From Symbiobacterium sp. (GTDB taxonomy: Bacteria > Bacillota > Sulfobacillia > DUSP01 > DYEP01): a stretch of 33,577 nucleotides of DNA. The position numbers and the translations under genes were made by a program. The notes beneath the pieces are model-generated. The model made no database searches. It had not been told where the DNA came from and was given only the letters and a program-made list of their open reading frames with translations. The stretch covers positions 1-33,577 of the forward strand of contig DYEP01000043.1 in the NCBI GenBank assembly GCA_020725675.1, written 5' to 3'. This document shows, one piece after another, positions 1 through 33,577 of the stretch (position 1 is the stretch's first letter; each line of letters opens with the position of its first letter).

Positions 1-615
1 ATCAAGGTCAACGCCACCCGGATGGAGCTTTTGAAGCTGAAGAACCGGCTGAAGATGGCAAAACGGGGGCACAAACTGCTCAAGGACAAAAGGGATGAGC
101 TGATGAAGCACTTTTTGCAGCGTGTGCGTGAAAACAAGGCGCTGAGGGAGGAACTGCAGCGCGTCCTCAAGGCTGCCTACGCAAAGATCAATGCAGCTGG
201 CGCCATCATGGGACACGACGAGGTCAGGGCGGCCATCTCCGCGCCCGAAGCGGAGCTCGACGTTGACGTACAGTACCAGCACGTGATGAACCTCAGCGTT
301 CCCGTATTGTCCTCAAAAAGGGAAGGAAACATCTACCCATACGGCTTTGCACAAACGTCAGGCGAGCTGGATCGCGCGCTTGAGGAACTTGACAAAGCCG
401 TACCTATCATGCTGAAGCTCGCTGAGGTAGAGCGGGCTGTTGAATTGCTGGCTGATGAAATCGAAAAAACACGCCGCAGGGTGAATGCACTGGAGTATGT
501 GCTCATCCCGGAACTGGCCGCAACAGTAAAGGATATTACTATGAAGCTGAGTGAGATGGAGAGGTCCAACGCAACACGACTTATGAAAATAAAGGATATA
601 GTAAGGGCAAGATGA
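1..615 (+). CDS. atpD: V-type ATP synthase subunit D (5' end outside window)
   Basis: Central-stalk subunit D of a V/A-type ATP synthase, which couples ATP synthesis or hydrolysis to H+ or Na+ movement across the membrane. The reading frame is open from base 1, and the first visible residues (IKVNATRMELLKLKNRLK) match the conserved family start, so only one to a few codons lie outside the window. An internal ATG at 22 would cut into this conserved block and is not the true start. About 204 residues are visible, the usual family length. The N- and C-terminal thirds are rich in charged helix, as expected for the coiled coil of this subunit, with a KRGHKLLKDKRDEL block near residues 20-33. Subunits A and B should lie upstream. 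A terminator follows at 621-650. Confidence 0.93.
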   Translation: MKVNATRMELLKLKNRLKMAKRGHKLLKDKRDELMKHFLQRVRENKALREELQRVLKAAYAKINAAGAIMGHDEVRAAISAPEAELDVDVQYQHVMNLSVPVLSSKREGNIYPYGFAQTSGELDRALEELDKAVPIMLKLAEVERAVELLADEIEKTRRRVNALEYVLIPELAATVKDITMKLSEMERSNATRLMKIKDIVRAR

Positions 616-620
616 AGCAA

Positions 621-650
621 GGGGCGGTAGTGCCGCCCCGTTTTCTTGTT
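621..650 (+). terminator. Intrinsic terminator after atpD
   Basis: A 7-bp GC stem (GGGGCGG 621-627 with CCGCCCC 633-639) and a 5-nt loop are followed by GTTTTCTTGTTTT. It lies six bases after the atpD stop and separates the ATPase operon from murA. Confidence 0.85.
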
Positions 651-763
651 TTATCTTGCAAAACCAAACATTGCAGGTGGGGAGCTGGGAATAAAACTAC
701 CCCTTTGCTTCCCATAATACGTGTAAGAGAAAATTTTACCAGTCAACGCAGGAGGATAGAGTC

Positions 764-2023
764 TTGGCTCAGATCATTGTAACGGGAGGAACCCGACTGA
801 CGGGCAGGGTCCGGATTGAAGGCGCAAAGAACGCTGTACTGCCCATCCTGGCGGCGGCCATCCTGTCGGATGAACCGAGCGTAATTAACGAAGTACCGCC
901 ACTTGAAGATGTCTGGACCATCATCGAACTACTAAGGAGGCTTGGCGTAAAAGCTACCTTTACCGGTGACCGCCAAGTAACCGTAGACCCTTCAGGTCTT
1001 CGACGGGTGCAGGCCCCGTACGAGCTGGTACGTAAAATGCGCGCTTCCCTTTTGGTACTAGGTCCTCTATTGGCACGGCTCGGGAGAGCCAAAAGTTCCC
1101 TGCCTGGAGGCTGTGCCATCGGATCACGGCCTATTGACCTGCACCTGAAGGGCTTTGACTCCCTGGGCGCCAGGATACGTATAGGCCGGGGGTTTGTGGA
1201 CCTGAAAGTGCGATCGCTAATCGGCAACCGGGTTTACCTTGACTTTCCGAGCGTTACCGCTACTGAGAACATCATGATGGCGGCTACACTGGCGAAAGGG
1301 CAGACGATTATTGAGAATGCCGCAGAGGAGCCCGAGGTGGTGGATCTGGCCAGTTTCATTAATGCCATGGGCGGAAGGGTAGTTGGTGCGGGCACGAACG
1401 TGGTGAAGATCGACGGTGTGGAGAAGCTCAGCGGTACCGAGTACACGGTCATCCCGGACCGGATAGAGGCGGGGACATACCTGGTGGCTGCAGCAATCAC
1501 CAGGGGCGACGTGGTGCTTGAAAACGTAGTCATCGAACACTTGAAACCTGTTGTAGCCAAGTTGAAGGAAGCAGGCGTAGAGATCATTGAGCTTAGCGAG
1601 AATGAAATCAGGCTAAACGCTACTGACAGGCCACGCGCGGTGGATGTTAAGACTATGCCGTACCCTGGTTTTCCCACTGATATGCAGGCTCCCATGATGG
1701 CACTCATGACCATTGCCGAAGGCACGAGCGTGATTTCTGAAACCGTGTTTGAGAACCGGTTCATGCATACAGATGAGCTTAAACGGATGGGTGCAGTAAT
1801 AAAGATTGAAGGCAGAAGCGCAATCATCAAAGGACAGAAACGCCTATCCGGTGCCCCTGTCAGGGCTACCGACCTTCGCGCGGGCGCTGCTCTGGTATGT
1901 GCAGGTCTGGTCGCAGAGGGAAAGACTTTGATCTCCGAAGCAGGACACATCGACAGAGGATACTACGGCATAGTGCCAAAACTTGAGAGCCTTGGCGCGG
2001 ATATACAGTACCTGAAGGACTGA
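764..2023 (+). CDS. murA: UDP-N-acetylglucosamine 1-carboxyvinyltransferase
   Basis: Cytoplasmic enzyme that transfers enolpyruvate from PEP to UDP-GlcNAc, the first committed step of peptidoglycan synthesis and the target of fosfomycin. The 419-residue length is typical. Key residues are visible: Lys22-Asn23 in EGAKNAVLP, and catalytic Cys117 in the loop [15 protein letters not shown], so the enzyme is predicted to be fosfomycin-sensitive rather than the Asp variant. The start is TTG at 764, preceded by GGAGG at 751-755. The order murA-spoIID-(spoIIQ)-spoIIID-mbl is a known conserved arrangement in spore formers. No clear promoter was found in the 110 bases upstream. Confidence 0.97.
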
Positions 2024-2083
2024 TGCTTCTTAATTGTATGGAATACCCATGACCCTCTCGGTTTCTTAGCTGAACAAGCCGGG

Positions 2084-2112
2084 TCATATTAAACTCCCTC
2101 CCCCAATATGAT
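2084..2112 (+). promoter_or_regulatory. Sigma-E type promoter of spoIID
   Basis: TCATATT (2084-2090) fits the -35 consensus KMATATT exactly. After 14 bases, AATATGAT (2105-2112) partly matches the -10 CATACAMT. Transcription would start near 2119, upstream of the ribosome binding site at 2139, which supports the TTG start at 2152. The -35 overlaps the 3' arm of an imperfect hairpin (ATGACCC 2049-2055 with GGGTCAT 2081-2087). Confidence 0.6.
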
Positions 2113-2151
2113 GGTGTGGAGGGATATTTTGTTGCCTTGGAGGATGTTACA

Positions 2152-3114
2152 TTGAAGAGCACCATAGCCACCTTCGTACTGGCTTTGTTCCTGATCACCG
2201 TCGTGTTGCCGTCGCTCATCGTCCGAGGTTGCGATCTCACCGACGGGCGGAGGCTCCCCCCGAGGGAAGAAGCGGTAACTATCCGCGTGTTTCTGCATGA
2301 AAACGGAGAAGTTGTCACGATGGGTCTTGAGGAGTACATAAAAGGCGTAGTCGCGGCGGAAATGCCCGCTTCGTTTCACGAAGAGGCGCTGAAAGCACAG
2401 GCGGTGGTCGCCCGTACTTACGCTGTGGGACGGATGCGAGTGTTCGGAGGGCGCGGTTGCAGCCGGCATCCGGAGGCTGATGTTTGCACCGACCACACCC
2501 ATTGCCAGGCGTGGATGAGCGCAGAGGCACAGAAGGCAAAATGGGGGATCATCAACTACTACAGATGGGCAGATAAGGTATCGTCAGCGGTGGAAGCCAC
2601 TTGGGGGCTGATCATACTCTACCAGCACGAGATCATCGACCCTGTGTACCACTCCACCTGCGGAGGGCACACGGAAGACTCTGAGCTGGTATGGCAGGCT
2701 GCACTACCGTATCTGCGGGGAGTTCCATGCCCTTACGACACGCACTCTCCTCACATGAAGAGCACTGTATCTCTCCCCCTAAGTGAGGTGCTTCAGAGAA
2801 TGAACGCCGTGTCAGGCAGGACTCCCGCCGTAGAAGTGTTAAGTAGGTCAGCGACCGGTCGGGTGTTGAGCGCTCGCGTCGGCACTGCGACCTACAAGGG
2901 TACGGAAGTGCGTGCAGCGCTGGGGCTCAAGTCCACACGCTTTGAGGTGACCCAGTCCGCAGACGTGCTCACTTTCAACGCCACGGGCTACGGGCACGGT
3001 GTGGGGTTATGCCAGTACGGCGCCGATGGCATGGCCCGTACGGGGAAGAGCTTTCGCGATATCATTACGTACTACTACCAGGGGGTGAGGGTGGTACCTC
3101 TCTTTGGTGAATGA
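2152..3114 (+). CDS. spoIID: Stage II sporulation protein D, lytic transglycosylase
   Basis: Mother-cell membrane-anchored peptidoglycan lytic transglycosylase that works with SpoIIM and SpoIIP during engulfment. Start chosen: TTG 2152, with TTGGAGGATGT ending 5 bases upstream; the open frame continues back to a GTG at 2116, but that lies inside the predicted promoter. The product has 320 residues. Residues 4-26 form one membrane segment. The conserved AAEMPASF carries the likely catalytic Glu70, followed by KAQAVVARTYA. A Cys/His-rich insert (Cys103, Cys112, Cys118 with nearby His) resembles the zinc region of clostridial SpoIID. HSTCGGHTED begins at His167, and GYGHGVGLCQYGADGMA lies near the C terminus. 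Expression is probably sigma-E dependent. Confidence 0.95.
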   Translation: MKSTIATFVLALFLITVVLPSLIVRGCDLTDGRRLPPREEAVTIRVFLHENGEVVTMGLEEYIKGVVAAEMPASFHEEALKAQAVVARTYAVGRMRVFGGRGCSRHPEADVCTDHTHCQAWMSAEAQKAKWGIINYYRWADKVSSAVEATWGLIILYQHEIIDPVYHSTCGGHTEDSELVWQAALPYLRGVPCPYDTHSPHMKSTVSLPLSEVLQRMNAVSGRTPAVEVLSRSATGRVLSARVGTATYKGTEVRAALGLKSTRFEVTQSADVLTFNATGYGHGVGLCQYGADGMARTGKSFRDIITYYYQGVRVVPLFGE

Positions 3115-3125
3115 CACAGCGCGCT

Positions 3126-3155
3126 GAATAGGCGAGGAAAATGCTGGGGAGAATA
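3126..3155 (+). promoter_or_regulatory. Sigma-F/G type promoter of the spoIIQ-like gene
   Basis: GAATA (3126-3130) matches GYATA at four of five bases. After exactly 15 bases, GGGGAGAATA (3146-3155) is a full match to GGNNANANTR. This forespore promoter class is known for spoIIQ of other species. The predicted transcript start near 3162 leaves a very short leader before TTG 3176. Confidence 0.65.
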
Positions 3156-3175
3156 AGCCACGGGGTGATGACACA

Positions 3176-3949
3176 TTGAAGAAATACCCGTGGTCTTTTA
3201 GTTCCATCAGGTCCTTCGCCAGGCGAATCAGGTCTGCGATTCTTCCGGTATGGCGTTACGCTCCAAAGAGCAGGCGAGGGAGGCTTGCCCTGCTGGTCGT
3301 CGCCGTGGCAGTTGTGGTTGGAACAGTGGGTATACTGAGGTTCCAGAGTCCGAGGTTGGAGCTTCCCGCGCCGGAGCAACCGCCCGCGCTGCTGTCAGGG
3401 CCCGACCTGGAGGTGACGGAAAAACCCGAGCCCGAGGTCAGCATACTTGATACCGACCAGCCCACGGGCCCGCAGGATACGACAGAGGTTGATGCTGAGC
3501 CCGTATTGGAGGCTTTCGCGCCTGAAGCGCCGGGTCTTCCCAGGGTGGAGGAGAGCTTCATCTACTCCATGGTGGCCCCGGTTGAAGGAGACGTACTGCT
3601 TCCCTTCGGCTGGATCTTTTCCCCTGCCTACCGGGACTGGAGGTATCATACCGGTGTGGACATAGACTCCTATCTCGGTGAACCCATAAGAGCCGTGTTG
3701 GCGGGAACGGTGACAGACGTCACCACCGAAGGAAAGGTACTGAAGGTGGTCATAACTCATGCTGCAAACCTGCTGACGGTGTACACGAACTGCCAGGGAG
3801 TGAACGTTAAACCGGGTGACAGTGTGAAGAAGGGCGATGTCATCGCATATGTAGGTGAACCATCCGCCGACCATATCGACACGCCCCACCTGCACTTTGA
3901 AATCTTCTTTAACGATAACCGAGTGGACCCGCTGGTGTATCTGCCGTGA
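3176..3949 (+). CDS. spoIIQ: SpoIIQ-like M23 (LytM) endopeptidase
   Basis: Forespore membrane protein expected to pair with SpoIIIAH across the intermembrane space during engulfment. The 257 residues comprise a basic N-terminal tail (1-36), one membrane segment (about 37-54), a Pro/Glu/Asp-rich linker (about 60-125) and an M23 domain (about 135-257). Zinc ligands are intact: His158 and Asp162 in HTGVD, and His238/His240 in HLHFE. The domain is therefore probably catalytic, unlike B. subtilis SpoIIQ, which lost a zinc ligand. The position between spoIID and spoIIID matches the clostridial spoIIQ order. Start is TTG 3176 with GGGGTGATG at 3162-3170; with the predicted promoter this leader would be only about 14 bases, so the exact start is less sure. 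Confidence 0.88.
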   Translation: MKKYPWSFSSIRSFARRIRSAILPVWRYAPKSRRGRLALLVVAVAVVVGTVGILRFQSPRLELPAPEQPPALLSGPDLEVTEKPEPEVSILDTDQPTGPQDTTEVDAEPVLEAFAPEAPGLPRVEESFIYSMVAPVEGDVLLPFGWIFSPAYRDWRYHTGVDIDSYLGEPIRAVLAGTVTDVTTEGKVLKVVITHAANLLTVYTNCQGVNVKPGDSVKKGDVIAYVGEPSADHIDTPHLHFEIFFNDNRVDPLVYLP

Positions 3950-3965
3950 CTTGGTAAGAGGCGGG

Positions 3966-4014
3966 ACCGGCCCGTGCGGGGTATTGGCCATCCGCCCGCG
4001 GCCGGTATTTTTTG
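3966..4014 (+). terminator. Probable intrinsic terminator after spoIIQ-like gene
   Basis: ACCGGCC (3966-3972) pairs with GGCCGGT (4000-4006), with further weak GC pairing inside, followed by ATTTTTTG. The 3' arm overlaps the proposed -35 of spoIIID. Confidence 0.6.
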
Positions 4015-4032
4015 CTGAAGACCACATATACA
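4004..4032 (+). promoter_or_regulatory. Possible sigma-E type promoter of spoIIID
   Basis: GGTATT (4004-4009), then 15 bases, then CATATACA (4025-4032), which matches six of eight bases of CATACAMT if M covers C. The motif CATATACA recurs at 4031-4038. The fit is only moderate; support comes mostly from spoIIID being a known sigma-E gene. Confidence 0.4.
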
Positions 4033-4069
4033 TATACAAAGCCGACGCAGCGAAGGGGGGCCAGTCCGG

Positions 4070-4318
4070 GTGAATGACATCATCTGGCAGAGGGCCAAGG
4101 AGATTGGTGAATACATCATTGCAACTGGTCAGACTGTTCGCGAGGCGGCGACCGTGTTCGCCGTTTCCAAGAGTACAGTTCACAAGGATGTTACAGAGAG
4201 ACTTCCCCGGATCAACAAAGAACTGGCACAGAAAGTCAAACGTGTGCTCGAACACAACAAGTCAGAGAGGCACTTGCGCGGCGGCGAGGCGACAAGACGC
4301 AAATACGCTCAGGGATAG
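4070..4318 (+). CDS. spoIIID: Sporulation transcriptional regulator SpoIIID
   Basis: Small mother-cell DNA-binding protein that activates or represses many sigma-E and sigma-K genes. The 82 residues match the family. The helix-turn-helix spans about residues 20-44 (QTVREAATVFAVSKSTVHKD), followed by a basic C-terminal tail rich in Lys and Arg. The start is GTG 4070 with AAGGGGGG at 4053-4060. A second reading frame from ATG 4074 overlaps it but has no family resemblance. It is flanked by spoIIQ-like and mbl, the conserved order. Confidence 0.96.
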   Translation: MNDIIWQRAKEIGEYIIATGQTVREAATVFAVSKSTVHKDVTERLPRINKELAQKVKRVLEHNKSERHLRGGEATRRKYAQG

Positions 4319-4419
4319 AAACTTAGTGGCAGAATAAAGGAAATGTGCTTGTGGTCGTAGAATGGTAAAACCGTGCCGCAAGGCCGGTAGTTTTGTTTAA
4401 GCAGAGGGGGGACAGGCCT

Positions 4420-5442
4420 GTGTTTGGTCTTTCCACTGATATTGGAGTGGATCTGGGAACCGCTACCGTCCTGGTCCATGTGAAAGGGCGAGGCGTTGTG
4501 CTCAAAGAGCCTTCAGTCGTCGCTATGGAGCAGGAAAGCGGTCGGATCCTGGCTATCGGCGAGGACGCGCGGCGCATGATAGGTCGTACCCCTGGAAACA
4601 TCGTTGCTGTTAGACCGTTGCGTGATGGAGTCATAGCCAACTACAGCGTCACTGAGAGCATGCTCAAGTACTTTCTTTCGCGGGTATGTGGCAGACAAAT
4701 GCTCTTCCGGCCCAAGATCATGGTGTGTGTTCCCTCCGGGGTGACGAGCGTTGAGAAGAAAGCCGTGCTCGAAGCGGCACTTCAGGCAGGTGCGTCCCGG
4801 GCATTCGTCATCGAGGAGCCGCTTGCCGCAGCGCTTGGAGCTGGTATCGATATCACAAAACCGTCGGGTTCCATGGTGGTGGACATCGGAGGGGGTACCA
4901 CGGATGTGGCTGTGCTATCACTGGGTGGCATTGTGGTGAGCCAGTCTTTGCGTGTAGGCGGGGACAAGTGTGATGAAGCCATCATAAGGTGGGTCCGGAG
5001 AGAACACAACCTGATGATCGGAGAGCGTACTGCAGAAGAGATCAAGATCGAGGTTGGGACTGCTTTTCCTGGAGGCAGGGACGCGGCTATGGATGTAAGG
5101 GGCCGGGACCTGGTGAGCGGATTGCCCAAGACGATCACGATGAACTCAGACGAAGTGGCGGCTGCCCTATCGGAGCCCATAGAAGCGATCATGACATCTA
5201 TTCATTCTGTGCTTGAAAGGACGCCCCCGGAACTTGCGTCCGACATCATTGAAAAAGGTATTGTGATGACAGGTGGAGGCTCGCTGCTTCATGGCCTCGA
5301 CGTGTTTATTACCAAGCGTACGGGTGTACCGGCAAATCTTGCGGACGATCCTGTCTCCTGCGTCGCGATTGGCACAGGGAAGGCGCTTGAGTTTCCTGAA
5401 ATTTATCAAGATCACGTCCAGGTACTGAAGCGTGTGCTTTAA
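4420..5442 (+). CDS. mbl: MreB/Mbl-type actin-like rod-shape protein
   Basis: Bacterial actin homologue that forms membrane-associated filaments guiding sidewall peptidoglycan synthesis. Start is GTG 4420, preceded by AGAGGGGGGAC, giving MFGLSTDIGVDLGTATVLV; a TTG further up at 4393 would add nine residues not seen in the family. The product has 340 residues, the usual length. Phosphate-1 motif DIGVDLGTAT lies near the N terminus, phosphate-2 motif VDIGGGTTDVAVLS in the middle, and the adenosine motif MTGGGSLLHGLD near the C terminus. Its place after spoIIID points to the Mbl branch rather than the mreBCD operon copy; no mreC or mreD is nearby. Confidence 0.93.
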   Translation: MFGLSTDIGVDLGTATVLVHVKGRGVVLKEPSVVAMEQESGRILAIGEDARRMIGRTPGNIVAVRPLRDGVIANYSVTESMLKYFLSRVCGRQMLFRPKIMVCVPSGVTSVEKKAVLEAALQAGASRAFVIEEPLAAALGAGIDITKPSGSMVVDIGGGTTDVAVLSLGGIVVSQSLRVGGDKCDEAIIRWVRREHNLMIGERTAEEIKIEVGTAFPGGRDAAMDVRGRDLVSGLPKTITMNSDEVAAALSEPIEAIMTSIHSVLERTPPELASDIIEKGIVMTGGGSLLHGLDVFITKRTGVPANLADDPVSCVAIGTGKALEFPEIYQDHVQVLKRVL

Positions 5443-5514
5443 GTAGAAATCTTTGCAGAAAGTTTTTAGAAAGAAGGAATTTGGCAAAACTGGTAGAACA
5501 TAAACGATTACCAA

Positions 5515-5655
5515 GCTTTTCGAAAAAGGCAAACCCATCGAAAGGTGGGGGCGCAAAGTCACGGGTCTAACACCCTCCGGGTTATGACGGCCGGGCTGCC
5601 GAAAGTGACGGTACAGCAACCTGTTTTTCGGCAGTGCGGAAAGCAGGTTTTTTTG
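5515..5655 (+). promoter_or_regulatory. Cyclic-di-GMP-I (GEMM-I) riboswitch with terminator platform
   Basis: The aptamer (about 5515-5605) shows the conserved blocks of the class in order: GGCAAACC (5528-5535), a CGAAAGG GNRA-loop hairpin, GGGGGCGCAAAG, CACGGGTCTAA, the tetraloop receptor around CTCCGGGTTATGACGG, and GGGCTGCC closing P1. The base before CAAACC is G, the identity linked to c-di-GMP rather than cGAMP recognition. Downstream is a 12-bp terminator (5618-5654). CTGCCGAAA (5596-5604), at the 3' side of P1, is perfectly complementary to TTTCGGCAG (5626-5634) in the terminator, giving a mutually exclusive antiterminator. The inferred logic is that ligand stabilises P1, frees the terminator and turns off flgF-flgG. 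No clear promoter is visible between mbl and the aptamer. Confidence 0.93.
5618..5654 (+). terminator. Terminator of the c-di-GMP riboswitch
   Basis: AACCTGTTTTTC (5618-5629) pairs over 12 positions (with G-U pairs) with GGAAAGCAGGTT (5638-5649) around an 8-nt loop, followed by a run of T. It lies 25 bases before flgF. Confidence 0.88.
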
Positions 5656-5678
5656 TTTGTTAGAAAGGAGGTGATCAT

Positions 5679-6425
5679 ATGGTAAGAGGCATACATACAG
5701 CTGCTTGCGCCATGATAGCAGAGCGGGAGAGGCTTGAGGTGACTGCAAATAACATTGCCAACAGTAGCACTGCTGGATTCCGAAAGGATCTGATCACGTT
5801 TGTGCAGGGGCGGAAGATGCAGATGTTCAGGGCAGGCGACGGATCCTACTCGTTTCCGTACGTCGGGGAGCTGGGCACGGGCTCTGTTGTTTTGGGGGTG
5901 AGCGTGAGCCAGGCGGCGGGTGCTCTTGTGTACACGGGCAACCCTCTTGACGTGGCGGTTTTGGGAGATGGCTTCTTTGCCCTGTCAAGCCCTGATGGTA
6001 TCCGGTATACAAGGAACGGAGCCTTCAGCCTGGACTCGCAGGGCCGCCTGGTATCGCAGGAGGGCTACGCGGTTCTCGGGCGTGAGGGCGTCCTGCGCAT
6101 CGAGGGCGAGGCAGAGATCGGGCCAGACGGTCAGGTCATGCAGGGGTCCACGGTGGTCGGCAGGCTTGCAATCTACCGCTTTAATGACCCTTCGGGGCTG
6201 ATAAAGCGCGGGCAGACGCTGTTTGAACCCTCGGCGGCTTCCGGGCCCGCTATCTTAACAGACGGAAATCTTCGGGTAGGCTTTCTTGAATCATCCAACG
6301 TTAACCCCATGCAAGAGATGGTGAACCTGATTACTATCATGAGGTCCTACGAGGCATGCCAGAGGTATATGAGTGTTCAGGATGAAATGCTGTCTAAAGC
6401 GGTAAACGACGTGGCGAGGGTATAA
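5679..6425 (+). CDS. flgF: Flagellar basal-body rod protein FlgF / FlhO
   Basis: Rod protein of the flagellar basal body, exported by the type III system. The 248 residues show the N-terminal rod-family signature LEVTANNIANSSTAGFRKD (about 23-41), a central domain with GDGFFALSSPDGIRYTRNGAF, and the C-terminal signature beginning ESSNVNPMQEMVNLITIMRSYEA. Start is ATG 5679 with a very strong AAAGGAGGTGATC just upstream. It is the first gene after the c-di-GMP riboswitch and forms an operon with flgG and the FlgJ-like gene. The mbl-flhO-flhP order is as in B. subtilis. FlhO, a distinct paralogue name, is equally suitable. Confidence 0.93.
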   Translation: MVRGIHTAACAMIAERERLEVTANNIANSSTAGFRKDLITFVQGRKMQMFRAGDGSYSFPYVGELGTGSVVLGVSVSQAAGALVYTGNPLDVAVLGDGFFALSSPDGIRYTRNGAFSLDSQGRLVSQEGYAVLGREGVLRIEGEAEIGPDGQVMQGSTVVGRLAIYRFNDPSGLIKRGQTLFEPSAASGPAILTDGNLRVGFLESSNVNPMQEMVNLITIMRSYEACQRYMSVQDEMLSKAVNDVARV

Positions 6426-6516
6426 TAGGACTGGACTGCCAGGGAGGCAGGAGTCTTGGGATGGCCGACTGACTGAGGTCTCCCCCCTCTGCAATATACA
6501 AGGGAGGGCAATCAAC

Positions 6517-7299
6517 GTGTTGAGAGCACTTTATACGGCTGCGACCGGCATGTACGCCCAGCAGCTCAATGTAGATGTTATCGCCCACAACCTGTCCAAC
6601 GTGAACACTACGGGGTACCGGAGAAGCCGCGTGGAATTTCGGGACCTTGCATACGACATCATAAGGCCTGAAGTGGCCGGCGGGCCTCCCGCAGGCTACC
6701 AGGTAGGCCATGGAGTGGTGGCGCTATCCACCCCGAAATCCTACAGGCAGGGGAACTTTGAGCAGACCGAAAGAGATCTGGACCTTGCCATAGAAGGCAG
6801 AGGGTTTTTTCAGGTGAGGTTGCCGGACGGCACCACGGGGTATACCAGGGACGGCAGTTTTCAATTATCGGCCAACGGGAGGATCGTCACTCAAGAGGGA
6901 AACGAATTGATCATTCGCGGAAACGCCACCATACCGGCGGATGCCGAGCGCATTACTATAGACAGGGATGGAACGGTCATGGTGCTCACGGGGGCAAGTT
7001 CCACTCCGACTCAGCTGGGGACCATTGAACTGGCGTTTTTCCGTAATCCTGCGGGCCTTGAAAGCCGTGGAGGGAATGTAATGGTTGCCACCGTAGCGTC
7101 CGGGCAGCCTACTACCGCATCCCCGGGATCTCGAGGAGCAGGAGTGGTGCTGCAGGGGTATCTGGAGCGTTCCAACGTGCAGGTACTTGAGGAGATGGTA
7201 GGGTTGATCACGGCGCAGAGGGCATACGAGCTCAACAGCAAGGTGGTCTCTGCATCGGACGAGATGATGGGCATTACGAATAACGTCAGGCGAGGCTGA
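6517..7299 (+). CDS. flgG: Flagellar basal-body distal rod protein FlgG / FlhP
   Basis: Distal rod or hook-basal-body protein, 260 residues. It carries N-terminal MLRALYTAATGMYAQQLNVD and NLSNVNTTGYRRSRVEF, a central GRGFFQVRLPDGTTGYTRDG, and C-terminal LERSNVQVLEEMVGLITAQ with RAYELNSKVV, all typical of FlgG-like proteins. Start is GTG 6517 after AGGGAGGGC; a TTG three bases on (6520) is also possible. The 91 bases between flgF and flgG contain no clear terminator, so the genes are probably co-transcribed under the riboswitch. Confidence 0.93.
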   Translation: MLRALYTAATGMYAQQLNVDVIAHNLSNVNTTGYRRSRVEFRDLAYDIIRPEVAGGPPAGYQVGHGVVALSTPKSYRQGNFEQTERDLDLAIEGRGFFQVRLPDGTTGYTRDGSFQLSANGRIVTQEGNELIIRGNATIPADAERITIDRDGTVMVLTGASSTPTQLGTIELAFFRNPAGLESRGGNVMVATVASGQPTTASPGSRGAGVVLQGYLERSNVQVLEEMVGLITAQRAYELNSKVVSASDEMMGITNNVRRG

Positions 7300-7305
7300 T
7301 AAAAG

Positions 7306-7542
7306 ATGAGAGTTCAGGGGACAACCCTGCAGGAGACTGCGTCCGCAGAGCAGCTCAGGCGTGCCTGCCAGGATTTTGAAGCACTGTTTATTCAGGAACT
7401 GCTGAAGTTCATGCCAGCTCCTCCGGGGAGCCCTGTGGCCTATCAGGATCTCGGGTACTGGGAACTGGCACGTTCGCTCGCATCAGCGGAAACACTGGGG
7501 ATCGGACGAATGCTTTATGAATGGATGAACCGACACGGCTAG
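7306..7542 (+). CDS. flgJ: FlgJ-like rod-binding protein
   Basis: Small protein matching the rod-binding N-terminal domain of FlgJ, without the muramidase domain found in proteobacterial FlgJ. The 78 residues contain RRACQDFEALFIQELLKFM (about 19-37), the family signature, and end in an amphipathic stretch with ETLGIGRMLYEWM. It starts at ATG 7306, six bases after flgG, with only a weak AAAAGATG ribosome site, so translation is probably coupled to flgG. It ends the riboswitch-controlled operon; a terminator begins at its stop codon. Confidence 0.85.
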   Translation: MRVQGTTLQETASAEQLRRACQDFEALFIQELLKFMPAPPGSPVAYQDLGYWELARSLASAETLGIGRMLYEWMNRHG

Positions 7543-7569
7543 GGCTTGAGTGCAAGCCCGCTTTTTTTG
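7542..7569 (+). terminator. Intrinsic terminator of the flgF-flgG-flgJ operon
   Basis: GGGCTTG (7542-7548), loop AGTG, CAAGCCC (7553-7559), then GCTTTTTTTG. Confidence 0.92.
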
Positions 7570-7598
7570 TTGGAGGGTGAAGCCAAATCGTGTAGAAT
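7570..7598 (+). promoter_or_regulatory. Possible sigma-A promoter of fabZ
   Basis: TTGGAG (7570-7575), 17 bases, TAGAAT (7593-7598). Spacing is ideal and it sits between a terminator and fabZ, but the predicted transcript start near 7605 leaves almost no leader. Confidence 0.4.
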
Positions 7599-7620
7599 AT
7601 AGAGGGAGTGACAGTGAGAA

Positions 7621-8052
7621 TTGGAACGTATATACGAGGCGACGGACATTCTTAAGGTGATTCCACACAGGTACCCCTTCATTCTGGTAGATAGAGTGAT
7701 ACAGCTGGAGGAGGGGAAAAGGGCTCTTGGAATAAAGTGTGTGTCGGGAAACGAGCCATTTTTCCAGGGGCACTTCCCGGGGAACCCCGTAATGCCGGGC
7801 GTTTTGATCCTGGAGGCGATGGCGCAGGTTGGAGCTTTTGTACTCCTTGCTATGGAAGAGAACGCCTCAAGGTTACCTCTATTTGCTGGGGCTGACAAAG
7901 TCCGGTTCAGGCGAATAGTAAAACCGGGAGATGTGCTGGAACTCGATGTGACGCTGGAACGTTTCAGAGGGCGCGTGGGCAGAGGTAGTGGTATCGCGCG
8001 AGTCGGCCAGGAGGTGGCTGCTGAAGCACAGATCCTGTTTGCGCTTTCATAA
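7621..8052 (+). CDS. fabZ: 3-hydroxyacyl-ACP dehydratase FabZ
   Basis: Cytoplasmic dehydratase of type II fatty acid synthesis that converts 3-hydroxyacyl-ACP to trans-2-enoyl-ACP. The 143 residues fit the hot-dog fold family. The active-site pair is visible: His51 in [11 protein letters not shown] and Glu65 in LILEAMAQ; the N-terminal [13 protein letters not shown] is also conserved. Start is TTG 7621; an in-frame TGA lies two codons upstream, so longer products are excluded. The gene stands alone between a terminator and the SAM riboswitch. Its position next to flhP-type genes is also seen in B. subtilis (ywpB). Confidence 0.95.
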
Positions 8053-8069
8053 GTTAGTGATATATACCG

Positions 8070-8233
8070 CTCATCTGGAGCAGGATGAGGGACCGGCCCG
8101 ATGATTCCTCGGCAACCCCCGCCTTCTGGCGGCACTGGTGCCAAGCCCGGCAGAGTGGTTATGGCGCATCTGGCCATATTCCAGTTCTGGAGGATGAGAC
8201 ATTAGAAACCCTCGAGGACGGGGGGATTTTTTT
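8070..8233 (+). promoter_or_regulatory. SAM-I (S-box) riboswitch with terminator
   Basis: P1 is closed by CTCATC (8070-8075) and GATGAG (8193-8198). Conserved blocks lie between: GATGAGGGACCGGCCCGATGA, CCTCGGCAACC, GGTGCCAAGCCCGGCAGAG and the pseudoknot-bearing hairpins of the class. A short terminator stem with seven T (8208-8233) ends one base before the first possible start codon of the methyltransferase gene. Expected logic: SAM binding causes termination, and low SAM permits expression of the methionine and SAM genes downstream. Confidence 0.95.
8208..8233 (+). terminator. Terminator of the SAM-I riboswitch
   Basis: CCCTC (8209-8213) pairs with GGGGG (8220-8224, one G-U) over a 6-nt loop, followed by GATTTTTTT. 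The stem is short, but placement and T-run are right for an S-box terminator. Confidence 0.7.
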
Positions 8234-8242
8234 GTGGGGGGG

Positions 8243-9262
8243 ATGGGATTGATTGAGGCATTGTGCACTACTGGAATAGGCAGCCTACCGCTCCTGGACG
8301 CCCGGGAGGCCGTGAACTACGTTATTGAGAAGTTTCCGTACATGCCGTACTGGCCCCAACTACCGAAGACGGGGCCGGCTGAGAGCATGTACCTCCAGTT
8401 TATGAACGGTTTCCCCAGGGACGGGAGGGAAAGCCTTGTTTTACACGAGCAGGGCATTGAACAGGTGCTCGCCGATTATCTTGACGGACGCACCCTTTTG
8501 CCCGAGCGGGATGCTGCAAAAGGACTTTACTATCTGCTGGACCACGTAACTGAGACGACAAGGCCGAGGTTCATCAAGGGACAGGTTACCGGGCCCATAT
8601 CTATGGGACTTCAGGCCCGTGACCGGAAGGGCCGCCCTGCGCTGTATGACCGTGGGCTCCAGCAAGCGATCTGCGCTCAGCTGAGCATGCACGCGCGCGG
8701 TCAGGCAGAGGCGCTGTCTTCGGTGGGCATGGATGTGATTATTTCAATAGATGAGCCGTATCTCACAACACTTGGGTCCGGTTTTTTCGCCTACGACAGC
8801 GCTATGGCGGAAGAATACATTGTATCGGTATTGCGTTCTATCTCCTGCTCACGAGCCCTTCACTGCTGCGGGAATACCGACTGGAGCATGGTGCTCGGCC
8901 TGCCTTTGGACATAATATCTTTTGATGCATATGGATATTGGGAGCAGTTTTGCGCATATGCTCCAGAGATACGTACGTTCCTGGAGCGCGGTGGCTACAT
9001 CGCATGGGGGATGGTGCCTTCTACGGAAGATATAAACCGGGTGACAGCAGTATCTATCGGTGAGCAGTTTATCGGTATTTTAAGGACGCTCTCCCAGAAG
9101 GGACTCGATCCGTTCCTGGTCGTTGATAGAAGCATCCTGACGCCCAGCTGCGGACTGGGGTCATTAACACCCGGCGAAGCGCGCAAAGCCATCTCCATGT
9201 TACAGGATCTGCAGGCATACCTAAGAGGCAAATACCTGGCAGGATCCCTGTTGAAAAAATAG
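8243..9262 (+). CDS. Short MetE-like (catalytic-domain-only) methionine synthase
   Basis: Zinc-dependent methyltransferase of the MetE C-terminal/UROD-like family, expected to methylate homocysteine to methionine. About 339 residues correspond only to the catalytic barrel of MetE, without the N-terminal half. The zinc ligands are visible as His207-x-Cys209 in HCCGNTDW and Cys303 in SCGLGSLTP. Other landmarks are GIGSLP near the N terminus and [11 protein letters not shown]. Regulation by the SAM-I riboswitch and the 14-base gap to metK support a role in the methionine-SAM pathway. Such core-MetE proteins are reported to use corrinoid-bound methyl groups rather than methyl-folate; that is inference here. 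The start is uncertain: GTG 8234, ATG 8243 and TTG 8249 are all possible because the riboswitch terminator abuts the gene. Confidence 0.82.
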
Positions 9263-9276
9263 CAGGGGGGAGAGAG

Positions 9277-10479
9277 ATGTCTTTAGGGAGAAGGTATCTA
9301 TTTACGTCCGAGTCGGTGACTGAAGGGCATCCAGATAAGATCGCCGACCAGATCTCCGACGCGGTGCTTGACGCCATTTTAGAAAAAGACCCTGACGCCC
9401 GGGTCGCGTGTGAGACAACGGTAAAGACGGGGCTCGTGCTGATCGCAGGTGAGATATCATGTGACTGCTATGTCGACATGCCCCGCCTTGTGAGGAACAC
9501 CCTCAGAGATATCGGGTATACCAGGGCGAAATATGGTTTTGACTGTGATACATGCGCAGTGCTCACATCCATCGATGAACAGTCGCCTGACATTGCGCTG
9601 GGTGTGGACCAATCATTTGAAGTAAAATCGGGCGGAAAAGATGCCGATGAAATAGAAAAGACAGGTGCGGGCGACCAGGGTATGGTCTTCGGGTTTGCCT
9701 GCAAAGAAACACCTGTACTGATGCCGATGCCGATATACCTGGCGCACAAACTAGCGAGGCGTCTTGCGGAGCTCAGAAAGACCCGCGAGCTGACGTACCT
9801 GAGGCCGGACGGCAAGACGCAGGTAACGGTGGAATACGTAGACGGTATTCCGGCCCGCGTACGCTCGGTGGTCATCTCCGCGCAGCACAAACCGGAGGTC
9901 GAGCTTAAGCGCATCAGGGGAGATCTGGTGGAAATGGTGGCGCGGCATGTGATCCCACCTGAACTCTTGGATAACGAAACAGTCTTTTACGTAAACCCGA
10001 CCGGGAGGTTCGTAGTGGGTGGGCCCCTGGGCGACGCAGGGCTTACAGGCCGCAAGATCATCGTGGACACCTACGGAGGGTACGCACGGCACGGGGGCGG
10101 CGCTTTCTCAGGGAAAGACCCCACAAAAGTAGACCGATCCGGCGCATATGCGGCCAGGTATGTGGCAAAGAACATTGTGGCCGCAGGGATAGCGGACAAG
10201 TGCGAGATTCAGATCGCATACGTGATCGGGGTTGCGCGTCCAGTGTCTATCATGGTCGAGACCTTCGGGACTGCTGTCATTCCCGAGGAGCAAATCGTCC
10301 AGCTGGTGCATGATCATTTTGATCTGAGGCCCGGTGCCATAATCAAGCGGTTTGACATGAAAAGACCAATATACCGCCAGGTCGCGGCGTATGGACATTT
10401 TGGCCGAGAGGACCTTGACCTTCCTTGGGAAAAGACTGATATGGTGGAAGTGCTGAGAAAGCAGGCAGGGCTGCTGTAA
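9277..10479 (+). CDS. metK: S-adenosylmethionine synthetase
   Basis: Cytoplasmic enzyme making SAM from methionine and ATP. The 400-residue length is standard. Motifs: [19 protein letters not shown] (about 9-28, with the ATP-binding GHPDK), [36 protein letters not shown], and [19 protein letters not shown]. Start is ATG 9277 with AGGGGGGAGAG upstream. It is the second gene under the SAM-I riboswitch, so its product feeds back on its own transcription. No clear hairpin terminator follows. Confidence 0.98.
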
Positions 10480-10534
10480 ACCCACACCTCCCCCCTTTTT
10501 TGAATACTATGGTATTGGACTGGGGGGAATGGGC

Positions 10535-10990
10535 GTGGATTGGTTGATGAACGCAGTCATTTACCTGCTGGCGTTGTACGGGGCTATTCTGTTAGTGGGT
10601 TACCTGACTGCTACCTTCCCGGGGCGGGTACGCTCCGCAGGGACCATGTTTGTTGTGCTGACCAAGAATGAAGAGGACTCCATCGAGCGGCACGTGAGAA
10701 CCCTGATGACCTTGTTGGACTGGAAACGCCCGGGTGTTGACTTCAGGCTGGTGGTAGTGGACCTGGGTTCAAACGATAGGACTCAAGAGATTATTGCCAG
10801 GCTTACGAAGTATCGGGACGCATGTGTGGTATGCGCAGACGGCGGAGAGAGCATCGCACAGAGAATTGTGGAGCACAGGCCGAGAGCCATCGTGCTGGTA
10901 CGGTCATCCACGCTTGATCCGGAAGAAGCTTTCAGCGCTGCGCTGCGCCTGTTTGAGCCGGGAAAGGAATGTGCTGCCTTCTGGATCTAA
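10535..10990 (+). CDS. Small membrane protein with glycosyltransferase-2-like fold
   Basis: Function unknown. About 151 residues begin with one membrane segment (about residues 4-27), followed by a domain resembling the first half of family-2 glycosyltransferases: VVLTKNEEDSIERHV and VVVDLGSNDRTQEII, which parallel the NEE and DxxSxDxT nucleotide-sugar motifs. There is no DxD motif or acceptor half, so it is probably not a full transferase; it could be a truncated copy or a binding module. GTG 10535 is the best start, 7 bases after GGGGGG; ATG 10529 lies too close to that site. The gene lies 55 bases after metK and 65 before the diguanylate cyclase, all in one direction. Confidence 0.6.
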   Translation: MDWLMNAVIYLLALYGAILLVGYLTATFPGRVRSAGTMFVVLTKNEEDSIERHVRTLMTLLDWKRPGVDFRLVVVDLGSNDRTQEIIARLTKYRDACVVCADGGESIAQRIVEHRPRAIVLVRSSTLDPEEAFSAALRLFEPGKECAAFWI

Positions 10991-11055
10991 GAACTTGAAG
11001 GAATAGACCTTTGTGTGAAGAAACACATGGGCATAAGACAGCTGGGGGATCATGC

Positions 11056-12711
11056 ATGAGTCCGGTTTCGAGGTCCGCGGAGCGTTACAAATGGATTGTT
11101 GGCGTGGCCGGGCTGGTTGTGCTGCTTATCCTCACCCCATTTGTGGGAAGATTGGATGGACGAGCCTTCCTATTCTTTGCCACCCTGGCTACCCTTGGAG
11201 AATGCTTGCTCATTAAGCTGCCCCACCAGGGCGGGCGGATCAGCATCACCTTTGCCGTGCTGTTTCCCAGTTTTATCCTGTTTGGGCCGGTGGTGGCGGC
11301 CTGGATTAACGTGATCGCCAGCTTTATCAGCAGTTCATTGCTTCACAGGAGACCCATCTCAGTCGTCCTGTTCAACATGGGCCAGTATGCGATGTGCATG
11401 GTAATTGCAAGCGGGGCGTACCTCGCACTCGGGGGTTCGTTCGGGGTAATTCCTTCCGTTATGAGCGCGGTAGCGTTTGTACTCACTTATTTTGTGACAA
11501 ACCACCTTTTGGTCAATACCTACTTTTCAATCCTTCTGAAAGAAAAGTACGGGCCGCTTCAATGGCTTGAATCAATCAAGTGGGATGGGCTCAACCATGC
11601 GATGACCATCCCCCTTTCGGTGCTGATGCTAGTGCTGTATATCGAAAAAGGTATGTTCGCTTCGGCCGTGGTGTTCCTTTCGGTACTCGCCATCGCATAT
11701 ATCCTTCGGATACAGATGGAATTGGCGCTGGCCAACCAGGAACTGGCAGCGCTATACTATGCGGCACAGGAACTGAACTCCACACTGGATGTAAGCAGAA
11801 TCTTTTCGGTCATGCTTGAGACGATGAGGCGGCTTATGGATTTTCACACGTGTGCGCTGTTGCTTTGGGATGAGCAACGTAAGGAACTGAATGTGGTCAT
11901 GGTACAAAACCCGACAGAAGAACTGAACGAGTGCTGCACGTTCAGCCTGGCGGATGGGGTCTTGGGCAGTGTGGCTGAAACAAAGAGGGCACAGATTCTA
12001 GATGACATATCCACCGAACCGCAGAATCCCTGGAAGAAGGAAGGGGGTTCTGGGCTAAAATCCCTGCTCGTCGTGCCGCTTGTTGTCGAGGACCATCTTG
12101 TGGGTGAACTGGTTGTGGGCAGCACCGGCAAGGGTGAGTTCACGCCTGAACACTTGAGGCTGAGCACCATCCTGGCGAGCCAGGCAGCCATCGCCATAGA
12201 GAACGCCATCCTTTACTCACGGACAGAGCAGATGGCGATAACCGATCCGATGACCGGACTTTACAACTATCGCTTTTTCTACATGAAGATGAGCGACGAA
12301 CTCCGAAAGGCAAAACGCACGGATACGCCGCTGTCCATAATATACTTGGATCTTGATGATTTTAAAAAATACAACGACGCCTACGGTCACTTGGTGGGCG
12401 ACGAGATACTCCGAGAGTTTGCTAAAATTTTGAGCGAGGCGGTCAGGGATTGTGACGTGGCTGCCAGGTATGGCGGGGACGAGTTCGTTGTGCTTCTGGC
12501 AGGCACTGACTTGCAGGGCGCAGAACACGTGGCGGCGCGGATCAAGAGCACCGTAGAATCCCATGAGTTCATTAAAGACCACGTCGCAGGTCCGGTTTCT
12601 TTGGGCGTCAGTGTGGGTGTGGCGTCCTACCCCGAACACGGCGGCACAGAGAGCCTGCTCATTGCGTACGCCGACAGAGCAATGTTCGCGATGAAGAAGG
12701 CCGCATCATAA
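11056..12711 (+). CDS. Membrane GAF-GGDEF diguanylate cyclase
   Basis: Predicted enzyme condensing two GTP into cyclic di-GMP at the membrane. About 551 residues: N-terminal membrane domain of five to six helices (about 12-215), a short helical linker, a GAF sensor domain (about 230-385), and a GGDEF domain (about 390-550). The active motif is intact (YGGDEF, Gly473 onward), with the family landmark DPMTGLYNYRFF before it. The inhibitory I-site RxxD is present (Arg464-Asp467), five residues before GGDEF, so product inhibition is expected. ATG 11056 after CTGGGGGA is the likely start; TTG 11011 would add 15 non-conserved residues. It lies directly before the flagellar gene yvyF. The membrane domain resembles those of the two HD-GYP proteins at 28924 and 30233. 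Confidence 0.9.
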   Translation: MSPVSRSAERYKWIVGVAGLVVLLILTPFVGRLDGRAFLFFATLATLGECLLIKLPHQGGRISITFAVLFPSFILFGPVVAAWINVIASFISSSLLHRRPISVVLFNMGQYAMCMVIASGAYLALGGSFGVIPSVMSAVAFVLTYFVTNHLLVNTYFSILLKEKYGPLQWLESIKWDGLNHAMTIPLSVLMLVLYIEKGMFASAVVFLSVLAIAYILRIQMELALANQELAALYYAAQELNSTLDVSRIFSVMLETMRRLMDFHTCALLLWDEQRKELNVVMVQNPTEELNECCTFSLADGVLGSVAETKRAQILDDISTEPQNPWKKEGGSGLKSLLVVPLVVEDHLVGELVVGSTGKGEFTPEHLRLSTILASQAAIAIENAILYSRTEQMAITDPMTGLYNYRFFYMKMSDELRKAKRTDTPLSIIYLDLDDFKKYNDAYGHLVGDEILREFAKILSEAVRDCDVAARYGGDEFVVLLAGTDLQGAEHVAARIKSTVESHEFIKDHVAGPVSLGVSVGVASYPEHGGTESLLIAYADRAMFAMKKAAS

Positions 12712-12726
12712 GAGCGAGGGATGAAC

Positions 12727-13101
12727 ATGCTGAAGAACTGCCCCATCTGCGGCAAGGTATACCCAGACAGCGGGGGGAGGGCGTGTCCTGATTGTATCAG
12801 AGAGGAGAACGAGCAGTACCTCATTGTCAGCGAATATTTAAGAGACAACAAGGGAGCTTCAGTCTCTCAGGTGGCTGAGCACACGGGTGTGCCGGAACGA
12901 CAGATCCTGAAGTTCTTGCGGGAAGGTCGGTTGGAGATAACCGGCTCAGGAGAGGCGCTGCTCCAATGCCGGCTTTGTGGAAAACCCATCGTAGCAGGCC
13001 AGGTGTGTGAAGAGTGCTTAAGGCTCTTCGATGTGGATTCCAGGACGAAGGCAGAGAAGATGTTTTTGGCCTTATCAAGCAGAAAGAAAGAGATACGATG
13101 A
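12727..13101 (+). CDS. yvyF: YvyF-like flagellar operon zinc-ribbon protein
   Basis: Conserved flagellar-operon protein of unknown biochemical role, typically encoded just before flgM. About 124 residues. An N-terminal CPICG...CPDC pair and a C-terminal CRLCG...CEEC pair each look like a zinc-binding knuckle; between them is a helix-turn-helix-like stretch (VSQVAEHTGVPERQILKFL). The start could be ATG 12721 or ATG 12727; the second is better spaced from GCGAGGG at 12714-12720. It follows the diguanylate cyclase by 15 bases, so the two are probably co-transcribed, linking cyclic di-GMP synthesis to the flagellar cluster. Confidence 0.85.
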   Translation: MLKNCPICGKVYPDSGGRACPDCIREENEQYLIVSEYLRDNKGASVSQVAEHTGVPERQILKFLREGRLEITGSGEALLQCRLCGKPIVAGQVCEECLRLFDVDSRTKAEKMFLALSSRKKEIR

Positions 13102-13137
13102 GATATTCTGCTCTAGTTATACTATACGGCCAACAAC

Positions 13138-13165
13138 GGGGCTAAAGATGGCCCCTTAATCTTTC
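13138..13165 (+). terminator. Weak intrinsic terminator after yvyF
   Basis: GGGGC (13138-13142) and GCCCC (13151-13155) with an 8-nt loop, followed by TTAATCTTTC. The loop carries the TAAA of the flgM promoter. Confidence 0.45.
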
Positions 13166-13169
13166 GATA
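13143..13169 (+). promoter_or_regulatory. Sigma-D (FliA-type) promoter of flgM
   Basis: TAAA (13143-13146), exactly 15 bases, then TTCGATAG (13162-13169), which keeps the CGATA core of GCCGATAT. It lies 36 bases before flgM, a gene known to carry such a promoter in B. subtilis. Confidence 0.6.
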
Positions 13170-13204
13170 GATAATCCGAAGATGTACCCAAAGAGGTGGG
13201 TCGG

Positions 13205-13507
13205 ATGAAAATTTCCAAAAACCAGATGGATGAAGTGATAAGAGCGTATCTGAAGGCACCCCGCACAGAAAAGCAGTCGCAAATAGGTACGGCCAAGGGC
13301 GAAAAGACACGTATGGATAGGGTGGCGCTGTCGTCAGAGGCCCAGAGGCTTGCAGACTACGTGAGCCTGGCAAAGTCCCTTCCGGAAGTACGCAAGCATC
13401 TTGTGGAAGAGATCGCCAGACGGCTGGACAGCGGAGAATACAACGTGGGATCGTACGAGATTGCCGAGAAGATGCTGGCAAGAGAGCTGGCTGACAGCCT
13501 GGAGTGA
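13205..13507 (+). CDS. flgM: Anti-sigma-D factor FlgM
   Basis: Cytoplasmic inhibitor of the flagellar sigma factor sigma-D (SigD/FliA), exported or neutralised once hook assembly is complete. About 100 residues. A disordered polar N-terminal half carries the typical MKISKNQMDEVIRAY opening. The helical C-terminal half holds DRVALSSEAQRLADYV and the sigma-binding region RLDSGEYNVGSYEIAEKML, the hallmark (VxxGxYxxxxxxIAxxL) of the family. ATG 13205 after AGAGGTGGG is the likely start; the frame is open to a GTG at 13196. It begins the flgM-flgN-flgK-flgL-fliW-csrA run. Confidence 0.93.
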   Translation: MKISKNQMDEVIRAYLKAPRTEKQSQIGTAKGEKTRMDRVALSSEAQRLADYVSLAKSLPEVRKHLVEEIARRLDSGEYNVGSYEIAEKMLARELADSLE

Positions 13508-13522
13508 AACGGGGGGTTCTTT

Positions 13523-13972
13523 ATGGAACAGCTGGTGGATGCTATCATCGGAACGCTGGACCAGCAGGTTGTGCTCTACGAGGACCTCTACAGCCTATCC
13601 CAGAAGAAGCACGAGCTGCTGGTGGGCAGGGATCTCCAGGCGCTTGACAAGATTGTCTCTGCAGAAGAACTGCTGCTTATTAAGGCAGGCCGGCTGGAGG
13701 AGCGCCGCATGTCGCTACAACGGGAAATCGCGACCAGATTGGGTCTGGATGAGGACACTACCACCTTTGACCAGATGGCACAGGCGCTTGATGCTGGTAG
13801 GCAGGTTGCACTCTCCAATGCAAAGCAGCAGCTGTTTGAGGTATTCGAGAAGCTATCCCTGCAGAACCGGATGAACATGGAGCTGATTATGAATTCCCTC
13901 CGGTACATCGACTTTTCCATTCGCACCATGACAGGAGGCCAGACCGAGGCCATCTTCGACACGAAGGCATAA
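13523..13972 (+). CDS. flgN: FlgN-like export chaperone for hook-associated proteins
   Basis: Cytoplasmic chaperone expected to hold FlgK and FlgL for export. The 149 residues are almost wholly helical, with the FlgN pattern LYEDLYSLSQKKHELLVGRD and a following LEERRMSLQREIATRLG segment, and a C-terminal substrate-binding helix about 100-130. Start is ATG 13523 with GGGGGGTTCTTT upstream. It lies between flgM and flgK, where flgN normally is. Identification rests on length, helicity, pattern and context, since FlgN diverges quickly. Confidence 0.85.
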   Translation: MEQLVDAIIGTLDQQVVLYEDLYSLSQKKHELLVGRDLQALDKIVSAEELLLIKAGRLEERRMSLQREIATRLGLDEDTTTFDQMAQALDAGRQVALSNAKQQLFEVFEKLSLQNRMNMELIMNSLRYIDFSIRTMTGGQTEAIFDTKA

Positions 13973-13988
13973 AGAGGGGAATGACAGC

Positions 13989-15368
13989 ATGACAAGTCAG
14001 TTCTTTGGCATTGAGATAGCCCGCCGTGCGATGGATGCTCAACGGAGAGCGATGGAAGTGGCGGGCCATAATATTGCCAACGCAAATACCAGGGGTTATT
14101 CAAGACAACGAGTAAGTATGACCACTACGCCTCCTTTGGTGCTGCATGGAGCGGGTGTGAGAGGAACCATTCAGGTCGGGACCGGTGTGCGCGTAGAGGA
14201 TATAAGGCGAATACGAAACGCTTTCCTCGATTTCCAGGCAAGAAGGGCCCAGGCCATGCTAGGCCAGTGGCAGACCAGGGAGGAAATCCTCTCGGAAGTG
14301 GAGGCGCTCATCAACGAACCTTCAGAAGCTGGGCTCCGTTCGGTGCTCGACCAATTCTGGGAGAGCCTGCAGGAGCTCGCGAACAACCCGGAAAGCCGGG
14401 CGGTGCGCACCACTGTCATCAAACAGGCCCAGACTCTAGCCGTTGCTTTCAGGCACCATCGGCAGGTGCTGACCGAACTTGTGTCCAGCATCAACCTGTC
14501 AATAGAGGCCAAGATCGGCGAGATCAATGCCACCGCGCGGCAGCTTGCAGCCGTAAACGAGCAGATACAGCGCGCTGTGGTGGCGGGCCAGTCTCCCAAC
14601 GACCTCATGGATGAAAGAGATCGGCTGGTCGAACAGCTGGCCAAATCTGCGGGCGCCGTCGCCATGCCGTCAAAGAACCACACGGTAGATGTGCTTGTGG
14701 GCGGAGGCGTGCTGGTCTCAGGGAGCAACTTCCAGCAGATCGAGTTGCTTTCGGACGGCATCTTGAAGTGGCAGGGGCTTGCTCTCCAGGTAAAGCCCGA
14801 GGCCGGACAGCTGGCGGGCTATCTTCAAATGAGAGACAGCGTTATTCCTTCGCTGGTGGAAGAACTGGACACACTGGCTTCTTCCATAATCAGCTACATG
14901 AACAGCACGCATAGTACAGGATTTGACCGGGACGGCAATCCGGGCGAAGAGTTCTTCGTTGGGTCGGGCGCCTGGGACATTGCGGTTTCCCCTGCCCTTG
15001 CCCAAAACCCAGACAGAATTGCTGCCTCCGGGACCGGTGACGTAGGAGATGGCTCGGTGGCGCGCCGCATGGCCCGTTTCAGACAGGAGGCCATCGTCAG
15101 CGGAGCGTCGGTGGATGACTTTTTCCGGGGCTTCATCGCTGGTATAGGGGTGCTGAGCCAGGAGGCTAAACGGCTTTCAGAAAACCAGATGCTGCTGGTT
15201 GAACAGATTGAATACCAGCGTGAGTCCATTAGCGGGGTGTCGCTTGACGAAGAGGTGGCGGAGCTGTTGAAGTATCAGCATGCGTTCAACGCAGCTGCAC
15301 GGGTTATTAACTCCTGCGATGAAATGCTCGAAGTAATTATTGAGAGGATGGGCAGAGTAGGACGCTAG
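13989..15368 (+). CDS. flgK: Flagellar hook-associated protein 1
   Basis: Joins hook to filament; exported by the flagellar type III system. The 459 residues are slightly short but near B. subtilis FlgK. The N terminus has the axial-protein signature GIEIARRAMDAQRRAMEVAG followed by HNIANANTRGYSRQRV. The C terminus carries SGVSLDEEVAELLKYQHAFN and AARVINSCDEMLEVIIERM, the coiled-coil end shared by FlgK proteins. Start is ATG 13989 with AGAGGGGAATGACAGC. It is followed after 12 bases by flgL. Confidence 0.96.
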   Translation: MTSQFFGIEIARRAMDAQRRAMEVAGHNIANANTRGYSRQRVSMTTTPPLVLHGAGVRGTIQVGTGVRVEDIRRIRNAFLDFQARRAQAMLGQWQTREEILSEVEALINEPSEAGLRSVLDQFWESLQELANNPESRAVRTTVIKQAQTLAVAFRHHRQVLTELVSSINLSIEAKIGEINATARQLAAVNEQIQRAVVAGQSPNDLMDERDRLVEQLAKSAGAVAMPSKNHTVDVLVGGGVLVSGSNFQQIELLSDGILKWQGLALQVKPEAGQLAGYLQMRDSVIPSLVEELDTLASSIISYMNSTHSTGFDRDGNPGEEFFVGSGAWDIAVSPALAQNPDRIAASGTGDVGDGSVARRMARFRQEAIVSGASVDDFFRGFIAGIGVLSQEAKRLSENQMLLVEQIEYQRESISGVSLDEEVAELLKYQHAFNAAARVINSCDEMLEVIIERMGRVGR

Positions 15369-15380
15369 GAGGAAAGTACC

Positions 15381-16250
15381 ATGCGTGTGACCGGTACTAT
15401 GATGGTGAACAGATTCTTGTCGGACGTGATGCAAAACCGCAAAGCTCTCACCGAACTTCAGCACAGGATGTCTTCGGGAAGGCAGATACGTTTTCCTTCG
15501 GACAACCCGGTGGGCACCTTGAACGCGCTCAGGCTGCGGAGCAAGATTGCCCAGACGGAGCGGTTCTCCGCCAACATAAAAGAGGCTGAGGACTGGCTCG
15601 TAACGACGGAATCCGCGGTGAGCACAGCACTTTCGTACGTGATGCGTATGAAGGAACTGGCAGTGGGCGGTGTCAACGGCGCCATTGGCGAAGCGGGCAG
15701 GCAAGCCATGGCGCACGAGGCAGCTGTTATACGTGACGGGCTAATTCAGACCGGAAATACGACCCACGGGGACAGGTACGTATTTGGTGGGCACCGCACT
15801 TTGACCAGACCGTTTGAGGCCTCTGGAGCGGTCGGCACTCACGAAGGGGACATCACCAGGGAGGTGGGCGATGGCGAACTTGTCAAGATCAACGTATCTG
15901 GCATCGACACCATACAACCCGCCATCCTTGCTGTTGACAGTCTCATCCAGGCCCTCAATGATGCTGATATCGACGCGCTCTCCACTACGGTAATGGAATC
16001 TATCGAATCAGTCATCGATAACCTGACGGCCACCTTGTCAGAACTGGGGGGACGGATGGTTCAGCTATCCCTGACTCAGGAACGTCAACAGCTGATCAAG
16101 CTGAACTCGGAGCAGTTGCTTTCGGAGACGGAGAACGCCGACTTTGCTGAGACCGTCACTTTGTTTAAGGCCCAGGAGTATGCGTACCAGGCGGCCCTTT
16201 CAGCAGGGGCGCGGATCATTCAGCCGTCACTCCTTGACTATCTCAGGTAG
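15381..16250 (+). CDS. flgL: Flagellar hook-associated protein 3
   Basis: Second hook-filament junction protein, a flagellin relative. The 289 residues have flagellin-like ends: N-terminal LQHRMSSGRQIRFPSDNPVG with following helix, and C-terminal ENADFAETVTLFKAQEYAYQ and AALSAGARIIQPSLLDYL. Start is ATG 15381 after AGGAGGAAAGTACC. It belongs to the flgM-csrA operon and overlaps nothing; fliW begins 11 bases later. Confidence 0.95.
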   Translation: MRVTGTMMVNRFLSDVMQNRKALTELQHRMSSGRQIRFPSDNPVGTLNALRLRSKIAQTERFSANIKEAEDWLVTTESAVSTALSYVMRMKELAVGGVNGAIGEAGRQAMAHEAAVIRDGLIQTGNTTHGDRYVFGGHRTLTRPFEASGAVGTHEGDITREVGDGELVKINVSGIDTIQPAILAVDSLIQALNDADIDALSTTVMESIESVIDNLTATLSELGGRMVQLSLTQERQQLIKLNSEQLLSETENADFAETVTLFKAQEYAYQAALSAGARIIQPSLLDYLR

Positions 16251-16261
16251 GGGGGCCGAAC

Positions 16262-16738
16262 ATGGAGATAGAGACCACGAGATTTGGGGTTATCCAGTAC
16301 AGGGAGGAAGACGTGCTGACCTTTGCTGACGGGCTTTTGGGGTTTGCAAACTCCAAACGGTATATTATAATCGACGTAGGTAGTTCTACCGCCTTTAAGT
16401 GGATGCAATCACTGGATCAACCTGAGATTGCCTTTATTGTGATTCGCCCCGACTGCTTCAGGGCAGACTACGATCCAGACATTGCGCACGCCGACCGTGA
16501 AGCGCTAAAGATCGACAGTCAAGACGAGGTTGCGTGCTTTGCGATCGTATCAGTTCCCAGATCGGACCCGCAGCGGATGACTGCCAACCTGCGCGGCCCG
16601 CTGGTGATCAACCTGAGTAAGCGGATAGGGCGCCAGGTTGTGTTGACCGATGAGAGGTATACCACACGTCACCCCATAATCGAAGAATACCGGGCATTGG
16701 CTAGCCGCGGTGTCCAGCCGACCAGTAACGCTTCCTGA
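16262..16738 (+). CDS. fliW: Flagellar assembly factor FliW
   Basis: Cytoplasmic protein that binds either flagellin or CsrA. Free FliW antagonises CsrA allosterically, so flagellin synthesis matches secretion. The 158 residues contain LTFADGLLGFANSKRYIIID near the N terminus and QSLDQPEIAFIVIRPDCF, the conserved PxxAFxV block, in the middle. The tail (about 140-158) is somewhat longer than in B. subtilis. Start is ATG 16262 with AGGGGGGCCGAAC. csrA begins 29 bases after its stop, the classic FliW-CsrA pair. Confidence 0.95.
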   Translation: MEIETTRFGVIQYREEDVLTFADGLLGFANSKRYIIIDVGSSTAFKWMQSLDQPEIAFIVIRPDCFRADYDPDIAHADREALKIDSQDEVACFAIVSVPRSDPQRMTANLRGPLVINLSKRIGRQVVLTDERYTTRHPIIEEYRALASRGVQPTSNAS

Positions 16739-16766
16739 CCACGCCATCAGCCAAGGAGGGCGCGCT

Positions 16767-16997
16767 ATGCTTGTTCTTACCAGGAAGGTGAACGAATCCA
16801 TATTGGTGGGTGACTCCATTGAGATCATGGTAGTGGAGATCAAGGGCGAGCAGGTGAAACTGGGCATCAAGGCGCCCGCTGCTACCAGAATCTACAGGCA
16901 AGAGGTGTTTGAGGAGATCGAACGTGAAAACAAGCGCGCTGCCCAAGCCCCACTCGTCGGGGCAGACCAGCTGGCGGAGATCTTGCAGCACAAGTGA
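16767..16997 (+). CDS. csrA: Carbon storage / flagellin translation regulator CsrA
   Basis: RNA-binding homodimer that represses translation by binding GGA motifs; in Bacillota its main known target is the hag leader. The 76 residues begin MLVLTRKVNESILVGDSIEI and contain VKLGIKAPAATRIYRQEV with the conserved R-x-E/V binding strand (RIYRQEVFEEI). Start is ATG 16767 with AAGGAGGG at 16753-16760; the frame is open further upstream into fliW, but those residues are not CsrA-like. Candidate target sites are visible just downstream in the hag leader. Confidence 0.97.
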   Translation: MLVLTRKVNESILVGDSIEIMVVEIKGEQVKLGIKAPAATRIYRQEVFEEIERENKRAAQAPLVGADQLAEILQHK

Positions 16998-17013
16998 CAG
17001 TTGCAGGCTTGGC

Positions 17014-17046
17014 ACCCGGGTGAAACCCGGGTCTTTGATTTTTCAG
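17014..17046 (+). terminator. Intrinsic terminator after csrA
   Basis: ACCCGGGT (17014-17021), loop GAA, ACCCGGGT (17025-17032), then CTTTGATTTTTC. It ends the flgM-csrA operon. Confidence 0.88.
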
Positions 17047-17155
17047 GACCTCATTTATATCTATGGGACCGCACGGAATATGCTCCATCATTGTGGAAAT
17101 GTAAAGGGGAAAAATCCACCATTACGCCATGTGTGCGTTTTTCGCAAACTGGTAC

Positions 17156-17183
17156 TGAAGTGTCCTGGCAGTCCTTCCGATAT
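17156..17183 (+). promoter_or_regulatory. Sigma-D (FliA-type) promoter of hag
   Basis: TCCGATAT (17176-17183) matches seven of eight bases of GCCGATAT; TGAA (17156-17159) serves as a near -35, 16 bases upstream. The predicted start near 17190 gives a leader of about 168 bases. Confidence 0.7.
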
Positions 17184-17189
17184 AGAGAG

Positions 17190-17357
17190 TGAAAACAAAT
17201 TGTGCAGTCCTTCGGTTCCGGCGCCGGACAAGAGGATGCATACCCCGGCCATCCCGTGCCGCCAGGCGGTTCGGCCGACCGCCTGGGCGGTAAGGGACAA
17301 CATCAACACCCTGGGCAGGGAGGCTCAGGGAAAAACATCAAGGAGGATGAAAAGCGA
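17190..17357 (+). promoter_or_regulatory. hag 5' leader with candidate CsrA sites
   Basis: This fills the gap between csrA and hag. A strong hairpin lies at 17259-17290 (CCGCCAGGCGGT with ACCGCCTGGGCGG, one bulge). A second hairpin, CCCTGGGC (17310-17317) with GCTCAGGG (17324-17331), displays the hexaloop AGGGAG, with GGA at 17320-17322. The Shine-Dalgarno AAGGAGGA (17341-17348) supplies a second GGA about 23 bases on, a spacing one CsrA dimer could bridge. A further AGAGGA occurs at 17231-17236. The frame is open through the leader from a TTG at 17202, but it is not flagellin-like. Confidence 0.7.
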
Positions 17358-18170
17358 ATGGGTCTTCGGATTAACACCAACATTGAAGCGCTGAACTCGC
17401 ACAGGAATCTTTCGGTAACGGCAGGGGCGCTCTCCAAGTCGATGGAGAGACTGTCCTCCGGACTACGCATCAACCGCGCGTCAGACGACGCAGCAGGGCT
17501 TGCGATTTCGGAGAAGTTGAGCAGCCAGGTAAGAGGTCTGAACCAGGCCATAAGAAACGCCCAGGATGGCATTTCCCTCATTCAAACGGCTGAAGGTGCG
17601 TTGAACGAAACTCACAACATTCTCCAGAGAATGCGCGAACTAGCAGTTCAGGCTGCAAACGGAACGCTGTCAGATGACGACAAGTCTGCAATTCAGGAAG
17701 AGATCGCCCAGCTTATAGATGAAATCGACAGGATCGCGGATACCACAGAATTCAACACCATGCAGATTCTAAACGGAACTGCAGGAACCATCACGTTCCA
17801 GATCGGAGCCAACTCTGGCCAGACCATCGACGTGGTTCTGGATTCAATGAAAGCCGCATCGCTTGCTGTAGACGGAGTAGATGTTACAGCCGACGCGGAT
17901 GCAGCCATCACCTCGCTTGACGCAGCCATAAAGACCGTATCCACTGAACGCGCCAAGCTCGGTGCTTTGCAGAATCGACTGGAGCACACCATCGCTAACC
18001 TCGGCGTGGCATCGGAAAACCTGCAGGCAGCCAACTCACGAATCAGAGACATTGACATGGCTCAAGAGATGATGAATTTTACCAAACTCCAGATCTTGCA
18101 ACAGGCGGGTACGGCCATGTTGGCTCAGGCGAACATGGCGCCCCAGGCGGTGCTGCAGCTGCTCGGATAA
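17358..18170 (+). CDS. hag: Flagellin
   Basis: Filament subunit. The 270 residues are short for a flagellin and hold essentially only the conserved D0/D1 parts: N-terminal MGLRINTNIEALNSHRNL, SMERLSSGLRINRASDDAAG and LQRMRELAVQAANGTLSDDD, then a brief central segment (about 140-195) and C-terminal TERAKLGALQNRLEHTIANL, followed by NSRIRDIDMAQEMM and the family's C-terminal helix. Start is ATG 17358, nine bases after AAGGAGGA. Expected control: sigma-D promoter plus CsrA-FliW translational control at the leader. A glycosyltransferase gene follows directly. Confidence 0.97.
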   Translation: MGLRINTNIEALNSHRNLSVTAGALSKSMERLSSGLRINRASDDAAGLAISEKLSSQVRGLNQAIRNAQDGISLIQTAEGALNETHNILQRMRELAVQAANGTLSDDDKSAIQEEIAQLIDEIDRIADTTEFNTMQILNGTAGTITFQIGANSGQTIDVVLDSMKAASLAVDGVDVTADADAAITSLDAAIKTVSTERAKLGALQNRLEHTIANLGVASENLQAANSRIRDIDMAQEMMNFTKLQILQQAGTAMLAQANMAPQAVLQLLG

Positions 18171-18185
18171 GCGCCTATCAGGGTG

Positions 18186-18211
18186 GGCGGCCGGCTCTCA
18201 GGCCGGCCGCC
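18186..18211 (+). terminator. Strong GC hairpin after hag, no T-run
   Basis: GGCGGCCGGC (18186-18195) pairs perfectly with GCCGGCCGCC (18202-18211) over a 6-nt loop, followed by TCGTCGTCAAC rather than T. It may act as a leaky terminator or as a 3' stabiliser, letting only some transcripts continue into the glycosyltransferase gene. Confidence 0.6.
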
Positions 18212-18237
18212 TCGTCGTCAACAGGAGGTTTCAGCTC

Positions 18238-21009
18238 ATGAAGATCACCTACCTTCTGGCCAGTTCGGATATAACCGGGGGCGCGCGCGTCATCTTTGAG
18301 CACGTGAACCGCCTGATTGATAGGGGGCACCGGGTACACGTAGTTTCTCAGGCTGCTGGCCAGCCAGAGTGGTTTGACCTGAAGACCGAAGTGATCCCGT
18401 GCTCTGGTGACATGGCTTCATGCATACCGCCGTCCGATGTCGTCGTCGCCACCTTTTTTACACATGCGCGTCAGGCGCTCGCCGCTAAGGAAGCAGTCTG
18501 CTATTACCTGGTCCAGGGCGACGAGTTGTTTTTTGGGGAAGAGATGCAGCTTTCTGAGAGGAAACGGCTATCTGACGAATCATACAGGCTCCCCCTGAAG
18601 ATGCTTTCGGTCTCGGGATGTGTATCAAGACGCCTCAAAGAGCAATACGGCCGGGAGTCGGTGAAGATCGGAAACGGGGTGGACGTGGACCTGTTTTCTC
18701 CACGTGCCCGGAAGGTCCGCAGCACACCCGGGATACTGGTGGTCGGCAACGAGAAACTGAAGTTCAAAGGAATAGACGATATCTACAGGGCGTCAAAGAA
18801 CCTCAGGTCTGAAGGCGTGGAGTTTGAGCTGGTCCGGGTGTCGCAGACAGAGTTTGTGAACACGGACATCCCGTGTGAAGTGATCGTCCGGCCGAGCCAG
18901 GAAGTACTGGCACAGACGTATTCCGATTGTGATATTCTTGTCTCCGGCTCACACTACGAGTCGTTTTCCCTTCCTCCCCTTGAGGCCATGGCCTGTGGCA
19001 CTGCCGTGGTGACCACCGACAACGAAGGCGTGAGGGAATACGCCGTACACGGGGAAAACGCGCTGCTTGTGCCCGTGAGAGATGCCAACGCTATGGCTGG
19101 TGCCATCAGGCAATTGATCGAGTGCCCGGAGCTTCGGCAAAGGCTGGTCAAACGGGGAAGAGAGACGGCCCTTGAGCGTTCCTGGGACAGGGTCATCGAC
19201 AGGCTGGAATACACCTTCGAAAAGGACTGCCATACCAGGAAAAGACCGCGGATAAGCCTGTGCATGATTGTAAAGAACGAGGAAGAGAACATCGGGTTGT
19301 GTCTGAAAAACGCCGCTCCCTGCGTTGACCAAATGGTGGTGGTGGACACAGGCTCCGTCGACAGGACGGTGGAAATAGCCGAAGAGCACGGTGCCACGGT
19401 TTACCACCACCCGTGGGAAAACGACTTTGCCAGGGCCAGAAACCAGAGCCTCTCATATGCGACAGGCGATTGGGTACTCTGCCTTGATGCCGACGAGGTA
19501 TTGTCGCCGCCTAATTATCGCCTGCTTGCTGACGCAGTCGTTCAGAAAAAGTTTGCAGGCCTTTACTTCAACATCCTATCTTGCTCTCACGACGGAGTTG
19601 AGACATTTTCGCTGCTATCGTGCAGGCTCTTCAGAAACTGGCCCTCATTCAGGTTTGAAGGTGCGCTGCATGAACAGACTACTCCGTCTATACTGAAGCG
19701 GGGGAAAATAGGCCGGTCAGAGGTAAATATCCTCCACTATGGCTACCTGGATTTCTACATGATGCAGAAGGATAATAAAAATCGTAATATTGCCATTCTC
19801 CGGCAGGAGAAAATGAGAAAGCCGGGAGACTGTCTCACCCTGTTCAACCTGGGCCGGCAGCTTGCTGGCATGCAACGTTGGCAGGAAGCTCAACATGTGC
19901 TCTTTCAAGCATGGAAACAGGTGAAAGATCATCGCCTTGCTTATACTGCAGTACTCGCGCTGGAGATGGCCAGTTGCCTTCACAATTTGGGACAGGGGCA
20001 CAAAGCACTTGGCATCTTAAACGAGGCGCTTTTACACCATCCTGGATTCACAGATCTGGTATACGCCAGATCTGTTGTCAAGAGGGGGATGGGAGATCTG
20101 ACGGGTGCTGCCGAAGACCTCGCTACCTGTGTGAGGATGGGCGATGCACCCGACATTTATCCTCATGTATTTGGTCGAGGAAGCTTCCGGGCTCTCTCGG
20201 ACCTCGGTGAAATCGCTGCAGAGATCGGTAACAAGAGGACGGCCAGGCGGATGTTTGAGAGGGCGCTGCAGATCCACAGGGAGCACGCTCCAGCAGCTGC
20301 AGGGTTGGTATCCTTGCTATTGGACATACAGCCTGATGTCATTGAAGCAGACTTGGGCAGTGTGATAGACCTTACGTCGCTTAGTGTCCGCAAGGCCGCC
20401 CTTAGTGTTCTGAGGGCGAAGGGCCGTCTTTCACTGGTGGGCCGATACTTCCCGCACGAAGCAAAAGGCACAGAACTTGCGCTAGCTATGATACGGGTCG
20501 GCAGGTACCAGGAAGCCTGGGACACCCTGATGATATCACCTGAAGAAGACGCGGTACGAGCGCCCGTGTTCGCCATTTGTGCTGCGAAGGGTGATGCGGC
20601 TCGATGCAAAGAGCTGCCTTCGGCCATTTCACCCACAGTAATGAGCTATATCAGGGCCATGTCAGGCAAGCTAGAGCACTGTGCGATGTTTGACGGAAAC
20701 ACGGCTGCCTGGGCGCTGCTTTCCCACTTACTTGAACTTAGAGAGTTTACCCTGTTTGAAAGGGCGCTTTGCCTGGCACAAAGGGTGTTTGACGATGCAG
20801 ACCTGCATGTAGCGCTCTCTGATCTGTACCGGACGCACGGGTATTACGAGTCGGCAGTCGAGGAGGGCTTACTGGCTGTTCGAGCTGGCTGCAAAGAGCC
20901 CAGGATATATCGCATGCTCGCAGACGCAGCAAGACAAAAAGGCCTGCATGACGACGCAGAACTGTTTAATCAAGCGGCCCTTGAGCTTAGAGGGAACAGG
21001 GCGGTTTAG
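18238..21009 (+). CDS. Two-domain glycosyltransferase (GT4 + GT2) with TPR-like tail
   Basis: A 923-residue cytoplasmic protein with three parts. Residues 1-330 resemble a GT4-family transferase: an MKITYLLASSDITGGARVI opening and the E-x7-E type motif ESFSLPPLEAMACG. Residues about 337-520 are a GT2 transferase: RISLCMIVKNEEENIG, VVVDTGSVDRTVEIAEEHGA and a DxD motif in CLDADEV (about 416). Residues about 525-923 are helical repeats of TPR type, likely for binding protein substrate. Location between hag and flaG-fliD-fliS suggests O-glycosylation of flagellin; the sugar is unknown. Start is ATG 18238 with AACAGGAGG 17 to 9 bases upstream. The next gene, flaG, starts 13 bases after its stop. 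Confidence 0.85.
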   Translation: MKITYLLASSDITGGARVIFEHVNRLIDRGHRVHVVSQAAGQPEWFDLKTEVIPCSGDMASCIPPSDVVVATFFTHARQALAAKEAVCYYLVQGDELFFGEEMQLSERKRLSDESYRLPLKMLSVSGCVSRRLKEQYGRESVKIGNGVDVDLFSPRARKVRSTPGILVVGNEKLKFKGIDDIYRASKNLRSEGVEFELVRVSQTEFVNTDIPCEVIVRPSQEVLAQTYSDCDILVSGSHYESFSLPPLEAMACGTAVVTTDNEGVREYAVHGENALLVPVRDANAMAGAIRQLIECPELRQRLVKRGRETALERSWDRVIDRLEYTFEKDCHTRKRPRISLCMIVKNEEENIGLCLKNAAPCVDQMVVVDTGSVDRTVEIAEEHGATVYHHPWENDFARARNQSLSYATGDWVLCLDADEVLSPPNYRLLADAVVQKKFAGLYFNILSCSHDGVETFSLLSCRLFRNWPSFRFEGALHEQTTPSILKRGKIGRSEVNILHYGYLDFYMMQKDNKNRNIAILRQEKMRKPGDCLTLFNLGRQLAGMQRWQEAQHVLFQAWKQVKDHRLAYTAVLALEMASCLHNLGQGHKALGILNEALLHHPGFTDLVYARSVVKRGMGDLTGAAEDLATCVRMGDAPDIYPHVFGRGSFRALSDLGEIAAEIGNKRTARRMFERALQIHREHAPAAAGLVSLLLDIQPDVIEADLGSVIDLTSLSVRKAALSVLRAKGRLSLVGRYFPHEAKGTELALAMIRVGRYQEAWDTLMISPEEDAVRAPVFAICAAKGDAARCKELPSAISPTVMSYIRAMSGKLEHCAMFDGNTAAWALLSHLLELREFTLFERALCLAQRVFDDADLHVALSDLYRTHGYYESAVEEGLLAVRAGCKEPRIYRMLADAARQKGLHDDAELFNQAALELRGNRAV

Positions 21010-21022
21010 GGGGTGCGCTAGC

Positions 21023-21343
21023 GTGAAGGTTTCGGCTTTCAAGAATGTTCCGGAGACGAGGGTATATCAGGAACTGGAAAGCAGGGTAGATCGAACGGAC
21101 GCGCAAGTGTATTCGACAAGGTCGCCCGCCTGGGATTTCCTGCTTGACGAAATGAACAGGGATCTTGCACCTGGGACTGTACGATATGACTACGGCATTC
21201 ACGAGGCATCCAACAAGCCTGTAGTGTTTGTAAGGGACGCGCAAACCGGTGAAGTGTTGAGGATCATCCCGCCAGAACAGTTGTTGCGAGTGTTTGCAAG
21301 GATCCTTGAATATATCGGCTTGATACTGGATGAACGCTGCTAA
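21023..21343 (+). CDS. flaG: FlaG family protein
   Basis: Small protein linked to filament length control in other bacteria. About 106 residues from GTG 21023, which is preceded by AGGGGGTG at 21008-21015; the frame is open upstream into the glycosyltransferase gene, but that part is not FlaG-like. The C-terminal half holds the family pattern VVFVRDAQTGEVLRIIPPEQ followed by a helix (LLRVFARILEYIGLILDE). The N-terminal part is variable, as usual. It sits 12 bases before fliD, the usual neighbour. Confidence 0.87.
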   Translation: MKVSAFKNVPETRVYQELESRVDRTDAQVYSTRSPAWDFLLDEMNRDLAPGTVRYDYGIHEASNKPVVFVRDAQTGEVLRIIPPEQLLRVFARILEYIGLILDERC

Positions 21344-21355
21344 GGAGGGGTGCAC

Positions 21356-22702
21356 ATGGCAGGTATCACGGTAAGCGGGCTGGGCTCCGGGGTGAACTGG
21401 TCACAGATCATCGAACAACTGATGGCTCTTGAAAGAAGACCAGTTAATGCTCTTGAAAAGAAGAAGACCGAACTTGCTGCGGCAAGAACCGCGTGGGAAT
21501 CTCTCTCGACGAGGCTTTATAAGCTGTCAGAAAAGGTGACACTCCTTTCTTCACCATCCACATATCAGGCAAAGAGCGTCACAAACCCTTCGCCGGGCGT
21601 GGTGAACGTTAGTGCTTCCACTTCAGCTCAGCCAGGTACTTACCGGGTAAGGGTAAACACCCTGGCTGCTGCGCATCAGGTTGCGTCGAAAAGGTTTCAG
21701 GACCTCAGTCAGCCTCTGGGCCTCACAGGTAGATTTTCGGTCAATTCTGTGGAGATTTCTGTCACGGCAGACGACACGTTAGAGACCATAAGGGCTAAGA
21801 TGAATCGGATTGAAGATGCGCCGTTCACGGTACAGATGATAGACAACCGCCTGGTGTTTACCATGTCCCGAACGGGGTCGCAGAACCAACTCATTTTTGA
21901 AGACGATCCCGAGACAGGCATCCTGCTGAACCTTGGAGTCCTTGAACCTGACGGGAGTTTCTCTACGCTAATCAGTGAACCCGCCGATGCAAAGGTATGG
22001 ATAAACGGACTGGAAGTAACGAGGGAAAGTAACATACTGAGCGACGTCGTGCCAGGCTTGACGTTCACTCTGTTTGAAGAGACTGATGCAGAGATTTCCA
22101 TTACGATTCAGGCTGATCACGATCACACTATTTCGCGGGTCCGTGAGTTTGTCGCCGCCTACAATGATACGTTGTCCTGGATAGGGACGAATCTGGGCGC
22201 GGGCAGTCTTGCAGGAGATGTGACGCTTCGCCGCATAGAGATGAACCTCCGTTCCATGGCCAGTTTTGTTCTCGGAGATGAGGCGCTTCCTTTCCGCGTG
22301 TTGCGAGATGTAGGGTTATCCACTGTGGACAAGAAAGGATTGCTACAACTGGATGAAGCTGCGCTCAGAAAAGCTCTTGAGACAGACGGTGCGGCGGTAC
22401 AAAGGTTTTTCTATGGGGACGGTAAGGGAGGTTTTATCCCGACATTGCAGGAGACGCTATCCGTGGTAACGGACAAATATGAAGGTATTATAGCGAGCCG
22501 GCAAAGAGGGCTCAAGCTCCGGATGGCCGATATTGAAAAGCAGGTAGAGCGGATGAATCAACGCCTGGAAATCAGGGAATCCAAGATGATACGGGAGTTT
22601 GCCGCTCTTGAAAAGGCATTGAGTACCATGAATGCTCAGAGCACCTGGCTTGAGGGTCAGCTTGCGAGCCTCACAAACCTTTACTGGGGAGGAAGAAGAT
22701 GA
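21356..22702 (+). CDS. fliD: Flagellar filament cap protein FliD
   Basis: Hook-associated protein 2, the cap under which flagellin polymerises. About 448 residues. N-terminal MAGITVSGLGSGVNWSQIIE and LMALERRPVNALEKKKTEL are family signatures. The C-terminal part has DGAAVQRFFYGDGKGGFI followed by a long coiled coil (RMADIEKQVERMNQRLEIRE) and the ending NAQSTWLEGQLASL. ATG 21356 is chosen over GTG 21350, which lies within AAGGAGGGGTG. It overlaps fliS by four bases (ATGA), indicating coupled translation. Confidence 0.95.
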   Translation: MAGITVSGLGSGVNWSQIIEQLMALERRPVNALEKKKTELAAARTAWESLSTRLYKLSEKVTLLSSPSTYQAKSVTNPSPGVVNVSASTSAQPGTYRVRVNTLAAAHQVASKRFQDLSQPLGLTGRFSVNSVEISVTADDTLETIRAKMNRIEDAPFTVQMIDNRLVFTMSRTGSQNQLIFEDDPETGILLNLGVLEPDGSFSTLISEPADAKVWINGLEVTRESNILSDVVPGLTFTLFEETDAEISITIQADHDHTISRVREFVAAYNDTLSWIGTNLGAGSLAGDVTLRRIEMNLRSMASFVLGDEALPFRVLRDVGLSTVDKKGLLQLDEAALRKALETDGAAVQRFFYGDGKGGFIPTLQETLSVVTDKYEGIIASRQRGLKLRMADIEKQVERMNQRLEIRESKMIREFAALEKALSTMNAQSTWLEGQLASLTNLYWGGRR

Positions 22703-23076
22703 TCAAAGCAGCGGATCGATACAAATACATCCAGGTCATGACGGCTTCACCGGGACGCTTGGTGCAGATGATGTTCGATGCGGCAGTCCGTGGGTGTGCG
22801 AGGGCGAAGACCTCGCTTGACCAGGGCGATGTACTGGGGGCCAGAAAGCACCTTCTTTTGGTCCAGGACATTGTGGTAGAGCTGCGCTCCGCACTAAATC
22901 TGGAGTCGGGTAATATCGCCGAGGCACTGTGGGGGCTGTATGACTATGCCTATCAGCGTCTCGTTCATGCCTCGGTCAGCGGCGACGAAAAGGCGCTGGG
23001 CGAAGCCCAGATGGTCCTTTCTGGCCTCCGAGACGCGTGGAAGGAGATGCTTGAGGGGAGAGGCGAAGATGGGTGA
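22699..23076 (+). CDS. fliS: Flagellin export chaperone FliS
   Basis: Cytoplasmic chaperone that binds the flagellin C terminus and prevents early polymerisation. The 125 residues form the expected helical bundle. Landmarks are DRYKYIQVMTASPGRLVQMM (about 6-25), where VxTAsPgkLvxMLYdgai is the family pattern, and the SGNIAEALWGLYDYAYQRLV block (about 74-93). Start is ATG 22699, overlapping the fliD stop. It in turn overlaps the next small gene by 8 bases. Confidence 0.95.
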   Translation: MIKAADRYKYIQVMTASPGRLVQMMFDAAVRGCARAKTSLDQGDVLGARKHLLLVQDIVVELRSALNLESGNIAEALWGLYDYAYQRLVHASVSGDEKALGEAQMVLSGLRDAWKEMLEGRGEDG

Positions 23077-23401
23077 AGAGAGCCTTCCTGACCTGTATGA
23101 CCAGCTACTAGAAGTCACCCGAGGTATCAGCGAGAAACTCTCAGCCGGACAGGATATTCAAGAAGACCTGATAAGGCGGGCTCTTATCATCGAACGGATC
23201 AAAGGGTTTCCAAGAGAACCGAGCCTGGAAGAAGCAGCGAAGATTAAGCAGACCCTCCAGTCAACGATCCAGGCAGATAGCGCCAACATGTCTCTGATCA
23301 GCGAACGCATCGCACAAATGCGAGAAGCCCTCCTTCAGGTGAAGACCTACCGGAACACGGCTGGCACCTCGGAGAAGTCGATTTTTGACAAGAAAGGGTA
23401 A
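23069..23401 (+). CDS. FliT-like flagellar protein
   Basis: A 110-residue, helical, charged protein directly after fliS, overlapping it by eight bases (ATGGGTGA); translation is probably coupled. Position, size and helicity match FliT-type chaperones, which are very variable in sequence; B. subtilis has fliT at the same spot. The end TSEKSIFDKKG parallels the SxxFDxKG tail seen in Bacillota FliT/FlgN-like proteins, and the flgN product in this window ends similarly (EAIFDTKA). Start is ATG 23069 with GGGGAGAGGCGAAG. Identification is contextual. Confidence 0.65.
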   Translation: MGEESLPDLYDQLLEVTRGISEKLSAGQDIQEDLIRRALIIERIKGFPREPSLEEAAKIKQTLQSTIQADSANMSLISERIAQMREALLQVKTYRNTAGTSEKSIFDKKG

Positions 23402-23520
23402 GAACGCAGCATTGTGTGTAGAAGATGTTCCAAGCATCTGTACTCTGTGGGATCAAGACGTGTTAGTTGTGTACATCTTTACCGAGAGTTTCAACAAAAG
23501 CCGAGTACTGACAGCATAAA

Positions 23521-23549
23521 TTGACTTGGTCCTGCGCATGTGATATAGT
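23521..23549 (+). promoter_or_regulatory. Sigma-A promoter of the cold-shock gene
   Basis: TTGACT (23521-23526), 17 bases, TATAGT (23544-23549). The predicted start near 23556 gives a leader of about 52 bases. The gap 23402-23520 holds only a small hairpin (AGATG/CATCT near 23422-23438). Confidence 0.8.
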
Positions 23550-23561
23550 GAGGTTGCAAGT

Positions 23562-23596
23562 TCACCTCCTGTGAGCTTTAGCAATTAGTTAGGAGG
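23562..23596 (+). promoter_or_regulatory. Cold-shock mRNA leader with anti-Shine-Dalgarno
   Basis: CCTCCT (23565-23570) is perfectly complementary to the ribosome site AGGAGG (23591-23596). The same bases lie in the loop of a small hairpin (TCAC 23562-23565 with GTGA 23571-23574). These two folds exclude each other in part, so ribosome access could depend on temperature or on RNA chaperone binding. Confidence 0.45.
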
Positions 23597-23607
23597 AATG
23601 TTCAAGA

Positions 23608-23808
23608 ATGCTTGGAACGGTAAAGTGGTTCAACGCGGAAAAGGGGTATGGTTTCCTGGAACGCGAAGATGGCGGTGATGTATTCGTACATTACACAGCC
23701 ATCGTGGGTGAAGGCTTCAAGACCTTAACTCAGGGGGAGCGTGTGGAGTTCGAGATTGTGGAGGGTGCTAGAGGTCCACAGGCAGCGAATGTAACCCGGC
23801 TGGGTTAG
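23608..23808 (+). CDS. Cold-shock domain protein (CspA family)
   Basis: Single-stranded nucleic-acid-binding RNA chaperone. The 66 residues form one cold-shock domain with RNP1 (KGYGFLER, about 12-19) and RNP2 (DVFVHYTAI, about 24-32) plus the opening [16 protein letters not shown]. Start is ATG 23608, with AGGAGG 11 bases upstream. It has its own promoter and a strong terminator. Which paralogue (cspA/B/C/D) it is cannot be told. Confidence 0.95.
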
Positions 23809-23836
23809 ATACACTGCGACATATTCTGGCATATAA

Positions 23837-23866
23837 AACCCCGGCATAACGCCGGGGTTTTCTATA
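23837..23866 (+). terminator. Intrinsic terminator after the cold-shock gene
   Basis: AACCCCGGC (23837-23845), loop ATAAC, GCCGGGGTT (23851-23859), followed by TTCTATAT. The intron remnant begins within about 10 bases, in line with the known habit of group IIC introns of inserting after terminators. Confidence 0.93.
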
Positions 23867-23867
23867 T

Positions 23868-24390
23868 GTTGCGCCTGGCAACGCAGAATTCCGAAGGAAA
23901 CCGGCGGCAAACCTTTGGCCCATGACCACGAACCCCAGGCGAGGCCAATGGCAGCTAGATGAGCGTGCAGAACAACTCAGAGTCCCTGCTACCTAAGGCT
24001 GAGAGGCCCGCTTGAACCGGCAGGAGTGAGCAGAGGATACCAGGACACGCCTACCTGGGCAGGTGGGTGGGATACTTCATTTTGGCTGAAACTCCCAGCG
24101 TCTTTCAGACACCGCCTTCGCATGCCTCTGAAAAAAGTGGAGACGGGTTTGGTGCGCTACAGCGAACTCCGCGCACTGGATCTACCGGAACGGGTTGTCC
24201 ACTAGTTTGCGAACGCCCGCAAACATGGGCCAATGAACAGAGCGCTGGGGATCGCCTACTGGGAAGCCCAGGACCTTATGAGTTTAACCGCACGTTACCT
24301 AAGCATTCGTCAAGCTTGTTACCGCCGCATACCGAAGGGTACGTACGGTGGTGTGACGGGATGGGGGCTAGCCGCCTCCTCCAATTCGAT
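23868..24390 (+). mobile_element. Decayed group IIC intron, 5'-truncated
   Basis: This explains most of the 775-base gap before hpf. The stretch 23890-24070 reads like the later part of domain I of the Oceanobacillus-type IIC intron (GAAGGAAACCGGCGGCAAAC, then CACGAAC, GATGAGCG, AGAGTCCCTGC and GGGCAGG in order). Domain V is intact at 24321-24352: a lower stem with a CGC triad, a two-base bulge, a short upper stem and a GAAG loop. Domain VI (about 24357-24382) has a bulged branch-point A at 24384, and the element ends TTCGAT near 24390. Roughly the first 100 bases of domain I and most of the reverse transcriptase gene are missing. Between 24391 and 24583 I see only an inverted repeat (TTCGATTCC 24385-24393 with GGAATCGAA 24410-24418) and no gene. 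Confidence 0.8.
24122..24320 (+). pseudogene. C-terminal remnant of group II intron reverse transcriptase/maturase
   Basis: In the frame that continues to ATG 24233, the translation gives VRYSELRALDLPERVV, then a stop (TAG 24203-24205), then FANARKHGPMNRALGIAYW and EAQDLMSLTARYLSIRQAC. This matches the C-terminal end of intron-encoded maturases, in which an FANARKG-like block, an RAL-AY block and an SLTxRYL block occur in this order and run into domain V. Only about 65 codons remain, with an in-frame stop, so it is a relic. The frame stays open into hpf, which can mislead automatic annotation into one long gene from 24233. Confidence 0.72.
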
Positions 24391-24583
24391 TCCCGGGGCA
24401 TGTTCGGAAGGAATCGAACCGACATGGGAGAAGCGCCCAATACTGCCCAAGACCAGTCATGGGTGGCATAGCTCTGCCCCGCGGGCTCCAAGACCCTCCG
24501 TGTCGATTGTATCCATATTCAGGAGGAATTCGTATCCTGTCGAGGAATACTATAGTGTAAAGACCCGCAAAGGAGTGAGGTCT

Positions 24584-25111
24584 GTGCAAATCACCATCCG
24601 AGGGAAGAATATCGAAACCACTGTGGCTCTGAAGGAGTATATCGAAAAGAAGCTCAGCAAACTCGAGAAATACTTTGAAAGTCCCCTTCAGGCGCAGGTT
24701 TCACTTTCCGTGGAGCGCGGCCGCCATATCGTGGAAGTCATGATACCCCTAGACGGCATGTTGCTGAGGGGCGAGGAGGAGACCGGCGATATGTACGCCT
24801 CGGTGGACCTCGTTTTAGAGAAGCTTGAAAGGCAAATAGAGAAGTATAAAACCAGGATATTCCGCAGGCTCAGGCAAGCCGGTAACAAGAGCTATCCACT
24901 CGTGCCTCAGCAGGCGACAGACGAGGAAGGGCCAAGGATCGTAAGGACCAAGAAAGTAACCTTAAAGCCAATGAACGTGGAAGAAGCAGTGTTGCAGATG
25001 GACCTGATCGGGCATGACTTTTTTGTCTTCCTAAATGATGATACTGAAGAGGTAAACGTAGTCTACAAGAGGAAGGACGGCAACTACGGCTGGATCGAGC
25101 CTAAGATATAG
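24584..25111 (+). CDS. hpf: Ribosome hibernation promoting factor, long form
   Basis: Binds the 30S subunit in stationary phase and dimerises ribosomes into inactive 100S particles. About 175 residues. The N-terminal domain (1-100) begins VQITIRGKNIETTVALKEYI and has KKLSKLEKYF; the C-terminal domain (about 120-175) has RTKKVTLKPMNVEEAVLQMD and GHDFFVFLNDDTEEVNVVYK, typical of the long form. Start is GTG 24584 with AAAGGAGTGAGG upstream. The open frame runs further upstream through the intron relic, but that part is not HPF. TATAGT at 24551-24556 may be its -10; no convincing -35 is visible. A terminator follows. Confidence 0.96.
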   Translation: MQITIRGKNIETTVALKEYIEKKLSKLEKYFESPLQAQVSLSVERGRHIVEVMIPLDGMLLRGEEETGDMYASVDLVLEKLERQIEKYKTRIFRRLRQAGNKSYPLVPQQATDEEGPRIVRTKKVTLKPMNVEEAVLQMDLIGHDFFVFLNDDTEEVNVVYKRKDGNYGWIEPKI

Positions 25112-25123
25112 TGTGGGAGACGC

Positions 25124-25160
25124 GGGCGGCGGGAGTCTTCCTGCCGCCCGGATTTGTTTT
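25124..25160 (+). terminator. Intrinsic terminator after hpf
   Basis: GGGCGGCGGGA (25124-25134), loop GTCT, TCCTGCCGCCC (25139-25149): 11 pairs including one G-U, then GGATTTGTTTT. It overlaps the approach to the next gene, which starts 13 bases later. Confidence 0.88.
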
Positions 25161-25172
25161 GGAGGGAACACG

Positions 25173-26279
25173 ATGGTTACGGTTCTTGGGGTGATGTTTG
25201 AAGGCGGACCTATTGAGAGCGACCTGGACAGGGATATCGCTAGGCTGAGGAGCATTTTGGCTTTGGCCACCTTGAAGAAACTGGTCAGGGTGATACCGGA
25301 TGTATTGGTGGTCACAAACAGGACGGATCTAGCAGACGGAGCCAGGGCGCTTGGCGCTTCAATATGGCTATCACCTGATGAGTTTCATTTTGGTACGTAT
25401 CTCCGCCAGGTCGTTGAGCAGTACCGCCCGGAAGCCCTCCTGTACCTTGGTGGCGCTTCGGCTCCACTGGTCACTGAAGAGGAATTTCTGGACATTGTGG
25501 AAATGCTCACGTCGTGCGACCGGGTTGTGGCGGTGAACAACCCAATGTCACCTGACTTAATCGCGTTTCGGCCTTCAGCCCAGTTGCTACACGTTCCAAG
25601 CCCCGACGCTGACAATGTTCTCGGTTATTACCTGAAGGAATCAGGCCTTGCGAGGGTTGTACTACCTGACAATCCAAGATTGAACTTTGATGTAGATACC
25701 CCCACCGACTTTTTGGTCCTTGGTCATACGAAGGAAGGAAAGTCCATCTTAGGTGATGAGCTGATATCCCTGGGCTGGGATGACACCACTATCAGCCGCT
25801 GTGTAGAGATTATGCATACACCGATGAGCGAGGTTGCTCTGTTTGGCCGGGTGGGACCGTCCGCCATGTGGGATGTAAACGCGCACCTTAAATGCAGGTT
25901 GAGAGTATTCTCGGAAGAGAGGGGACTGAAAGCGCTTGGCCGGGAGCACCGCGTGCATTCGTTGATCGGCAGCATCCTTGACATGATGGGTCCAGACCAA
26001 TTCTTCCGGTTGCTCGCATCTCATGCAGACTGTGCATTCATGGATACCCGGGTGTATTTCAGGCACTGGGGAAAATCACCCTCGACGTGGGACAGGTTCC
26101 GATCAGACCTTGGAGACTATCATCTCATAAGCGACCCGACCCTTGCCCGCTTTACAGAAGCGGCGCGCAACGCAGAGCTCCCGGTGGTACTGGGGGGCCA
26201 CTCCCTTGTGTCTGGGGGTATCAGGCTTTTGGTCCAGGAAACATGTGCTATGGATTCTCCTTCGGCGTCCCGGACTTGA
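25173..26279 (+). CDS. Unknown protein with nucleotidyltransferase-like N-terminal domain
   Basis: Not recognised with certainty. 368 residues. Residues 1-190 look like a MobA/CofC-type nucleotidyltransferase fold: VLVVTNRTDLADGARALGAS, an EALLYLGGASAPLVTEEEF block where such enzymes place their metal-binding Asp, and the closing pattern PRLNFDVDTPTDFLVLG, which is typical of these enzymes. The usual N-terminal LAGGxSxRxG loop is absent. The C-terminal half (about 200-368) is of unknown kind, with HRVHSLIGSILDMMGPDQFF and FMDTRVYFRHWGKSPSTWDR. Start is ATG 25173 after GGAGGGAACACG; an upstream GTG at 25113 would read through the hpf terminator. Close spacing after that terminator suggests partial read-through from hpf. 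Confidence 0.65.
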   Translation: MVTVLGVMFEGGPIESDLDRDIARLRSILALATLKKLVRVIPDVLVVTNRTDLADGARALGASIWLSPDEFHFGTYLRQVVEQYRPEALLYLGGASAPLVTEEEFLDIVEMLTSCDRVVAVNNPMSPDLIAFRPSAQLLHVPSPDADNVLGYYLKESGLARVVLPDNPRLNFDVDTPTDFLVLGHTKEGKSILGDELISLGWDDTTISRCVEIMHTPMSEVALFGRVGPSAMWDVNAHLKCRLRVFSEERGLKALGREHRVHSLIGSILDMMGPDQFFRLLASHADCAFMDTRVYFRHWGKSPSTWDRFRSDLGDYHLISDPTLARFTEAARNAELPVVLGGHSLVSGGIRLLVQETCAMDSPSASRT

Positions 26280-26377
26280 TCACGGCATCAGTACCTCGCA
26301 CAGCCGGATAGTTACCTAATGCCGACACACTCTCCTATGTGCCACGTGTTGGCTAAATCGCTGCGCCCTGGGTGCCA

Positions 26378-26407
26378 TTGACACACCGAAGTATTGGATA
26401 CTATAAT
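26378..26407 (+). promoter_or_regulatory. Sigma-A promoter of the symporter gene
   Basis: TTGACA (26378-26383), 18 bases, TATAAT (26402-26407): both hexamers are perfect consensus. Transcript start is predicted near 26414, just before a large hairpin. Confidence 0.85.
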
Positions 26408-26420
26408 GAATTTAAAAGTA

Positions 26421-26486
26421 GTTTCCATTAATAGGGGGGCGCGGTAATCAGTGTAAATTACTCATAGCCCCCTATTTGATGGAAAC
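26421..26486 (+). repeat. 66-base imperfect palindrome in symporter leader
   Basis: GTTTCCAT (26421-26428) pairs with ATGGAAAC (26479-26486). Inside, AATAGGGGGGC pairs with GCCCCCTATT (one extra G, and a short internal loop), and GGTAAT pairs with ATTACT near the tip. It begins about 7 bases after the predicted transcript start and ends shortly before the Shine-Dalgarno. No T-run follows, so it is not a standard terminator. It could be an operator, an mRNA-stabilising hairpin or a small transposon relic. Confidence 0.75.
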
Positions 26487-26509
26487 AATCGGAGAAAGGG
26501 GGAAAGGTT

Positions 26510-27745
26510 GTGCAAAGCACGAAACTTACAACAAGGATACTCATTGGCTTAATAGCCGGTATCGTTGTAGGTCTCCTGCTTGGAAGCAATCCAGGTATCG
26601 CAAACAACTACATCAAACCATTTGGAACTTTGTTTTTGCGGATGATCAGGATGATCATCGTGCCCCTCGTACTGGCCTCTCTTGTCGTCGGGGCTGCCAG
26701 CATGGGTGATGTGAAGAAACTGGGCAGGATCGGCGGCAAGACTATCGCCTACTACCTAATTACTACAGCTATTGCAGTTATCATCGGACTCATCTTAGGT
26801 AATTTGATCGATCCCGGTGTAGGGCTCAGCATTCCTCCTGGCACAACCGTAGAAGCTGCCAAAGCTCCGAACGTAGTGGACACGTTGCTGAACATCATTC
26901 CAGATAACCCGCTAAATGCCCTGGTAGCTGGCAATATGCTTCAGATCATTGCGTTTGCTCTCTTCCTGGGCGTGGGGGTCACGCTTGTCGGAGATAAGGG
27001 CAAGCCGTTCCTCAGCTTCTTTGATAGCATGGCTGAGGTAATGTACAAGATCACCGCAGTTGTGATGTCCTATGCTCCCATTGGCGTGTTTGCTCTCATT
27101 ACCCCGGTAGTAGCCGTGAACGGGCCTTCCGTGTTGCTGCCCCTTGCGAAGGTAATCATCGCTGTGTATCTTGGATGCTTCCTGCACGCTGCGTTGGTAT
27201 ACTCTTCGCTGGTGAAGGCCTTTGCCAAAATGAACCCGCTGACTTTCTTCAAAGGTGCGTTGCCTGCGACCACCGTTGCTTTCAGTACCTGCAGTAGTGC
27301 TGGAACTTTGCCAGTTACTATAAAGAGTACTAGGGACAACCTTGGTGTGTCTGAGAGCATATCCAGCTTTGTATTGCCGCTGGGCGCAACCGTAAACATG
27401 GACGGTACGGCGCTGTACCAGGGGGTCTGTGCGCTCTTTGTAGCCCAGTTGTACGGACTAGAGCTGACCCTTGCGCAGCAGCTGACCATTGTGCTTACGG
27501 CAACTCTGGCATCTATCGGGACAGCAGGGGTCCCTGGCGCAGGCTTCATCATGCTGACAATGGTGCTGACCTCCGTCGGTCTGCCTCTGGAAGGTTCCGC
27601 CCTGATAGCGGGTATCGACAGAGTTCTTGACATGGCCCGCACCTCCATCAACGTAACAGGAGATATATCAGCGGCAGTAGTGATAGCTGCTACTGAAAAA
27701 GAATTGAACGTACCCAGGGAGACCGACCGCGCAGTTACTGCGTGA
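26510..27745 (+). CDS. Dicarboxylate/amino acid:cation symporter
   Basis: Integral membrane transporter of the DAACS family (GltP/DctA/GltPh type), importing dicarboxylates or acidic amino acids with H+ or Na+. The 411 residues form about eight membrane helices plus two re-entrant hairpins. Landmarks are FLRMIRMIIVPLVLASLVVG, the serine-rich hairpin motif TCSSAGTLPVT, the cation-binding LGATVNMDGTALYQG (Asn296 onward) and IGTAGVPGAGFIM. The substrate cannot be fixed from sequence. Start is GTG 26510 with AGAAAGGGGGAAAGG upstream. It is a single-gene unit with a consensus sigma-A promoter, the unusual leader hairpin and its own terminator. Confidence 0.95.
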   Translation: MQSTKLTTRILIGLIAGIVVGLLLGSNPGIANNYIKPFGTLFLRMIRMIIVPLVLASLVVGAASMGDVKKLGRIGGKTIAYYLITTAIAVIIGLILGNLIDPGVGLSIPPGTTVEAAKAPNVVDTLLNIIPDNPLNALVAGNMLQIIAFALFLGVGVTLVGDKGKPFLSFFDSMAEVMYKITAVVMSYAPIGVFALITPVVAVNGPSVLLPLAKVIIAVYLGCFLHAALVYSSLVKAFAKMNPLTFFKGALPATTVAFSTCSSAGTLPVTIKSTRDNLGVSESISSFVLPLGATVNMDGTALYQGVCALFVAQLYGLELTLAQQLTIVLTATLASIGTAGVPGAGFIMLTMVLTSVGLPLEGSALIAGIDRVLDMARTSINVTGDISAAVVIAATEKELNVPRETDRAVTA

Positions 27746-27778
27746 TACATCCCGTGGATAATCGCAGTAGCCCTTGGA

Positions 27779-27806
27779 GAAGCCCGAGCGATTTCGGGCT
27801 TCTTCA
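27779..27806 (+). terminator. Intrinsic terminator after the symporter gene
   Basis: GAAGCCCGA (27779-27787), loop GCGATT, TCGGGCTTC (27794-27802), then TTCAC. The stem is strong and the T-run short. Confidence 0.8.
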
Positions 27807-27984
27807 CGTGACTCAAACAAAGGGGTTTTTCAACTTTGCTGCCGAAATGATGCCACTTCCAAGTTTAAGCAAATACAGTAAAAAAAAGATCCATTAATGA
27901 CGATATGTGAGTATAGAAGGGGTAACAAGCAATTTTTCGTAGTTTTCCAGTTTGTAACAAAATGTGCGTATTTATGGAAGAGCT

Positions 27985-28013
27985 GCAGGAGATTCTCCCC
28001 ATGTCTCGAATTA
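27985..28013 (+). promoter_or_regulatory. Possible sigma-H type promoter
   Basis: GCAGGAGAT (27985-27993) against RnAGGAwWW, 11 bases, then CTCGAATTA (28005-28013) against RnnGAATww. Two positions mismatch. The start near 28018 would suit the ribosome site at 28034. If real, it places the unknown gene and perhaps the HD-GYP genes in the transition-state regulon. The rest of 27807-27984 is AT-rich and shows no gene. Confidence 0.35.
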
Positions 28014-28047
28014 TGTAGATTGATTAAGCGCCAAGAGGGGCGTGTGC

Positions 28048-28689
28048 ATGGTCAAGAACACTGACACTGTCAACTACGAGAGCATAATACGTCGCGTGAA
28101 AGATGTGATTTCTGCCAGGGTGACTACAGAGGAAGACGGAGAAATCAAAGAAGTGCACGTGCTCGCAAGGGCTGGGCGGCACCCGAGGCAGATTATGAAA
28201 GATGTGGAGTCAGCCTTGTTGAGTTCATTTGGATCGAGCGTGAGTCAGAAGAAGATCAGCGTAGCCCAAATACAAGAGGAGTTGGATGAACAACTGCACG
28301 GAGCGCGGTTAAGACTGGAGTCGGTTTCCGCCCACACGTCCGGGACCAGTTTTGAAGCCCGCGTGAGGCTACGCTACGAAAACGAATTGGTGGAAGGCAC
28401 CGCGAAGGGCGCTGCTTCGCCTAGCAACAAGTTGCGTCTTGTGGCTGAAGCGACTCTCGCAGCGGTGGCAGAGTACTTCCGGGCAGACTACCTGTTTGCG
28501 CTGGAAGACGTGGCAACCCTGCGCCTTGGGATGAGGGATGTAGCGGTCGTTTCGCTGGTTTTCATCTCAAATGAAGGGGAAGAACCACTTACTGGTTCGA
28601 GCCTGATCAAGAACGATGAACGGGAGGCGGTTTCTCGGGCAACTCTTGACGCGGTCAACCGTCAGTTCTCGTGGCTGGTCCGAAGGTAA
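28048..28689 (+). CDS. Conserved protein of unknown function
   Basis: I do not recognise an assigned function. About 213 residues from ATG 28048, seven bases after AGAGGGG; a GTG at 28042 is too close to that site. The N-terminal 75 residues read SARVTTEEDGEIKEVHVLAR, then RHPRQIMKDVESALLSSFG and QKKISVAQI, a pattern that looks like a small alpha-beta regulatory domain. The rest (about 90-213) has two beta-rich repeats with RLRYENELVEGTAKGAA and LEDVATLRLGMRDVAVVSLV. No membrane segment or signal peptide is seen. It precedes a peptide gene and two HD-GYP genes in the same direction and may belong to their regulatory unit. Confidence 0.75.
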   Translation: MVKNTDTVNYESIIRRVKDVISARVTTEEDGEIKEVHVLARAGRHPRQIMKDVESALLSSFGSSVSQKKISVAQIQEELDEQLHGARLRLESVSAHTSGTSFEARVRLRYENELVEGTAKGAASPSNKLRLVAEATLAAVAEYFRADYLFALEDVATLRLGMRDVAVVSLVFISNEGEEPLTGSSLIKNDEREAVSRATLDAVNRQFSWLVRR

Positions 28690-28706
28690 GACACGTTTTT
28701 AATTGT

Positions 28707-28898
28707 GCGAACCGGTGACCCGTGTTGTCTAAGCGGAGCCACTTTGCTCAAGGAGCGGAATAAGAGCAAAGTCTAACTGCGGCGGAGGTAACTTCTAAAA
28801 TGGCAAGATTGCTTAAGGTTCTCGCTGCGCTTCTTGCGCTTGTTCTGGCTGGCGGCGCCACAATTCAGGTAGGTTAACCGGTTGGGTCACCGGTTCGC
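28707..28898 (+). repeat. 15-bp perfect inverted repeat enclosing a peptide gene
   Basis: GCGAACCGGTGACCC (28707-28721) is the exact reverse complement of GGGTCACCGGTTCGC (28884-28898). Between them lie a second inverted repeat, ACTTTGCTC (28741-28749) with GAGCAAAGT (28764-28772), and the 25-codon gene at 28800. The 3' arm can also fold locally (AACCGGT 28876-28882 with ACCGGTT 28889-28895), so alternative RNA structures are possible. No T-run follows. Confidence 0.8.
28800..28877 (+). CDS. 25-residue hydrophobic peptide
   Basis: A very short gene with good support: GCGGAGG (28782-28788) lies 11 bases before ATG 28800. The product begins MARLLKVLAALLALVLAG and ends GATIQVG. Two basic residues, Arg3 and Lys6, come before a Leu/Ala-rich helix, and small residues (AGGA) near position 17-20 look like a signal-peptidase site. 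It may be a membrane microprotein, or a leader whose short C-terminal piece is released as a signal. It lies within an inverted repeat, 111 bases after the unknown gene and 46 before the first HD-GYP gene. No known family is recognised. Confidence 0.55.
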   Translation: MARLLKVLAALLALVLAGGATIQVG

Positions 28899-28923
28899 GA
28901 TTTGAGGGGAGCAATAATAGACA

Positions 28924-30216
28924 ATGCCGCGGTTGCAATGGAGCAGACTTTATGCACTCATCGTCACTACTACCGGGTTACTCCTCTTGGTATCCTGGTG
29001 GCCTGCTCTCAGGCAGCACGCCTGGGAACAGGTCGCGTTTTTTTCTTTGCTGGCGCTGGCAGCGGAGGCAATGCCCGTCACCCTTCCCCGCCGTGACGGT
29101 ACGGTGTCAGTAAGTTTCGCCATATTCTTCGCCACGATAATTGTGCTTGGCCCAGAAGCTGCCGCATGGGTCGCTGCAATCGGGTCTATCAGGGTGAAAG
29201 ACCTTCGGGGCCAGACTCCCATTGATATGGTACTTTTCAACAGGGGCATGGTCGCGCTCGTTGCGGGGCTTTCCGGACTTGCTTATAGGGCGGCGGGCGG
29301 TACTGTCGGAGCCGTAAGTGCCCTGAGTGATGTTGTACCACTGGCCCTGTGTGCGGTTGTATATGCTCTCACTAATGTCACGTTTGTCGTATTTTTCCTT
29401 GCCTTAAGGCAGAAAATGTCCATCTGGGGAGTATGGGCGCTGAACCTGAAGTGGTTGCTGCCTAACTATCTTGCGCTGGCGCCCATTGGGTCTCTGCTTG
29501 CCTCGAGCTACCTCAGATCTGGACCTGTCGGGATAGGTCTCTTTTTCCTTCCGCTTCTTATGGCGAGGTATTCCTTTCAAAGGTTCATTGACATGAGGCG
29601 GATGTACTTGGACACAGTCAGAGCGCTCACCACTGCGCTTGAGGCCAAGGACCCGTACACAAAGGGGCATTCAGAACGGGTTGCGCAGTTGTCAGTGAAA
29701 CTGGGGCGCAAGATGAATTTGCCCGAGGATCAAGTAGAATTGCTCGAATATGTCGGCCTACTGCACGATATCGGGAAGATCGGCGTTCGTGATTCAGTAC
29801 TTAAAAAGCCGGGCATTTTTGCTTCAGAGGAATATGCCGAGATGCAGAGGCACCCCGTTATCGGCGGTCAGATCATTAGGGATATACGCCTTCTAGGGAA
29901 GGCTGCGTCCTGGGTACGATATCACCATGAAAGGTGGGATGGTGCGGGCTTCCCGGAAGGGCTCGCGGGGGAAGAGATACCACTTGGAGCGAGGATCATC
30001 GCGGTATGCGATGCATTTGACGCTATTACCTCAGAGCGACCGTACAAGCGCGCATTCAGCATTGCAGAGGCCAGACGCGAGGTGATGAGGGGCTCCGGCA
30101 CGCAATTTGATCCTGCAGTGGTATCGGCACTCATGGAAGTCACGCAAGCGGAGTACGAAGAAGAATTAAGGGCCGTTCAGGCACAGACCGAAGCCGCAGC
30201 ATCTCGAGACGCATAG
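28924..30216 (+). CDS. Membrane HD-GYP protein, probable c-di-GMP phosphodiesterase
   Basis: Predicted to hydrolyse cyclic di-GMP. 430 residues: a membrane domain with about six helices (about 8-215), then an HD-GYP domain (about 225-415). Motifs are TKGHSERVAQLSVKLG, LLHDIGKIGVRD (His281-Asp282, Lys285), HHERWDGAGFPEGL and AVCDAFDAITSERPYKRA. The GYP triplet is GFP (342-344), a conservative change; metal-binding His and Asp positions look intact. Start is ATG 28924; the nearest ribosome site, GAGGGGAG (28903-28910), is 13 bases away, so the start is a little uncertain. The membrane domain resembles that of the GGDEF protein at 11056. The next gene begins 16 bases after its stop. Confidence 0.9.
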   Translation: MPRLQWSRLYALIVTTTGLLLLVSWWPALRQHAWEQVAFFSLLALAAEAMPVTLPRRDGTVSVSFAIFFATIIVLGPEAAAWVAAIGSIRVKDLRGQTPIDMVLFNRGMVALVAGLSGLAYRAAGGTVGAVSALSDVVPLALCAVVYALTNVTFVVFFLALRQKMSIWGVWALNLKWLLPNYLALAPIGSLLASSYLRSGPVGIGLFFLPLLMARYSFQRFIDMRRMYLDTVRALTTALEAKDPYTKGHSERVAQLSVKLGRKMNLPEDQVELLEYVGLLHDIGKIGVRDSVLKKPGIFASEEYAEMQRHPVIGGQIIRDIRLLGKAASWVRYHHERWDGAGFPEGLAGEEIPLGARIIAVCDAFDAITSERPYKRAFSIAEARREVMRGSGTQFDPAVVSALMEVTQAEYEEELRAVQAQTEAAASRDA

Positions 30217-30232
30217 CCGGGGGAGGAGTCAG

Positions 30233-31537
30233 GTGGCCGGATATTCTTCCAACTATAGAAGATATATTGTGGCTGTATGCGCTGGGACTCTTCTCATGGC
30301 GGGATACCTCGTGTTCACTCGCGTCAGGGTTACCGCGGCGCTTGGTTTCTTTGTACTTCTCACTGCGCTCTTGAGGTTGATCCCTATCGATCTGGACGCC
30401 ACCGCCCAGCTTGACATAACACCCTCAGCGGACCTTTCCGCTATTATCCTGCTGACTCCCCATGCTTCCATGATTTCGGCGCTGCTTGGGCGTGTGTTGT
30501 CTGAGGTAGTCCACAAGGAACGCTGGAAGACAGCGGACCTGATGGATATGGTTGCCTGGTACAGGTCGTGTGAACCAGCACTTGCCACGTTGGTGGCGGG
30601 GTTTGGTTACCGACTGCTTGAGGGCATAAAGCCTGGGACCTCGTTTATCTGGGTTGTGTTGCCTCTGTCCGGGGCTGCCATTGTATACTACTTCACCCTC
30701 ACTTGTCTTAAGTCGCTCGAGGAACACAAAAGGTACCGTGTAAACTTCTGGATAGCCTTCAGGGTCAACCTGAAAAACCCACTCGGAATGGTCGTAAATC
30801 CCGTTCTTGGCCTGGCGACCGCCGCGTTCTATTACTACCAGGACCTGGGCGGGTTCGGGATCATGCTATTTGTGGTGTCCCTGCTTGTTGTCATTTATGC
30901 TACTCGATTATTTGTAGACATGAAAGTGGTACACAGACACACCATCGAAGCGCTAGTAAGTTCGATCGAGGACAAAGAACCACTGTCTCGAGGGCACAGC
31001 ATCAACACTGCGCATCTTGCGGCGGCCATTGCCAGAAAGATGGGGCTTGACGAGGCAAAAGTGACGGAAATTTACTGGGCAGGGCTCTTGCATGACGTGG
31101 GTAACCTTGGTACCGATGAACGCCTCTTGGCGCATCCTGGGCCGCTCAGAGAGGATCAATTCGCTCTGATACAGAATCACTGCGTAGTAGGCGCAGGGCT
31201 TGTATCCAACGTCCCTTTTTTGAAAAACACCGAACGGGCGATTCTTTACCACCATGAGCACTACGACGGCACGGGTTACCCTGCTGGCTTAGCAGGCAAC
31301 CACATACCACTTGAAGCAAGGGTGTTGGCGTGTGCAGAGGCGTTCGACGCCATGATACAGGACCGTCCCTACAGGAGGGCGCTCCCCCTCCACGAGGCTT
31401 ACGAGGAGATAGTTAAGATGTCCGGTCGCAAGTTGGACCCGGATGTGGTGGCAGTGTTCAAAGAAGTATTTAAGGACATAGAGAGGATGGGTCTTGATGT
31501 TTTCCGGCGCCATCATAGTCTCGATACTAATCGGTAA
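30233..31537 (+). CDS. Membrane HD-GYP protein with altered catalytic positions
   Basis: 434 residues: membrane domain (about 10-225) and HD-GYP domain (about 235-425). HHEHYDGTGYPAGL is canonical (GYP 348-350). HDIGK, however, reads HDVGN (His287 to Asn291), and the usual metal-binding Asp of the xxDAFDAM motif is Glu369 in CAEAFDAM. It may be slower, use other metals, or serve as a c-di-GMP sensor. Start is GTG 30233 after GGGGAGGAG. It lies 16 bases after the first HD-GYP gene and overlaps the next gene by 41 bases, so the three form one operon. Tandem duplication of the first HD-GYP gene followed by divergence is likely. Confidence 0.88.
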   Translation: MAGYSSNYRRYIVAVCAGTLLMAGYLVFTRVRVTAALGFFVLLTALLRLIPIDLDATAQLDITPSADLSAIILLTPHASMISALLGRVLSEVVHKERWKTADLMDMVAWYRSCEPALATLVAGFGYRLLEGIKPGTSFIWVVLPLSGAAIVYYFTLTCLKSLEEHKRYRVNFWIAFRVNLKNPLGMVVNPVLGLATAAFYYYQDLGGFGIMLFVVSLLVVIYATRLFVDMKVVHRHTIEALVSSIEDKEPLSRGHSINTAHLAAAIARKMGLDEAKVTEIYWAGLLHDVGNLGTDERLLAHPGPLREDQFALIQNHCVVGAGLVSNVPFLKNTERAILYHHEHYDGTGYPAGLAGNHIPLEARVLACAEAFDAMIQDRPYRRALPLHEAYEEIVKMSGRKLDPDVVAVFKEVFKDIERMGLDVFRRHHSLDTNR

Positions 31538-32099
31538 GCTGAGAAAAGGTTCGATTCGGGCGCTCGCCCTGATACCCTTCAGGCGGCTATACCTCATCTT
31601 CCTTTCTTATGGCATTCAGTTTGCGCTCATGATCGGGCTCGTGCCTGGTGGGGCGCGGTACGTACCCCCGCTGTTGCACCTGATTTCATACGTACTTCTC
31701 TTTGCTGCACTGCTTTCTAACTGGCGGCTGCCCGGCATTCCACTGCTTTTTTCTGGGAGTGCGTTAAATGCAGTGGTCATATTCGCCAACGGAGGGCGAA
31801 TGCCGGTAAGTCTTACTCACCTACAGAGAGCGGGGCTCACCAACTACATACAGCTGTTGCTCGCTGATGGTAGCAGGAGCCATCAGCTGATCAGCGAATC
31901 TACGCGGCTGTCTTTTCTCGGGGATGTCATGGTCATGCCACCACCATATCCTCGGCCGTTTGTGTTCAGCATAGGAGATGTGCTTTTGGCTTTGGGACTT
32001 TTTCTCTTAATCCAGTGGGGAATGAAACTCAGCGAGACGGCGGACAAGGCCTCTTTTGTGCAGGAATGCTCGAGAGACAGCAAGCCCGTGCCGTTTTGA
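31497..32099 (+). CDS. DUF5317-like membrane protein
   Basis: Unknown function. About 200 residues with five probable membrane segments (near 1-15, 28-50, 57-75, 79-95 and 160-180). Conserved-looking parts are NAVVIFANGGRMPVSLTHLQ and FSIGDVLLALGLFLLIQWGM, which recall DUF5317 proteins. These are often found beside HD-GYP genes in Clostridia. ATG 31497 (or TTG 31494) lies within the end of the HD-GYP gene, so translation is coupled. The C-terminal 20 residues are polar. Confidence 0.75.
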   Translation: MFSGAIIVSILIGKLRKGSIRALALIPFRRLYLIFLSYGIQFALMIGLVPGGARYVPPLLHLISYVLLFAALLSNWRLPGIPLLFSGSALNAVVIFANGGRMPVSLTHLQRAGLTNYIQLLLADGSRSHQLISESTRLSFLGDVMVMPPPYPRPFVFSIGDVLLALGLFLLIQWGMKLSETADKASFVQECSRDSKPVPF

Positions 32100-32124
32100 A
32101 CGGCCCCGGGAAACCTGCTATAAT
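32096..32124 (+). promoter_or_regulatory. Sigma-A promoter upstream of an untranslated stretch
   Basis: TTGAAC (32096-32101), exactly 17 bases, TATAAT (32119-32124). It lies at the 3' end of the DUF5317-like gene, with a predicted start near 32131. Confidence 0.7.
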
Positions 32125-32130
32125 TGGAGC

Positions 32131-32320
32131 TAAAGGCTGGTGGCAAGTGCCAAGGCGACCCGTAAGAGAGTGCCAGGTTTATTGTTCTGAATACTGAGTC
32201 TCGGTACTTCCTGTGGACCTTCGTTAGGGTCGGTAGCTCTCAAGACTTATACTGAAGGATTGCTCTCAGGAAAAGCTGATATGAATAGTGTACCTGCTGA
32301 AAGGTTTATCCAGCGGGTCG
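32131..32320 (+). ncRNA. Candidate untranslated RNA between DUF5317-like gene and secA
   Basis: No gene-sized open frame is seen on the + strand. The stretch follows a near-consensus promoter and contains local pairings: GGC AAGT GCC near 32143-32152, CTGG with CCAG around 32139-32176, and GACC/GGTC near 32217-32232. I do not recognise a known riboswitch, T-box, 6S or tmRNA. There is no terminator before the secA promoter, so it could instead be a long secA leader. Its 3' limit is arbitrary. Confidence 0.35.
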
Positions 32321-32321
32321 T

Positions 32322-32350
32322 TTGCCGCCTTGCACAAAAGGTGGTACAAT
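32322..32350 (+). promoter_or_regulatory. Probable sigma-A promoter of secA
   Basis: TTGCCG (32322-32327), 17 bases, TACAAT (32345-32350). A hairpin follows at 32353-32383 (CATAGA with TCTATG, and GGAACC with GGTTCC, loop TGAC); it would form fully only in transcripts from a promoter further upstream. Confidence 0.6.
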
Positions 32351-32406
32351 AACATAGAGGGAACCTGACGGTTCCTTTCTATGTGTTTGTACGGGGAGGA
32401 GTCGGC

Positions 32407-33577
32407 GTGGTACTTCGGTTGTTTCAGGGCGCGATCACCAGGAGACTTCATGACCGCGAGATACGCAGACTCAGCGGCATCGTACAGCAGGTTAACGCGC
32501 TTGAAGACCAGTACAGGAACATGTCGGACGAAGAACTGTCGAACGTAACGCGGGTTTTTCGTGAACGGCTGCACAGAGGGGCTCGTCTTGACGACCTGCT
32601 TGTCGATGCGTTTGCAGCTGTGCGCGAGGTATCAAGACGCGTTTTGGGTATGAGGCATTTCGATGTCCAGATCATGGGAGGCGTCGTGCTTCACGAAGGG
32701 GACATCGCAGAGATGAAAACCGGTGAAGGTAAGACGCTGGTAGCTACGCTCCCGGTGTACCTGAACGCGCTCACAGGCAGGGGTGTTCACGTAGTCACTG
32801 TCAACGACTACCTGGCCAAGAGAGACAGTGAGTGGATGGGACAAATCTACAGATTCCTCGGACTGTCGGTGGGGCTGATCCTCCATGGCATGGACAAGAA
32901 AGAACGAAAGACCGCCTATGATTCGGACGTCACCTACGGAACCAACAGTGAGTTCGGCTTCGACTATCTCCGCGATAATATGGCTATCTACCGGGAACAG
33001 CTGGTACAGCGCGAGCTGCACTATGCCATCGTTGACGAGGTGGACAGCATCCTCATCGACGAAGCCAGAACGCCGCTGATTATATCAGGCCCAAGCGCAA
33101 AGTCCCCTGATCTGTATTACCGGTTTGCACACGTGGTCCGACAGCTGCGCGAGGGCGAGGACTTTGAGGTAGATGAGAAGGCGAGGGCGGTGACGCCCAC
33201 TGAGAAAGGTATTGCCAAGGTGGAACGGGCGCTGGGCGTATCAAACCTTTATGAAGATGAGAGCACCGATCTCTCCCATTACTTAAACCAGGCGCTTCGG
33301 GCCCGCTGCCTAATGAAGAGGGACCGCGATTACGTGGTGAAAGATGGTCAAGTGATCATCGTTGATGAATTCACGGGCCGGCTCATGTTCGGACGCCGTT
33401 ACTCAGATGGGCTGCATCAAGCTATCGAAGCAAAAGAAGGCGTAAAGATCGAACGGGAGATGCAGACCGTCGCGACTATAACTTACCAGAACTACTTCAG
33501 GATGTATGAAAAGCTCGCAGGGATGACGGGTACCGCGTTGACGGAGGCTGATGAATTCAAGAAGATCTACGGGTTGG
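32407..33577 (+). CDS. secA: Preprotein translocase ATPase SecA (3' end outside window)
   Basis: Motor ATPase that pushes unfolded preproteins through SecYEG. The frame is open from GTG 32407 to the window end, about 390 of an expected 800-900 residues. Visible parts: the N-terminal helix region, Walker [21 protein letters not shown] (Gly106 region), [36 protein letters not shown], Walker [20 protein letters not shown] (Asp210 onward), the start of the preprotein cross-linking domain, then [20 protein letters not shown] and [12 protein letters not shown]. The ribosome site GGGGAGGA (32393-32400) is well spaced. No sign of a SecA2-type deletion is seen in the visible part. Confidence 0.97.

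Follow-up and report, generated by a model that had tools for sequence, protein, structure and literature searches.

The window analyzed here is a 33,577-nucleotide stretch of DNA from Symbiobacterium sp. (contig DYEP01000043.1), in which the gene order spoIIID-mbl-flhO-flhP-fabZ matches that of B. subtilis. On the forward strand, flhO (5679-6425) encodes a FlgF-like distal rod protein that contains the Flg_bb_rod, LlgE_F_G_D1, and Flg_bbr_C domains and scores above the cut-off of TIGR03506 and slightly under that of the flgF model. It is followed on the same strand by flhP (6517-7299), whose product is an FlgG distal rod protein (TIGR02488, 314 bits, above cut-off), and by a short ORF (7306-7542) that weakly resembles the N-terminal, rod-binding part of FlgJ, with neither match reaching its cut-off (PF10135, E = 0.006; TIGR02541, E = 0.001, short by a wide margin). 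An initial annotation of this DNA had named flgF, flgG, and flgJ as the regulated genes; the first two assignments hold, and FlgJ is reduced to a weak match below the cut-offs. The B. subtilis proteins FlhO and FlhP are distal rod subunits (PMC12153297). The same window encodes FlgM (13196-13507) and flagellin (17202-18170). Near the flagellar cluster are likely c-di-GMP turnover genes, namely one for a MASE9-GAF-GGDEF protein (11011-12711) and two adjoining ones for HD-domain (HD-GYP-like) proteins (28924-31537), one of which also has a MASE9 domain. Separately, a SAM-I riboswitch (RF00162, 64 bits) is found at 8068-8200, upstream of ORF 8234 and of ORF 9277, the latter an S-adenosylmethionine synthetase by sequence.

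The 5′ leader of flhO contains a c-di-GMP-I-clan aptamer at 5519-5604 (+), 75 nt upstream of the gene, in keeping with the placement of RF01051 before motility, membrane, and environment genes. An Rfam scan at gathering thresholds reports this aptamer as RF03167, c-di-GMP-I-GGC, whose gathering score it passes (75.4 bits, E = 2e-16), and the GEMM-I covariance search called for in the initial annotation scores RF01051 at 83.8 bits over 5518-5603, above the 35-bit gathering threshold. The winner within the clan thus differs by measure, being RF03167 by E-value and RF01051 by bits. The conserved blocks GGCAAACC, a GAAA tetraloop in P2, CGCAAAG, and the 3′-end GCUGCCGAA are all present, so that the earlier GEMM-I identification and its full set of blocks are borne out. 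In the alignment, a G occupies the position that we take to be equivalent to G20 of Vc2, an A occupies the presumed A47 equivalent, and the conserved 3′ GCC is in place. The aptamer is like the RF01051 family in sequence, structure, G20, and A47, and differs from it only in ordinary variation: the sole unusual base is G43 in place of A (GGGGGCGC), shared by most flhO-linked relatives.

Downstream of the aptamer, a terminator scan identifies a single terminator-like hairpin in the leader (5618-5649, +; 13 pairs, 6-nt loop, −17.0 kcal/mol), followed by TTTTTGTTTG with a U-tract at 5650-5659. The hairpin itself had been annotated before, with 12 pairs instead of the 13 found here. The 3′ strand of the aptamer (5595-5604, P3/P1 side) can pair with 5626-5635, within the 5′ arm and loop of the terminator, in a 10-bp antiterminator helix of nine Watson–Crick pairs and one G-U pair. 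The previously noticed 9-base perfect complement between 5596-5604 and 5626-5634 is exact, and the G-U pair 5595/5635 lengthens it to 10. This complement exceeds the chance level: a match of at least 9 is reached in only 17 of 5000 shuffles of the 50 downstream bases, and an equally good duplex energy in 23 of 2000. The leader as a whole also folds more stably than its shuffles (z = −3.4). In the minimum free energy structure, the exchange of strands is double, a feature absent from the initial description: besides the helix of 5595-5604 with 5626-5635, there is one between the 5′ strand of P1 (5515-5522, GCUUUUCG) and the 3′ arm of the terminator (5637-5644, CGGAAAGC). This antiterminator fold has a predicted energy of −55.5 kcal/mol, compared with −45.7 kcal/mol for aptamer plus terminator when ligand and tertiary contacts are excluded. 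On these terms a gap of 9.8 kcal/mol disfavors the aptamer-plus-terminator state, so the default is predicted to be read-through, and the ligand would have to pay for termination. The terminator begins 14 nt past the aptamer and shares no base with it, and the antiterminator requires the 3′ strand of the aptamer. A terminator placed downstream of an aptamer, with an antiterminator built on aptamer sequence, is the build of an OFF riboswitch, which supports the OFF architecture proposed earlier. By this folding model, c-di-GMP should terminate transcription at the flhO leader.

Seven c-di-GMP-I-family aptamers are found in the genome, that of the window included, and the genes downstream of them were named from their sequence. 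One precedes the main flagellar operon (flgB-flgC-fliE-fliF-fliG-fliH-fliI-fliJ...flgE; C11:21601-21691, minus strand) and has the OFF architecture, with a downstream terminator like that of the flhO leader. Two lie on contig C171, one before a Flp/Tad pilus operon with a small Flp pilin ORF, and one before a transglutaminase gene; the others precede a TPR-protein gene (C215), a probable secreted-protein gene (C100), and a PAS-GGDEF diguanylate cyclase (C113:8731-8813). This last aptamer has G47 and is a true GGC variant, and in its leader the 3′ strand of the aptamer itself serves as the 5′ arm of a perfect terminator, giving an ON layout. Placed before a diguanylate cyclase, this layout possibly provides positive feedback on the signal itself.

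A single-sequence search of the genome contigs for related loci returned only four distant rod proteins, so the comparison rests on 60 class-level relatives, whose assemblies are often fragmentary. Matches to RF01051 are present in 58 of the 61 genomes obtained when that of the window is counted in. In 24 of the 60 relatives, spanning families of the class, a same-strand aptamer lies shortly upstream of the best FlhO-like gene, which in a few families is a best FlgG-like match and not a clear FlhO orthologue. An Mbl gene adjoins this locus in 19 of the 24. Among the flgB loci scanned in flhO-aptamer genomes, 19 of 20 have an aptamer upstream, and the twentieth is cut by a contig end; one further genome (G006) has a flgB aptamer as judged from coordinates. 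Counted by relative, every flhO-aptamer genome with enough sequence to check (20/20) also has an aptamer before flgB, and the pairing of the two switches is the rule among checkable relatives.

These results bear on the reading given in the initial annotation, that c-di-GMP acts at a dedicated mid-assembly checkpoint and controls rod completion alone, sparing early and late flagellar genes. The window aptamer does indeed lie on the distal-rod operon, and the flgB aptamer of this genome carries A20, which might reduce its response to c-di-GMP relative to the flhO aptamer. The early genes are not expected to be spared, however, since an OFF-layout aptamer precedes flgB in the same genome and in all 20 checkable relatives, and the flgB aptamers read in 11 relatives all keep G20. 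The exclusion of late genes fails as well, because loss of flhO-flhP in B. subtilis lowers SigD-dependent expression via FlgM (PMC5540618). Nor is there support for an unusual choice of the mid-assembly step, as a flgB switch accompanies the flhO switch in every checkable case. A checkpoint confined to the rod is considered very unlikely.

A second alternative is that the leader is a degraded or constitutive attenuator, with a relic aptamer and an unregulated terminator, or with an effect on translation only. Some class I aptamers of C. difficile are non-functional (PMC6366702), and the competing folds of the window leader are close in energy: with the terminator enforced and the aptamer left free, the predicted energy is −54.1 kcal/mol, within 1.4 kcal/mol of the more stable antiterminator fold. 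This small gap suggests that ligand-free read-through may be leaky. Against a relic, families across the class retain the aptamer, the terminator, and the matching antiterminator helix. A terminator of −13 kcal/mol or stronger follows the aptamer in 19 of the 25 flhO leaders and every one of the 12 flgB leaders, and each genome's own aptamer tail and terminator arm anneal better than between-genome swaps (10 of 20000 permutations as good overall; 92 of 20000 in the flhO set alone; in the flgB set alone the effect is not significant, at 3608 of 20000). The OFF layout is conserved among the flhO and flgB leaders of the relatives. With respect to translation, the ribosome binding site of flhO (AAAGGAGGTGAT, 5664-5675) lies outside every switching helix. 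The attenuator reading is accordingly assigned very little probability.

A different ligand, either cGAMP (GEMM-Ib) or that of the c-di-GMP-I-GGC variant, was considered with marker positions taken from the Rfam consensus and general background. In favor of the variant, RF03167 is the best Rfam model by E-value, but the aptamer has an A at position 47 where the GGC model has its marker G, and RF01051 is higher in bits; the GGC assignment was rejected on these grounds even though the gathering score of RF03167 is passed. Aptamers of the cGAMP type have an A at position 20, whereas the window aptamer has a G; it is the flgB aptamer of this genome that bears the cGAMP-type A. Hypr cGAMP synthases carry a Ser at the Asp position of the GGDEF signature, and each of the four GGDEF domains detected in the genome has the canonical Asp; cGAMP synthesis is therefore not predicted, and a cGAMP switch was likewise rejected. 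By G20 and A47, the ligand pocket appears to be of the ordinary c-di-GMP type, and another ligand is extremely improbable. An ON switch, in which the ligand would block termination and raise flhO-flhP expression, has a precedent in B. thuringiensis Bc2 (PMC6366702) and a counterpart by layout in the diguanylate cyclase leader of this genome, but the overlap of terminator and aptamer that holds for that leader was rejected for the window, where the terminator contains no aptamer base and the antiterminator does, and this direction is scarcely credible.

Upstream of the aptamer, a promoter scan yielded no sigma-70-like promoter, and a sigma-H-type motif was found instead (AGGAATT-N11-GTAGAAC; 5475-5499, +). 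Relative to the boxes expected of a sigma-H promoter (AGGAWWW, 11-12 nt spacer, RNNGAAT, in a genome with sigH), it is off by one base, the last of the −10 box. The RNA is predicted to start near 5506, immediately 5′ of the P1 strand. SigH is encoded in the genome (TIGR02859, 383 bits), in which the strict motif occurs ten times, compared with zero in a reversed control; one exact occurrence lies directly upstream of a gene that is Spo0A by sequence. Across the class, the composite motif AGGAW-N2-N11/12-RNNGAAY precedes the aptamer in 16 of the 25 flhO leaders and 6 of the 12 flgB leaders that carry one (shuffles give no more than 1). It recurs in 6 of 19 members of a larger flgB leader set drawn from loci of flhO-aptamer genomes and in none of the 18 flhO loci that lack an aptamer. 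Published SigH promoters of C. difficile match these boxes, with 11 nt between them (PMC7438776). Transcription probably begins from this sigma-H-type promoter directly 5′ of the aptamer, whose presence beside the aptamer is a new observation of this analysis. A second sigma-H-type motif (AGGAAATGTGCTTGTGGTCGTAGAAT) lies at 4338-4363 of the window, directly upstream of mbl.

The aptamer, the terminator, the mutually exclusive helices, their conservation, and the paired occurrence are computed results; ligand binding, the direction of switching in the cell, and the use of sigma-H are inferred. The leader of flhO-flhP and the flgJ-like ORF is very probably a c-di-GMP OFF switch and one of two parallel brakes, the other being that on flgB. 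In the proposed mechanism, the element serves as the operon's 5′ leader, with RNA that would start just 5′ of the aptamer. In the absence of ligand, the antiterminator (5595-5604 with 5626-5635, and 5515-5522 with 5637-5644) would form and RNA polymerase would continue into flhO-flhP. Binding of c-di-GMP would lock P1 and P3 and withhold the strand 5595-5604, upon which the 5618-5649 terminator would fold and transcription would end. With the second OFF switch acting in parallel on the flgB operon, high c-di-GMP would halt the early basal-body and distal-rod genes together and would lower the late genes indirectly via FlgM and SigD. On the evidence of its sequence, the element is judged to be real and to be an ordinary c-di-GMP-I OFF switch, set in a two-operon, sigma-H-linked context, with binding of c-di-GMP predicted. 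A more speculative extension, which we regard as rather unlikely, is that in this class a preformed unit of sigma-H promoter and c-di-GMP-I OFF switch, present on both the early and the distal-rod operon, lets flagellum building respond to the sporulation-transition sigma factor and to c-di-GMP at two steps of assembly, and that the sensors have diverged in this species (G20 in flhO, A20 in flgB), so that c-di-GMP would gate rod completion more tightly, with the early operon answering to a different threshold or ligand.

OFF switches of the c-di-GMP-I class on flagellar operons are already known, best from flgB of C. difficile. What is added here is that, in many families of a single class, a separate distal-rod operon beside mbl carries such a switch, which is accompanied by one on flgB wherever this can be checked and often by a sigma-H-type promoter. 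If transcription tests agree, these spore formers would couple the assembly of their flagella to both c-di-GMP and a transition-phase sigma factor, in contrast to the SigA promoter mapped for C. difficile flgB and to B. subtilis flhO, which SigD controls. The spoIIID-mbl-flhO-flhP region of B. subtilis has the same gene content as the window (PMC5540618, PMC12153297). To our knowledge, no c-di-GMP riboswitch is present there. In B. subtilis, flhO is under SigD control (PMC5540618), in contrast to the sigma-H-type promoter before the window aptamer. A close likeness is to the C. difficile switch Cd1 (Cdi-1-3) on the flgB operon, which was shown experimentally to be an OFF terminator switch and likewise combines a c-di-GMP-I aptamer, an intrinsic terminator, and OFF logic on a flagellar operon (PMC6366702, PMC6200980). 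The OFF direction predicted for the flhO leader agrees, by analogy, with these class I switches. Cd1 belongs to the early flgB operon, which is transcribed from a SigA promoter (PMC7438776), whereas two switches are observed here, one on flgB and one on a separate flhO-flhP operon by mbl, with a sigma-H-type promoter.
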